Shown one piece after another: positions 1 to 64,000 of a stretch of 64,000 nucleotides of DNA. The DNA lies in assembly GCA_013141495.1 (NCBI GenBank), contig JABFQV010000011.1, positions 1-64,000 on the forward strand, read 5' to 3'. A model generated the notes under the pieces. It did not search any database. It was given only the letters and a program-made list of their open reading frames with translations, and had not been told where the DNA came from. The first letter of the stretch is position 1. The number at the start of each line of letters is the position of its first letter. Position numbers and translations under genes: made by a program. This stretch comes from Methylotenera sp. (GTDB lineage Bacteria; Pseudomonadota; Gammaproteobacteria; Burkholderiales; Methylophilaceae).

Positions 1-110
1 GGGTTAGGGTGGGGGTGGAAACCTTACTTAGCAACCACTCTACCCCAATCTAACCTTCCCCATGCTAGGGGGAAGGAACTTGTTTGGTGTTGTCAGGTTA
101 GATTGGGCTG

Positions 111-1184
111 TCATAACGCCAAGGTCTGTTTTAATTTTTCAGCATCATAGTCGCCGGTAATCACGGCTTTACCAATGCCTTGTTGCAATACTAGCCTGAC
201 TTTCCCATCCGCTACTTTTTTATCTAACTGCATTAGATCAAGATATTTCTCCAACCCCAGTTTGGGTGCATCTAATGGTAAATTAGCCGCTGTTAATAGC
301 AAAAATATGCGTTTTACTTCATCGCCTGTTAGCCAGCCCATGCGTTGCGATAAGTCTGCCGCCATCATGGTACCCGCTGCCACGGCCTCGCCATGTAGCC
401 ATACGCCATAGCCCATAGCGTTTTCAATAGCATGGCCAAAGGTATGGCCCAAGTTTAGCAGTGCGCGCTCGCCGTTTTCGTGTTCATCTATCGCCACCAC
501 TTCGGCTTTGTTTTGGCATGAGCGGTAAATAGCATAGCTCAATGCGGCTTCATCTAATGTCATGAGTTTGGCAATATTGAGTTCTAGCCAATCCAAAAAT
601 TCGGCATCGCGGATTAAGCCATATTTGATGACCTCTGCCATGCCAGCAGAAAATTCTCTGGCGGGTAACGTTTGCAGGGTGTCGATATCGGCCAGTACCA
701 GTTGCGGCTGATAAAAAGCGCCGATCATGTTTTTACCTAGCGGGTGGTTGATGCCAGTTTTACCGCCAACGGATGAATCCACCTGAGAAAGTAGCGTAGT
801 AGGGATTTGAATAAAGGGTACACCGCGCAAATAAGTGGCCGCAGCATAGCCTGTTAAGTCACCAATCACGCCGCCACCTAGTGCTATCAACGTTGTACTG
901 CGCTCGCAGCGATTTTGTAACAAGGCGTCGTAAATTTTATTGAGTGTTTCTGTGTTTTTATAGGCCTCGCCATCTGGCAGAATAATTGGGGTGACCGAAA
1001 CACCCGCAGCTAGTAATGTTTGCGTTAATTTATCTAAATATAACGGTGCCACTGTGGTGTTAGTGACAATGGCGACGTGTTTACGTTTGAGGTGGGGTAA
1101 TATGAGGCTGGCATCTGCAATTAAATTGCGCCCAATATGTATTGGGTAGCTTCTATTGGCTAATTCTACTTTGAGTGTTTGCAT
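111..1184 (-). CDS. aroB: 3-dehydroquinate synthase
   Basis: Full [47 protein letters not shown] is characteristic of AroB; adjacent to aroK. Confidence 0.97.
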
Positions 1185-1201
1185 GTTGAGTTAATGATAA
1201 T

Positions 1202-1708
1202 TTATTTGGTTAATAATTGTTCAATGGTATGGGTGATTTCTGTGGCTGATTGCGCGCCAGTATCTACAATGTAATCCGCCAGGCTGGTGTATATTGGGTC
1301 ACGCTGGATATATAGCCGCTCAAGTTTTTGCCGCAAATTGCCACCTTGCAATAAGGGGCGCGTTTTATCATGACGCGTACGCTGGTATAAATCATTTACC
1401 TTGCCGCGCAAATAGATTATCTTGCCATTTTGTTTAAGTAGCGCTCTATTTTCTGGCAACAATATCGCGCCACCGCCAGTGGCCAACACAATGTTGTTTA
1501 GCTGGGTCAATTCTTCAATCGCTGCGGTTTCGCGCTTACGAAAGCCATCTTCACCCTCTAATTCAAAAATTAAAGGGATTTTTACCCCTGTTTTCCGCTC
1601 AATTTCAACGTCAGAATCGTAAAAAACACGCCCCAATTGTTTTGCCAGCAAACGACCAATCGTCGTTTTACCAGCACCCATCAGGCCAATAAAATAAATG
1701 TTGTCCAA
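1202..1708 (-). CDS. aroK: shikimate kinase
   Basis: N-terminal P-loop GLMGAGKTTIGRLLA; GGGAI motif; aroK-aroB order. Confidence 0.96.
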   Translation of the reverse strand: MDNIYFIGLMGAGKTTIGRLLAKQLGRVFYDSDVEIERKTGVKIPLIFELEGEDGFRKRETAAIEELTQLNNIVLATGGGAILLPENRALLKQNGKIIYLRGKVNDLYQRTRHDKTRPLLQGGNLRQKLERLYIQRDPIYTSLADYIVDTGAQSATEITHTIEQLLTK

Positions 1709-1743
1709 TTAAAAAACCCTTACCCCTAAAAATAGAACGGAGG

Positions 1744-1849
1744 TTTAATGGGGAGACTTAATGGGGTCAGACTCGATTAGATAGAACCAAATCGAATCTG
1801 ACCCCATTAACAGATTAGATAGTACGAAATCGAATCTGACCCCATTAAC
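1744..1849. repeat. Palindromic/tandem intergenic repeat built on TTAATGGGGTCAGAYTCGATT
   Basis: Inverted arms 1758-1778 and 1790-1810 (20/21 match); 37-bp block 1775-1811 repeated at 1813-1849 (35/37), period 38; degenerate extra copy ttaatggggagac at about 1745. Confidence 0.85.
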
Positions 1850-1868
1850 AACCGACACTCTGCAAAAC

Positions 1869-1899
1869 AAAATGCCCATCAAGCTGTGATGGGCATTTT
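1869..1899 (-). terminator. Intrinsic terminator-like hairpin after pilQ
   Basis: AAAATGCCCATCA (1869-1881) / TGATGGGCATTTT (1887-1899), 13-bp perfect stem, 5-nt loop, just downstream of the pilQ stop. Confidence 0.8.
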
Positions 1900-1940
1900 A
1901 TGACAATCTTAACTATCTGTCAGATTTTGCCAATCTTTGC

Positions 1941-4133
1941 TTATTTCAAGGCTAATCCATCATCCATGATTTTTGGCGTGATAAATATCAGCAATTCGGT
2001 TTTGTCTGATTGTAAAGTTTTACGTTTAAATAAATTACCCATGATTGGCAAGTCACCAAAGAAAGGTACTTTAGTCACATCATTACGCTCAGTTAATTCA
2101 TAGATACCACCAAGTACAGCCGTTTCACCATTCGCTACCAGTATCTTGGTTGATACTCGTTGAGTATCAATTGAGGGTGCGCCACCTGACACAATACGTT
2201 CGTTGATTTTATCTTTTTTAACCTCTAAATCCATAATGATTTTATCGTCTGGTGTAATTTGCGGTGTCACTTCCAAGCTTAGTGCTGCCTCTTTAAACGC
2301 TACGTTTGCCGCACCACTGCTTGAAGCCTGTAGATACGCAATCTCTGTACCTTGCGATATTCTTGCTTTCTGTTGGTTCGCAGTAGTAACACGCGGACTG
2401 GAAACCACCTTACCACGGTTATCCCTCTCTAACGCAGATAACTCCAAATTGAGTAACAAACCTGCAGATAGCTTAAACAAACTAAATGCGAAACTACCAG
2501 CAGGGTTAGCTACAGGCAAGTTGGACATTAAATCCGGTAAACCATCACTACTGGTTAAAGTGCTATTAGTATTGTTAGTTGGATTTTTAAAAATTGCATT
2601 AGTCAATCCAGTTTGTATCGTACCGTTGTGCGTACCTTGTGTAATACCTGTAGAGGTAACTGCCGTTGGCCTGTTGCCCAATGTTCCACCAATTGTCGCA
2701 ACACTTGTGCCTGGAACACCGGTTTGCGTTACACCAAAACGCGCACCCAGTTCTTTACCAAACTTTTCATCCGCTATGACTAATCTTGATTCAATCATCA
2801 CCTGTTTTACTGGAATGTCTGTTTTGTTAATAATGGCCTGTACTTGTTCTAGATATTTAGGAATATCTTGCACAAACACCGTATTGGTGCGCGGATCAAG
2901 TACCGCGCTACCGCGTTTTGAGAGTAGTTTTTGCTTAGGGTCACTCAAAATTTCTTTAAGTGACTCAGCCTTCATGTAATTTAATGTGAACACCTCTGTT
3001 CTCATTGTTTCTACGTCATCAATTTGCTGCTGACTTTCAAACGCCTGTTTTTCTTTTGCCGCTAACTCATCAGCAGGGGCCACCAAAATGACGTTACCAG
3101 TTTTGCGCTTATCCAAACCCTTACTTTGCAAAATAATTTCAAGCGCCTGATCCCATGGTACATCTTTTAGGCGCAAGGTTAAATTACCAGTCACGGTGTC
3201 GCTGGTAATAATGTTTAACCCGGTAAAGTCTGCAATGACTTGCAATACTGAGCGCACCTCAATATTCTGGAAGTTTAATGATAGCTTTTCGCCTGCATAA
3301 CCAGGTTTAGAACCACGTACTAACTTGTTTGGGTCTTCTACCACTTGGCGCACGTCAATAATGAATTTTTTATCAGCCTGATACGCTGATTGTTCCCAGT
3401 TACCTTTAGGCTCAATAATCATGCGGCCATTTTTACCTTGCTTCATGGTATCAACATAAATCACCGGTGTGTTGAAGTTGGTGACATTTAAACGACGCTG
3501 TAAGTTGGCAGGTACATCTGTATTGATAAAATCGACAACAATGGTTTTACCTTTTTGTTTGATGTTAATGCCTGCTGATGCGTCAGATAAATCAACAATA
3601 ATACGGCCTTCTCCATTTTTACCGCGTGCAAAATCTACGTTGTTGAGGGTAACTGACTGCGCGCCCAAGGTTGGCTCTGCAAACTTGGTTTCTACTACAC
3701 TGTTGGCGCTCACTTCATTGCCTTGTAGCAAAATGCTGACTTCATTACCGCTGACTGAGGTGCTATAGCCTACATTTTTAGATAAATTTAGCACTAGACG
3801 CGTACGCTCTTTGCCTTGCGCTAAAGTGATGCTTTTAAGTGCACCCTGATCAGCTACAACATTGTTTTTTGCTAAGCCGTTCCCCACTTGCGGAAAATCT
3901 AAGGCAACACGTGGTGGGCTGTTAAGCGTAAATCCAGCAGGTGGATTTTTAAGTGGGAGCGTTGTTTTTACGCGAATACTGACTCGGCCACCAGGCAAGG
4001 TGGAATAATCGATGCTTTCTATTTTATTGCCTAACTCAGCCTGGTCTTCAGCCAAGAGCAACCCAGAAAACAGGGTTAACCCCAACAGCAGTGCTGTTTG
4101 TAAAGTTTTAGACATCCACATAGTTGTTTTCAT
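1941..4133 (-). CDS. pilQ: Type IV pilus secretin PilQ
   Basis: AMIN and secretin domains; last gene of pilMNOPQ. Start trimmed from the ORF-track 4217 to 4133 because AAGGTGA lies 5 nt upstream of that ATG and a signal peptide follows. Confidence 0.93.
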   Translation of the reverse strand: MKTTMWMSKTLQTALLLGLTLFSGLLLAEDQAELGNKIESIDYSTLPGGRVSIRVKTTLPLKNPPAGFTLNSPPRVALDFPQVGNGLAKNNVVADQGALKSITLAQGKERTRLVLNLSKNVGYSTSVSGNEVSILLQGNEVSANSVVETKFAEPTLGAQSVTLNNVDFARGKNGEGRIIVDLSDASAGINIKQKGKTIVVDFINTDVPANLQRRLNVTNFNTPVIYVDTMKQGKNGRMIIEPKGNWEQSAYQADKKFIIDVRQVVEDPNKLVRGSKPGYAGEKLSLNFQNIEVRSVLQVIADFTGLNIITSDTVTGNLTLRLKDVPWDQALEIILQSKGLDKRKTGNVILVAPADELAAKEKQAFESQQQIDDVETMRTEVFTLNYMKAESLKEILSDPKQKLLSKRGSAVLDPRTNTVFVQDIPKYLEQVQAIINKTDIPVKQVMIESRLVIADEKFGKELGARFGVTQTGVPGTSVATIGGTLGNRPTAVTSTGITQGTHNGTIQTGLTNAIFKNPTNNTNSTLTSSDGLPDLMSNLPVANPAGSFAFSLFKLSAGLLLNLELSALERDNRGKVVSSPRVTTANQQKARISQGTEIAYLQASSSGAANVAFKEAALSLEVTPQITPDDKIIMDLEVKKDKINERIVSGGAPSIDTQRVSTKILVANGETAVLGGIYELTERNDVTKVPFFGDLPIMGNLFKRKTLQSDKTELLIFITPKIMDDGLALK

Positions 4134-4140
4134 TATTTCA

Positions 4141-4194
4141 CCTTGATTCTTAATTTCATGGGGTTTCTTAATTTCATGGGGTTTCTTGATTTCA
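4141..4194. repeat. 18-bp tandem repeat in the pilP-pilQ spacer
   Basis: TTAATTTCATGGGGTTTC at 4150-4167 and 4168-4185, flanked by partial copies (4141-4149 and 4186-4194). Confidence 0.85.
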
Positions 4195-4289
4195 CCGGCC
4201 CTTAACTCCACGGACACTTAACGCTATTAACGTCTAACCCCAAATACTACTAATGCCATGGGGCCTCATTATTTAATTACTCGTAGCAC

Positions 4290-4835
4290 TTACTCTTGTA
4301 GTGCCAAAGTTGAGGTGCGCTCTACCCAATCACCAGAAAGATCATCTTGCACTATTTCTTTAAGCACCACTTCACTGTCTGTCACTTGCGTGACTCTTCC
4401 AAAGTTTTGGCCTACATAGTTGCCAAGCTTTACTTGTTGCACGGCGTTATCCGGAGTTTTAAGTAGCGCATAAGTCAGTTTACTTTTTGATAACAAGCCA
4501 ACGTATTTCAGGCTTTCTAACGGGTAAGCCTCCATTGGCTCTTTGGGCCTGTTTAAGTTTGGCTGTAGCACACTTGATTTACTACTCACCGCCTTACGTG
4601 CCCGAAACGGGTCGATCAAAAGGCCGTCCGCATTATATTGTAGTGCCAAATAAGGCTTAACTTCTGGCAACGGCTTAATTTTAGGCACGACATCTTTAGC
4701 GGCATCACGCATATATTGATCAAGGTCATCGCCATCATTACCACCGCATGCAACTAAGGCTAATGTTAAAAAGCCGCTTAAGCCAAGCTTGAAGCGATTA
4801 CTTGATGTTGATTTATGTTTTAGGCTATCACTCAC
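4290..4835 (-). CDS. pilP: Type IV pilus assembly lipoprotein PilP
   Basis: Lipobox LALVAC; C-terminal PilP-like region; operon position. Confidence 0.92.
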   Translation of the reverse strand: MSDSLKHKSTSSNRFKLGLSGFLTLALVACGGNDGDDLDQYMRDAAKDVVPKIKPLPEVKPYLALQYNADGLLIDPFRARKAVSSKSSVLQPNLNRPKEPMEAYPLESLKYVGLLSKSKLTYALLKTPDNAVQQVKLGNYVGQNFGRVTQVTDSEVVLKEIVQDDLSGDWVERTSTLALQE

Positions 4836-4840
4836 GGCAA

Positions 4841-5497
4841 TTATTGACCTTTCTTCGCAGCTTGATCTTTAGCCGCTTTGCGTTTTGCGGCAACTTCATC
4901 AGCATCTAAATAGCGATAAGTTTTAGCGACCGCCTCCATCACCAGCACTGCATCAGTAGAGGATGGTTTAACGTCTTTGCTTTGATTGGTAACGGCAATA
5001 TCGCCCAAAGTTACGATACGCGATAGTTTTGAGATGTCTGTCGCAAATGCACCTAAGTCATGGTAGGTACCTAGCAATTTGATGCTGATTGGCATTTCAG
5101 CATAAAAATCTGCCTGCGATTCTTGGCCTGGCTTAAATAGCTCAAACTCCAAGCCTCGACTTAACCCGGCCTGGTTAATGTCTGTCAGCAAGCCATCAAT
5201 TTGAGATCTGTCTGGCAACTGTTTTAACAACGCCCCAAAGGTTTTTTCAATTTCTACCATTTGCGTTTTGTAAGCTTCTAAGCTAATAGCCTGGCTTTTT
5301 TTTTCTAAAAATACTTTTCTCAACTCTTGCTCTTTATTCTTTTCAGTATCTAGCGCTTCTAGTTCCGGGCTCCATAAAAAATAATACCCAAGTGCTACCA
5401 ATACCAAAAAAACACCTGTCAACAACACCGCCTTCACTGGTGCAGGTAAGCTACCGGCATTATTGATGTCTATATTATTGAAATCATCTAATTTCAT
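4841..5497 (-). CDS. pilO: Type IV pilus inner-membrane protein PilO
   Basis: Single TM plus coiled coil, LLTDINQAGLSRGLEFELFKPG; operon position. Confidence 0.93.
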   Translation of the reverse strand: MKLDDFNNIDINNAGSLPAPVKAVLLTGVFLVLVALGYYFLWSPELEALDTEKNKEQELRKVFLEKKSQAISLEAYKTQMVEIEKTFGALLKQLPDRSQIDGLLTDINQAGLSRGLEFELFKPGQESQADFYAEMPISIKLLGTYHDLGAFATDISKLSRIVTLGDIAVTNQSKDVKPSSTDAVLVMEAVAKTYRYLDADEVAAKRKAAKDQAAKKGQ

Positions 5498-6081
5498 GAT
5501 TGAAGTCCATTTTTAGGCTTAGCTTCTTCAGCGTCAACCTTGGGTGCTTTAAGATTCACTTGCAAGGTAAACATATTTTGTTTTACGCCATTCACTGTAA
5601 CCGCTTTAATCTCAATTAAAATGGGGGATTCCAGCCAGTTTGAGGTGTTAAAGTTACGTACCAGCGTTGCTACTCTGGCATTGGTGTCGGCTACGCCCTC
5701 AACATTAATGACATTGCCCTGTTGCTTAACGCTTTTTAAATACATGCCTTCTGGCAGTTGGCGGCTCAGTTCATCAAACACAACCACAGCTTGACTGCGG
5801 TTGGTTTGTAAATTTTCAACCACCTGCTTGCGCTCAAGCATGGCACTGATTTGATCTTTTAAATCTTTGATATCGGCAATTTCTTTATCGAGCTTAACAA
5901 TCGCGGCATCTAAACGTTGGTTACGCTCTAATTGTGTTTCAACTTGACCATTGATCACGGTGTAACCCATAAAAACAATTGCGCCAGCAGCAATGGCGGC
6001 AAATAATGCCATCAGCCCAAATTCACGCTGCTTGGCTTCTCTTCTGATTTGACGATGAGGGAGTAGATTGACACGTATCAT
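5494..6081 (-). CDS. pilN: Type IV pilus assembly protein PilN
   Basis: MIRVNLLPHRQIRREAKQREF; start set at 6081 giving a 4-bp overlap with pilM. Confidence 0.93.
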   Translation of the reverse strand: MIRVNLLPHRQIRREAKQREFGLMALFAAIAAGAIVFMGYTVINGQVETQLERNQRLDAAIVKLDKEIADIKDLKDQISAMLERKQVVENLQTNRSQAVVVFDELSRQLPEGMYLKSVKQQGNVINVEGVADTNARVATLVRNFNTSNWLESPILIEIKAVTVNGVKQNMFTLQVNLKAPKVDAEEAKPKNGLQS

Positions 6082-7151
6082 ATCGCTAAACCTCGCATGG
6101 CCAGCCCACAAGCAATTAACAATGCCGGCGCGTCTGTTGTTGCTTGCTGCTGCCTAACCCTGGTACCGACCGCCATGCTGTGAAAGGGGTTTGCAACCAG
6201 CGTATTGACCTGGGTGCGATCTTGAACTGTAATATCAATTTCAGGAATTGTCGCGCATCCGCCAGCCAGTATAATATGATCAACGCGGTTGTATTGTGTT
6301 GAGCTGGTAAAAAACTGGAGCGCTCTGGCGACTTCCATCGCTAGCAACTGAACGAATGGCTGTAACACTTCACTGTCGTAGCTTTCTGGTAAGCCACCCT
6401 TACGCTTGGCGATTTCGGCCTCTTCTAATGATAAGCCAAAGCGGCGTTGAATCTCTTGCGTTAACTGACCACCACCAAAGTTTTGCTCGCGTGCATAAAC
6501 CGGTTTATTATCATGTAACACATTGGTGTGCATCATGGTGGCACCGATATCAATGATCATGACAGTTTGCTCACGGCCTGCATTAGGCAGTTGCCCAGAG
6601 ACCAAGGTGTAGGCGGCCTCGGTAGCGTAGGATTCAACATCCATTACCGTCACCTTGAGTCCAGCGCCTTCTGCTGCTGCCACGCGATCTTCAATTTTCT
6701 CTTTGCGGGCGGCGGCAATCAGCACTTCAACTTCATCTGGACTATTAGGTGCGGGACCTAATACCTGAAAATCTATATTGACTTCATCCAGCGAGAATGG
6801 AATATATTGATTGGCCTCAGCCTCGACTTGAACTTCCATGTCTTCTTCACGCAGGTCAGCCGACATGATGACTTTTTTACTGATAACCGCTGAAGACGGC
6901 AATGCTAACGCCACTCGTTTTTCACGTGAACCAAGCAATTTCCAAGCGAGCTTAATGGCATCGGCCACTTTTTCAAGATCACTCACATTACCATCAGTCA
7001 TGGCGTCTTTAGCCAACGGTGAAATTGAGTAGCCTTCTAGCTTATAGCCACCACGTCCATCGTTGGCGAGCTCTACCATCTTGACGGAAGTAGAGCTAAT
7101 GTCTATACCAATAAGTGGCGGTGTTGATTCTGTAAAAAGACTGAATTTCAA
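6078..7151 (-). CDS. pilM: Type IV pilus actin-like ATPase PilM
   Basis: LIGIDISSTSVKMVEL; ILAGGCATIPEI; start of pilMNOPQ. Confidence 0.95.
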   Translation of the reverse strand: MKFSLFTESTPPLIGIDISSTSVKMVELANDGRGGYKLEGYSISPLAKDAMTDGNVSDLEKVADAIKLAWKLLGSREKRVALALPSSAVISKKVIMSADLREEDMEVQVEAEANQYIPFSLDEVNIDFQVLGPAPNSPDEVEVLIAAARKEKIEDRVAAAEGAGLKVTVMDVESYATEAAYTLVSGQLPNAGREQTVMIIDIGATMMHTNVLHDNKPVYAREQNFGGGQLTQEIQRRFGLSLEEAEIAKRKGGLPESYDSEVLQPFVQLLAMEVARALQFFTSSTQYNRVDHIILAGGCATIPEIDITVQDRTQVNTLVANPFHSMAVGTRVRQQQATTDAPALLIACGLAMRGLAI

Positions 7152-7284
7152 ATTGAAATTCCTTTTCTAATTTCGTTAGTTACGCACATTTCTAATAAAC
7201 TACATTAAATCCTAGCAACAAGTTTAACCCCTGTAAAGCAATTTTTATCAACTCTACTATTTTAAGTCTTTATTACATAGTTTA

Positions 7285-7313
7285 TTCGCAGGGTTTGCCA
7301 GAGCATTTATAAT
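7285..7313 (+). promoter_or_regulatory. Candidate sigma70 promoter of mrcA
   Basis: TTCGCA (7285-7290), 17-bp spacer, TATAAT (7308-7313), upstream of the ATG at 7353. Confidence 0.5.
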
Positions 7314-7352
7314 GGCACACTATAGGTCAATTAATCAGAAAATATATTATCC

Positions 7353-9833
7353 ATGACACTCAATAAATGGTTGCAGTATCTTTTTTTAACGTTTGTAGTT
7401 GGCGGCTTATCCATATTGGCATTGGTGGGTATCGCCGTAGCGCTTATTTACCCGGCACTGCCTTCGCTTGAGGCGCTAACAGATTATCACCCTAAACTGC
7501 CTTTGCGCGTTTACTCTGAAGATCGTTATTTAATCGGTGAGTTTGGCGAAGAGCGCCGCGCCTATATTAAAATTGAAGACGTGCCAAAGAATATGACGGA
7601 CGCTGTGCTCGCCATCGAAGACCGTCGCTTTTATCAGCATAGCGGTGTTGATGTTAAAGGAATATTGCGTGCAATTAAAAACAATGTAACCGGCGTAAGT
7701 CATGAGGGTGCCAGCACCATCACCATGCAAGTGGCTAAAAACTTTTTCACCCCGCCTAATGGTAAACGCACACTCATCACCAAAATCAATGAGGCGCTAC
7801 TCGCTATCAAGATTGAAAATAATTTAAGTAAAAATAAGATACTTGAGCTCTACATTAACCAAATTTATCTTGGGCAACGTTCTTACGGGTTTGCCGCTGC
7901 CTCTCAGGTATATTATGGCAAGCCGTTAGCCAAATTAAATTTAGCTGAATCTGCCTTATTAGCGGGCTTGCCCAAAGCGCCGTCTAGTTACAATCCATTT
8001 ACTAACCCTAAGCGAGCGCTTGTTCGCCAACGTGAGGTATTGCACGACATGTACCGCTTCGGCTTTATTAAAGAGCCAATCTATCAGGATGCGCTAAAAC
8101 AGCCGTTGCGCTTTAAAACTTCTAAACAGTCGCGTGATCTGGCTGCGGATTACGTGGCTGAAATTGTGCGAGACAATTTATATGCGCAATATCAAGAGGA
8201 TATCTACAGTAGCGGCTTGAATGTTTACACCACGATTCTCAAAGCGAATCAAGAAGCAGCAAACGCGGCAATAAGAGAAGGTGTTTTGGACTATGACATA
8301 CGCCACGGTTATCGTGGGCCTGAAAAAATACTAAGCATCGAAGCGCTTGGCAATGAGGACAAAACCAAAGCCATCAATGATGCATTAGATGATATTGATG
8401 TTTCTAATGGATTAGTTCCGGCAGTGATTACCGCTGTGTCGCAAAAATCTGTTCACGTACGTACCAAGAACGGGGATGACATTGAGGTCGCTGGCAAGGG
8501 TTTGGCATTGGTAGAAAAGGCGCTGAATGAAAAAGACCCAGCAAAACGTAAATTAAAGCCAGGTGCAATTATTCGTGTTTTTAAAAGCGCCTCAGCCAAA
8601 GACGACAATGGCTGGCGTATTGCTCAATTACCACAGGTAGAATCTGCGCTGGTGGCAATGGACCCTGAAACAGGCGCCATCCGCGCCTTGGTTGGCGGCT
8701 TTGATTTTAATCGCAATAAATTTAACCATGTGACACAGGCACGACGCCAGCCAGGCTCCAGTTTTAAGCCTTTTGTTTATTCTGCCGCGTTAGAAAAAGG
8801 ATTCACAGCCGCCACAATGGTTGAAGATGCACCGTTAAGTTTTTCTGCCGGAGAAACCGGCAATAAAGCTTGGTCGCCACAAAACTACGACAATAATTTT
8901 GATGGGCCTATCCGCTTAAGACAGGCGCTTATTAAATCTAAAAACATGGTGTCTATTCGTGTATTGCAGGCGATAGATCCTAACTATGCACAAGACTACA
9001 TTACCCGCTTTGGCTTTGCCGCAAAAGACCATCCGGCTTACCTCACTATGGCGCTTGGTGCCGGCTCTACCACGCCATGGCAAATGGCCACTGCTTACGC
9101 TGTTTTTGCAAATGGTGGTTATCGGGTCAAACCAAATTTAATTGCCAAAATTGTAGATCAAAACGGCAAGGTGATTTCAGAAACGAAGGTTATACGGGCA
9201 AAGGCCGGTGCGCCACGCGTGATTGATGCGCGTAACGCTTTTATCATGAATTCAATGATGCAGGATGTGATTAAACACGGCACTGCCATGAGGGCACTGC
9301 AACTCGGGCGTAGCGATATCGCGGGTAAAACCGGTACAACCAATGATTATTTTGATGCTTGGTTCGCCGGGTACAGTCCGAAGCAGGTTGCCATTACCTG
9401 GATAGGATTCGATAAACCTCGGCGCCTTGGCGGGAGTGAAACAGGCGGCTCGGCTGCATTGCCTATTTGGATTAAATACATGGCAACGGCATTAAAGAGC
9501 TTGCCAATGAGCGATTTTCCTGTGCCTGATGGTGTGATGTCATTAAGAATTGACCCGACCACCGGCATACGTGCCGATAATGATGAGAATGGTATTTACG
9601 AATACTTTTATCATGAAAATCCGCCGCCTGAAGTTGAAGTGCCTTTACCATCGATGCTGGAAGATGCAGAAGATTCTGTTGAATCGCCACTCAGCCAGGC
9701 GCAAAGGATGTTACAGCCCGATATCACTTTAAGCCCTAAACCTGGCAGCCCCAAACCGCCTGAACCCCAACCGCAAAAAGGAGTGCAAAAATCAACAACA
9801 AATCCTGCCGAGAAGTTTCTAAACCCGCATTAA
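7353..9833 (+). CDS. mrcA: Penicillin-binding protein 1A
   Basis: Transglycosylase EDRRFYQHSGVD; transpeptidase SSFKPF, SKN, KTGTT. Confidence 0.95.
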   Translation: MTLNKWLQYLFLTFVVGGLSILALVGIAVALIYPALPSLEALTDYHPKLPLRVYSEDRYLIGEFGEERRAYIKIEDVPKNMTDAVLAIEDRRFYQHSGVDVKGILRAIKNNVTGVSHEGASTITMQVAKNFFTPPNGKRTLITKINEALLAIKIENNLSKNKILELYINQIYLGQRSYGFAAASQVYYGKPLAKLNLAESALLAGLPKAPSSYNPFTNPKRALVRQREVLHDMYRFGFIKEPIYQDALKQPLRFKTSKQSRDLAADYVAEIVRDNLYAQYQEDIYSSGLNVYTTILKANQEAANAAIREGVLDYDIRHGYRGPEKILSIEALGNEDKTKAINDALDDIDVSNGLVPAVITAVSQKSVHVRTKNGDDIEVAGKGLALVEKALNEKDPAKRKLKPGAIIRVFKSASAKDDNGWRIAQLPQVESALVAMDPETGAIRALVGGFDFNRNKFNHVTQARRQPGSSFKPFVYSAALEKGFTAATMVEDAPLSFSAGETGNKAWSPQNYDNNFDGPIRLRQALIKSKNMVSIRVLQAIDPNYAQDYITRFGFAAKDHPAYLTMALGAGSTTPWQMATAYAVFANGGYRVKPNLIAKIVDQNGKVISETKVIRAKAGAPRVIDARNAFIMNSMMQDVIKHGTAMRALQLGRSDIAGKTGTTNDYFDAWFAGYSPKQVAITWIGFDKPRRLGGSETGGSAALPIWIKYMATALKSLPMSDFPVPDGVMSLRIDPTTGIRADNDENGIYEYFYHENPPPEVEVPLPSMLEDAEDSVESPLSQAQRMLQPDITLSPKPGSPKPPEPQPQKGVQKSTTNPAEKFLNPH

Positions 9834-9842
9834 ACGATCAAA

Positions 9843-10619
9843 TCACGGGTTAGGTAAAATCAAGTCCAATACAACCGGCGTGTGATCTGAGGGGCGCTCC
9901 AGTTTACGCGGCGCCTTATCTATGTGTGCTGATTTGCAAAAGGCTTTAAGTGCGTTGCTCACTAATATATGATCGATGCGCATACCAAAATTACGCCTAA
10001 ATCCCATCATGCGGTAATCCCACCAACTAAAGCTTTTTTCCGGTTGCTCAAATAATCTAAAGCTATCATGTAAGCCTAATGCAATCAGTTTTTGAAAAGC
10101 ATCGCGCTCGGGCGGAGATACCAACACTTGACCTACCCACGCTGCCGGGTCATGGCAATCTCGATCTTCTGGCGCAATATTGTAGTCACCCAATATCAGT
10201 AGCTTAGGATGCGCTACCAGCTCTGTTTTAAGCCAATCTGCCAGCGCACTCAGCCAGCGCAGTTTGTATTGATATTTATCAGAATCCACTGCTTGGCCAT
10301 TTGGAACATAAGCACAAACAACGCGAATATCGCCGATATTCGCTGCGATGATGCGCTGTTGATCGTCATCAAAGTTGGGGATATTGCACTGAATGTCAGT
10401 CATCTCATGACGGCTTAAAATTGCCACGCCGTTGTAGGTTTTTTGCCCGATATGCACTGCCTGATAACCTGCCAGCTTAAATGCCTCGTAGGGAAACTTA
10501 CTGTCTTCCTGTTTGGTTTCTTGCAGGCAAAGCACATCTGGCTGATTGTCACGTAGCCAATCCAGCACATGCGGTAAGCGTACATTTAGAGAATTTACAT
10601 TCCAAGTGGCAAATTTCAC
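9843..10619 (-). CDS. xthA: Exodeoxyribonuclease III
   Basis: MKFATWNVNSLNVRLPHVLDWL; LQETKQED; RIDHILVS; SDHTPVVLDL. Confidence 0.95.
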   Translation of the reverse strand: MKFATWNVNSLNVRLPHVLDWLRDNQPDVLCLQETKQEDSKFPYEAFKLAGYQAVHIGQKTYNGVAILSRHEMTDIQCNIPNFDDDQQRIIAANIGDIRVVCAYVPNGQAVDSDKYQYKLRWLSALADWLKTELVAHPKLLILGDYNIAPEDRDCHDPAAWVGQVLVSPPERDAFQKLIALGLHDSFRLFEQPEKSFSWWDYRMMGFRRNFGMRIDHILVSNALKAFCKSAHIDKAPRKLERPSDHTPVVLDLILPNP

Positions 10620-10628
10620 GGTTTTACC

Positions 10629-12671
10629 TTAAACCATGCCGTTATGGCGTAACAGTGCATCGATATTCGGCTCACGCCCACGGAATGCAGTGAATGACGC
10701 CATCGCTGTGCGTGAGCCGCCTTGCGCTAAAATCTCTTGCCAATAGCGTTGACCGGCTTCTCTTGATAGCACGCCGTCTTCCTCAAACATACTGTAGGCA
10801 TCGGCAGATAACACTTCTGCCCATTTGTAGCTGTAATAGCCAGCGGCATAGCCACCCGCAAAAACATGGGTAAAGTTATTTGGAAAGCGATTCCACTTTG
10901 GGGGGCGCACCACAGCCACTTCATCGCGTATTGATTCAATTAAATCTAATGCGGTGGCTGAGCTGTGTGGGTCAAACTCGCTATGCAGGCGAATATCAAA
11001 CAATGAAAATTCAATTTGACGCATGGTTTGCATGCCAGCCTGGAAGTTTTTGGCAGCAACCATTTTATCAAATAGCGTACGTGGTAATTGTGCGCCGGTT
11101 TCTACGTGGGCAGTCATATTACGTAACACTTCCCACTCCCAGCAAAAATTTTCCATGAATTGGCTAGGGAGCTCAACTGCATCCCATTCCACACCTTTGA
11201 TACCGGATACGCTGTAGTAATCAACCTCGGTTAGCATGTGATGCAGGCCGTGACCAAATTCGTGGAACATGGTGAGCACTTCATCGTGCGTAAACAGCGC
11301 TGGCTTGTCACCGACTGGCGCAGAAAAGTTACAGGTTAAATACGCCACAGGGGTGGTGAGTTCACCCGCTACTTTGCGACGGGTAATGGCTTCATCCATC
11401 CAGGCGCCGCCACGCTTATTGTTGCGTGCGTACAAATCCAGATAAAATTGACCGATTAATTTTCCGGCATGGTCTTTAATATCATAAAAACTTGCTGTTT
11501 CATGCCACACCGGCGCTTGGGTTTGGCTCACGTGGATGCCAAATATGGTTTCTACCACTTTGAATAAGCCTGCCAATACTTTACTTTCAGGGAAGTACTG
11601 CTTTACTTCCAAGTCAGAAAACGCATATTTTTCTTCACGTAGTTTCTCTGACACATAGGCGACATCCCACGCCTGCATGTCAGAAATGCCGAGTTTTGTT
11701 GCGTACTCATCAAGCTCCGTTTTATCTTTAAGGGCATAGGGTTTAGCGCGCTTAGCTAAATCTTGCAAAAAATCTTCAACATGCTGAGCGGATTCGGCCA
11801 TTTTAGTGGCGATTGAAAGTTCAGCATAGTTTTTAAAGCCTAGTAACTGTGCCGCCTCCAAGCGTAATTTGAGGATTTTCTCAATAATCGGCGTGTTATC
11901 CCACTCAGGCTTGCCAAACTCGGAGGCACGCGTGGCATAAGCGCGGTAAAGCGTTTCACGCAATGGGCGATTTTGGGCGTATTGCAACACAGGTAAATAT
12001 GAAGGAAAGTGCAGGGTGAATTTCCAACCGCTTTTACCATCAGTTTTTGCCGCATCCAATGCCGCCTGCAACACGTCTTCTGGAATCCCTTGCAAGGTAC
12101 CTGCATCTTCTACATACAGCGCGTATTCATTGGTTGTATCGAGTACGTTTTCTTCAAATTTGGATGAAAGTTTTGAGAGCTCTTCTTGAATAACTTTAAA
12201 GCGCGCTTTTTGCTCGGCAGGCAATTCAGCACCGCCTAGACGGAAATCACGCAATTCGTTTTCTATGATTTTTTTCTGCGCGAGGGTAAGGCCATTAAAC
12301 TCACCACTGGCGCGCAAGGCACGAAATTTGGCGTACAGCCGTTCATCCTGACCTAAATCTGCATAAAAATCAGTTAGTTTAGATAAGTTATCGTTATACG
12401 CCTCCCGTAACTCAGGGCTATTGACCACTGCATTCATGTGGCCGACTTGCGACCAGGCACGTGACAGTTTTTCTTCCATGTCTTCAAGTTTCTCGGCAAA
12501 ACTATCCCAGCTAACTGCGTTTTCACTGGTGGCGAGTGCGCTGACCGTGGCTCTAGCTTCATTGAGCAAATAATCAACCGCAGGGGAAACGTGCTCGGCT
12601 TTCACTTCGTTAAATTTAGGTAATCCAGAAAAATGTAATAACGGGTTGTTTTGTAATGCATTGATAGTCAC
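10629..12671 (-). CDS. prlC: Oligopeptidase A (M3 family)
   Basis: HEFGHGLHHMLTEVDYYSVSGIKGVEWDAVELPSQFMENF. Confidence 0.95.
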   Translation of the reverse strand: MTINALQNNPLLHFSGLPKFNEVKAEHVSPAVDYLLNEARATVSALATSENAVSWDSFAEKLEDMEEKLSRAWSQVGHMNAVVNSPELREAYNDNLSKLTDFYADLGQDERLYAKFRALRASGEFNGLTLAQKKIIENELRDFRLGGAELPAEQKARFKVIQEELSKLSSKFEENVLDTTNEYALYVEDAGTLQGIPEDVLQAALDAAKTDGKSGWKFTLHFPSYLPVLQYAQNRPLRETLYRAYATRASEFGKPEWDNTPIIEKILKLRLEAAQLLGFKNYAELSIATKMAESAQHVEDFLQDLAKRAKPYALKDKTELDEYATKLGISDMQAWDVAYVSEKLREEKYAFSDLEVKQYFPESKVLAGLFKVVETIFGIHVSQTQAPVWHETASFYDIKDHAGKLIGQFYLDLYARNNKRGGAWMDEAITRRKVAGELTTPVAYLTCNFSAPVGDKPALFTHDEVLTMFHEFGHGLHHMLTEVDYYSVSGIKGVEWDAVELPSQFMENFCWEWEVLRNMTAHVETGAQLPRTLFDKMVAAKNFQAGMQTMRQIEFSLFDIRLHSEFDPHSSATALDLIESIRDEVAVVRPPKWNRFPNNFTHVFAGGYAAGYYSYKWAEVLSADAYSMFEEDGVLSREAGQRYWQEILAQGGSRTAMASFTAFRGREPNIDALLRHNGMV

Positions 12672-12757
12672 AGCTGTAAATCCTTAAGTTATTTTTGTTG
12701 GAGAGCTTTGCACGAAATTAAAAATAGTGCTATTTTTTAACAAAAAAATCAAACCCC

Positions 12758-12830
12758 GTCATTCTGAGTGTAGCGAAGAATCCATGCAACTCATTGATGA
12801 TACTGGATTCTTCGCTACACTCAGAATGAC
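12758..12830. repeat. Long perfect intergenic inverted repeat
   Basis: GTCATTCTGAGTGTAGCGAAGAATCCA (12758-12784) and its exact reverse complement at 12804-12830; 27-bp arms, 19-nt loop. Confidence 0.9.
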
Positions 12831-12845
12831 AGAATTAACGTATTT

Positions 12846-12898
12846 AGCAGCACTTGCCAGTTTACTGGCTTTAGTGCTGCTTATCAGTTTATTCTGAT
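12846..12898. repeat. Further stem-loops next to the 27-bp inverted repeat
   Basis: AGCAGCACT(12846-12854)/AGTGCTGCT(12873-12881) enclosing GCCAG-TTTA-CTGGC, then ATCAG/CTGAT. Confidence 0.65.
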
Positions 12899-12928
12899 CG
12901 GAGTACCCTTGTGATGCAAAACTCTCTA

Positions 12929-13285
12929 TTAGTTAATCAAACGTAAAGTGAGCGGATAGCGATAATTTTCACCCTTGCTAGTAGAGATGGCGGCAATAAT
13001 GCAGAAAACAATGTTAATCACCCAAATAATAAATATGAATAAAAAGCCAATTAATATAAACACTAAAACACCCGCAACAAATTGCGCCAGCAGCACGGTA
13101 ATTTGAAAATTTAAAGCTTCTTTGGCTTGATCTGCGATGTAAGCGCTGTCGTCTTTTTTGAGAATCCAAACAATCAAGGCCGGTATCAATGAAAACAACA
13201 CGCCGCATAAGTGGGTGATGGTGGCGATATTTTTATCATCGCTACTGGGCGTGACTATCATTTGATTATTGGTTTCAGTCGTCAT
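12929..13285 (-). CDS. DUF4870-like membrane protein
   Basis: ATITHLCGVLFSLIPALIVWILKKDDSAYIADQAKEALNFQIT; start placed at MTTETN (13285) to avoid overlap with ptsI. Confidence 0.8.
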   Translation of the reverse strand: MTTETNNQMIVTPSSDDKNIATITHLCGVLFSLIPALIVWILKKDDSAYIADQAKEALNFQITVLLAQFVAGVLVFILIGFLFIFIIWVINIVFCIIAAISTSKGENYRYPLTLRLIN

Positions 13286-13310
13286 GGGGTTGCTTTCAAA
13301 ATAGTCTGAT

Positions 13311-15059
13311 TTACAGTTGATTAAACTTAGCCACAAGTGGTTCAATTTTTTCTATGTCGGTTAACCCAAGCACTTTACGCGCCTGCGTATCTAGCGTGTC
13401 TAATTGGCTGTGTAAAACCTGCTGTTTAATACTAAGAATATGCGAAGGGTGCATAGAAAACTGTCGTAAGCCCATACCGATGAGGAGCTTAGTCAGCTTG
13501 GCATCCCCTGCCATTTCACCACATATCGACACTGGTTTTTCGAGCTTGGCGCTGGCTTTAATCGTTATCGAAATCAATTTCAGCACGGAGGGATGCAATG
13601 GATTATACAAATGTGCAACGGCATCATCCGTACGATCAATCGCCAGAGTATATTGAATTAAATCGTTAGTACCAATGGATAAAAAGTCTAGCTCATTGGC
13701 AAAGGCTTCAGCATTGATGGCGGCAGCAGGGATTTCTATCATACCGCCCAGCGCAATATTTTCATCAAACAGCATGTTGTCTTTACGTAAACTTTGTTTA
13801 GCGCGTTCTAATAGCAATTTAGTTTGGCGTAACTCTGCCAGCGTACACAGCATGGGGATTAAAATTTTAACATTGCCAAAATGCGAGGCGCGTAATAAAG
13901 CCCGCAACTGTGTATGAAAAATCTGCGGCTCCGCTAAACATAAACGAATAGCACGTAAGCCTAACGCTGGATTAGCGCAGTTCACCACGCTATCGGGGTT
14001 CATTTGCTTATCTGCGCCTAAATCCAAGGTGCGAATAGTGACTGGCGCGCCCTTCATGGCCTGTGCTACGGCCTTATAAGCTAGAAACTGCTCTTCTTCA
14101 TCGGGCATATCACGCCGATTCATAAATAAGAATTCGGTACGGTATAAGCCCACGCCCGTAGCCCCGGCTGCTCTGGCTGCAGCAACGTCTTCAGGCACTT
14201 CAATATTGGCAAACAGCTCAATAACCGTGCCATCTATCGTGATGGCTTTGGTGGCTTTAATGCGCTGCAGCTTTTGTTGCTCAAGCTCCCACTGCTCCTG
14301 ACGCAACTTGTATTCTGCCAAAATCTCTTTGGACGGGCTAACAATGACAACACCTAAGTCGCCATCCACAATAATCAACTCACCATCATTGATTAAATCG
14401 CGCGCACGCTGTAACGCAACAATAGAGGGGATATTAAGGCTACGCGCCAGAATAGCCGTGTGTGAGGTTGCGCCGCCTACATCGGTAATAAATGCGGCAA
14501 ACTGATGCTGCTTGAATTGAATGGCATCGGCCGGTGAAATGTCGTGCGCGACTAGAATAAGTTTGCGTTCCTGATGTAGAACACTAGCCTGCTGCGCTGA
14601 AGTTAATTGGTTTTGATGCCCCAATAATACTTTGATAATACGCTCAACCACTTGAATGACATCTTGCTTACGCTCACGCAGATACTCATCTTCAATTTGC
14701 TCAAATTGCTCAACAATGTCGTCCATTTGCAGTTTGATCGCCCACTCGGCATTGCATTGTTCATTTTTGATAATATCTTTAGGTATTTCTGATAAAGACT
14801 TATCTTCTAGCATCATCAAATGTGTGCCAATAAATGCGCTTATTTCAGCGGGTGCATTTTTACGCAAACTGCTGTTAATTTGCTCCAAGTCAGCCTTAAC
14901 GGTGGCAACTGCATCACTAAAACGTTTAATTTCATCATCAATTAAATGCGCAGGCAATTGGTAATGCACGACTTCTAACAGTGCGTTAGAAACCAAATGC
15001 GCTTGCCCAATAGCAACGCCGCTAGAAACCCCTACGCCGTGAATACTAAAGCTGGTCAT
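13311..15059 (-). CDS. ptsI: Phosphoenolpyruvate-protein phosphotransferase (EI)
   Basis: GGATSHTAILARSLNIP active-site His; YRTEFLFMNR; adjacent to ptsH. Confidence 0.95.
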   Translation of the reverse strand: MTSFSIHGVGVSSGVAIGQAHLVSNALLEVVHYQLPAHLIDDEIKRFSDAVATVKADLEQINSSLRKNAPAEISAFIGTHLMMLEDKSLSEIPKDIIKNEQCNAEWAIKLQMDDIVEQFEQIEDEYLRERKQDVIQVVERIIKVLLGHQNQLTSAQQASVLHQERKLILVAHDISPADAIQFKQHQFAAFITDVGGATSHTAILARSLNIPSIVALQRARDLINDGELIIVDGDLGVVIVSPSKEILAEYKLRQEQWELEQQKLQRIKATKAITIDGTVIELFANIEVPEDVAAARAAGATGVGLYRTEFLFMNRRDMPDEEEQFLAYKAVAQAMKGAPVTIRTLDLGADKQMNPDSVVNCANPALGLRAIRLCLAEPQIFHTQLRALLRASHFGNVKILIPMLCTLAELRQTKLLLERAKQSLRKDNMLFDENIALGGMIEIPAAAINAEAFANELDFLSIGTNDLIQYTLAIDRTDDAVAHLYNPLHPSVLKLISITIKASAKLEKPVSICGEMAGDAKLTKLLIGMGLRQFSMHPSHILSIKQQVLHSQLDTLDTQARKVLGLTDIEKIEPLVAKFNQL

Positions 15060-15082
15060 TTTAAATTTTCACTCATGAGGGA

Positions 15083-15352
15083 TTACTCACCCTCGCCAAA
15101 GTAACCGGCAATCAATGCCGTTAGTGCATCCATTGCCGCCGCTTCATCAGCCCCATTTGCCTCTAAGGTGATTACAGCGCCTTTAGCCGCCGCTAACATC
15201 ATTACCCCCATAATGCTTTTAGCGTTCACACGCCGACCATTACGCGTAATCCATATCTCACTGGAAAATTTACTAGCCGTTTGCGTAAGCTTGGTGGAGG
15301 CGCGCGCGTGCAACCCCAATTTATTGATAATTTCTAGTTCTTTGCTAATCAT
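15083..15352 (-). CDS. ptsH: Phosphocarrier protein HPr
   Basis: LGLHARASTK (His site) and AKSIMGVMML (regulatory Ser site). Confidence 0.95.
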   Translation of the reverse strand: MISKELEIINKLGLHARASTKLTQTASKFSSEIWITRNGRRVNAKSIMGVMMLAAAKGAVITLEANGADEAAAMDALTALIAGYFGEGE

Positions 15353-15412
15353 TTAGATTTAACCCAGTCATTTATAGTTAACCCAGTTACCGAACTGACA
15401 ACCGCCCTTATT

Positions 15413-15823
15413 TCACGCCTCATACCTGTCGCAATGATCCTGGTCAAAATGCACCACGCCTTCGCGCCCGCCACTCACCGCTTTTTCTACTAACGCCAGC
15501 AGCGACTCATGCCGATAGGTCATGGTGCGCACGATCATGGGCATATTTACACCGGCAACGCCCTCTACCACACCTGGTTTTAATAGTTTACTAACAATGT
15601 TGCAAGGGGTTGCGCCATACATGTCTGAAAGCACTAAAACGCCCTCTCCACTATTAAGCTCAGCCACCAAAGCTTCTGCCTTTGGCAAGATAACGCCGGG
15701 GTCATCTTGAGTGTTCACGCCAATAAAAGCCACCTGCCTAGGTGTATTGCCTATGACATGCTTTGCGCAATTCATCAAGCTCTCGCCTAAACCGCCGTGT
15801 GCGATGATTAAAATTCCGATCAT
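15413..15823 (-). CDS. PTS EIIA component, mannose family
   Basis: MIGILIIAHGGLGESLMNCAKHVIG; SDMYGATPCNIV; adjacent to ptsH/ptsI. Confidence 0.9.
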   Translation of the reverse strand: MIGILIIAHGGLGESLMNCAKHVIGNTPRQVAFIGVNTQDDPGVILPKAEALVAELNSGEGVLVLSDMYGATPCNIVSKLLKPGVVEGVAGVNMPMIVRTMTYRHESLLALVEKAVSGGREGVVHFDQDHCDRYEA

Positions 15824-15902
15824 TATTTTCTCTACTTTAAAAAACTTAAATACTAGTTAAATACCCGTCACCAATGCCGCAATACTACTTTTGATATACC
15901 CT

Positions 15903-16769
15903 TTATTTTAATTCCCGGTGTCGAGTCAATACCTCTTGTTGCGATCTAAAGTATTGGCTTAGCTGCTCAACAAAATAGACCGAGCGATGTTGCCCGCCAG
16001 TACAGCCAATGGCTACCGTGACGTAGCTACGATTATCCATCACAAAACAAGGTAGCCATTTTTCTACATAATGACGGATATCGGTAAGCATTTCACTGAC
16101 AATGGCATGGTCTTGCAAAAAAGCCTTTACCGGTGCATCACGCCCGGTGAGATCACGTAATAGGGGGTCATAATGCGGGTTTGGCAAGCAGCGGACATCA
16201 AACACAAAGTCAGCATCAAGCGGGATGCCATGCTTAAATCCAAAAGAGGTAAATAACAACGTTAGGCCGTTGTGCTCGCTTGCAACCACGTCTTTTACCC
16301 AACCACGCAAGGTGTTGGCGCTGAGGTAGCTAGTATCAATCACATGCCCTAAACTGCCCAAACCACTTAACAGCTCACGTTCAGAGGCTATACTTTCAGC
16401 AAGCGTGGTTGAATCTTTACTTAAAGGATGTTTACGTCGTGTTTCACTGAATCTTTTTACCAAGGTTTCAACATTGGATTCAAGAAACAATACTTTGGTA
16501 TCAATATGCTGAATTTTTAACTGCGCAATATGGGCTGGCAAGGTCTCAATTGCAGCGGTGCGGCTATCAATGCTAATTGCCACGCGATCATGGTTCTCGG
16601 TATTTAGCTGTGTAGCACCCTGATTTTTTGATTGCAAATGGTCTGCAATCTGCGGCAGCATCGTGGCCGGCAAATTATCAATACAATAGTAGCCGCTATC
16701 TTCAAGCGCCCGTAACGCGATACTTTTACCTGAGCCTGAAAGGCCCGTGACAATCACTAATTGTTTCAT
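15903..16769 (-). CDS. rapZ: RNase adapter protein RapZ
   Basis: VTGLSGSGKSIALRALEDSGYYCIDNLP; FDVRCLPNPHYDPLLRDLTGRD; IGCTGGQHRSVY. Confidence 0.96.
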   Translation of the reverse strand: MKQLVIVTGLSGSGKSIALRALEDSGYYCIDNLPATMLPQIADHLQSKNQGATQLNTENHDRVAISIDSRTAAIETLPAHIAQLKIQHIDTKVLFLESNVETLVKRFSETRRKHPLSKDSTTLAESIASERELLSGLGSLGHVIDTSYLSANTLRGWVKDVVASEHNGLTLLFTSFGFKHGIPLDADFVFDVRCLPNPHYDPLLRDLTGRDAPVKAFLQDHAIVSEMLTDIRHYVEKWLPCFVMDNRSYVTVAIGCTGGQHRSVYFVEQLSQYFRSQQEVLTRHRELK

Positions 16770-16775
16770 GTTGAA

Positions 16776-17720
16776 TTAAGCTCTGTTCTTTTTCATCTCA
16801 CGCTGCTGACGCTGCGTAAATTGCTTAGTGGCATTAATTCCACGCAACAATAGCATGTGATTGCGAATCGCCACCTCAACCAATACGGCAATATTGCGGC
16901 CTGCTGCAATAGGAATATGCACTTTGGATACTTTAAGCCCCAGCACTTCTTCATGTAGCGTTTTAATGCTCAATCTATCAAGATTTTGTGGTGCCAGTTT
17001 ATCTGCCATTTCAAGCTGAATAATCAAGTCCAGCGGCTTGGTGGGCTTCACTGAATTATCACCAAATAACGCGCGGATATTTAAAATGCCTAAGCCACGC
17101 ACCTCTAAAAAATCTTGCAACAACGGCGGGCAACGACCCTCAACGCGATCTGGAGATATTCGGTAAAAATCAACAATATCATCTGCAATGAGTCGATGCC
17201 CACGCGTAATTAACTCTAGTGCAAGCTCGCTTTTACCAATGGCCGCCTCACCTTTAACCAAGACACCAAAGCCCTGCACTTCCATAAAAACGCCATGCAA
17301 GCTTATCGAGTCAGCCATGGCTTGCGCCAAAAAGTGGCTGAGTATCTCCATTAACTCAGGACTGCGCAAGGTGGAGGTAAAAAGTGGCGCGGCATGCTTG
17401 TTTGCCGCTACTGTCAGCGATTTAGGTACTTTTTCGCCATTTGCCACAATCACTGCGGCTAAATCGGTCGAGTACAGATTTTCAATCGCAGTGATCGCTT
17501 CATCTGGCGGCAAACTGCGTAAGTAGTCCATTTCAGCACAGCCTAACACCTGCACGCGGTTAGGGTGTACAAAATTAAGATGGCCGATGAGCGCCAAAGA
17601 AGGTTTGGTGACGGTTTCGCTAGTGAGGGTATTAGACCCGCCGTTAAGCCCGGCAACCCAACTTAGTTTGAGCTTACGGCGGGTTTGTTTGAATAGCTCA
17701 GCGACGTTTATTTGAGCCAT
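16776..17720 (-). CDS. hprK: HPr kinase/phosphorylase
   Basis: GEAAIGKSELALELITRGHRLIADD; EVRGLGILNIRALFG. Confidence 0.96.
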   Translation of the reverse strand: MAQINVAELFKQTRRKLKLSWVAGLNGGSNTLTSETVTKPSLALIGHLNFVHPNRVQVLGCAEMDYLRSLPPDEAITAIENLYSTDLAAVIVANGEKVPKSLTVAANKHAAPLFTSTLRSPELMEILSHFLAQAMADSISLHGVFMEVQGFGVLVKGEAAIGKSELALELITRGHRLIADDIVDFYRISPDRVEGRCPPLLQDFLEVRGLGILNIRALFGDNSVKPTKPLDLIIQLEMADKLAPQNLDRLSIKTLHEEVLGLKVSKVHIPIAAGRNIAVLVEVAIRNHMLLLRGINATKQFTQRQQREMKKNRA

Positions 17721-17752
17721 AATTTGACAAAATACTAGATAAAAATTATTAC

Positions 17753-18079
17753 TTAATCAACTTGCTGATGTTTAACTGCGCCATTTGTTTTGTGATGATC
17801 TGCATTTTTCTCTTTATGTTTCACCACTTGACGGTCAAGTTTGTCGGTTAACATATCAATCGCGCTGTACATATTTTCATCTTGGCATTCAGCGTGTAAG
17901 TCATTACCAGGCACGTGCAATGTTGCCTCAACCTTTTGGGCGAGTTTTTCAACACTCAACGTGACTTTGACATCGATTACATGGTCAAAGTGGTTGCTAA
18001 TTCTGGCTAATTTGCTTGTGACATAATCGCGCAAAGCAGGGGTTACTTCTAAATGATGACCAGTTAATTGTAAATTCAT
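17753..18079 (-). CDS. hpf: Ribosome hibernation promoting factor, short form
   Basis: MNLQLTGHHLEVTPALRDYVTSKLARI; position between rpoN and hprK. Confidence 0.93.
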   Translation of the reverse strand: MNLQLTGHHLEVTPALRDYVTSKLARISNHFDHVIDVKVTLSVEKLAQKVEATLHVPGNDLHAECQDENMYSAIDMLTDKLDRQVVKHKEKNADHHKTNGAVKHQQVD

Positions 18080-18238
18080 GACTTGCTCCTTTTGTTAAGT
18101 ATTCTTCAAATTTGAATCAAATTGCTTAAATTCAAAGCTTGTCGAACAGTTTCAGTTTACTACGTTAAATCGCCCCTGTGCTAAGGAAAACGAGAAATTT
18201 TTGCAGGCTTTATTAAAGCTTGGATGCTTAAAATTACC

Positions 18239-19843
18239 CTAGAGTGACTTTCTTAAACTTGCTGGCGCAATATTGAGTGACTCTCGATATTTTGCAATAG
18301 TGCGGCGTGCCACCACGATGCCTTGCTTGCTTAATAAAGCTGTAATTTGATTATCTGAATACGGCTTTTTAGGATTTTCCTGCTCGACCAATTGCTTAAT
18401 CAGGGCACGTATCGCCGTGGCCGAACAAGTGCCGCCACTATCGGTGGCGACAGAACTGCCAAAAAAATATTTAAGCTCGAACAAACCGCGCGGAGTAAGC
18501 ATATACTTACTGGTTGTCACCCGCGAAATGGTAGATTCATGCAAATCCAGCTCATCTGCAATTTCGCGCAGCACCAATGGCCGCATGGCCACCTCGCCAT
18601 ATTCTAAAAAGTTTCGCTGGCGGTCAACAATGGCTTGCGACACACGCAAAATTGTTGAAAATCGCTGTTGAATGTTTTTAATCATCCATTTAGCTTCTTG
18701 CATCTGGCTTTGCAAATACTGGCTGGAACTATCGCGATTTCGCTTTAAAATACCCGCGTATAGCTGATTGATTTTAAGTTTAGGAATCACGCCGTCATTC
18801 AGACTGGCAATCCAAATGCCTTTAACCTTTTTAACAATCACTTCATGTTGAATATAATGCTCAGAACCTATTAAGGTAAACGCGCTACCTGGCCTTGGGT
18901 TTAAACTGGTAATCAACTGCTGCACTTGCTTGAGTGTCGCCTCATCACATCCCAACTCTTTACGTAGCTTTGCAAAATCGCGCGCACCGAGCGCTGGCAA
19001 ATAGTGCTTAGCTACTAATTGCGCCAAAGCTAAATGCGGTGTTTCTGCCGGCAGTGCCTGCAGCTGCAATAGCAAGCACTCACTTAAGTTACGCGCACCG
19101 ACCCCTAACGGATCTAAATGCTGCACGTGATGCAAGGCGGTTTGTAACTCTAGCGCATCAATTTCAAGCTCCAGTGGCATTTGCTCGGCGAGCGATTCGA
19201 GCGACGCTTCTAAATAGCCGTCTTCATTGATGCTATCCACCAGCAACATGGTGAGGGATTGATCGCGCGCTGATAACGGCATCAGCTTTAACTGTGATAG
19301 CAAGTGTTCACGCAAGCTGATTTGCAATGTTTCTTGTGGCTTATAATCGCTATCATCATCAGCTGGCGAAGTATTTTCATCCCAGCGACTACCGTTTGAA
19401 AACTCGTCAAATTCATCATTGAATTCAGCTGAAAATGTATCGGGAAACTCCGTACTTGCTTCAAACTCTGGAGCCTCATTAGGCTGGCTTGACTCTAGCG
19501 GGTTTGAAGCAGATATCGCTGACTCAGCTGCGTTGAATTCAAATTCAGCGGTTGGAGCGTCAAGATCAGCAGCATGGTCCTCTTGCTTGTTGCGATTATC
19601 TTGTGTCGCATCTACTGCACTAGTATCTGCAGCTAATGAGTCGCTCTCGCTAGCACTTTCTGTCGGATTGCCATATTCATCCTCATTGTCATCGCCTCTT
19701 TCCAGCAACGGATTCGTTTGCATGAGTACATCAATTTCTTGATTTAACTCTAATGTTGAAAGCTGCAATAAACGTATCGCCTGCTGCAGCTGTGGCGTCA
19801 GCGATAAATTTTGCGAAAATCTAAGTTGTAGCCCTTGCTTCAT
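18239..19843 (-). CDS. rpoN: RNA polymerase sigma-54 factor
   Basis: [29 protein letters not shown] and RpoN box [13 protein letters not shown]. Confidence 0.97.
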
Positions 19844-20562
19844 AGGCGGAAATCTTTACCCAAATAAACTTCACGCACGCTCTCATTCGCAACAATTTCA
19901 CTTGGAATGCCAGAGGCAAATACGTGACCTTCGTTCACAATATAAGCACGATCGCAAATACCTAAAGTTTCGCGCACATTGTGGTCGGTAATCAGCACGC
20001 CAATATTACGCGCGCTTAAAAAACGAATAATTTGTTGAATGTCAATCACCGCAATCGGATCAATGCCGGCAAATGGCTCGTCTAATAAAATAAAACTTGG
20101 GTCTGAAGCTAGGCAACGTGCTATTTCAACACGGCGGCGCTCGCCACCAGATAAACTTACGGCAGCACTGTCACGAATATGCGTAATATGTAACTCTTCG
20201 AGTAAAGACTCCAGCTTTTCATCCACAGCTTCTTCAGAAATATCTTGTAGTTGCAATATCGCCAGAATGTTTTCAGACACCGTTAATTTACGAAAAATAG
20301 AAGGCTCTTGTGGCAAATAAGATAGACCTAACCTTGCGCGCATATGAATCGGCATATGGCTTAAATCTTTGCCATCCAATAAAATTTTACCTGCATCTAA
20401 CGCGACCAAACCCACCATCATGTAAAAACTTGTGGTTTTTCCCGCGCCATTCGGGCCGAGTAAGCCAATGACCTCACCGCTGTTAATGGTCAACGAAATA
20501 TCCTGCACCACGGTGCGTGCTTTGTAAGATTTACGCAAATTTTCTACAACGAGTTCACTCAT
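19840..20562 (-). CDS. lptB: LPS export ABC transporter ATP-binding protein
   Basis: [42 protein letters not shown]. Confidence 0.96.
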
Positions 20563-20574
20563 GTTTTTATATCT

Positions 20575-21267
20575 TTATTTGGGCTGAGGACTAACTTCTA
20601 AGCTACGACTAAACCGCATATTTTTTACTGTTGGCACCACATCTTTAGTGTTGACCGGGTTAGATGGCTTGATGGCACCAGCAGGCTCTGCGGGTTTAAC
20701 CGGCGGCGCATCAGTTGCCGGTGCTTTTTTATTTTTTGGCTGAATAATTGCACGCACGCGGCCACTTGGCGCGCCTGGCGTAGCGGAGCCGCCACCAAGC
20801 ACTTCAGCGTACTCTGCGTTGGCGTCATACATAATGTAATCACCGTGTACGATATCCTCGCCGCGCTTTACCCAGGCTTTAGTATAAAGCTGCACTTTAT
20901 CCATACGCCCATCGTACTCTATGCGCTGCGCACTACCTTCCATGTATTCATTTTTACCTTCACGCTTTTGTTTAAACGTGGTGGGGTTACCCAGCGAAGT
21001 GCTGTGCTGAAAGCCTTCTTTATCTTCGCGCACAATGAGCTTATCGGCACGAATAATCAACGTCCCTTGCGTTAAAATGACATTGCCGGAGTAAGTGCTG
21101 ATTTGCTTGGCATCATCTACTTTGACTGAATCCGCCTCCAAATCAATCGGCTTATCGCGATCAGCCGCCTCAGCTAATGCCTGATGAGAAAAACTCAACA
21201 TCGACAAGCTAAGCAGCATCACGCTGATGATTAAATGAGGTTTGGCGGTGATTCCTTGCTTATTCAT
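20575..21267 (-). CDS. lptA: LPS transport periplasmic protein LptA
   Basis: Signal peptide; DKPIDLEADSVKVDDAKQISTYSGNVILTQGTLIIRADKLIV; lptCAB order. Confidence 0.93.
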   Translation of the reverse strand: MNKQGITAKPHLIISVMLLSLSMLSFSHQALAEAADRDKPIDLEADSVKVDDAKQISTYSGNVILTQGTLIIRADKLIVREDKEGFQHSTSLGNPTTFKQKREGKNEYMEGSAQRIEYDGRMDKVQLYTKAWVKRGEDIVHGDYIMYDANAEYAEVLGGGSATPGAPSGRVRAIIQPKNKKAPATDAPPVKPAEPAGAIKPSNPVNTKDVVPTVKNMRFSRSLEVSPQPK

Positions 21268-22015
21268 AGCGTCTCCGAATGCGCGTATCTGTACTGCTGG
21301 ATTTTACTGGTTGGTCGGTTGCTACCGACTTGGCTTCTGGCTTGACTTTATTAGCGCCCGTGCGACTACCAGACTTGTCGCCAGCGCTATCATCAGCCTT
21401 GATTTTACCATTACCGCTAGCCTTACTAGTTGCTGTGATTGGCCGCTCATAATGCGCCCGTACTTTATGTAGCAAAGTCACGGTACGATTTTTCTTTTCA
21501 TAAATCATCCCTGTGGCGTAAATCACCGTTTTAGGGGCTTGTCTGATAATTACAGGACTTTCCGTCGTCACCAATTCTTCATTGGGACGAATTTTCAGGT
21601 AATCCGTTTCTATCGTCATTTCACCCTTACCCGCAAAGGCCTGCCGTGTCACCGTTACATTATCAACGAGTTCAACTTCTTCGCCATCACCAGATACATA
21701 GCCACGCAAGCCTTCTGCTTGGGTATAAGCTTTACCCACGGCAAACTGGGTATAGCGTGGCTTTTGTAATTGCGTGGTATCGTCATCAGGAAAATGCCGC
21801 ATCTCCTCCGCCGCTAGTTTATAGCGTAAATCACCGTTAATGTCGGTTTGCGTGGTTACAAAATTACTCACAATATAATCCGGATCATGTCGGCTACTGC
21901 CATCTATTTTGGTCGCAGATGGTTGCACGCTTTTATCAATCCAAAAACTAAGCAAGGCAAGCAACAAAAGTAGCGCCAAAGGAAATCCAATAATAGACCG
22001 CGCGCCTACATGCAT
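21260..22015 (-). CDS. lptC: LPS export protein LptC
   Basis: N-terminal TM; PDYIVSNFVTTQTDINGDLRYKLAAEEMRHFPDDDTTQL; operon position. Confidence 0.9.
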   Translation of the reverse strand: MHVGARSIIGFPLALLLLLALLSFWIDKSVQPSATKIDGSSRHDPDYIVSNFVTTQTDINGDLRYKLAAEEMRHFPDDDTTQLQKPRYTQFAVGKAYTQAEGLRGYVSGDGEEVELVDNVTVTRQAFAGKGEMTIETDYLKIRPNEELVTTESPVIIRQAPKTVIYATGMIYEKKNRTVTLLHKVRAHYERPITATSKASGNGKIKADDSAGDKSGSRTGANKVKPEAKSVATDQPVKSSSTDTRIRRRYE

Positions 22016-22082
22016 GCGTGGCTACTCCATACTTGGGGGTTCATCGCGTTATGCATTGCATCAACCATTAACGTCAATTTGC

Positions 22083-22661
22083 CTAATTAGCAATACGGGC
22101 TTGCGTTAAAAATTGTGCCATTTGCGCATCAAATGTCCCTTGTGCTTGCATAATTAATTCACACACCTCTCTCACGGCACCACGACCACCTGCTTTACGC
22201 GTCACATAATGCGCACGATCTAACAATAAACGTGGCGAATCCGGCACAGCAATCGCCAAACCACATTGCAACATGGGCGGTAAATCCACGACATCATCGC
22301 CCATAAAGGCGCATTGCTCAGCGCGCAAACCGCTAGACTGCATCAAATCACGAAAGGCTTCCAGTTTATCTTCCGCGCCTTGGTAAAAATGCGCAACACC
22401 GGTGCTTTCTGCACGCTGCTTCACCACATTAGAGGTGCGTCCAGTGATTATAGCCAGCGATACGCCTGTGGCTTTTAATAGCTTCATCCCTAAACCATCG
22501 TGCGCATGAAAAGTTTTATATTCCAACCCATCATCGCCAATGGTCAGTCCGCCGTCGGTCATCACGCCATCTACGTCCAATATCAGTAATTTGATATTTT
22601 TTAAGCGCTTCACTAAGTCTTCATTGATCATTAACGCGTTGTTAACACTGTCTAAATTCAC
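22083..22661 (-). CDS. kdsC: 3-deoxy-D-manno-octulosonate 8-phosphate phosphatase
   Basis: LLILDVDGVMTDGGLTIGDDGLEYKTFHAHDGLG. Confidence 0.95.
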   Translation of the reverse strand: MNLDSVNNALMINEDLVKRLKNIKLLILDVDGVMTDGGLTIGDDGLEYKTFHAHDGLGMKLLKATGVSLAIITGRTSNVVKQRAESTGVAHFYQGAEDKLEAFRDLMQSSGLRAEQCAFMGDDVVDLPPMLQCGLAIAVPDSPRLLLDRAHYVTRKAGGRGAVREVCELIMQAQGTFDAQMAQFLTQARIAN

Positions 22662-23684
22662 TTAAACCACCTTCGCCAATAACAAATCGTGCATGTTTAA
22701 CGCGCCCACCAACACCCCTTCATCGTTGATGACTAGCAAGCCATTGATTTTATGCTGCTCCATGACTTCAACCGCCACTATCGCCAACGCATCTTGATGA
22801 ATAGTGGTTGGGTTGGCGTGCATCACGTCGAAAATTTTGGCATTCATCACGTTGATATTGCGCTCAAATGTGCGGCGTAAGTCGCCATCAGTAAAAACGC
22901 CAATCGGTTTATGCATAGCGTCAACAATTGCGGTTAAACCTAAACCCTTGCGCGACATTTCAAGCAGACCTTCAGCAAGCATCGCATCAGCGGTCACTTG
23001 CGGCGTGGCATCGCCTGTACGCATTAAATCACTCACATGCACTAATAAACGCCGCCCCAAACTGCCTCCCGGGTGGGAGCGCGCAAAATCCTCTGCGGTA
23101 AAATCGCGCAAATCCAGCACACATAAAGCCAGGGCATCACCCAGCGCTAACGCAACCGTGGTGCTTGAAGTCGGCGCCAAACCCAACGGACAGGCTTCTT
23201 TTGTGACGTGCGCACTTAAATGAACATCTGCAGCCTTAGCCAGGCTGGAAGCATCGTTGCCAGTAATTGCAATAATATTTGCACCGAGCCTTTTAAGCGG
23301 CGGAACAATCGCTAAAATCTCATCACTTTCACCCGAGTTGGAAAGTGCAATCACTATATCACCGGCGGTAATCATGCCTAAATCGCCATGACTCGCTTCA
23401 GCAGGGTGCATAAAGAACGCAGGGGTGCCGGTACTTGCAAGCGTAGAGGCAATTTTACCGCCAATATGGCCAGACTTACCCATGCCGCTCACGACGACAC
23501 GGCCCTTGCACTGCAAAATGAGCGCAACCGCATCGCTAAAATGATGGTCAAGCCGCTGAGCAAGCGCGTGTATTTCACCTGCTTCGAGCTGTAAAACCTC
23601 TTGCGCTAACGATAATGTTCGTTGCGAATTAGCCAATACAGGCTGATTTTTGATAACCGATTGTTGATTAAAAGATGAAGTCAT
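22662..23684 (-). CDS. kdsD: D-arabinose 5-phosphate isomerase (SIS plus CBS)
   Basis: VVSGMGKSGHIGGKIASTLASTGTPAFFMHPAEASHGDLGMI; next to kdsC. Confidence 0.95.
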   Translation of the reverse strand: MTSSFNQQSVIKNQPVLANSQRTLSLAQEVLQLEAGEIHALAQRLDHHFSDAVALILQCKGRVVVSGMGKSGHIGGKIASTLASTGTPAFFMHPAEASHGDLGMITAGDIVIALSNSGESDEILAIVPPLKRLGANIIAITGNDASSLAKAADVHLSAHVTKEACPLGLAPTSSTTVALALGDALALCVLDLRDFTAEDFARSHPGGSLGRRLLVHVSDLMRTGDATPQVTADAMLAEGLLEMSRKGLGLTAIVDAMHKPIGVFTDGDLRRTFERNINVMNAKIFDVMHANPTTIHQDALAIVAVEVMEQHKINGLLVINDEGVLVGALNMHDLLLAKVV

Positions 23685-23946
23685 TGCGATTAAATTTATA
23701 CACTCAATGGTAGCCGATTTGATAATTGAAACATTTAGTAAGCCTAGTATAAAAGGGAATGCCCTGCCGATAAAGCCTAATGCATGATGAATTGTCTAAG
23801 TTTTAACGAAGTTTATCAAAAAATTGCATATTAGGCACAGATTTTGCTGTATTTTCCGCCAGCACCACGCACGTATCAAAATTAAGCCGCACTGCTAAAA
23901 TAAAAAATTTAAAGCCACTCACCATATTTAGCGCATATATGAAACA

Positions 23947-25971
23947 ATGACAGCTAAACAACACTCAATAAATCCATACTTAACTATGTTCGACACACTG
24001 CCTTTAATTTTAATTCTACTGATCAGTTCCGTACTCGCGGTTGCACTGTTTCGTGCATTTAGATTACCTGCCATGTTGGCTTACTTTTTAGTGGGATTGG
24101 CATTAGGTCCGCATACTTTTGGCTTACTTCCTGACACTGAAGCCAACAGGGAGATTGCAGAATTCGGCATTGTGTTTTTGATGTTTAGTATCGGCTTGGA
24201 ATTTAGTTTGCCACAGCTTTACGCCATGCGTAAAAAAGTATTAGGCTTAGGTGGCGCGCAGGTCATCATCACACTGGCTCTGACTATGGGGGTAGCCAAG
24301 CTTGCGGGGCTAAATTGGCCGGCCGCCTTTGTCGTTGGTACGGCATTAACCATGTCATCCACAGCGATTGTTTCTAAAATTCTGGCTGAGCGGATTGATT
24401 TAAACTCGCGACATGGTCGCCTGAGCATCGGCGTGCTGTTATTTCAAGACATTGCCGTAGTGCCAATTTTGGTGATGATTCCGGCGCTGGGTATCGCTAA
24501 TGCCAACTTGGCAGATGTGCTGGGGCTGGCCATGCTTAAAGCTGTCGCCATGTTGCTATTTTTATTTACTATTGGCAAATGGCTGATTAACCCTTGGTTT
24601 AATTTAGTGGCTAGCCAACGCTCACGCGAGCTCTTTGTAATGAACGTACTGATGGTGACATTATTATTAGCGTTCGCCACCAAAATGGCAGGCTTATCCT
24701 ACGCGCTAGGCGCATTCATTGCAGGGATGCTGATTTCAGAAACAAAATATCGCTATCAGGTGGAATCAGATATTTCGCCGTTCCGCGATATTCTGCTTGG
24801 GCTGTTTTTTATCAGCGTAGGCATGCTGTTAAACATACAGCAAATTATTAACAACATCGGCTTGGTTTTGTTAATTTTAGCGGCATTTATCTTTTTTAAA
24901 GCCGCTATTGTGGCTATGGTGGTACGTTTTGTAAAATACGAAGCTGGCGTAGCCATTCGCACTGGCGTGATACTGGCGCAAGCTGGTGAATTTAGCTTTG
25001 TGATTCTGGCTTTAGGGGCTGAACAAAAACTAATTAGCGGTCAGGCATTACAACTAGTCCTCGCAGCCTCGCTATTGTCTATGGTACTTGCACCCATCTT
25101 AATTCAATACAACGGACGCATTGCCAGAAAACTGGCAAGCAGCTACAGCCGAAATAGCGGTCAGGTAGTGCAAGAGATTGAAGATGCTGGCAAGCAGCTA
25201 CATGACCACGTCATTATCTGCGGTTATGGGCGTAGCGGCCAGTACTTAGGGCGGTTTCTGAGAGAAGAAAACATTCCTTACATTGCACTGGATATTGACC
25301 CCACACGCGTTTTAGAAGCTGCAGCGGCGGGTGAAATGGTTATGTTTGGCGATGCTGCACGGCGTGTAGTACTTGAAGCCGCAGGCGGCGCACGCGCCAA
25401 AGCTTTAGTAATCAGTTATGCAGATAACCGTGCCGCGATGAAAATTCTACATATCGTGCAAGAAAGCTACCCGCAGTTGCCTGTGATTGTGCGCACGGTG
25501 GATGACTCCAATATGGAAACCCTGCGTGCAGCAGGTGCCGCAGAAGTGGTGCCTGAGATTTTAGAAGGTAGCCTGATGCTAGCTTCGCATGCGCTCATGC
25601 TACTTGGCGTGCCGCTTAACCGTGTGGTTAAACGTATTCGTTTATTTCGTGAAGAGCGCTATAAATTATTTAAAGGTTATTTTCATGGTATTTCAGATGT
25701 AGAAGAAGAAGCGCTAGAGAACCGACAAGTACGTCTGCACTCTGTCATTATTTCAGCGGGGGCTTATGCGATTGGTCGGCATCTTGGCGAAATACCATTA
25801 GATAGCTTTGAGGTTGAAATCAAATCCATCCGCCGTCCCAACTCTAACGGCGCCCAACTTTCACTCGAAAGCCCGCTCGCAGAAGGCGATGTTATTGTGT
25901 TGCTTGGTCAACCTGCCGGGCTAACCAACGCCCAAAATGCATTACTTACTGGGCGTGTAGCCACTAAATAG
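23947..25971 (+). CDS. Monovalent cation:proton antiporter-2 family (KefB/YbaL-like) with TrkA-N domain
   Basis: Multiple TM helices then HVIICGYGRSGQYLGRFL (Rossmann) and TrkA-C-like end. MFDTL at 23986 is an alternative start. Confidence 0.9.
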   Translation: MTAKQHSINPYLTMFDTLPLILILLISSVLAVALFRAFRLPAMLAYFLVGLALGPHTFGLLPDTEANREIAEFGIVFLMFSIGLEFSLPQLYAMRKKVLGLGGAQVIITLALTMGVAKLAGLNWPAAFVVGTALTMSSTAIVSKILAERIDLNSRHGRLSIGVLLFQDIAVVPILVMIPALGIANANLADVLGLAMLKAVAMLLFLFTIGKWLINPWFNLVASQRSRELFVMNVLMVTLLLAFATKMAGLSYALGAFIAGMLISETKYRYQVESDISPFRDILLGLFFISVGMLLNIQQIINNIGLVLLILAAFIFFKAAIVAMVVRFVKYEAGVAIRTGVILAQAGEFSFVILALGAEQKLISGQALQLVLAASLLSMVLAPILIQYNGRIARKLASSYSRNSGQVVQEIEDAGKQLHDHVIICGYGRSGQYLGRFLREENIPYIALDIDPTRVLEAAAAGEMVMFGDAARRVVLEAAGGARAKALVISYADNRAAMKILHIVQESYPQLPVIVRTVDDSNMETLRAAGAAEVVPEILEGSLMLASHALMLLGVPLNRVVKRIRLFREERYKLFKGYFHGISDVEEEALENRQVRLHSVIISAGAYAIGRHLGEIPLDSFEVEIKSIRRPNSNGAQLSLESPLAEGDVIVLLGQPAGLTNAQNALLTGRVATK

Positions 25972-25991
25972 GAAACAAACCATTCGCTTAT

Positions 25992-26132
25992 GGGCACCTC
26001 TATAAATACTAGTTTCTAAATTAGACAAGGCGCGAACAAAAAGTAATGACGCGGTATATGTTTGATATATAAGGAATTATTTTTTGTGAGCAACGCAGTA
26101 TAATGACGAAAATTGTATTTATAGAGGTACCC
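25992..26132. mobile_element. MITE-like element 1 (no ORF)
   Basis: Terminal inverted repeats GGGCACCTCTATAAATA (25992-26008) / TATTTATAGAGGTACCC (26116-26132), 16/17; fills nearly all of the spacer; internal words shared with 59451-59589. Confidence 0.7.
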
Positions 26133-26134
26133 TT

Positions 26135-27214
26135 ATGACACATGTAATGATTATCGGTGGCGGCATCGTGGGCTGTATGACCGCGATGGAGTTGGTCAAC
26201 AGAGGCTGTCGCGTCACCATAGTAGAACGCAACCAAATTGCCAGCCAAACCTCAGGCGAATCTTCATGGGCAGGTGGTGGCATTATTTTTCCGCTGTTGC
26301 CTTGGCAGTACTCTCAGGCTGTGAACAACCTGACCCGCGATGGCGCAAGCTTTTATCGAGAACTTAGCCAACGCTTGCAACTTGAAACAGGCGTAGATGC
26401 AGACTTTACACAATCAGGTTTTTTACTGCTACCCGCGTTTGACAAACATACAGCCGTGTCCTGGTGTGATAAAAACCAGGTGCCGGTACAGGCTGTTAAG
26501 GCCGCTGCTTTTAATGTGCAGTCGTTAAGTGGTGAAGATGCGCTGTGGCTACCCAGTATTTGCCAAGTTCGCCCGCCCTACCTGATGCAAGCCATGCGCA
26601 AATGGTTAGAACAGCACAATGTGACCATGTTAGAACATACACAACTGGCGCCACTGCAAGAAACACAGCAGCTCAACGAGTGGCGAACTGTTAACGGTGA
26701 AAAATTAAGTGCAGATAAATTTGTGGTCACCTCAGGCGCATGGAGCTTTGATTTACTCAAAGAAACTAGCGCTAAACTCAACATCAAACCAATGCGCGGG
26801 CAAATACTGCTCTATCAGCCTGACAAAAACCTTGAGCAAATGGTATATCGAGAAGGCTTTTACATGATTCCGCGCCTTGATGGCTACCTGCTTGCCGGTA
26901 GCACGCTCGAAGATGTAGGCTTTGATAATGGCGTTACGACAACCATACGTGATGAATTACGCTTAAAAGCAGAGGCTATTATGCCCGAGCTAAAAAACCA
27001 GCCTATTATCAAACATTGGAGCGGCTTACGGCCTGGAACACCAGAGAACCTGCCGACCATCAGCGCGCACCCTAGCATTAAAAACCTGTATCTAAACACT
27101 GGTCATTTCAGGTACGGCTTGACCATGGCGCCTGCCAGTGCCAAATTAGTGACGTCACTGATACTAGATGAACCCACTGAAATAGACGCTCAGCCATATA
27201 AATGCGCAATATAA
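26135..27214 (+). CDS. thiO: FAD-dependent oxidoreductase, glycine oxidase ThiO-like
   Basis: VMIIGGGIVGCMTAMELVNRGCRVTIVERN; SGLRPGTPENLPTIS; NTGHFRYGLTMAPASAKL. Confidence 0.85.
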   Translation: MTHVMIIGGGIVGCMTAMELVNRGCRVTIVERNQIASQTSGESSWAGGGIIFPLLPWQYSQAVNNLTRDGASFYRELSQRLQLETGVDADFTQSGFLLLPAFDKHTAVSWCDKNQVPVQAVKAAAFNVQSLSGEDALWLPSICQVRPPYLMQAMRKWLEQHNVTMLEHTQLAPLQETQQLNEWRTVNGEKLSADKFVVTSGAWSFDLLKETSAKLNIKPMRGQILLYQPDKNLEQMVYREGFYMIPRLDGYLLAGSTLEDVGFDNGVTTTIRDELRLKAEAIMPELKNQPIIKHWSGLRPGTPENLPTISAHPSIKNLYLNTGHFRYGLTMAPASAKLVTSLILDEPTEIDAQPYKCAI

Positions 27215-27292
27215 AGCGCTGTTTAGTTGAGGATTTTTTGTGAGAAATTTTATGTTAACAGCTAATTTTAGATAAGCAGAAACAAGCACATC

Positions 27293-28444
27293 ATGAGCCA
27301 ATCTACAGACAGCCCAATTAAAAAAGAACATCCAAACCTCGATGCGGAAATTACCGAAAAACTGCGACAGTTCCGTGAAGTCATGTTGCAGCGTTTCAAT
27401 GAACATACCGCAGGTAAAATGCCGCTGCCCCCAGAGCAATCACTATCATTACGCTCCAATATCTCCAAAATCACGGAGATGATAGAACCAGGCACTCAAG
27501 CAATGTGGCCTGAATACTCTTCAGCCGAGAAAGCTTATCTAGCAGAGCAAAGCGCCAATCACAAACGTGATGCCAACAATCTTGGGATTGCTTTACTGGG
27601 GCCGATGGCTAGCCCAGCAATACTGGCCAAGGAGTTAGGCGCACCAACTGAAACTGTTAGCGACCTGTTGCAGATAGGCTTCAACATCGCGGGGGCTAAA
27701 AGCCTGAGCGGCGCTGGGCGCACTAGCAATGCACGTGGTGTGATTGAACCTAAAGTTGAATTAGTAGCAATACATGCAAAAGATCAGGTTCATCAGGAAC
27801 CCCAAGCTAAACCTGCTGAAAGTACTCCGCATACCCCACAAACCGCAACCAGCAATCTCATGAAAAATGTCATGCAGACTATCCCCAATGCACAAGAGGT
27901 TAAACCCATTCTGGATTGGTATCAGGCTGGAAAAGAGAGTTCTGTTGGGAAATATGATACTGGCAGACTTGCGGTACTCATGGAGCAGTATAGCGGCAAG
28001 GATGCTAAAACTATTGCCGAACTTGGCAGTGCTAAATCAATTGACACGCTGAAAAAAGAGTTCGAGCAACCGGGCAGAATATTCGAAGCCTATGATCGCC
28101 AGCATCGAGTGACCGTGGACATAATAGATTCTATTTCAACCAACGGAGAACTTGATCCCGCTAAGTTAGCAGAAACCCTTAAAGAAATCAGAGAAGGTCA
28201 CTTTTTAACTGCAACTGATTTTGCGGCGCTAGAACTTGCTCGGGAGAAATATCATGAATATTATGTCAATAGTAGTGCTGGGGATGTAGTTCTCACAGCA
28301 AGAATATCAGGAATAAAAGATCAAGCCGTGTTAAATGATGTTGAGGCACACGCAAAAACTGTCGCCGAAAAAAATAGTCCGTATCAGCTACCTAAATCTT
28401 CTAATCATGATTTACCCCCTCCGGATAGGGGGCTCGAACCTTAG
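27293..28444 (+). CDS. Hypothetical protein, no family recognised
   Basis: 383-aa ORF with coding-like composition, no recognised motif and no signal peptide. Confidence 0.75.
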   Translation: MSQSTDSPIKKEHPNLDAEITEKLRQFREVMLQRFNEHTAGKMPLPPEQSLSLRSNISKITEMIEPGTQAMWPEYSSAEKAYLAEQSANHKRDANNLGIALLGPMASPAILAKELGAPTETVSDLLQIGFNIAGAKSLSGAGRTSNARGVIEPKVELVAIHAKDQVHQEPQAKPAESTPHTPQTATSNLMKNVMQTIPNAQEVKPILDWYQAGKESSVGKYDTGRLAVLMEQYSGKDAKTIAELGSAKSIDTLKKEFEQPGRIFEAYDRQHRVTVDIIDSISTNGELDPAKLAETLKEIREGHFLTATDFAALELAREKYHEYYVNSSAGDVVLTARISGIKDQAVLNDVEAHAKTVAEKNSPYQLPKSSNHDLPPPDRGLEP

Positions 28445-28498
28445 CCGCTAGCTTTAATCATTTAATATCCAAAAAAAATAAATACTTAAACAACAAAC

Positions 28499-28732
28499 CT
28501 ACTTTTGCTCATTTTTTGCTGCTGGCGAATCTAAACTCTCGACGGCTTTTAACCGCTCTTCAGCAATCGCTGATGCTGCGTTAATGTCACTAGTGACCTT
28601 ATCAAGGATTTGTTTAGGTACCGCACCAACTTCGGCGGATGCTTGTTTTTGTTGCTCGCAGGCGCTTAACGAAAGTAAGCTTAACGCACAGAATAACCAG
28701 AATTTAGCCAATGCCTTCTCCTCTGTTTTCAA
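28499..28732 (-). CDS. Small hypothetical lipoprotein
   Basis: Lipobox LLSLSAC after a short signal sequence; 77 aa. Confidence 0.65.
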   Translation of the reverse strand: MKTEEKALAKFWLFCALSLLSLSACEQQKQASAEVGAVPKQILDKVTSDINAASAIAEERLKAVESLDSPAAKNEQK

Positions 28733-28970
28733 ATGTTGCCAGCCTGATAATCACACTAACAACGCTTTTATGATTCTACACGCAGAACTACCATATTAAG
28801 CTAGCTACAAAACCGCTCACTTCTTTTTACCATTTTTGCGCATTTACCTGTACGTAGTTTTTAAGCATTGGTAAAATAGCCTGCTACGCAGGCGTTTTGA
28901 CGTTTGAGATTAGCCTGCAAATTAGCGATTAAATGTTTGGTTTAATAATTTCAATACATTAGGATGCCGC

Positions 28971-29534
28971 ATGCTGTTAATGATAGATAACTATGACTCG
29001 TTCACCTACAACTTGGTCCAGTATTTGGGAGAGCTTGGTGCAGATGTGTTGGTGTATCGCAATGATGAAATCGATTTAGCCAAAGTAGCCGCACTTAAAC
29101 CTGATCATATCGTTATTTCACCGGGGCCCTGCACTCCAAATGAGGCTGGCATCAGTGTGCCGCTGATTAAAGAATTTGCAGGCAAAATTCCTTTGCTGGG
29201 CGTATGTTTAGGTCATCAAAGTATCGGTCAGGCATTTGGCGGCAACATTGTTCATGCCAAACAATTGATGCATGGCAAAACTTCACTCATCCATCATAAA
29301 AACATCGGCGTGTTCAAAGGCTTGCCTAATCCATACACCGCAACGCGCTATCACTCATTAGTCATAGAAAAAGAAACACTGCCTGACTGTTTAGAAATCA
29401 CCGCCTGGACTGATGACGGCGAGATTATGGGCGTGCGCCACAAAACATTAGCGGTTGAAGGCGTGCAGTTTCACCCAGAGTCTATCCTCACTGAACACGG
29501 CCATGCGCTTTTGAATAACTTTTTGAAAGCCTGA
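28971..29534 (+). CDS. trpG: Anthranilate synthase component II
   Basis: [49 protein letters not shown]. Confidence 0.96.
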
Positions 29535-29538
29535 AGCT

Positions 29539-30555
29539 GTGAACTATTCGCAAACACTTAATCATGTCATCAACGGTCAAGATTTAAGCTTTGATGCAAT
29601 GCAAAACCTGATGCATCAAGTGATGGCGGGCGAGCTAACCGCGGTACAAATCGCCGGCATACTGGTGGCGCTTCGCATTAAAGGTGAAACTGTAGATGAA
29701 ATCGCCGCTGCGGCAAGCGTGATGCGAGAACTCTCAGCCAAGGTGAGCATTCAGGACGCAACCCATTTAATAGACACCTGCGGTACGGGTGGTGACGGCA
29801 TACAAACTTTTAATGTCTCTACCGTAAGCGCCTTTGTTGCCGCCGCCGCTGGCGCAAAAGTCGCCAAGCATGGCGGCCGCTCAGTTTCCTCCACCTGCGG
29901 CAGTGCCGACGTACTGGAAGTTTTAGGGGTCAATGTAAACCAAACACCTGAGCAAGTAGCGAATTGCGTCAATGACATCGGCTTAGGATTCATGTTTGCG
30001 CCGAATCATCATAGCGCAATGAAGCACTCAGCCCCAGTACGGCGTGAGCTCGGTGTGCGCACCTTATTCAATTTACTGGGTCCACTCACTAACCCTGCCA
30101 ATGCTAAACGCCAAGTCATGGGGGTGTTTTCTGCTGCACTCACTGGCAAATTAGCACACGTGTTAAAGCAACTTGGCAACGAGCATGTACTGGTTGTTTG
30201 CGGCGCTGATGGTATGGATGAAATTTCATTTACCGGCGACACCTATGTGGCAGAACTTAAAGATGGGAAGGTAAGTGAATACACACTTAATCCAAAACAA
30301 TTTGGGTTAGGCTTGCACGAATTAGCCAGCATACAAGTCAATGATGCCCATGCATCGAAAGCCATGATCTTAGACGTACTGTCTGGCAAAACAGGTGCCG
30401 CGAGAGATATCGTATTGCTCAATGCAGGCGCCGCTATTTATGTTTCCGGCATTGCAGCCAGCCTGCAAGCTGGCATCGCAATCGCGGCTGATATGCTCGA
30501 TAACGGCAAAGCCATGCAAAAGTTGCAGCAGCTCATCGCAAAAACAAACGCATGA
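29539..30555 (+). CDS. trpD: Anthranilate phosphoribosyltransferase
   Basis: [38 protein letters not shown] start. Confidence 0.96.
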
Positions 30556-31001
30556 GTGTGATCACGCGACTTTTATTTGCCCTGTTTTTAGCGCTTGCTT
30601 TAGGCGCTTGCAAACAACCTGACGGCAATGCACAACCGCTAGAAATTAGTGTCACAGCTACTACTGACACTATTAACTCAGCGGTTGAACAAGCTTTTTC
30701 TGCAAAGCGTAGTGATGTACAAGTCAGCGGCAAGGGTACTGTTATCAAGCTTTTAGCGGATGATAACAAAGGTTCACGGCACCAAAAGTTTCTGGTAAAA
30801 ATCAACGCCAAACAAACCCTTTTATTCGCGCATAATATTGACTTGGCGCCGAGAGTGCCACTGCAAATCGGCGATGAAATTACATTTAACGGTGAGTATG
30901 TATACAATCCGAAGGGTGGCGTTATGCATTGGACCCACCATGCCCCGCAAGGTGACCATGAAGCTGGATGGGTCATGTTGAATGGCCAAAAATATCAATA
31001 A
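30552..31001 (+). CDS. DUF3465-like lipoprotein
   Basis: Lipobox [55 protein letters not shown]; 4-bp overlap with trpD. Confidence 0.8.
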
Positions 31002-31028
31002 GTTATAAATTAAAGTAGCGAAACCAAT

Positions 31029-32844
<1,816 letters not shown>

Positions 32845-32891
32845 ACAAAGCCTATGATGAAACAGTCAAAAAATAAAGTATTGGAAATATC

Positions 32892-34358
32892 GTGGATGAA
32901 AATCTAGCCAAGCGCTTTCGCTTTTGCACGACATTACCTAGCATTCCTGCGGTTGCGATCAAAGTAATGGAACTCGCCAATGACCCATATACGGATATGA
33001 TTCAGATTTGCAATCAAATCGCCTATGATCCTGCACTCTCCATTAAAATAATTAAAGCGGCTAACTCTCCTTTATATAAATCACGCCGCGCGCCAGATAA
33101 CGTTCGCCAAGCTGTCAGCATGTTAGGTACCCATGCGGCAATTATGATTGCATTATCATTTTCATTAACAAGCTCGTTGATGAAACATGTTGGCAATAAC
33201 GGTGCCAATAGCAATGCTTTTTGGCGCCGTACTATTTTATCTGCGCTCGCCAGCCGCGCACTTGGTGAGAAACTGGGTTACAAAACACCTGATGATTTAT
33301 TTTTAGCCGCCTTATTGCAGGATATTGGCATTCTTGCTTTTGACGCGATGATGCCAGAAGAGTATGCCCCTGTTTTTACTGCCGCCACCAGCCATGATGC
33401 ACTATTGCAAGCAGAGAGAGCCACTTTTGGTGCCGGACATGATGAAGTAGGTTATGCGTTGCTTAAGCGCTGGGGTCTGCCGGATTATATTACAGTCGCA
33501 TGCCTTGCCAGCCATGGTAAACCGGGGCCCAACGATTCTGAATCCATTATCACTGGCTGTGTTGCTGCATCGGGCTATATTGCCGACTGTTTTTTGAACC
33601 CAAAAGCTGAAGGTGCTGTTGCCGCTGCGGCTAATGCGGCTGAAAATTGGCTGGGGCTAGACAGTGCCGCATTAACAGAAATCATCGAGATTATAAAAAT
33701 AGGCCTACATCCGGTAGAAGAGCTATTTGAAATCAGCATCATTCATCCTTCTGAGCTCAATGGTATTATCGCTGAGGCCAAAGAGTTACTAGAGATGCAT
33801 ACGTTTATCAAGATGCGTGACCTCGAAGAAGAATCCCAACGTGATGCGCTCACCGGCGCCTATAATCGTGGTTATTTTGATAACGCATTGCAACGCGAGT
33901 TTGATTTATCAAACAGGCAGGGTCTGCCATTCACGGTAGCGATGATTGATATTGACCACTTCAAGCAAGTCAATGATAAATATGGTCACCCAGCTGGAGA
34001 CGCCATTTTGGTTGCCGTAGTGCGCGAGATTTTTGGGCAGATTCGCCAAGATGACATCTTTGCGCGCTATGGCGGTGAGGAGTTCGCCGTTATTTTACCG
34101 GGTACATCACTGCTGTCCTCAGCCAAATTATTAGTGCGGCTTAAAGATAGCGTCGCTAACATTGCTCACGAACATGAAGATGGTAGCATTATCAAAGTCA
34201 CGGTATCGATCGGCGTAGTTTCTAATATGGATGGCGGCCAACGCTTTGAGCATCACGCTGATTTAATACGTGCAGCTGACCAAGCGTTATACGCGGCCAA
34301 ATATGCGGGTAGAAACCAAATTGTGGTGTGGAATAAATCGCTACCCTCGGTTTATTAG
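32892..34358 (+). CDS. HDOD domain plus GGDEF diguanylate cyclase
   Basis: HDOD-like N-terminus; RDALTGAYNRGYF and YGGEEFAVILPG; GTG start. Confidence 0.88.
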   Translation: MDENLAKRFRFCTTLPSIPAVAIKVMELANDPYTDMIQICNQIAYDPALSIKIIKAANSPLYKSRRAPDNVRQAVSMLGTHAAIMIALSFSLTSSLMKHVGNNGANSNAFWRRTILSALASRALGEKLGYKTPDDLFLAALLQDIGILAFDAMMPEEYAPVFTAATSHDALLQAERATFGAGHDEVGYALLKRWGLPDYITVACLASHGKPGPNDSESIITGCVAASGYIADCFLNPKAEGAVAAAANAAENWLGLDSAALTEIIEIIKIGLHPVEELFEISIIHPSELNGIIAEAKELLEMHTFIKMRDLEEESQRDALTGAYNRGYFDNALQREFDLSNRQGLPFTVAMIDIDHFKQVNDKYGHPAGDAILVAVVREIFGQIRQDDIFARYGGEEFAVILPGTSLLSSAKLLVRLKDSVANIAHEHEDGSIIKVTVSIGVVSNMDGGQRFEHHADLIRAADQALYAAKYAGRNQIVVWNKSLPSVY

Positions 34359-34990
34359 ACCGATTTAGCCTCTGCAAGCAATGATTTTACGCCTTCGGTA
34401 TTGAGCCGCTCGGCATTACTTCCATCCGCCGAGCGTTTAGTTGCAACTCTAATATCATCAACTTCAAACACGCTCAGCTTAATTAAACCAGCAACGGTCT
34501 CCAGTGTAAAAACAGGCACTGTTTTTCGAAAATCGCCTTTTTTATCACGCTTGCCGTCATTCAAAACGCGATAAGATTTTTCATTCACATCAAACGGAAT
34601 TTTCTGATTAAGCAAAAACATTTCCACGTCTTTGATGCTATCTGCAAATAGATGAATATGCGTCTCGGAAAGTAGCCCCGCAGTGCCATCTAACACCGAT
34701 CCAGTTAAATGTGGATTGAACCTGTCTAGCAGCTGCATGGTAAACAGCGCATTTTTACGTAATTCACGTAAATTTTCTGGTTGCTCGTCACTTAAAAAAA
34801 GCGAGCTGTACAGTTTGAGCTCGTGTTCAATCTCTGCATTTGAGGGCAATACGCTGTTATCAATGGCACCAAGTTGGCGCCCAGCTTTCTTTTTAGCATA
34901 GGCAAAGTCAGAAATACCGTCTTCAGCCATCATGCGGGCGGCTTGTTGTGCGACCAGTTGCCGCAAGTGCTGTAAGTTTTCTTTTGACAT
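34355..34990 (-). CDS. Conserved hypothetical protein, possibly nucleotidyltransferase-like
   Basis: ETHIHLFADSIKDVEMFLLNQKIPFDV; start moved to MSKENLQ (34990). Family assignment is inference. Confidence 0.7.
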   Translation of the reverse strand: MSKENLQHLRQLVAQQAARMMAEDGISDFAYAKKKAGRQLGAIDNSVLPSNAEIEHELKLYSSLFLSDEQPENLRELRKNALFTMQLLDRFNPHLTGSVLDGTAGLLSETHIHLFADSIKDVEMFLLNQKIPFDVNEKSYRVLNDGKRDKKGDFRKTVPVFTLETVAGLIKLSVFEVDDIRVATKRSADGSNAERLNTEGVKSLLAEAKSV

Positions 34991-35183
34991 TTTTTGTGAA
35001 TAAAGAAGAAATAGGGTAACGAAGCGCCTGATGCCCACCATCCGAGATAAATGCACAACATTAGAAAATTAAACGCGCCTAATAATGGAATGGACGCCCA
35101 CGTCCTAAAACGGCATCAAAGTGCCAAAGTAACGGTTCTATAAACCACTTAATTAGAAAGAGGCGTCCAAATCCGAGTTTAAG

Positions 35184-36509
35184 CTAACCCTTAATTTTAA
35201 TATCTAACTGTTTTAATTTTCGATATAAATGCGTACGCTCCAAGCCCGCTATTTCAGCTAACTTACTCATATTGCCCGTTACATTTTTAATGTGATAAGC
35301 AAAATAACGTCGCTCAAAATCGTCACGCGCCTCTCGTAACGGCTGATTATAATGCGTAAGCCCTTCTGCATTCGTATCCGTCGTACTTGAAATTTCAACG
35401 CTTTGTACCTTAGGGTCCGCCTGCGTCGCATCGTCAAACTGATGCAACACTCTCTTGACGTCTTCTAATGTGATTTTTTCACCCAAGCTGGTTTGAATCA
35501 AGTTGCGGACCACTGCATCCAACTGCGCTAAATCTCCAGGCCAGCTTGCATTGCGCAATGCATTTAATGCCGCAATATCAAACTCTCGATAAGGGATATC
35601 TGCCAGCTCAAATTGCAAGTTGGCAATGGCAATGGCCAACTCTGGAATGTCTTCTTTATGCTCTTCCAGCGCTGGTACACGTAATGAAACCGCCGACAAA
35701 ATTTGTAATAGATTATGGTCAAATAAGCCTTCAGCCTGTAATTTAGGTAGGTTTTGGCTAGTGCCGCACACTACGCGCACATTGTATTTATCTGCCTTTG
35801 TAATCAACAACAGTAAGCCTTTTTGCTCAGTCTTATTGAGCTCAGCTATTTCTGCAATATAGACCACACCCTCTCGACCCTGCTCTAAAATATCCAAGGG
35901 TGCGTTAACTAATTTACCTAACTCAGTGAGTTGCAGCCATGGTGTATCAGCGTTATGCAAAAAGCGTGCGCATAACTCAGCACCACCGCCTTTGGGGCCG
36001 ATAAATAATACCGGGCTGGGGCTATCGTTTGCGCTGGTGGCTATTTTATCTAAACGCTCTTTTAACACTAATATGATTGGGCTTTTGCCCAAGTTAGCCA
36101 AGCTCATTTCAGATTTTGGTAGCTGCTCACTATGCTTTAATGCAGCGGCCACCGTTTTTAATAGTTTTTGTAGCGCGATTGGTTTTTCTAAAAAATCAAA
36201 GGCACCAATACGCGTTGCCTCAACCGCAGTATCAATCGTGCCATGGCCCGACATCATCACTACCGGCATGGTCAGTAGGCCGGCATTGGCCCACTCTTTC
36301 AGTAAGCTAATGCCATCACAATCGGGCATCCAGATATCGAGCAACACCACGTCTGGGCGCTCCTGCAAACGTAATGCACGGGCAGCGGCAGCATTCTCAG
36401 CTAAATCAACACGATAGCCTTCATCATGCAAAATGTCGCTTAATAATTCGCGTATGCCTATTTCATCGTCAACGACTAATATATGTTTTGATGCCATGCT
36501 GTTTTTCAA
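35184..36509 (-). CDS. ntrX: NtrX-like response regulator with degenerate AAA+ domain
   Basis: Receiver domain (ILVVDDEIGIRELL, DIWMPD), AAA+-like middle, Fis-type HTH (LAEIAGLERTHLYRKLKQLDI); adjacent to ntrY. Confidence 0.88.
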   Translation of the reverse strand: MKNSMASKHILVVDDEIGIRELLSDILHDEGYRVDLAENAAAARALRLQERPDVVLLDIWMPDCDGISLLKEWANAGLLTMPVVMMSGHGTIDTAVEATRIGAFDFLEKPIALQKLLKTVAAALKHSEQLPKSEMSLANLGKSPIILVLKERLDKIATSANDSPSPVLFIGPKGGGAELCARFLHNADTPWLQLTELGKLVNAPLDILEQGREGVVYIAEIAELNKTEQKGLLLLITKADKYNVRVVCGTSQNLPKLQAEGLFDHNLLQILSAVSLRVPALEEHKEDIPELAIAIANLQFELADIPYREFDIAALNALRNASWPGDLAQLDAVVRNLIQTSLGEKITLEDVKRVLHQFDDATQADPKVQSVEISSTTDTNAEGLTHYNQPLREARDDFERRYFAYHIKNVTGNMSKLAEIAGLERTHLYRKLKQLDIKIKG

Positions 36510-36537
36510 TCTATCAATGTAGTCTTGGAAGCCTTGC

Positions 36538-38694
36538 TCAACTTAACAGTGGAATGCTAATGGTTACAATTGCACCGGTTTCATTGGCATCGCTTGTTGT
36601 TGCCAATGAAACAGGCGATGCATTTTCAATTTTAATACTGCCTTTATGTTCTTCAATTATTTTTTTTACAATCGCCAAACCTAGCCCGGTGCCATGAGGT
36701 TTCGTGGTCATGTAAGGTTCAAAAATATGCGACATCATGTCGGCAGAAAAACCAGTACCATTATCTTGCACGGTTAGCACCATTAAGTGATCCACTAGTG
36801 CGGTTTTTACAACAATCACGGGAGATAATGCTGTTGCAAGCGCATCTTGTGCATTTTGCAGCAAGTTATGCAGTACTTGGCGCAACATGGTGCCATCTCC
36901 TCTAATCGTACAAGCTTGCGTTGCCAGTGACAATTCTATTTTAATTTTTGGCAAATCATAAAGTGACACCACCTCACGAATCAAGGCGTTTAAATCCAGT
37001 TTATCTAAATGCGGTGCTGGCGAACGCGCATACTCACTAAATTCGTTCACCATTTTCTTTAAGGCATCAACTTGATTCACAATGGTGGCCGTTGAACGTT
37101 TTAACATTTCAGCATCGGCCACATCTAATTTACTAACCAATTTATGCGCCATGCGCTCTGCCGATAATTGTATCGGTGTGAGCGGATTTTTGATTTCATG
37201 CGCCAAACGCCTTGCCACCTCTCCCCACGCGGCGTCACGTTGCGCCTGCACCATGGCAGTCGCATCGTCAAATACGGCGACATAACCGCCATCCGGAAGA
37301 CGGGTGCCACGCAATGTAATAATTTGCTTACCTTGCGCAGTCGCTAATTCAATTTGCGTTTGCGCATCGTCTTTTTGCCCATTCTTAACACTCGCATCTT
37401 GCTGGCTATTGATGGCAATCGCTTCAAAAAAGTTAGCCAACTGCGCCTGCTTAGCGATAATTTTATCCGGCGTAAAACCCACGTACCCTTCTAACGAAAC
37501 GCCCAGTATATTCACTGTGGCTTCATTAAAAGTACGCAACTCCCCGCGCTCGTTTAATGCCAACACACCGGAAGACAAATGCGCCAAGATGGTTTCTAAA
37601 TAACCACGTGCCGCCTCAACCCGCGCACGGTTTCTATCTGCCGCTTTGGTCGCATCGCCTAATTGCTGTGTCATGCTATTAAAAGACTGCACCAACACGC
37701 CTAGCTCATCTTTACCATGTGCCGGCAACATGGTGCTGTAATCACCACTGGCAATCGCTTTAGTACCTTCAGCTAATACCGTTAGCGGCGCAGATAACCT
37801 GCGACTTAACACAAAAGCAATCGCCACCGCTGTTAGCATCGCCAACATCATCACTAAAGTTAGCGTGAGCGCGAACACCTCCCTTAAGGCGGTACGACTG
37901 TATGATAACTGCTGGTACTCTTGATACACATCTTGCACCGCCTCTGCAGTGGTTGCCAAAGACTTAGGCACTGGTTGCAATAACTGTAAAATTCGCGTTT
38001 CACCTGCAATAGCCTGCACACTGATGGGCGCTAATACGCGCAAAAACAATCCCTTGCCCGCAATTGGCTCAATGTTGCCGTAAATGCGCAAACGCGCTTG
38101 CCTTAACTGCGTCACGCTGGGTAGCTCCGGCAAAAAGCTCGTAGAATCACTGCTGGAAACCGCTAAAATTCTACCTTGTGGCGTCAGCAAGGTTACGTCT
38201 TGAATACCGCTTTTTTCACGTAAATCATTCAACATGGAAAAGTGCGTATCTGCCGGCTGAAAGGCGAGGCTAGTAGCCATGCTTTCACCTTTTTCTTTTA
38301 CATCCGCCAGCATAATATCTAAAGCGGTTCGGCCCAGATTTAACCCGCCTTCAAGTGCCGACTCCACTTTGACGTTAAACCATGACTCAATTGAGCGCGT
38401 TAAGAAATTTACCGAGACCACGTAAACGATTAAACCCGGAATAAATGCCATCAGCGCGAATGAGCCTAACAGACGTAGCGTAAAACGGCTACCCATGACG
38501 CGCTCGCGGATATTGCGATATAAATTAAAAAGCTGAACCGCAATCAGCGTAATCAGCAATACCGCTAATGTGATGTTTAATGCGACTAACAGCGTGTAAT
38601 ACTCACCTGATGCCGCAGTACTTGCGCTCGCATTTGATAGCAAATACAGCAACAACGTGCCTAGCACAGCACTGGCGAGTACGATGTATTTCAT
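36538..38694 (-). CDS. ntrY: Nitrogen regulation sensor kinase NtrY
   Basis: HAMP, PAS, LAHEIKNPLTPIQLSAERM, DNGTGFSADMMSHIFEPYMTTKPHGTGLGLAIVKKI. Confidence 0.93.
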   Translation of the reverse strand: MKYIVLASAVLGTLLLYLLSNASASTAASGEYYTLLVALNITLAVLLITLIAVQLFNLYRNIRERVMGSRFTLRLLGSFALMAFIPGLIVYVVSVNFLTRSIESWFNVKVESALEGGLNLGRTALDIMLADVKEKGESMATSLAFQPADTHFSMLNDLREKSGIQDVTLLTPQGRILAVSSSDSTSFLPELPSVTQLRQARLRIYGNIEPIAGKGLFLRVLAPISVQAIAGETRILQLLQPVPKSLATTAEAVQDVYQEYQQLSYSRTALREVFALTLTLVMMLAMLTAVAIAFVLSRRLSAPLTVLAEGTKAIASGDYSTMLPAHGKDELGVLVQSFNSMTQQLGDATKAADRNRARVEAARGYLETILAHLSSGVLALNERGELRTFNEATVNILGVSLEGYVGFTPDKIIAKQAQLANFFEAIAINSQQDASVKNGQKDDAQTQIELATAQGKQIITLRGTRLPDGGYVAVFDDATAMVQAQRDAAWGEVARRLAHEIKNPLTPIQLSAERMAHKLVSKLDVADAEMLKRSTATIVNQVDALKKMVNEFSEYARSPAPHLDKLDLNALIREVVSLYDLPKIKIELSLATQACTIRGDGTMLRQVLHNLLQNAQDALATALSPVIVVKTALVDHLMVLTVQDNGTGFSADMMSHIFEPYMTTKPHGTGLGLAIVKKIIEEHKGSIKIENASPVSLATTSDANETGAIVTISIPLLS

Positions 38695-39275
38695 TTAAAC
38701 AAGTTGGGTGACCATGCAAAACGCTGCGAAGTCATTTCCCAATCCTCAGCACCCATCGCCTCTGCCTGCAAAGCTTTGGGTAGTTTTTTATGGTCTAGGC
38801 GCATCAACAATAGCGCCTGGTAGCGTTCGCCCTTATCGACGTGTGCTTTTTGAAATACTTTTAAATCCTGGATAACTGATAAATCCTCGATGGCCTCATC
38901 CAGACTCGCGTAACTTCTTTGTTGCTCATTGCGAGCAATAATATATTGTCGCGTCAGCGCATGATAACTCAAGCTCACCTCCTGCACTGTGGTGACAATC
39001 TCATCATCAAACCAGTACTGGCGAGGCGAGCGCAATTGAAACTCTATCAAAAAATTAAAAGTAAATCCTTTAAGAATCGCTTTTTCCATCTCTGGGCTAA
39101 AATTGATTTCAGCGTCCGCATTCAGTAAATAGTCATCTTCATACACAATTAAATTGGCGCTTCTAATATGCAGGCTATTGCCAGCCGCAAACGACAAATG
39201 CGCAAATAACACCAAACCTACAATGCTAAATAGCTGTTTAATTCTTTTGCAATAGCGCATAAAAAAAGCCGTCAT
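38691..39275 (-). CDS. DUF4390-like secreted protein
   Basis: Signal peptide then NADAEINFSPEMEKAILKGFTFNFLIEFQLRSPRQYWFDDEI; between rsmB and ntrY. Exact start uncertain (39275 or 39260). Confidence 0.8.
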   Translation of the reverse strand: MTAFFMRYCKRIKQLFSIVGLVLFAHLSFAAGNSLHIRSANLIVYEDDYLLNADAEINFSPEMEKAILKGFTFNFLIEFQLRSPRQYWFDDEIVTTVQEVSLSYHALTRQYIIARNEQQRSYASLDEAIEDLSVIQDLKVFQKAHVDKGERYQALLLMRLDHKKLPKALQAEAMGAEDWEMTSQRFAWSPNLFK

Positions 39276-40542
39276 GTGCGTTTGATGGAATAAGCTGACC
39301 ATTGATATGCGTGATATTTGCCTGTGGATTGTTAAGTGCGGTATCCAAAGGCAACTGGCTAGCATCTGTATGATTTTTTAAAAACTGATCAATCTGCCTT
39401 TGGTTTTCTTCATCAAAAACAGAACACGTTACATAAAGCAATTGCCCACCTTGTGCCAACATCTGCCATAAATTTGGTAATATTTTAGCCTGTTGTGCGA
39501 CAAAAGAAGCCACATCCGACTCTCGGCGTAACCATTTAATATCTACATGGCGCCGCACAATGCCAGATGCAGTACACGGCACATCAGCCAAAATTCTATC
39601 GAATGGTTTGCCATCATACCAGTCAGTGGCTGCGGCATCTCCCACCAACAGCGCGGCTTTTAAATTCAACCGATCAAGATTACTTTGCACCCGTTGCAAA
39701 CGGGTTTCATCGCTATCCAAAGCGGTCATCTGTACCTCGGCCAACTCCAGAATATGCCCAGTTTTTCCACCGGGTGCGCAACAGGCATCTAACACGCGCA
39801 TATCAGCTTGCACATCTAACAACTGCGCTGCCAACTGCGCACCATAATCTTGCACAGAAACCACACCATCGGTAAAGCCTGGAATTTTATCAACGGCAAT
39901 CGGTTTTTTAAGCTCCACGGCTTGCGCACCAAGGTGGCTAGCCTCAAATTCCTGACGCGCTAATAATTGCAAATAGTCATGTACACTGATTTTTTTGGTA
40001 TTTACACGAAGTGTCATCGGCGGATGCTGGTTACCAATCGCCAAGATGTTTTGCCAGTGCTCAGAATATTGGGTTTTGAGCTTGTTTATCCACCACTGCG
40101 GATAAGAATAAGTCGCCACTTCATTGGTTTTAGATTGCACATTCAGCACTTCTTTTTGCCGTAAAAAATTACGCAAAATTGCATTCACCAAGCCCTTGGC
40201 CCAACTTTTTGCCATTGGCCTTTTAAGCTGGCTAACCGCGTGCACCGCCTGATTGACCACGGTAAATGCATCCGCTTTGTCATGCAGCAACTGATAAATC
40301 GCCACTAATAACACGGCGTGAAGACGCTCATCGGTGAGCGGTTTTTCTAGCAACTGTTTTAAATAGGTATCAATCTCGCCATAAAAGCGCAAAGTGCCAT
40401 AGCTCAAATCTGCGGCAGCCCCTTTTTGTTGTGGCGTAGCCGCTGGAAATAACGACAATGCAGCAGGCAAAGCTAAGGTAAGGTTGCGACCTGAAAACAC
40501 TTGATGCACAGCATCAGCGGCGATAAGTTGAGAAATATACAA
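39238..40542 (-). CDS. rsmB: 16S rRNA m5C967 methyltransferase
   Basis: NusB-like N-terminus; LDACCAPGGKTGHILEL; DVPCTASGIVRRH; TCSVFDEEN. Confidence 0.94.
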   Translation of the reverse strand: MYISQLIAADAVHQVFSGRNLTLALPAALSLFPAATPQQKGAAADLSYGTLRFYGEIDTYLKQLLEKPLTDERLHAVLLVAIYQLLHDKADAFTVVNQAVHAVSQLKRPMAKSWAKGLVNAILRNFLRQKEVLNVQSKTNEVATYSYPQWWINKLKTQYSEHWQNILAIGNQHPPMTLRVNTKKISVHDYLQLLARQEFEASHLGAQAVELKKPIAVDKIPGFTDGVVSVQDYGAQLAAQLLDVQADMRVLDACCAPGGKTGHILELAEVQMTALDSDETRLQRVQSNLDRLNLKAALLVGDAAATDWYDGKPFDRILADVPCTASGIVRRHVDIKWLRRESDVASFVAQQAKILPNLWQMLAQGGQLLYVTCSVFDEENQRQIDQFLKNHTDASQLPLDTALNNPQANITHINGQLIPSNAHDGFFYALLQKN

Positions 40543-40775
40543 ATAAGACTTTCTTAATTTAAAGATATTGATTAAGCCTTGATTTTACTTGATAAACGCC
40601 GCGGTGGGTGCTTATTACGTCAGTGAAACTTGGCGCTTTTACAATCGCAAGCTACCGTGCCAGAGATGGTTCGTCAATTTAAGTTATATGAGGGGGAGGC
40701 GATCTGAACGTCTATGCCAGTTTGAATGCGGCCACTTGATTAAGTTGATTGCGGTCGCTTAATTTTCACCCGGGT

Positions 40776-41633
40776 CTAAACGACCATCGCCCTCAACCGC
40801 GCCACCCGTTCCGCTGTCTTAGGATGCGTACTAAACAAGCTATCGAACGAAACGCCTGACAACGGATTGATAATCATCATTTGCCCTGTTTCCGGATGCG
40901 CTTCTGCAGTTTGATTGGTAATTTGATGCGCATAATGATGAATTTTCTCTAGTGCGCTCGCTAACGCGTTCGGATCACGGCTTATTTCAGCGCCGGCTTT
41001 ATCCGCCTCAAATTCTCGGGCACGTGAAATTGCCATTTGAATTAGCGACGCGGCTAATGGGGCTAAAAACATGAGCAATATGCCAATAATTGGATTTACG
41101 TTACGTTCGCCGCTACCATTACGGCCGCCACCAAACAGCATGCCAAATTGGGCAATCGACGCAATGGCACCCGCCATCGTTGCTGAAATCGTTGAAATTA
41201 AAGTGTCACGGTTTTTTACATGGGCTAACTCATGCGCCATGACCCCGCGCAATTCGCGCTCACTTAAAAGCTGCATAATGCCTACCGTGGCTGCCACCGC
41301 AGCATGTTCCGGGTCGCGCCCCGTTGCAAATGCATTCGGTTGACTTTCGTTAATCACATACACCTTAGGCATCGGCAGTTGTGCATTTTCGGCCAGTTGT
41401 TTAACCGTTTGGTAGTAATGGTGAAATTGACTATTGTCAGCGCCAACCTCCTGCGCACCGTACATTTTCAGCACCGCTTTGTCTGAAAACCAGTAAGCAT
41501 AGGCGTTCATTGCGGCAGCAAACATTAACGCAATCATCATGCCATTTCCGCCACCCAACGCTGCGCCTACCGTACCAAATAAAGCAACAATCGCCGCCAT
41601 TAAAATGGTTGTTTTTAACCAGTTACCTAACAT
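40776..41633 (-). CDS. htpX: Protease HtpX
   Basis: [20 protein letters not shown] zinc motif; [12 protein letters not shown]. Confidence 0.95.
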
Positions 41634-41694
41634 GTTTCATCCTTCGAAACTAATCGACAAGCTTAAGATGGCGACAATCTACAAAAAATCAATC

Positions 41695-42645
41695 CTACTC
41701 AACAACGTCAGTGAACACTTCACCTGCCTGTAAGTGATGGCCCTGTACAAAAGCAGGTGCACTTAAACGCTTGCCTCCCGGCGCTTGCAGTTCGGTAATA
41801 TGTAATACACCCTCGCCGCACGCCACCCGCACGCCATCATGCACACTAACAATTTCGCCCGCCTTGGCGTGAACCGAATTGGTTGGCGCTACATCAGCGG
41901 TTGCCATCCAGATACGGCACACCTCGCCACGCAAATAGCTTTGCGCCACTGGAAACGGGTTAAAAGCGCGTATTTGCCGCGATATTTCATGCACACTCTT
42001 TTGCCAATCAATGGCAGCCTCAGATTTTTCAAGCTTATGTGCATACGTCACCAAGGCTTCATCTTGCGGCGTGGCCGGCAGCGCAGCGTTTGTTGCTAAG
42101 GTTGCCATCGCTGCGACCATTAGTTCTGCGCCCATTTTACTGAGAACATCATGCAAAGTTTGTGTAGTATCGGTATCTGTAATCGGCACCACACCTTTAC
42201 AAACCATCGCGCCCGCATCTAAGGCCGGAACGACCTCCATAATAGTCACGCCGGTTTCTGCGTCACCCGCCAATATTGAGCGATGAATCGGTGCTGCGCC
42301 GCGCCAACGCGGCAACAACGAGGCATGAATGTTATAGCAACCAAAGCGCGGCATATTTAAAATAACAGTCGGAATAATCAAGCCATAAGCGGCAACAATC
42401 ATCACATCGGCATTCACTTGTTCAATTTGCGCCTGCACTGCTGCATCTTTTAGCGTTTCTGGCTGAAACACAGGCAAAGCATGTTGTGTTGCTAGCACTT
42501 TAACTGGACTCGCCTTTAACTTCATTCCACGTCCTGCGGGACGGTCTGGCTGGGTAAGCACCATTACGATTTGATGGCCTGCGTCAATAAGCGCGGCTAA
42601 AGCAGGGACAGCAAATTCAGGGGTACCCGCAAAAATTATGTTCAA
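41695..42645 (-). CDS. fmt: Methionyl-tRNA formyltransferase
   Basis: IIFAGTPEFAVPALAALI; NIHASLLPRWRGAAPI. Confidence 0.97.
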   Translation of the reverse strand: MNIIFAGTPEFAVPALAALIDAGHQIVMVLTQPDRPAGRGMKLKASPVKVLATQHALPVFQPETLKDAAVQAQIEQVNADVMIVAAYGLIIPTVILNMPRFGCYNIHASLLPRWRGAAPIHRSILAGDAETGVTIMEVVPALDAGAMVCKGVVPITDTDTTQTLHDVLSKMGAELMVAAMATLATNAALPATPQDEALVTYAHKLEKSEAAIDWQKSVHEISRQIRAFNPFPVAQSYLRGEVCRIWMATADVAPTNSVHAKAGEIVSVHDGVRVACGEGVLHITELQAPGGKRLSAPAFVQGHHLQAGEVFTDVVE

Positions 42646-42695
42646 TGTTGTGACCTTTATACAAATGACGTGGCTGTAAATGACATGGCAATAAA

Positions 42696-43196
42696 TTAAA
42701 TAGCGCGGTGATGCTTCAGCATTTTATTTTTAATGCGGCTACGCTTAAGCGGAGACAAATACTCAACAAATACCTTGCCTAGTAAGTGGTCAATTTCATG
42801 CTGAATACAAACGCTCAACAGGCCGTGTGCTTCTAATGTAAATAGCTTGCCTGTTGCATCCAACGCTTCCACTGTCACTTTTTCTGCCCGTGTCACATTT
42901 TCATACACACCAGGCACCGACAAGCAACCTTCCTCATACTGTTGCTCACCATCTTTTGAAGTGATTTTAGGATTGATAAACACTTGCAGTTGATCTTTAG
43001 TTTCGCTGGTGTCAATAATCAGCAACTGTATATGCCGATTCACCTGTGTTGCCGCCAACCCTATTCCAGGTGCGGCATACATCGTCTCTGCCATATCATC
43101 AATCAAACGACGTAATGTGGCATCCACATCTTTCACTGGCTTGGCTACGGTGTGTAAGCGCGGGTCTGGATAGTTAAGAATATCTAAAATTGCCAT
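42696..43196 (-). CDS. def: Peptide deformylase
   Basis: [40 protein letters not shown]. Confidence 0.97.
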
Positions 43197-43392
43197 AAAA
43201 ACTCATTATATTTATCTATTTATCTGTCTGTAAAAATTCAAATCTATTATAAATCCACGGCTTTTTCCATAAAAGCTTGATTGTTGAATGAATTACGTGC
43301 TAAATTTAACGTAAATTCACGGTATGCGCGCGTGTATTATTTGCTTCAACCGCATATCCTCTCAATGCATTTTTGACTGAGGTCATCAATCT

Positions 43393-44559
43393 ATGTTCCG
43401 CATTATTATAACGCTGCTGATGTTTTGTTGCTTAAGCTTCCGTCTCAATGCGCAAGAAGTTGCGCTTAAACCTAACCATCCTGATCGTCATGTTGTTGTT
43501 AAAGGTGATACTTTATGGGGTATTTCAGGCAAGTTTCTAAAAGATCCATGGTTGTGGCCAAAAGTTTGGCAGTTAAATCGCGCCCAAATTAAAAATCCTC
43601 ACTTAATTTATCCCGGTGATGTGGTTTTTCTCGATATGAGTAGTGGTAAGCCAGAATTAAAACTGCTACGCGAAACCATTACGTTACAACCAGGCGCTGT
43701 GATAGAACCCTTAGAAAAAACGGCTATCTCAACCATCCCCCTCAATGTCATTGCACCATTTTTGAGTCAGCCACTGATTATTGAAAAAGACCAATTGGCA
43801 GAGTCACCAAGAATCATTGCAGGACAAGATAATCGCGTTGTTTTAAGCCCTGGCACACGTGTTTATATCAATAAAATTGAAGAAGGCGATGGACTCAATT
43901 GGTTTGTTTATCGGCCAGGCAATGACTTAGTTGACCCTGATAGTAAAGAAGTTCTAGGCGTTGAAGCCACTTACCTGGGTGATGCTAGAGTCACAAAATA
44001 TGGTGAGCCGGCAAGTGCCGACATCACAAAAGCTAAAGAAGAAATTTTCACCAAAGATAGATTAGTCCCTAGCGGCGATGAAGTCATTGCTAATTTCGTT
44101 CCCCACGCCCCTGACACAGAAATTACCGGCCGCATTATTAAAATTTATGGCGGCGTAGCAGAGGCCGGGCCACAAAGCATTGTGTCTATCAGTCGCGGTA
44201 GCGCCGATGGTATTGAAGTGGGACATGTGTTGGCAATCAGCCGTTATGGTCGCGTGATTAAAGACCCTGAGCCACAAAAAGAATCCGATGAACAAAAACA
44301 GGCAAAGGCCAATGCAAAGCCAAAACTCAAAGAATTAAACTTTGACGTGTCACGTGATGCAGACGGCAAGCCTGTCGTTAATTTTGAGAAAAAATCTGAA
44401 AATACAAGTGGATTAGTACTTGAACCCGGCATGATTAAATTACCAGATGAGCGTGTAGGCTTACTCATGGTATTCCGCGTATTTGACCGTGTATCTTATG
44501 GCTTGATTATGCAGGCATCTGAGCCAGTCAATACCTTAGATACCGTAAAAACACCGTAA
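43393..44559 (+). CDS. LysM domain protein
   Basis: Signal peptide; HVVVKGDTLWGISGKFLKDPWLWPKVWQLNRAQIKNPHLIYPGDVV. Confidence 0.9.
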   Translation: MFRIIITLLMFCCLSFRLNAQEVALKPNHPDRHVVVKGDTLWGISGKFLKDPWLWPKVWQLNRAQIKNPHLIYPGDVVFLDMSSGKPELKLLRETITLQPGAVIEPLEKTAISTIPLNVIAPFLSQPLIIEKDQLAESPRIIAGQDNRVVLSPGTRVYINKIEEGDGLNWFVYRPGNDLVDPDSKEVLGVEATYLGDARVTKYGEPASADITKAKEEIFTKDRLVPSGDEVIANFVPHAPDTEITGRIIKIYGGVAEAGPQSIVSISRGSADGIEVGHVLAISRYGRVIKDPEPQKESDEQKQAKANAKPKLKELNFDVSRDADGKPVVNFEKKSENTSGLVLEPGMIKLPDERVGLLMVFRVFDRVSYGLIMQASEPVNTLDTVKTP

Positions 44560-44566
44560 TTTTTTA

Positions 44567-45706
44567 ATGGCTAACGGTAGCGAAGTCCACTACGACCAGA
44601 CGCTCGTAGAAAAGTCGCTGTGGATTAGCCTTGGTAATATTCGCGGCGTAGGGCCACAAACGTTTTGTCAGTTACTTAATGTTTTTGGTAGCCCCAGCCA
44701 TATTTATGCGGCAAGCCTTAAGCAATTAAAAGAAGTCGTTTCAGATCAAATTGCTTGCGAAATCAATCAAGGTGTTAATCACGATGCCTTGGCTGATTCT
44801 CTACACTGGCTTTCTCTTGCCAGCAATCACCTCGTTACACTTGCGGATGCCGAGTATCCGCAAGCTTTACTTGAAATTGCCGATCCTCCGCCTTTCCTGT
44901 ATGCAAAAGGCAACCTCGCACTACTCAATCAACCTAGTATCGCCATCGTTGGTAGTCGCAATGCTTCTGTGCAGGGCGAAAAAAATGCCGAGGCTTTCGC
45001 CCATGATTTATGTGGCTATGGCTTATGCATAGTAAGTGGCCTAGCGCTAGGCATTGATGGCGCAGCACACCGTGGCGCGCTCAAGGCGGGCGGCGCTACC
45101 ATTGCCGTTGTGGGCACTGGACTTGATATTGTTTACCCCGCTAAACATCGTGATTTAGCGCACCAGATTGTAGAACGCGGGCTTGTTGTTTCTGAGTTCG
45201 CATTAGGTACACCATCAAAACCGCAAAATTTTCCTAAACGTAATCGTATTATCAGCGGGCTTAGTTTAGGCTGTTTAGTAGTAGAAGCTAATTTACAAAG
45301 TGGCTCACAAATTACAGCACGAATGGCAGCTGAACAAGGTCGTGAAATTTTCGCTATTCCCGGCTCGATACATTCACCAATGTCTAAAGGATGCCACCAG
45401 CTGATTAAGCAAGGGGCTAAGTTAGTCGATTGTTTACAAGACATCGCTGAAGAACTTAAACTTAATGAAAAATTAAATCAGTTAGAAAATGAAACTGTTG
45501 CCAAAGCCAATAGGCCCGATAGCAGCAAAGAGGAAAACTCTAGTAACTTAATCGTCAAAATAATGGGGTTTGAAGCCATGACTTTAGAGCAAATTGTGAC
45601 GATAAGCGGCTTGACGGTAAGTGAAGTTTCATCCATGCTTATGTTACTAGAACTTGAAGGAAAGCTAGCCAGCCTAGCAGGAGGTCAATACCAGAAAATT
45701 GTGTAA
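44567..45706 (+). CDS. dprA: DNA processing protein DprA
   Basis: AIVGSRNASVQGEKNAEAFA; VVGTGLDIVYPAKHRDLA; FPKRNRIISGLS. Confidence 0.95.
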   Translation: MANGSEVHYDQTLVEKSLWISLGNIRGVGPQTFCQLLNVFGSPSHIYAASLKQLKEVVSDQIACEINQGVNHDALADSLHWLSLASNHLVTLADAEYPQALLEIADPPPFLYAKGNLALLNQPSIAIVGSRNASVQGEKNAEAFAHDLCGYGLCIVSGLALGIDGAAHRGALKAGGATIAVVGTGLDIVYPAKHRDLAHQIVERGLVVSEFALGTPSKPQNFPKRNRIISGLSLGCLVVEANLQSGSQITARMAAEQGREIFAIPGSIHSPMSKGCHQLIKQGAKLVDCLQDIAEELKLNEKLNQLENETVAKANRPDSSKEENSSNLIVKIMGFEAMTLEQIVTISGLTVSEVSSMLMLLELEGKLASLAGGQYQKIV

Positions 45707-45773
45707 TTTGTAATTTTAGAAGTTTGCATAAACCATCTCACTTAAGTTAAAAATAATTTAAAGGACAAAAATC

Positions 45774-46247
45774 ATGTTTGAAGTATTGGTTTATATGTTT
45801 GAAAACTACATTGATACGCAATTTAGACCTGACGAAAACACCTTATCTAAAGAGCTGTTTGCCGCAGGTTTTGATGAAGAAGACATTAACGGTGCATTTG
45901 ATTGGTTTAATCAACTTGAACTGATGACCGACAAGCCAGAATTGTTTGAAGCTGCTCATCACGCCAATACCCGTATTTTTACCGAGACTGAGCTTAAAAA
46001 GATCTCTGGCGAGAGCATCGGTTTTATTCTGTTTTTAGTACAAGCCAACATACTCAACACCGCAGAGCGCGAGCTGGTATTAGAGCTGGCTATGAATTTA
46101 CCGCAACTGGAAATCAGTATCGATGAAATGCGCTGGATTGTACTGATGACCACTTGGGGTGCGAGCAAATCTGGCCCGGATAAGACCAAAGAATATTTAT
46201 TTATTGAGGATGTGTTGCTTAACAAACAAAAACCTACCCTACATTAA
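45774..46247 (+). CDS. smg: Smg family protein (DUF494)
   Basis: MFEVLVYMFENYID start; downstream of dprA. Confidence 0.9.
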   Translation: MFEVLVYMFENYIDTQFRPDENTLSKELFAAGFDEEDINGAFDWFNQLELMTDKPELFEAAHHANTRIFTETELKKISGESIGFILFLVQANILNTAERELVLELAMNLPQLEISIDEMRWIVLMTTWGASKSGPDKTKEYLFIEDVLLNKQKPTLH

Positions 46248-46263
46248 GTATGTGGGTAGGTTT
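46230..46263 (+). terminator. Terminator-like hairpin overlapping the 3' end of smg
   Basis: AAACCTACCC (46230-46239) / GGGTAGGTTT (46254-46263); the smg TAA lies in the loop. Confidence 0.65.
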
Positions 46264-46311
46264 GTTGTTGATCAAAAAAAGGTGGTAGGGTCGTTGATAA
46301 ACAACCGTTTA

Positions 46312-47175
46312 TCACTCACTGATATTGTGAATGATATTACTAATGGTGCCCGCTTGGTTTAAGGTATAAAAGTGCAGGCTTGGTGCACCCCAAGCTAACA
46401 ATGTGTCACACAGTTCGCTCACCACATCTATACCAAAAGCGCGTAATGACGCCATGTCATCACCATACTCTTCAAGGCGCATTTTCAGCCAGCGCGGAAT
46501 TTCCGCACCGCAAATACTAGAAAAACGTGCCAATTGGGTGATGTTATAAATCGGCATAATGCCAGGCACAATCGGAATCGCAATCCCTAATGCGTCACAT
46601 TGCTCCACAAACCTGAAATATGCATCAGCATTATAAAAATATTGGGTAATGGCTGAGTTAGCCCCCGCATCCACCTTGCGTTTTAAATTTTGTAGATCTG
46701 CCGCTGGCGTTCTGGCTTCAGGATGAAACTCTGGGTACGCCGCCACTTCAATATGAAAATGATTACCTGTCTCGCCACGGATAAACTGCACCAACTCAGA
46801 AGCATAGCGAAAATCACCCGCACTTACCTCACCTGACGGGATATCGCCACGTAAAGCCACCAAACGCTTGATGCCTTGCGCTTGGTAGGCATGTAACAAA
46901 TCGCGTATTTCGTCTTTACTGGATGATATACAAGAAATATGCGGCGCGGCCTGAAAGCCTTCACGCTGAATTTCCAGCACGGTGTCCATGGTTCTATCAC
47001 GGGTTGAACCACCCGCGCCAAACGTCACGGAATAAAACTCAGGGTTAAACTTGGATAATTGCGTCCGTGTTTCGCGCAGTTTATCCATGCCTTCTGCGGT
47101 TTTAGGCGGAAAAAACTCAAAGCTCAGCCCAAGTTTATTAGGCGACGTTTCCATTTGTAATTCTTTTTCTGTCAT
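46312..47175 (-). CDS. metF: Methylenetetrahydrofolate reductase
   Basis: LGLSFEFFPPKTAEGMDKL; SVTFGAGGSTRDRT; NSAITQYFYN. Confidence 0.95.
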   Translation of the reverse strand: MTEKELQMETSPNKLGLSFEFFPPKTAEGMDKLRETRTQLSKFNPEFYSVTFGAGGSTRDRTMDTVLEIQREGFQAAPHISCISSSKDEIRDLLHAYQAQGIKRLVALRGDIPSGEVSAGDFRYASELVQFIRGETGNHFHIEVAAYPEFHPEARTPAADLQNLKRKVDAGANSAITQYFYNADAYFRFVEQCDALGIAIPIVPGIMPIYNITQLARFSSICGAEIPRWLKMRLEEYGDDMASLRAFGIDVVSELCDTLLAWGAPSLHFYTLNQAGTISNIIHNISE

Positions 47176-47178
47176 GGT

Positions 47179-47523
47179 CTATTTATCTTCAATAAAAATC
47201 GCGGTTAACAGCCAGGAAAACACGCTATAAACTATTGCACCAATAATCCCTGCCATCAGCGTTCTAACCTCAAAACCTTGCAGCCAATGACCAACCGTAT
47301 AAAACAATACGCCGTTAATCACCAAAATAAAAAGCCCCAACGTTAATATCGTTATCGGCAAGGTTAATATAACAAGGATCGGCCTAATCAACATATTAAC
47401 CAAACCGATAACCAATGCGGCTACCAAAGCTGCAGTAAAACCGGCCACATGAATGTTTGGCACAAAGTACGCCACTGCAAACAGCGCTAGCGCGTTTAAC
47501 AACCAAACCAGCAATAATTTCAT
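47179..47523 (-). CDS. YvlD/phage-holin-IV-like membrane protein
   Basis: Small multi-TM protein (LNALALFAVAYFVPNIHVAGF, LIRPILVILTLPITILTLGLFILVINGVLF). Confidence 0.85.
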   Translation of the reverse strand: MKLLLVWLLNALALFAVAYFVPNIHVAGFTAALVAALVIGLVNMLIRPILVILTLPITILTLGLFILVINGVLFYTVGHWLQGFEVRTLMAGIIGAIVYSVFSWLLTAIFIEDK

Positions 47524-47548
47524 GTGACCTCTTTTACTTTAAAATAAA

Positions 47549-48973
47549 CTAGTAACGATAAGTATCTGGCTTATAAGGGCCTTGCTTCGATACGCCAATA
47601 TAAGCTGCCTGCTCATCGGTAAGCGTCGATAATTGCGCATTGAGTTTTTTCAATTGCAATACAGCCACTTTTTCATCCAAATGTTTAGGTAAAGTATAAA
47701 CGCCCACTGGATAGTTTGCAGTTTGCGTAAACAACTCGATTTGCGCAATGGTTTGATTAGCAAACGATGAACTCATCACATAACTTGGGTGACCGGTGCC
47801 GCAACCTAAATTCACTAAACGGCCTTTTGCCAACAAGATAATCTTTTTGCCATTAGGGAAAATCACGTGATCTACTTGTGGTTTAATTTCATCCCACTCA
47901 TATTTCTCTAGTGATGCAACGTCAATCTCATTATCAAAATGGCCGATATTACATACAATCGCCTGATCTTTCATTTTGGCCATGTGGTCATGTGTAATCA
48001 CGTGATAATTACCGGTACAAGTCACAAAAATATCGCCATATTCTGCCGCATAGTCCATCGTCACGACACGGTAGCCTTCCATCGCTGCCTGCAATGCGCA
48101 GATTGGGTCGATTTCAGTCACCCAAACTTGGGCAGAAAGCGCGCGCAAAGCTTGTGCAGAGCCTTTACCAACATCGCCGTAACCTGCAACGATGGCCACT
48201 TTACCAGCGATCATAACGTCAGTTGCGCGTTTAATCGCATCCACTAAACTCTCACGGCAACCATATAAATTATCAAATTTAGACTTAGTAACTGAATCAT
48301 TCACGTTGATTGCCGGAAAAGCCAATTTACCTTCTTTATGCATTTGATACAAACGATGCACGCCAGTGGTGGTTTCTTCAGTCACACCGATAATTTGCGC
48401 CAAGCGTACTGAATACCAAGTTGGATCTGTTTTTAATTTGGCTTTAATGGCGTCGAATAAACAGATTTCTTCCTCGCTTGTTGGGTTTGCAATCACAGAT
48501 AAATCTTTTTCTGCGCGTGTGCCAAGGTGTAATAACAAGGTTGCATCGCCGCCATCATCCAAAATCATATTGGTGAATACGGGTTGCCCAGCTTGATCAT
48601 TCGCCCATTCAAAAATACGGTGCGTATAATCCCAGTATTCAGTCAGCGTTTCGCCTTTAATGGCAAAAACCGGCGTGTCGCCAGCCGCAATCGCGGCGGC
48701 GGCATGGTCTTGCGTTGAGTAGATGTTGCATGACGCCCAACGTACATCGGCGCCTAAATCTTTGAGCGTTTCAATCAATACCGCAGTTTGAATCGTCATG
48801 TGCAGACTGCCAGTAATGCGTGCGCCCTTGAGCGGTTGTGCTTTGGCGAACTCTTCACGAATAGCCATTAAACCCGGCATTTCTGTTTCAGCAATGGCAA
48901 TTTCTTTGCGGCCAAATGCCGCTAAGTTGATATCGGCAATTACATAATCTTTAAAATCAGTCACAATATTCAT
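47549..48973 (-). CDS. ahcY: Adenosylhomocysteinase
   Basis: [49 protein letters not shown]. Confidence 0.97.
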
Positions 48974-49068
48974 TCCTCGAATGTGTGTGACCGGGGGGGA
49001 AGGGGTGTTAATACTAAGAGACTTAACGCTTATCTCACCCTTATCCCGTGCCGGGCACGGTTAATATA

Positions 49069-49145
49069 GGTGAGCGTCGTTTGTTGCATTGTTCTGAGCC
49101 TAGGAGGCTGTATAAAACCAGCAGCTCTCGCAACGCTCCTCAGAA
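49069..49145 (-). ncRNA. SAH riboswitch aptamer upstream of ahcY
   Basis: Minus-strand CTGAGGAGCGTTGCGAGAGCTGCTGG...CCTAGGCTCAG...CAACAAACGACGCTCACC matches the remembered SAH riboswitch layout (GAGGAGCGYUGC, AGGCUCG-like segment, RACGGCGCUCACC). Confidence 0.88.
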
Positions 49146-49153
49146 TGATCTGG

Positions 49154-49181
49154 ATTATACGCGATATTTTTTTAAGCACAA
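49154..49181 (-). promoter_or_regulatory. Candidate sigma70 promoter for the riboswitch-ahcY transcript
   Basis: On the minus strand TTGTGC, 16-nt spacer, TATAAT (plus-strand attata 49154-49159), immediately before the aptamer. Confidence 0.6.
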
Positions 49182-49233
49182 ATATCGCTATAGTAAAGTT
49201 AAAGGAAATCTAGATAAATTATTGGGGTAATAA

Positions 49234-50469
49234 TTATTGCGCCCATAATTTATCAACGTCTGTGATACCCCAAAGCGCCGGACTTTCATGTCCAATAATT
49301 GAATCTTGCGCACTTGGGCTAGATAAATCCAACACTTCTACCGGCAAGCGCGTTTTGGACTTTGTTGAAAAAAATACTTTTAAAATAGGCGTTAATAAAG
49401 ACTTGGGGCTTTGGTCAACTACAACTGCTAAACGACCAGACTTTAACTTCACCATAGAGCCTATTGGATAAATACCGACACTTTTCACAAAAGCTTTAAA
49501 TACACGATCATCAAAATGGTCTGCCCATTGCGCCATGCGCTGCAGAGATACTCCAGGCTCCCAGCCGGCTTTATAGGGGCGATTAGAAGTAATGGCATCA
49601 TAAACATCGCAAACTGCCCCCATTTTTGCAAACTGGCTAATTTCATCCGCTTTTAATTGGTGCGGATAGCCCATGCCACTGACTTTCTCGTGGTGATGCA
49701 AACATACATCCAGCACTACTTCATCTGTGATATTCGCCTGAATTAACAGCGCATGACCACGTTCAGGATGTAGCTTCACTAACGCAAATTCATCGTCTGT
49801 GAGCGCACCGGGCTTATTAAGCACGTCCATAGAAATAGCGGCTTTGCCTATGTCGTGTAACAACCCTGCTAAGCCAGCCTGCTTGGTTTCCGCTTCCGAC
49901 AAACCAAGTTCGTTAGAGAGCGCCACCATCAAAGCACAGACCGCAACCGAGTGCATGTAGGTATAATCGTCTTTATTTTTAAGCCGCACCAAACTAAGCA
50001 AAGCCCCTTCATTGCGAGAAACAGAGGCTGCAATATCATCCACAAGCTGCATGGCTGCTTCAGCTTTAATTGCCTTACCCATACGCGCATCACTGAACAT
50101 TGAGGTTACAGCTTGTTTAGAGGCGTTAATAATTTGCTTGGCGCGCGCGCGCTCTTCATTTGCGGTCACACGCTTTGGTTTAGGGCTTGCGGTTGGCTTT
50201 GGCGCAGGCTCGGCTAGGGCAACCTCGGCAGGTACTTCAGCCTTAGGCATGGGGGGCGCATCTACAACCACCTCAGGCTCGGCAACATCCAACCCCTTAC
50301 AAATATCAATCACAACTTCTTTAATGACGCTTTTTTGTAGCTTGGTTAAATCAGCAGCGTCTTCCAACTTAAATGCTTTTTTCCAAAACGGGTGGTCTAT
50401 CCAAGCGCCTTTAAGCTCTTGGATAAACATTCCTAAACGCACTTGTTTTGTTGAAACCGTTTTTAACAT
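49234..50469 (-). CDS. HD-GYP domain phosphodiesterase
   Basis: N-terminal DUF3391-like region; HDIGKAAISMDVLNKPG; HHEKVSGMGYPHQL. Confidence 0.92.
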   Translation of the reverse strand: MLKTVSTKQVRLGMFIQELKGAWIDHPFWKKAFKLEDAADLTKLQKSVIKEVVIDICKGLDVAEPEVVVDAPPMPKAEVPAEVALAEPAPKPTASPKPKRVTANEERARAKQIINASKQAVTSMFSDARMGKAIKAEAAMQLVDDIAASVSRNEGALLSLVRLKNKDDYTYMHSVAVCALMVALSNELGLSEAETKQAGLAGLLHDIGKAAISMDVLNKPGALTDDEFALVKLHPERGHALLIQANITDEVVLDVCLHHHEKVSGMGYPHQLKADEISQFAKMGAVCDVYDAITSNRPYKAGWEPGVSLQRMAQWADHFDDRVFKAFVKSVGIYPIGSMVKLKSGRLAVVVDQSPKSLLTPILKVFFSTKSKTRLPVEVLDLSSPSAQDSIIGHESPALWGITDVDKLWAQ

Positions 50470-50501
50470 TTAACGCACCTGTGTGTATCAAAAAATAACC
50501 A

Positions 50502-50529
50502 CAATAGTCGCCATGTATGGCGGCTATTG
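50502..50529 (-). terminator. Terminator-like hairpin downstream of metK
   Basis: CAATAGTCGCCAT / ATGGCGGCTATTG (12/13), followed on the minus strand by GTGGTTATTTTTTG. Confidence 0.55.
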
Positions 50530-50536
50530 CAGGTAA

Positions 50537-51700
50537 TTACAAGCCTGCTGCCGCGCGTAGTGTTGCCGCTTTATCGGTCGCTTCCCAGGTAAACTCCGGC
50601 TCATCACGGCCAAAATGGCCATAAGCAGCAGTTTTGGCATAAATCGGACGCAGTAAATCCAACATTTTGACAATGCCTTTGGGGCGCAAATCAAAATGGT
50701 CTAATACCAATTGCGTTAACACTTCATTTGATACTTTACCTGTACCATAGGTTTCTACCATTACTGATGTCGGGCGTGCCACACCAATGGCATAACTTAC
50801 TTGCACCAAACAACGCGAGGCTAAACCGGCTGCCACAATATTTTTAGCCACATAACGCGCAGCATAAGCCGCACTACGGTCAACTTTTGAAGGATCTTTA
50901 CCTGAAAATGCGCCGCCGCCGTGAGGGGCTGCACCGCCATAAGTATCCACAATGATTTTACGGCCGGTTAAGCCACAATCACCTTGTGGACCGCCAATTA
51001 CAAAGCGCCCTGTCGGGTTTACCAAGTATTTGATCTCACCTTTAATCAACTCTTTAGGCAACATTGGCTTGATAATTTCTTCAATCGTTGCTTCACGAAT
51101 CGCCTCTAGGCTCATCTCTGGCGCGTGCTGTGTAGAAAGCACCACTGTGTCAATTTTGTAAGGCTTGCCATCCACATACTGCACGGTGACTTGTGATTTT
51201 GCATCTGGGCGCAACCATGGCAAACGGCCATCTTTACGCAATTGCGCCTGGCGCTCCATTAAACGGTGACTCAGCCAAATTGGTAATGGCATCAATTGCG
51301 GGGTTTCATCGACTGCATAGCCGAACATCAAACCTTGATCGCCTGCGCCTTGGTCTAGTGGGTCATCAAGCGCGCCATCAACGCCTTGCGCAATGTCTGG
51401 GGATTGTTTGTCATACGCCACTAAAACAGCGCAACCTTTGTAATCAATGCCGTATTCTGTATTGTCGTAACCAATTCGCTTGATCGCATCGCGCGCTACT
51501 TTAATGTAATCAACATTGGCAGTTGTGGTGATTTCACCCGCTAATACAATTAAACCTGTGTTGGCTAAAGTTTCAGCGGCTACACGTGCGGTAGGGTCTT
51601 GGGTTAAAATAGCATCTAAAATGCTGTCGGACACTTGGTCTGCGAGCTTGTCTGGATGACCTTCAGAAACGGATTCTGAGGTAAATAAATATGAGTTCAT
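50537..51700 (-). CDS. metK: S-adenosylmethionine synthase
   Basis: [57 protein letters not shown]. Confidence 0.97.
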
Positions 51701-51868
51701 GGCCTGCCTTGGAAGAAGTTAAAGTTTAAAAAAATACTGACTAAAGGCTGAAGCCAGCATTAAAGAGTGTAAATTATACCCGAAATAGCGCCCTCAAAAG
51801 AAGTAAACCACACGCCCAAAACTTAACTTGCTAAAATAGCATTCAAATCAATTCACCATTCATGATGC

Positions 51869-52726
51869 ATGCCTAAATTCATCCTTAAAATCATCGCCAT
51901 GCTGCCGCTGCCTATTATTCACGGCTTAGGGATTATAGTCGGCTGGGGCTCATATTGGAGCGATGTAAAGTTCTCGCGCAGAATCCGCAATAATCTGCAT
52001 AACATTAAATTTTGCCCAGACTTAAAAGCACATGCGCGCCTAGTACACTTAACTGTAAACGAAACAGGTAAAGGCATACTGGAAACCTTAGCGATTTGGC
52101 TAAAATCTGAGCGTAGCGTATTAAAGTGGGTTAAAAACTGTGAGGGTTGGCAGCATGTTGAGGATGCACTTGCCACAAATAAAGGCATTATCTTTCTAAC
52201 ACCGCATTTAGGTTGCTATGAAATAGCCGCTAGGTACTACACTGCAAAACACCCAATGACAGTACTCTACAGCCCTACAAGACAAGGCTGGTTAAGCAAC
52301 CTTATGGAACAAGGTCGCCAGAGAAGCAACACCTCACTCGCACCCGCCAATTTAAGTGGTGTACGCAACTTATTAAAAACGCTAAAACGCGGCGAGGCCG
52401 TGGGCATTTTGCCAGACCAAGTCCCCGATTTAGGCGATGGCGTTTGGGCCACCTATTTTGGCCAGCCTGCCTACACCATGAATCTGGTGGGAAAGCTCGC
52501 TGAAGCAACGGGAGCCAAGGTGCTGCTTACTTATGGCGAGCGTTTATCTTGGGGGCGCGGCTTTACTATTTATGTTGAACCCTTAAATACAGGCACTTCC
52601 GCACAAGACATTAATAATGCGATTGAACAATTAGTCCGTAAAAAACCTGAACAATATCTTTGGAGCTATCGACGCTTTAAACAGCCGCAACCAGCTCGAG
52701 AAAAACGCATTAAACACACACAATAA
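51869..52726 (+). CDS. Lysophospholipid/lipid A acyltransferase (LpxL/HtrB family)
   Basis: FLTPHLGCYEIAARYY (HX4E-type motif); GILPDQVPDLGDGVWATYFGQPAYT. Confidence 0.9.
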   Translation: MPKFILKIIAMLPLPIIHGLGIIVGWGSYWSDVKFSRRIRNNLHNIKFCPDLKAHARLVHLTVNETGKGILETLAIWLKSERSVLKWVKNCEGWQHVEDALATNKGIIFLTPHLGCYEIAARYYTAKHPMTVLYSPTRQGWLSNLMEQGRQRSNTSLAPANLSGVRNLLKTLKRGEAVGILPDQVPDLGDGVWATYFGQPAYTMNLVGKLAEATGAKVLLTYGERLSWGRGFTIYVEPLNTGTSAQDINNAIEQLVRKKPEQYLWSYRRFKQPQPAREKRIKHTQ

Positions 52727-52778
52727 TTAAACCCCAATAACTTAACAACACCAATCGCCATTCTCATACAATAATCAC

Positions 52779-53612
52779 ATGACACACTCCATACGCTTTA
52801 CCAAAATGCAGGGCGCTGGCAATGACTTCATGGTCATTGACGGCATCAACCAATCTATCAACTTGTCTGCAGAGCAAATCAAACAACTCGCGCATCGTCA
52901 GTTTGGCATTGGCTTTGACCAGCTGTTACTGGTTGAAACTTCTAGCATTGCTGATTTTAAATATCGTATTTTTAATGCAGATGGCAGTGAAGTAGCGCAA
53001 TGCGGCAACGGTGCGCGTTGCTTTGTACGTTTTGTGGTTGACCAGCAACTCACCCAAAAACGTGAAATCAGCGTTGAAACTGCCAGTGGCATCATTACAC
53101 CGAAATTAGAAGACGATGGTTTAGTGACCGTGAATATGGGCGCACCTAGATTTGCACTGAGCGAAATTCCATTTACGGCTGAAGCCATCGCCCCAACCTA
53201 CAAACTTGATGTAAACGATCAACCCGTTGAAGTTGCTGTGCTTTCCATGGGTAACCCGCATGCAGTGCAAATTGTAGATAATATTGAAACCGCGCCGGTA
53301 TTGGCACTTGGCAGAAAAATCGAAATCCATCCACGCTTTCCTGAACGTGTAAACGCAGGATTTATGCAAATTGTAGATGCGCACCACATTAAACTCAGAG
53401 TGTTCGAGCGTGGTAGCGGCGAAACACTTGCTTGCGGCACAGGTGCATGCGCGGCCGTAGTCGCGGGCATTCAACTAGGACGATTACAATCGCCTGTTCA
53501 CGTTTCAGCGCGCGGCGGCGAGCTATACATTGCATGGCAAGGTGGCAATAGTGCTGTCATGATGACTGGCCCAGCAGTAACCGTATTTACAGGCGAAATA
53601 AATTTAGCATAA
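52779..53612 (+). CDS. dapF: Diaminopimelate epimerase
   Basis: [42 protein letters not shown]. Confidence 0.97.
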
Positions 53613-53642
53613 GCTCTAGCAATTATTAGGAAACATGACTCA

Positions 53643-54341
53643 ATGACAAATATTCAAACACAAAATACCGAGATCTCAACCGAGCAAATTAAACGCTTTT
53701 TACACACGCACCCCAATTTTTTTGAAGAAAACGCAAGCCTGCTGGCCGAAATTTCATTACCGAGCCCACACGGTAGCGGTGTTATCTCGCTGGCAGAACG
53801 CCAGCAACTGGCCCAACGCGATAAAATTCGCGTATTAGAAGCCATGATGGCGCAGATGATTAAGCATGCTGAAGAAAACGACGCCACCAGTGAAAAAGTG
53901 CACCAATTTAGCCTCAATTTACTCAATGGACAAAGTTTTAGCGCCCTGCAACATCTGATTGCAGAAACCTTACAATTGGACTTTGCCGTAACGCAATCAC
54001 TCATCCGCATTTGGATTAAACCAAGCAATAACACTATTGCGCAAGATGCGGTTTTCACCCCAGTATCTGAGGCCCTCAGTGACTGGGTCATGACACTAGA
54101 CCTTGCCCACTGTGGCGCAAAACCTGATATTGCAGACCACTTATTAGATGACAACCTACAATCATTCGCGTTTATTCCGCTCAGCAAAAAAGCGCTTAAT
54201 CAACGTCCCTTTGGCGTGTTAATTTTAGGTGCAGAAGATCAGCAGCGCTTCAAAGCTGACATGGGCACACTTTATTTGGAGCGCATTGGTGAGCTAGTAA
54301 GTGCCGCGCTGCTAAACCACTTATTCGCACTACACCTCTAA
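53643..54341 (+). CDS. DUF484 family protein
   Basis: FLHTHPNFFEENASLLAEISLPSPHGSGVISLAERQQLAQRDK; between dapF and xerC. Confidence 0.92.
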   Translation: MTNIQTQNTEISTEQIKRFLHTHPNFFEENASLLAEISLPSPHGSGVISLAERQQLAQRDKIRVLEAMMAQMIKHAEENDATSEKVHQFSLNLLNGQSFSALQHLIAETLQLDFAVTQSLIRIWIKPSNNTIAQDAVFTPVSEALSDWVMTLDLAHCGAKPDIADHLLDDNLQSFAFIPLSKKALNQRPFGVLILGAEDQQRFKADMGTLYLERIGELVSAALLNHLFALHL

Positions 54342-54367
54342 GGCTTGAGCATTGGCAATAGGTAAAC

Positions 54368-55249
54368 ATGCTGTATCTAAACGATTATCTGCAGCACCTC
54401 ACCTTTGAGCGCGGACTCAGCACACTCACTTGTAAAAACTACACACGAGATATTGAGCTGTTAGCAAACCTAGCCGAGAACACAACGCTAGAAGAAATCA
54501 AAAATCCTCAGATTCGACGCTTTATTGCCACACTGCATGGCCGCGGCTTAAGCAGCAAAAGTATCGCGCGCGCCCTCTCTGCCTGGCGTGGATTTTATGA
54601 TTATTTAATTGGGCATAAAGGCTTTACGCAAAACCCTGTTACCGGGTTACGTGCACCCAAATCAGCCAAGACGCTACCTCAGGCACTTTCAGTCGATCAA
54701 GCGGTTAATTTTGTCGACATTCAAGGCGACAGTTTGTTGGAACTCCGCGATCACGCCATATTCGAACTATTTTATTCATCCGGTTTGCGTTTAGCAGAAC
54801 TCGTAAACTTGGACATTGATCGTCTGGATTTTACTGAAGGCACCGTGACCGTGACCGGTAAAGGCAATAAGACCCGCATTGTGCCGCTAGGTAGCCATGC
54901 AGCAAAGGCCATCCAAACTTGGATGCAGCAACGTGTACAAATTAAAATTGACGATAAAAACCCAAAAGCGTTATTTATTACGCAACAAGGACGAAGAATC
55001 ACGCCACGTGCCGTGCAATACCGCATGAAAACGTGGGCAGTCAAACAAGGTGCTAATAGCGATATGCACCCGCATTTATTACGCCACAGCTTTGCAACCC
55101 ATGTATTACAATCAAGCGGAGATTTACGTGCGGTGCAAGAAATGCTGGGCCACGCCAACATTAGCACCACGCAGGTTTATACGCATCTAGACTTCCAGCA
55201 TTTAGCTAAAATTTATGACGCAGCACACCCGAGAGCTAAGAAAAAATAA
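54368..55249 (+). CDS. xerC: Tyrosine recombinase XerC
   Basis: LELRDHAIFELFYSSGLRLAELVNLD; HLLRHSFATHVLQSSGDLRAVQEMLGHANISTTQVYTHLDF. Confidence 0.94.
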   Translation: MLYLNDYLQHLTFERGLSTLTCKNYTRDIELLANLAENTTLEEIKNPQIRRFIATLHGRGLSSKSIARALSAWRGFYDYLIGHKGFTQNPVTGLRAPKSAKTLPQALSVDQAVNFVDIQGDSLLELRDHAIFELFYSSGLRLAELVNLDIDRLDFTEGTVTVTGKGNKTRIVPLGSHAAKAIQTWMQQRVQIKIDDKNPKALFITQQGRRITPRAVQYRMKTWAVKQGANSDMHPHLLRHSFATHVLQSSGDLRAVQEMLGHANISTTQVYTHLDFQHLAKIYDAAHPRAKKK

Positions 55250-55333
55250 GAAATTGCAATAATACCCTACTAAATTACCCTGTTATTATGGCAAAATAAG
55301 GGTTCAGACTTTTTCACGAACAAAGGAATTATC

Positions 55334-55915
55334 ATGGAACATCAACTACCTGCTCTACCTTATGCGAAAAACGCACTTGCACCACATATTTCTGAAGAAA
55401 CATTAGACTTTCACTACGGCAAGCATCACCAAACCTACGTCACCAACTTAAACAACCTCATCAAAGGTACTGAGTTTGAGAACGCAAGCTTAGAAGACAT
55501 CATCAAAAAATCTTCTGCTGGTATTTACAATAACTCTGCACAAGTTTGGAACCACACCTTCTTTTGGAACAGCATGAAGCCAAATGGCGGCGGCGCTCCT
55601 ACAGGCGCACTAGCAGATGCCATCAATGCAAAATGGGGCTCATTTGACGAGTTTAAAAAAGCATTTCAAGCATCGGCAGTCGGCAATTTCGGCTCTGGCT
55701 GGACATGGCTGGTTAAAAAAGCTGACGGCGCTGTGGATATTGTTAACATGGGTGCTGCTGGCACGCCGCTAACAACCGGTGACAAAGCCTTGCTTACCGT
55801 TGATGTTTGGGAGCATGCGTACTACATCGATTACCGCAATGCGCGCGCAAAATATGTTGAAATATTTTTAGCTTCTCTAGCCAACTGGGATTTTGCATCA
55901 GCTAATTTTGCTTAA
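55334..55915 (+). CDS. sodB: Superoxide dismutase (Fe/Mn)
   Basis: [56 protein letters not shown]. Confidence 0.95.
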
Positions 55916-55947
55916 AGGCTAGCTTTGCTTCCCACCTGGCATTACCG

Positions 55948-55973
55948 AAAGTGGCCGCATATGCGGCCACTTT
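55948..55973 (+). terminator. Terminator hairpin downstream of sodB
   Basis: Perfect 26-bp palindrome AAAGTGGCCGCATATGCGGCCACTTT followed by TATTT. Confidence 0.7.
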
Positions 55974-56035
55974 TATTTAAATTCAAATATTTAAATTCAA
56001 AAATCACACCATCAGAATCTGTTAAAATCAAACCC

Positions 56036-56365
56036 ATGCTGCAACGTTTAACTATTCATATCGCCTTGGTTTTTTTATTTGCTTTCACGCAAATGGGCGT
56101 TGCTACGCATGAAATCAGCCATTTAACCAATACTGCCAAACATGGCCAGCAAGACCAAAATCCGCAATCCAAGCACACGCCTGCTGAACAATGCGAACAA
56201 TGTATCAGCTATGCCAAAGTAGCAAGCGGACTACAATTATCTGCCTTTGTGGTGCCTGCCATCAGCGCAGACTCAACACAAATAGCCAATGATTATTTTA
56301 GCGTTCAATCTTACCCCACTACCGCTTACACAGCCCGCGGCCCACCTCAAAAACTAAACATTTAA
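56036..56365 (+). CDS. DUF2946-like exported protein
   Basis: Signal-like N-terminus, HEISH, CEQC, C-terminal TARGPPQ; immediately upstream of a TonB receptor. Start trimmed to 56036. Confidence 0.7.
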   Translation: MLQRLTIHIALVFLFAFTQMGVATHEISHLTNTAKHGQQDQNPQSKHTPAEQCEQCISYAKVASGLQLSAFVVPAISADSTQIANDYFSVQSYPTTAYTARGPPQKLNI

Positions 56366-56407
56366 TCTCACTATTCCAGCAATTTTTGTAAAAATTTTGC
56401 TGGTTGT

Positions 56408-58534
56408 TTGCTTTTATTTTTTGAGGTCACTCCCATGAATTACCCCCAAAACCCGCAAATGCTTAAAGCGTTTGCGCTTAAACCGATGTTATTCATTTTG
56501 GCAACATCATTTGCCAATCACGCACTTGCCCAAGAGCCGAATACGGCGATAGATTTACCTTCCGTACCAGTCACTGGCAATCCGCTCGGTGTGGGCTCGG
56601 ACGAAATGGTCATCCCTGTGTCTGTTTTAAACGGTCGCGAGTTATCACTCAAGCGCGAAAGCACGCTGGGCGATACCATTAATGGTATTCCTGGCGTTTC
56701 AGCCACGCACTTTGGACCCAACGCTTCACGCCCAGTCATTCGTGGCCTAGATGCGGAACGAGTACGCATTATGCAAAATGGCATCGGTGTTTTAGATGCC
56801 TCATCTTTAAGTTTTGACCATGCAGTTACCATTGATCCGCTGATTATTGAACAAATTGATGTTGTACGCGGCCCCGCCGCTTTGCTTTATGGCGGCAGTG
56901 CTGTTGGCGGCGTCGTTAACGCAATCGACCACCGCATTCCTACTGAAAAAGTTGAAGGCATAATCGGGCGCGCTGAGGCGCGTGTTGGTGGTGCAGATAG
57001 CCAAAATAATCTGGCAGGCGTCGTGGATGTAGGTAATGGAAAAATTGCGATTCATGGTGATGCTTACACACGCAAAACCAGCGATTTAGACATTAAAGGC
57101 TATGCAGTATCTAGCCGAAAAAGTCGCGCGGACGGCACACTTCGTGAAAACCGAGGCAAATTGGTCAATAGCAGTGCAGATGCAGAAGGTGGTGCAATTG
57201 GCGCATCCCTAACGTTTGATAACGGTTATCTTGGCACGTCCTATTCAGGCTTTAGAAGCAACTACGGCACTGTGGCAGAACCCACTGTGCGCGCTGATAT
57301 GAAAAGCGACCGTTGGGATGTTGCCAGTGAGTTCAAAGCGTTAGGTAGCATTGTAAATCGAGTAAAAGTGCGTATGGCTTATACCGACTACCGACATCAA
57401 GAACTTGATAATAGCATTGTCGGCACTACGTTTAAAAACCGCGGCGTCGAAGGCAGTTTAGAAGCAGGACACGCAAAAATCGGTACTTTAGAAGGCGTGC
57501 TAGGCTTTCAGTTTCAAAATACTAATTTTGAGGCATTGGGTGACGAGGCATTTGTTCCGGGAGTGAATACCCAGAGTAAGGCACTCTATTTGTATGAGGA
57601 ACTACCGCTCAATTTATTTGATGAGCAAAAATTAAAACTCAGTTTTGGTGGTCGCGTAGAACACACTGCCGTTGATTCAAGCAATAACGCAAAATTTGGC
57701 GCAGGCCAAAACAATAGCTTTAACCCCAACAGCTATGCGCTTGGCGGCGTTTATACCCTCAACCCAAACTGGTCACTTGCTACCAACCTATCGCACAACG
57801 AGCGCGCACCGAGTTACTTTGAGCTCTATGCCAATGGCGCGCACTTAGCCACTGGGCAATACGAAGTAGGCAACACTAGTTTTGATAAAGAGCGCTCTAA
57901 CGGCTTGGATGCGCAGATACGCTGGAAGGATGGCAACCATTCATTCAGCATCGGCGCGTATTACACTAGATTTAGCCGCTTTTTAGGCTTGCTTGATAGC
58001 GGCAATACGCGCGGCATAGATGGAGAGCTCAATCCGATTGATGCCGATAATAATGGCATAGCAGATGGCTCTGGTGAAAATATTTTGCCAGAAGCGCAAT
58101 TTAGTGCGTTTGCAGCCACTTTCAAAGGCATTGAAATGGAAGGGAAATTTAATTTAAGCGAAAACTTAAACTTAAAACTGCGCGGCGATTATGTGCATGC
58201 AACTAATCGAGATAATCATGATGCACTTCCCCGCATTACACCGCTACGTTTAGGTGCAGGCTTACATTATCAAAAAAATAGTTTAGGTGCGCGCATCGAT
58301 GTACTCCATGCTTTTAATCAAAGCCGCACCGCCCCCGGTGAGCTGGCAACAGATGGCTACACCGATGTAAGCGCTTTGGTCAGCTACAAACTGCCGACCA
58401 AGGTCAATCTTGAGCTTTTTGCTAAGGCCAACAACTTGCTCAATCAAGAAATTCGCGAGCATGCGTCATTCTTGAAAGATATTTCACCCGCAGGAGAAAG
58501 GTCTGTACTACTAGGATTACGCGCTGAGTTTTAG
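56408..58534 (+). CDS. TonB-dependent receptor, ZnuD-like
   Basis: Plug RGLDAERVRIMQNGIGVLDASSLSFDHAVTIDPLIIEQIDVVRGPAALLYGGSAVGGVVN; C-terminal beta-barrel ending in F. Confidence 0.88.
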   Translation: MLLFFEVTPMNYPQNPQMLKAFALKPMLFILATSFANHALAQEPNTAIDLPSVPVTGNPLGVGSDEMVIPVSVLNGRELSLKRESTLGDTINGIPGVSATHFGPNASRPVIRGLDAERVRIMQNGIGVLDASSLSFDHAVTIDPLIIEQIDVVRGPAALLYGGSAVGGVVNAIDHRIPTEKVEGIIGRAEARVGGADSQNNLAGVVDVGNGKIAIHGDAYTRKTSDLDIKGYAVSSRKSRADGTLRENRGKLVNSSADAEGGAIGASLTFDNGYLGTSYSGFRSNYGTVAEPTVRADMKSDRWDVASEFKALGSIVNRVKVRMAYTDYRHQELDNSIVGTTFKNRGVEGSLEAGHAKIGTLEGVLGFQFQNTNFEALGDEAFVPGVNTQSKALYLYEELPLNLFDEQKLKLSFGGRVEHTAVDSSNNAKFGAGQNNSFNPNSYALGGVYTLNPNWSLATNLSHNERAPSYFELYANGAHLATGQYEVGNTSFDKERSNGLDAQIRWKDGNHSFSIGAYYTRFSRFLGLLDSGNTRGIDGELNPIDADNNGIADGSGENILPEAQFSAFAATFKGIEMEGKFNLSENLNLKLRGDYVHATNRDNHDALPRITPLRLGAGLHYQKNSLGARIDVLHAFNQSRTAPGELATDGYTDVSALVSYKLPTKVNLELFAKANNLLNQEIREHASFLKDISPAGERSVLLGLRAEF

Positions 58535-58546
58535 CAAGTATATTGT

Positions 58547-58578
58547 TTGCAGGGGCGGTTAGATAACCGCCCCTGCAA
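58547..58578. repeat. GC-rich palindrome after the TonB receptor
   Basis: TTGCAGGGGCGGTT / AACCGCCCCTGCAA, 14-bp perfect arms with a 4-nt loop and no U-tract. Confidence 0.75.
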
Positions 58579-58585
58579 CATTGAT

Positions 58586-59020
58586 TTAACCGAGTAGCAC
58601 AAAACCCCAAACCACAGCCACAATCACCAATGCAATAAACACGGCTGAGCTGCCAATATCTTTGGCTTGCTTCGCCAGCGCATGGTGCTCTGTTGACGTA
58701 TGATCTACCGCTGCTTCAATCGCAGAGTTCAATAACTCCACAATCAATACCAACAGCACACTTGCAATCATCAACGCTTGCTCAACGGGGCTGTTGCCTA
58801 AATAAATCGCAAGTGGAATCAGCACCACGGCTAAAAACACCTCTTGCCGAAACGCATCCTCATGCACAAATGCGGCTTTAAAGCCTTCAATAGAGTAACC
58901 GAAGGCGTTAATTAAACGACGGATACCGGTTTTACCTTTAAAAGGGCTCGCGCCAATATGCTTTGAGGCAGGATGTGATTGGGAATTGTTAGGTGACTCA
59001 TGTTGAGGGCTTTGCATCAC
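58586..59020 (-). CDS. dgkA: Diacylglycerol kinase
   Basis: NAFGYSIEGFKAAFVHEDAFRQEVFLAVVLIPLAIYLG; VELLNSAIEAAVDH. Confidence 0.92.
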   Translation of the reverse strand: MMQSPQHESPNNSQSHPASKHIGASPFKGKTGIRRLINAFGYSIEGFKAAFVHEDAFRQEVFLAVVLIPLAIYLGNSPVEQALMIASVLLVLIVELLNSAIEAAVDHTSTEHHALAKQAKDIGSSAVFIALVIVAVVWGFVLLG

Positions 59021-59164
59021 GGACTTTCTAAATAATAAGTAGTGCCAGATTTAATTTCTTGGTTAAATTTCCAAGTTTAAGTTCTAGGTTTATCTTTTAA
59101 ATTTTAACATGCGTTATCATAACGTTTTAGCGTAAAAACTCGCAGATTAAATTAAAGGGTAACC

Positions 59165-59437
59165 ATGGCACGTACAGTCAATTGTATTAAATTAGGCAAA
59201 GAAGCCGACGGTTTGGACTTTCCTCCATACCCAGGCGAACTTGGCAAACGCATTTATTCAAATGTTTCAAAAGAGGCTTGGGCAACCTGGCTTAAGCAGC
59301 AAACCATGCTGGTGAATGAAAATCGCCTGAGCCTAGCCGACCCCTCATCGCGTAAATATTTGAGTGAGCAAACTGAAAAATACTTTTTTGGTGATGGCGC
59401 TGATACTGCAAGCGGGTATGTACCACCAAAGGGTTAA
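59165..59437 (+). CDS. yggX: YggX-family Fe(II) trafficking / oxidative damage protection protein
   Basis: [56 protein letters not shown]. Confidence 0.95.
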
Positions 59438-59450
59438 CTAATCCAACTCA

Positions 59451-59589
59451 GACCTTTGCAAAAGTCCTTATTGCGGCGAATTTCTGCGTTGCGCGGTACT
59501 CGCAACCTCGCTGTACACCGCGTACTATCTCGGCTTCTGCGTTCCGTGCGCCTTGCACTTCATCCACAATAAGTACTTTTGCAAAAGTC
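59451..59589. mobile_element. MITE-like element 2 (no ORF)
   Basis: GACCTTTGCAAAAGTCCTTATTG (59451-59473) / CAATAAGTACTTTTGCAAAAGTC (59567-59589), 21/23; shares CAAGGCGC, ACGCGGTRTA and GCAACGCAG in order with element 1 in reverse orientation. Confidence 0.72.
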
Positions 59590-59597
59590 TTCAACCA

Positions 59598-59629
59598 TTA
59601 AAAAAGCGCCAGTATCGGCGCTTTTTTAA
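59598..59629. terminator. Bidirectional intrinsic terminator between yggX and phoU
   Basis: TTAAAAAAGCGCC / GGCGCTTTTTTAA, 13-bp perfect stem, 6-nt loop, U-tract on both strands. Confidence 0.88.
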
Positions 59630-59649
59630 TGTCACTTCACTAATCAAAA

Positions 59650-60363
59650 CTACATCGTTTCACGTTCCATCTCTTGCACTGAAATATGGCGTACATCCTT
59701 GCCTTTAACCATATACACCACGTACTCCGCGATATTTTTGGCATGGTCACCAATGCGCTCAATGGCTTTTGCAACAAACAATACCTCGAGCGACATTGAA
59801 ATAGTGCGCGGGTCTTCTAACATAAATGTAATGAGCTGACGCATTGCGGCGCGGAATTGCTCATCCACCAGCTCATCCTGCTTCGCTACCTCAACCGTTT
59901 TACTGATATCTAAACGTGCAAAGCCGTCTAAAGCGGTGCGTAACATTTCACGCACCAACGCCACCATGGCTTTAATTTCATTAAAGCGTGGTTTATACAT
60001 GCGGTCTTCATCAAAGATTTTTTGTGCAGTACGCGCAATTTTAGTGGCTTCATCACCGATACGCTCTAGATCTGTAATGGTTTTCACCATCATCATCACC
60101 ATGCGTAGATCGCCAGCTGCAGGCTGGCGGCGCGCAATAATATGACTGCAATCTTCATCTATTTGCACTTCCAGCGCATTCACGCGATGATCGTTTGCCA
60201 TGACTTCTTTGGCTAGATTGATATCCAGCTTCACCAGCGCCTCTAATGCTTGTACAATTTGCTGCTCAACTAAGCCGCCCATTTCAAGCACTTTTCCACG
60301 CACAGCCTCTAACTCAGCATCATATTGCTTAAAGGTATGTTCAGATTGCATATCGATTCCCAA
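59650..60363 (-). CDS. phoU: Phosphate transport system regulatory protein PhoU
   Basis: ITDLERIGDEATKIA; IERIGDHAKNIAEYVVYM. Confidence 0.95.
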   Translation of the reverse strand: MGIDMQSEHTFKQYDAELEAVRGKVLEMGGLVEQQIVQALEALVKLDINLAKEVMANDHRVNALEVQIDEDCSHIIARRQPAAGDLRMVMMMVKTITDLERIGDEATKIARTAQKIFDEDRMYKPRFNEIKAMVALVREMLRTALDGFARLDISKTVEVAKQDELVDEQFRAAMRQLITFMLEDPRTISMSLEVLFVAKAIERIGDHAKNIAEYVVYMVKGKDVRHISVQEMERETM

Positions 60364-60427
60364 TTTTATTCAACGCTTATATTAGCCACACAATATGACA
60401 AAATTATTACAATAAACGATTAAGTCA

Positions 60428-61102
60428 TTATTTTTTATAAGTCTTTACACCATCGGCTGTCGCCAACAACAGCACGTTAGCCGGACGGGCAGCAAACAAG
60501 CCGTTAGTCACCACGCCAACTATTTGGTTGATTTTAGCTTCCATGGCTACGGGGTCGCTAATCGTCAAACCATGTACGTCTAAAATCAAATTGCCGTTAT
60601 CGGTCGTAAAATCGCGCAGTTGCGGCTGTCCGCCCAATTTAACCAACTCGCGCGCTACATGGCTTTTTGCCATGGGTAACACTTCAACTGGTAATGGAAA
60701 CTTACCAAGGACAGGCACGTATTTAGTCTCATCACAAATGCAGATAAACTGTTTGGCAACTGCCGCCACGATCTTTTCGCGCGTTAACGCACCGCCGCCA
60801 CCCTTAAGCATGTGCAGGTGCTCGGTAATTTCATCCGCGCCATCCACATAAATATCCAGGCTATCAACGCTGTTAAGGTCAAACACTTCAATACCATGCC
60901 CACGTAAACGTTGTGCTGTCGCCTCTGAGCTGGCTACGGCGCCGTCAATTTTATGCTTTACTTTGGCGAGTTCTTCAATAAAAAAATTAGCTGTTGACCC
61001 AGTACCTACGCCAATAATGCCGCTTTTAACATATTCAACGGCCGCTTTTGCAACTTGTTGTTTTAATTCGTCTTGCGATAACTTGTTTTCGTTTTCTGCC
61101 AT
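60428..61102 (-). CDS. rpiA: Ribose-5-phosphate isomerase A
   Basis: [38 protein letters not shown]. Confidence 0.96.
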
Positions 61103-61182
61103 TTTCGTAAATCCTTAATAAATTCTTTATAATACAAACAATTCAACATAATACACCGCACAGGCATTTTTAAAAATAACGC

Positions 61183-62706
61183 ATGACTACAAACTCAACT
61201 ATAAATTATCGCGACAAAATAGAACATTCGCATGTTTACGATGTTGCTAAAAAAACACCTCTAGAATTTCAATCTAACCTATCCGCCCGTATCAACAACC
61301 GCGTATTACTTAAACGTGAGGATATGCAGCCTGTGTTCTCGTTTAAGCTACGTGGGGCGTATAACAAAATGGCAAGTTTGCCTACCGAAACCCTGAAGCG
61401 CGGTGTAATTGCAGCTAGCGCGGGCAACCACGCGCAAGGCGTAGCGATGAGCGCTCAAAAGTTGGGCTGTAGAGCTGTCATTGTCATGCCAACGACCACG
61501 CCGCTGATTAAAATAAATGCAGTAAAAGCGCGCGGGGCTGAGGTGGTGTTGTTCGGTGACAGCTACTCGGATGCTTACGTAAAAGCACTTGAACTAGAAA
61601 AATCTGAGCAACTCACTTTTGTGCACCCTTATGACGACCCAGACGTCATCGCGGGGCAAGGCACAATTGCCATGGAAATACTGGACAAACATCCCGGACC
61701 AATTCACGCTATATTCTGTTGCGTTGGCGGTGGCGGCTTAATCGCAGGCATTGCAGCGTACGTTAAGGCATTGCGCCCTGAAATAAAAATCATCGGTGTT
61801 GAAGCAAAAGATGCTGAAGCCATGACTGAATCGCTAAAAAAAGGTGAGCGCATCACACTTGATCAAGTGGGTTTGTTTGCTGATGGCGCTGCGGTTAAAC
61901 AAGTAGGCGAACATACATTCGCACTGTGCCAGCAATATGTTGATGAAATGATTGTGGTGGATAATGATGCCATATGCGCCGCCATTAAAGATGTATTTGA
62001 AGATACGCGTAGCATTTTAGAGCCTGCTGGTGCGCTAGCTGTTGCAGGGCTTAAAGCTTACGCTAAGCGAGAAAATTTACATAATGAAACGCTGATTGGG
62101 ATTGCCTCTGGTGCCAACATGAATTTTGACCGCTTACGCTTTATTGCCGAGCGCGCTGAAATTGGCGAAAAGCGCGAGGCAGTATTAGCCGTCACTATTC
62201 CTGAAAAACCAGGTGCGTTTAAAGCTTTTTGTCGTCTATTAGGCGACCGCAACATTACCGAATTTAATTATCGATATTCTGACCCCAAAAATGCACATAT
62301 TTTTGTCGGCGTTGCCATTGCAGACCCTGCAGAATCTGTCAAACTGGTAGATGCCTTGCAGCAACAAGGTTTGCCAACGCTAGATTTAACTGATAATGAA
62401 GTTGCCAAGTTGCATCTGCGCCATCTGGTGGGTGGCCATGCGCCGCAAGCTAAAAATGAAAAGGTGTTCAGATTTGAGTTCCCTGAAAGGCCAGGCGCAC
62501 TAATGAAGTTTTTAGAGACGATGGGGCACGACTGGAACATTAGCTTATTTCATTACCGCAATCATGGCGCAGATTTTGGACGCGTGTTAGTGGGGATGCA
62601 AGTTCCGCCAAATGAACTATCTGCGTTTTCTGACTTCTTAAGTAATTTGGGTTATCCGTATTGGGATGAAACACAAAACCCAGCCTACAAATTATTTTTG
62701 GGCTAA
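61183..62706 (+). CDS. ilvA: Threonine dehydratase, biosynthetic, two ACT domains
   Basis: VFSFKLRGAYNKMASL; ASAGNHAQGVAMSA; two ACT-like C-terminal repeats (IPEKPGAFKAFCRLLGDRNITEFNYRY and FPERPGALMKFLETMGHDWNISLFHYRNHGADFGRVLVGM). Confidence 0.95.
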   Translation: MTTNSTINYRDKIEHSHVYDVAKKTPLEFQSNLSARINNRVLLKREDMQPVFSFKLRGAYNKMASLPTETLKRGVIAASAGNHAQGVAMSAQKLGCRAVIVMPTTTPLIKINAVKARGAEVVLFGDSYSDAYVKALELEKSEQLTFVHPYDDPDVIAGQGTIAMEILDKHPGPIHAIFCCVGGGGLIAGIAAYVKALRPEIKIIGVEAKDAEAMTESLKKGERITLDQVGLFADGAAVKQVGEHTFALCQQYVDEMIVVDNDAICAAIKDVFEDTRSILEPAGALAVAGLKAYAKRENLHNETLIGIASGANMNFDRLRFIAERAEIGEKREAVLAVTIPEKPGAFKAFCRLLGDRNITEFNYRYSDPKNAHIFVGVAIADPAESVKLVDALQQQGLPTLDLTDNEVAKLHLRHLVGGHAPQAKNEKVFRFEFPERPGALMKFLETMGHDWNISLFHYRNHGADFGRVLVGMQVPPNELSAFSDFLSNLGYPYWDETQNPAYKLFLG

Positions 62707-62908
62707 TTTTCGGTTGTTTTAAGCCATTACGGTGGTTTTCAGCCGCCTTAATTGGTTAAAAACAACCATGATGGTTAAAAGATATTACTAACCAACTGTT
62801 CTATTAAGATAAAAATAGAACTCATTGCTGAGTATGATTCTTGCATAAGCAATTGCACTTCGGCTCGTCGCATCAATATGATGTTAACCGACTATAAAAT
62901 GTACCTAT

Positions 62909-62938
62909 AACTAGATCACTTTAAACTAGATCGCTTTG
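62909..62938. repeat. 15-bp tandem repeat upstream of the beta-propeller gene
   Basis: AACTAGATCACTTTA (62909-62923) then AACTAGATCGCTTTG (62924-62938), 13/15. Confidence 0.65.
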
Positions 62939-62951
62939 GAGATTATGAATA

Positions 62952-64000
62952 ATGAAGTTCACACCTAATTTTAATAAAGTACGTATCAGCTTGGTATTAT
63001 TAGCATTAATCACAAGCATTGGCGGTTGCAGTAAAGAAAAATCTGAAGATATACCAGCCGCTGCAGGCGCAAATGCAACAACAAGCGGATTTGCCTATGT
63101 CACCAGCCAAGATGCCGGCGTGAGTGTCATCGACCTTGCCACCATGGAAGTGGTAAAACAATTTGATGTCAAAGCTGAAGGACCTCGTGGCATAGGAATA
63201 ACAGATGATGGGAAAAAACTCATTGTCGCCACACGTGAAAACGAAAGTATCTCAGTCATAGACACAGCAACTGGAGAAGTATTGCAGCAAATCGCTGTAG
63301 GTAAAAATCCTGAGTTTGTTCGTATTAGCGGCAATTACGCTTTTATTTCTTCTGAACCTAGCTCCAAAGGCGGTCCTCCACCAAAACCTGGAGACAAAGC
63401 TGAAGAAGAAGATGACGACGACGATGCAGAACCAGCACGTATTGCCGTGGTGGACTTGACGAAAGGTGAAAAAGTACGTGAAATTATTGGCGGTCCAGAA
63501 ACTGAAGGCATTGAATTCTCGGCTGACGGCAAAAACCTTGTGATTACCAACGAGGCTGACAATACTGTTACCGTACACAATATAGAAAATGGCAACCTGG
63601 TAAAAACAATTCATACCCACGAATATGGCGACCGCCCACGTGGCATCAAAGTTTCACCTGACGGCAACACCTACGTTGCCACGCTCGAATACGGCAATAA
63701 ATTTATGGTGTTAGACAAAGATTTTAACTTTGTACGCACCGTTGAAACAGGCGAAACACCTTATGGGATTGCTTACGACCACACAGGTAAACATATCTTT
63801 GTTGCAACCAACAAACAAAAAGCCTTACAAGTTTTTGATGCTAAAACATACGAAAAAGTGAAAGATATCCCTACCGGTAATCGTTGCTGGCACTTTAGCT
63901 TTACCCCAGATGACAAACAGATTTTGCTAGCTTGCGGTAAATCAGATGCTGTATTTGTGATTGACGCAGAAAAACTGGAAGTGACCAAACAAATTGAGGT
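62952..64000 (+). CDS. YVTN-type beta-propeller lipoprotein, truncated by the window edge
   Basis: Read manually because the ORF runs off the window: MKFTPNFNKVRISLVLLALITSIGGCSKEK... with repeated VxDxxTxExV..I.VG and PRGI..S.DG blades. Confidence 0.82.
   Translation, partial: MKFTPNFNKVRISLVLLALITSIGGCSKEKSEDIPAAAGANATTSGFAYVTSQDAGVSVIDLATMEVVKQFDVKAEGPRGIGITDDGKKLIVATRENESISVIDTATGEVLQQIAVGKNPEFVRISGNYAFISSEPSSKGGPPPKPGDKAEEEDDDDDAEPARIAVVDLTKGEKVREIIGGPETEGIEFSADGKNLVITNEADNTVTVHNIENGNLVKTIHTHEYGDRPRGIKVSPDGNTYVATLEYGNKFMVLDKDFNFVRTVETGETPYGIAYDHTGKHIFVATNKQKALQVFDAKTYEKVKDIPTGNRCWHFSFTPDDKQILLACGKSDAVFVIDAEKLEVTKQIE

Follow-up and report, generated by a model that had tools for sequence, protein, structure and literature searches.

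The ntrX gene described here lies in a window of 64,000 nucleotides, which is the whole stretch of DNA that was analysed, and encodes a response regulator with a receiver domain, an AAA+ core and lid, and a Fis-type HTH (Table 1). It is located directly downstream of ntrY in a cluster with the order rsmB, DUF4390 gene, ntrY and ntrX, all in one direction. This order is kept in nearly all of the approximately 80 named relatives with enough flanking sequence, which belong mostly to Methylotenera, Methylophilus and Methylobacillus, followed by other beta-proteobacteria. The sensor kinase NtrY keeps its H, N and G boxes (HEIKN, HNLLQNAQDAL, DNGTGF and GTGLGL), as an earlier reading of the sequence alone had noted. 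The 233-aa gene downstream of ntrX matched no family in Pfam or NCBIfam, and homologues beside ntrX were confined to a few close Methylotenera relatives (L012, L013, L014, L015, L017 and L029).

The ORF given in the sequence-only reading (35184-36509) is right and is on the minus strand. It reaches upstream to a TTG at 36509, and the start is likely to be the ATG at 36497 rather than this TTG. The best match of the protein among all NCBIfam models is NtrX, at 262 bits; the equivalog cut-off of 600 bits, which is a threshold for name assignment and no biological feature, is not reached, and the model probably stands for NtrX with an intact AAA+ domain. Pfam recognizes Response_reg (7e-29), the short Sigma54_activ_2 (PF14532, 7e-43) and AAA_lid_14, and the full-length Sigma54_activat model (PF00158) hits the protein in pieces only. 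HTH_8 scores 20.3 bits, slightly below its cut-off of 22 bits; 37 of the 39 members match HTH_8, and the C-terminal HTH aligns with the C-terminus of Brucella NtrX. The receiver and the HTH had been read as intact, and the orthologue alignment agrees: the phosphorylation residues of the receiver are invariant in all states of the AAA+ domain, and the HTH residues are invariant among orthologues.

Table 1. Features of the ntrX locus and of the NtrX protein in the window
Feature	Coordinates	Strand	Remarks
ntrX (plrR-like) response regulator gene	35184..36497	minus	437 aa from ATG at 36497
Receiver domain of NtrX	36150..36482	minus	D13, D14, phospho-acceptor D57, S86, K108 (440-aa numbering from 36506)
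Catalytically dead AAA+ core (PF14532 Sigma54_activ_2)	35667..36092	minus	Pfam, motif alignment, AlphaFold2 fold
Degenerate Walker A GPKGGGAE	35976..35999	minus	Ala in place of Lys
Degenerate Walker B EGVVYIAEIAEL	35838..35873	minus	Asp replaced by Ala; Glu kept
Former arginine-finger region FDHNLLQIL	35697..35723	minus	First Arg replaced by Asp; Asp conserved in order
Sensor II position WPGDLAQL	35520..35543	minus	Arg lost
AAA lid domain (AAA_lid_14) of NtrX	35424..35663	minus	Pfam, AlphaFold2 model
Fis-type HTH (HTH_8) of NtrX	35205..35321	minus	LERTHLYRKLKQL invariant among orthologues
233-aa gene downstream of ntrX	34355..35056	minus	
ntrY (plrS-like) sensor kinase	36538..38694	minus	HAMP, PAS, HisKA, HATPase
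plrP-like DUF4390 gene	38691..39365	minus	Overlaps ntrY by 4 bp
rsmB-like 16S rRNA methyltransferase gene	39238..40542	minus	First in conserved cluster; named by comparison with published cluster
rpoN (sigma54) gene	18248..18721	minus	Same 64-kb window as ntrX

Catalytic motifs of the AAA+ domain

Five canonical sigma54 activators from the window's own genome were used as the motif reference. Where these activators read GESGTGKE, GAFTGA, GGTLFLDEIGD, FREDLYYRL and WPGNVRQL, NtrX reads GPKGGGAE, no GAFTGA loop at all, EGVVYIAEIAE, FDHNLLQIL and WPGDLAQL, respectively. The sequence-only reading had claimed that the catalytic Lys of Walker A and the Asp of Walker B are lost, that GAFTGA is missing from a shortened inter-Walker segment, and that the FREDLYYRL region is altered. 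These claims were borne out: the Walker A coordinates are exact, the spacing between the two Walker motifs is 34 residues compared with 57 in the five activators, and the first arginine finger is gone. The loss of the sensor II Arg, as judged from the alignment, adds to that list. Among the features of bEBPs, NtrX thus lacks the Walker A Lys, the Walker B Asp, GAFTGA, the first arginine finger and the sensor II Arg. Loss of sigma54 from the genome as the cause of this state was considered and rejected, as rpoN lies in the same window and the genome holds seven complete and intact sigma54 activator domains; the cell therefore still uses sigma54 elsewhere.

Sequence leaves room for residual nucleotide binding despite the missing Lys. 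It has been reported for R. capsulatus NtrC that ATP binding without hydrolysis sets the oligomeric state, and the AAA+ domain of NtrX could work in the same way. In favour of this, NtrX retains part of the glycine-rich loop and the Walker B Glu, binding of ATP but not its hydrolysis is required by Rhodobacter NtrC (as cited in PMC10274813), and crystals of Brucella NtrX have been obtained with ATP and ADP. However, the Lys that contacts the beta and gamma phosphates is missing in nearly the whole order, the sensor II Arg and the first arginine-finger Arg are lost too, and Brucella NtrX, unlike the protein studied here, keeps its Lys (GPSGAGKE). We regard ATP binding of this kind as rather improbable.

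Distribution, constraint and deletion of the domain

The sequence-only reading had proposed checking whether the Walker losses are lineage-wide, and they proved to be common to nearly all beta-proteobacterial relatives examined. Lys was never found at the Walker A position among the NtrX proteins of the approximately 80 named relatives, which is far beyond chance. For wider sampling, the DUF4390 gene was used as an anchor and the adjoining NtrX was taken from 120 genomes, approximately one per family; 117 of them yielded an NtrX-like ORF (49 in the window's order and 68 in other orders of the class). In the window's order, 36 of the 49 NtrX carry a dead AAA+ domain and 13 carry none. The domain-less proteins are roughly 210-270 aa long, and L171 is domain-less too despite its longer ORF. 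The Lys position is occupied by another residue in 35 of the 36 proteins with the domain (A 13, F 9, V 6, T 3, and others). The remaining one, L189 from another family of the order, has the P-loop Lys (GEPGVGKS) and has lost the Walker B Asp, the arginine finger and sensor II; its Lys is either chance or a retained ancestral residue. The dead AAA+ domain is thus no quirk of the window's genome, but the standard state in its order.

The 68 genomes from other orders have K (56), R (10), I (1) or Q (1) at the P-loop position; R occupies the first arginine-finger position in 56 of them and the sensor II position in 53, and GAFTGA was found in none of the 68. Two sister NtrX outside the order, L203 and L215, have I and Q in place of the Walker A Lys, apparently an independent start of the same decay. 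The ten proteins with Arg for Lys occur at dispersed positions in the tree, and N, K, E, S or Q often stands in place of the Walker B Asp (both among L201-L271); in these orders, too, ATPase function may therefore be weak or have been lost repeatedly.

Where it is kept, the dead domain is clearly under strong purifying selection, approximately two to three times looser than that on the receiver. Median dN/dS over 21 pairs is 0.022 for the receiver, 0.057 for the dead core, 0.038 for the lid, 0.013 for the HTH and 0.24 for the disordered linker before the HTH, values that are rough because synonymous sites have reached saturation in several pairs and some branches are common to more than one pair. 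Such constraint means that the domain is not inert where kept. Structure prediction, which had also been proposed earlier, gave a confident fold for the dead core: in the AlphaFold2 model (39 sequences), most of the core has a pLDDT of 78-94, and the linker that precedes the HTH has one of 28-32. Compared with other orders, C179, W190, G230 and an Asp at 263 (the arginine-finger position) are newly conserved in the window's order, which hints that the domain has been remodelled and is not freely decaying. The many lost catalytic motifs could also be those of a pseudogene or an assembly error, but full-length ORFs with 54-93% identity are present in approximately 80 named genomes, dN/dS is far below 1 in every folded domain, and the receiver and HTH residues are invariant. 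On the dN/dS values and the full-length orthologues this explanation was rejected, and we give it a negligible chance.

NtrY, a separate protein, provided the trees on which the deletions were mapped. The window's order forms one clade on these trees, with support of 99 (one long-branch outsider joins) and 100, and the domain-less NtrX sit in three places. For example, the domain-less L184 is sister to a row with the dead domain, with support of 99/97. The third event (L175) stands on weaker branches, and the placement of the long branches L171 and L169 inside the largest deleted group is uncertain, which leaves the other two events unaffected. A single deletion for all short NtrX was rejected: holding all 13 together makes lnL 83 worse, with an AU p-value of 0.0017. 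Formally, this p-value holds for a group named beforehand, whereas the 13-member group was named after the first tree. The AAA+ domain has therefore been deleted independently at least three times, with the receiver and HTH left in the same operon, so at least some lineages can do without it. The distributions suggest a series in which GAFTGA was lost first, then the catalytic site at the base of the order, and then the whole domain.

The best solved structural matches of the model are Brucella NtrX 5m7n/o/p, with a low whole-chain TM-score (0.45) because the domain orientations differ. VpsR and FleQ also appear among the structural neighbours. Since c-di-GMP binds VpsR and FleQ, it can be asked whether the dead domain is a sensor, in which a small ligand or nucleotide gates the HTH. 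The strong constraint, the beta-specific conservation of C179, W190 and D263 and the presence of these two neighbours are in line with a sensor, but relatives that have the same operon function in the absence of the domain, a state reached at least three times, and both ordinary activators and Brucella NtrX are ranked above VpsR and FleQ. We consider a sensor unlikely.

Proposed working and known systems

We consider it very likely that NtrX is a DNA-binding regulator that is controlled by phosphorylation, acts independently of sigma54 and contains a pseudo-ATPase as a scaffold. D57 of NtrX would be phosphorylated by NtrY, which the periplasmic DUF4390 protein probably modulates. The phosphorylated receiver would change how the Fis-type HTH dimerises or is oriented, and the HTH would regulate ordinary (non-sigma54) promoters. 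The central AAA+ domain would neither hydrolyse ATP nor contact sigma54; it would remain between the receiver and the HTH as a folded pseudo-ATPase, in the role of a spacer or of a scaffold for the dimer, with a scaffold most likely. The sequence-only reading had similarly concluded that NtrX has lost ATPase function and acts as a plain phospho-regulated DNA-binding protein. The loss of each catalytic element that was checked, the conservation of this loss across the lineage, the independent deletions and the intact receiver and HTH support this, while "plain" needs amending, as the AAA+ domain is still a strongly constrained fold and not mere dead weight.

In favour of a pseudo-ATPase, the Lys position holds A, F, V, T and others across the window's order, compared with K or R in other orders; L189, the one orthologue of the order with a P-loop Lys, counts against it. 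The strong constraint and the beta-specific C179, W190, D263 and G230 count against a mere scaffold, and together they imply that the domain has some function, which may be to bind a ligand or partner. It is conceivable, though we find it doubtful, that the AAA+ domain lost its activity at the root of the beta lineage, was then re-used as a constrained non-catalytic regulatory domain with a new ligand or partner to bind, and was later discarded by several descendants; the Asp in place of the arginine finger, the new Cys and the new Trp are the features cited for such re-use.

The pseudo-ATPase scaffold that we favour is of an already known kind, since a dead example is in the PDB, a Pfam family exists for the short domain, and the literature holds a general statement on beta-proteobacterial NtrX. 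The dead example, 3co5, is the second-best solved relative of the AAA+ core by sequence, and we take it to be the AAA domain of a Neisseria gonorrhoeae response regulator; its database title is "putative two-component system transcriptional response regulator". Like that of NtrX, its domain is short and PF14532-like; the P-loop is dead (GEAGSPFE in 3co5) and the Walker B Asp is missing (GGVLYVGDIAQ in 3co5). Unlike NtrX, it is an isolated 143-residue fragment from a different genus, and the similarity is restricted to the core.

Beta-proteobacterial NtrX have been said to "lack the AAA+ domain" (PMC13001219, citing Bonato 2016), and a review speaks of "four different classes" of NtrX with a reference that concerns MisR/MisS. 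Beyond that general statement, we found no description of a Walker-dead NtrX in the open literature, nor of an order-wide dead but constrained domain with multiple complete deletions, although earlier descriptions of either are possible. The statement should be corrected in that most sampled families keep a folded, constrained and catalytically dead domain. It follows for annotation that such ntrX genes are not to be labelled sigma54 activators. The graded series, from an intact P-loop without GAFTGA through a dead domain to its deletion at least three times in one operon, is a natural experiment in the change from an ATP-driven sigma54 activator to an ordinary response regulator.

Another close known system is PlrSR of Bordetella, with which the window shares the cluster rsmB-plrP-plrS-plrR, including the 4-bp overlap of plrP and plrS, and the combination of a phospho-controlled receiver with a DNA-binding regulator (PMC13001219). 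Genetics in Bordetella indicates that PlrP restrains the phosphatase activity of PlrS and that PlrR in its phosphorylated form is essential (PMC13001219). The published description gives PlrR a receiver and a DNA-binding domain only, whereas NtrX in the window retains the dead AAA+ domain, and plrR is followed by trkAH instead of the 233-aa gene. The alpha-proteobacterial NtrX of Brucella abortus (PDB 5m7n/o/p), the best full-length structural match, has the same receiver-AAA-HTH architecture, but its Walker A and B are intact (GPSGAGKE and DEVAD). Caulobacter and Rhodobacter NtrC and Vibrio VpsR, as unconventional bEBPs, share with NtrX the absence of the sigma54-contact loop (GAFTGA) and are reported to regulate sigma70 promoters (PMC10274813). 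However, the Walker A and B residues are still required in Caulobacter NtrC, whereas the Walker Lys and Asp of NtrX in the window are gone.
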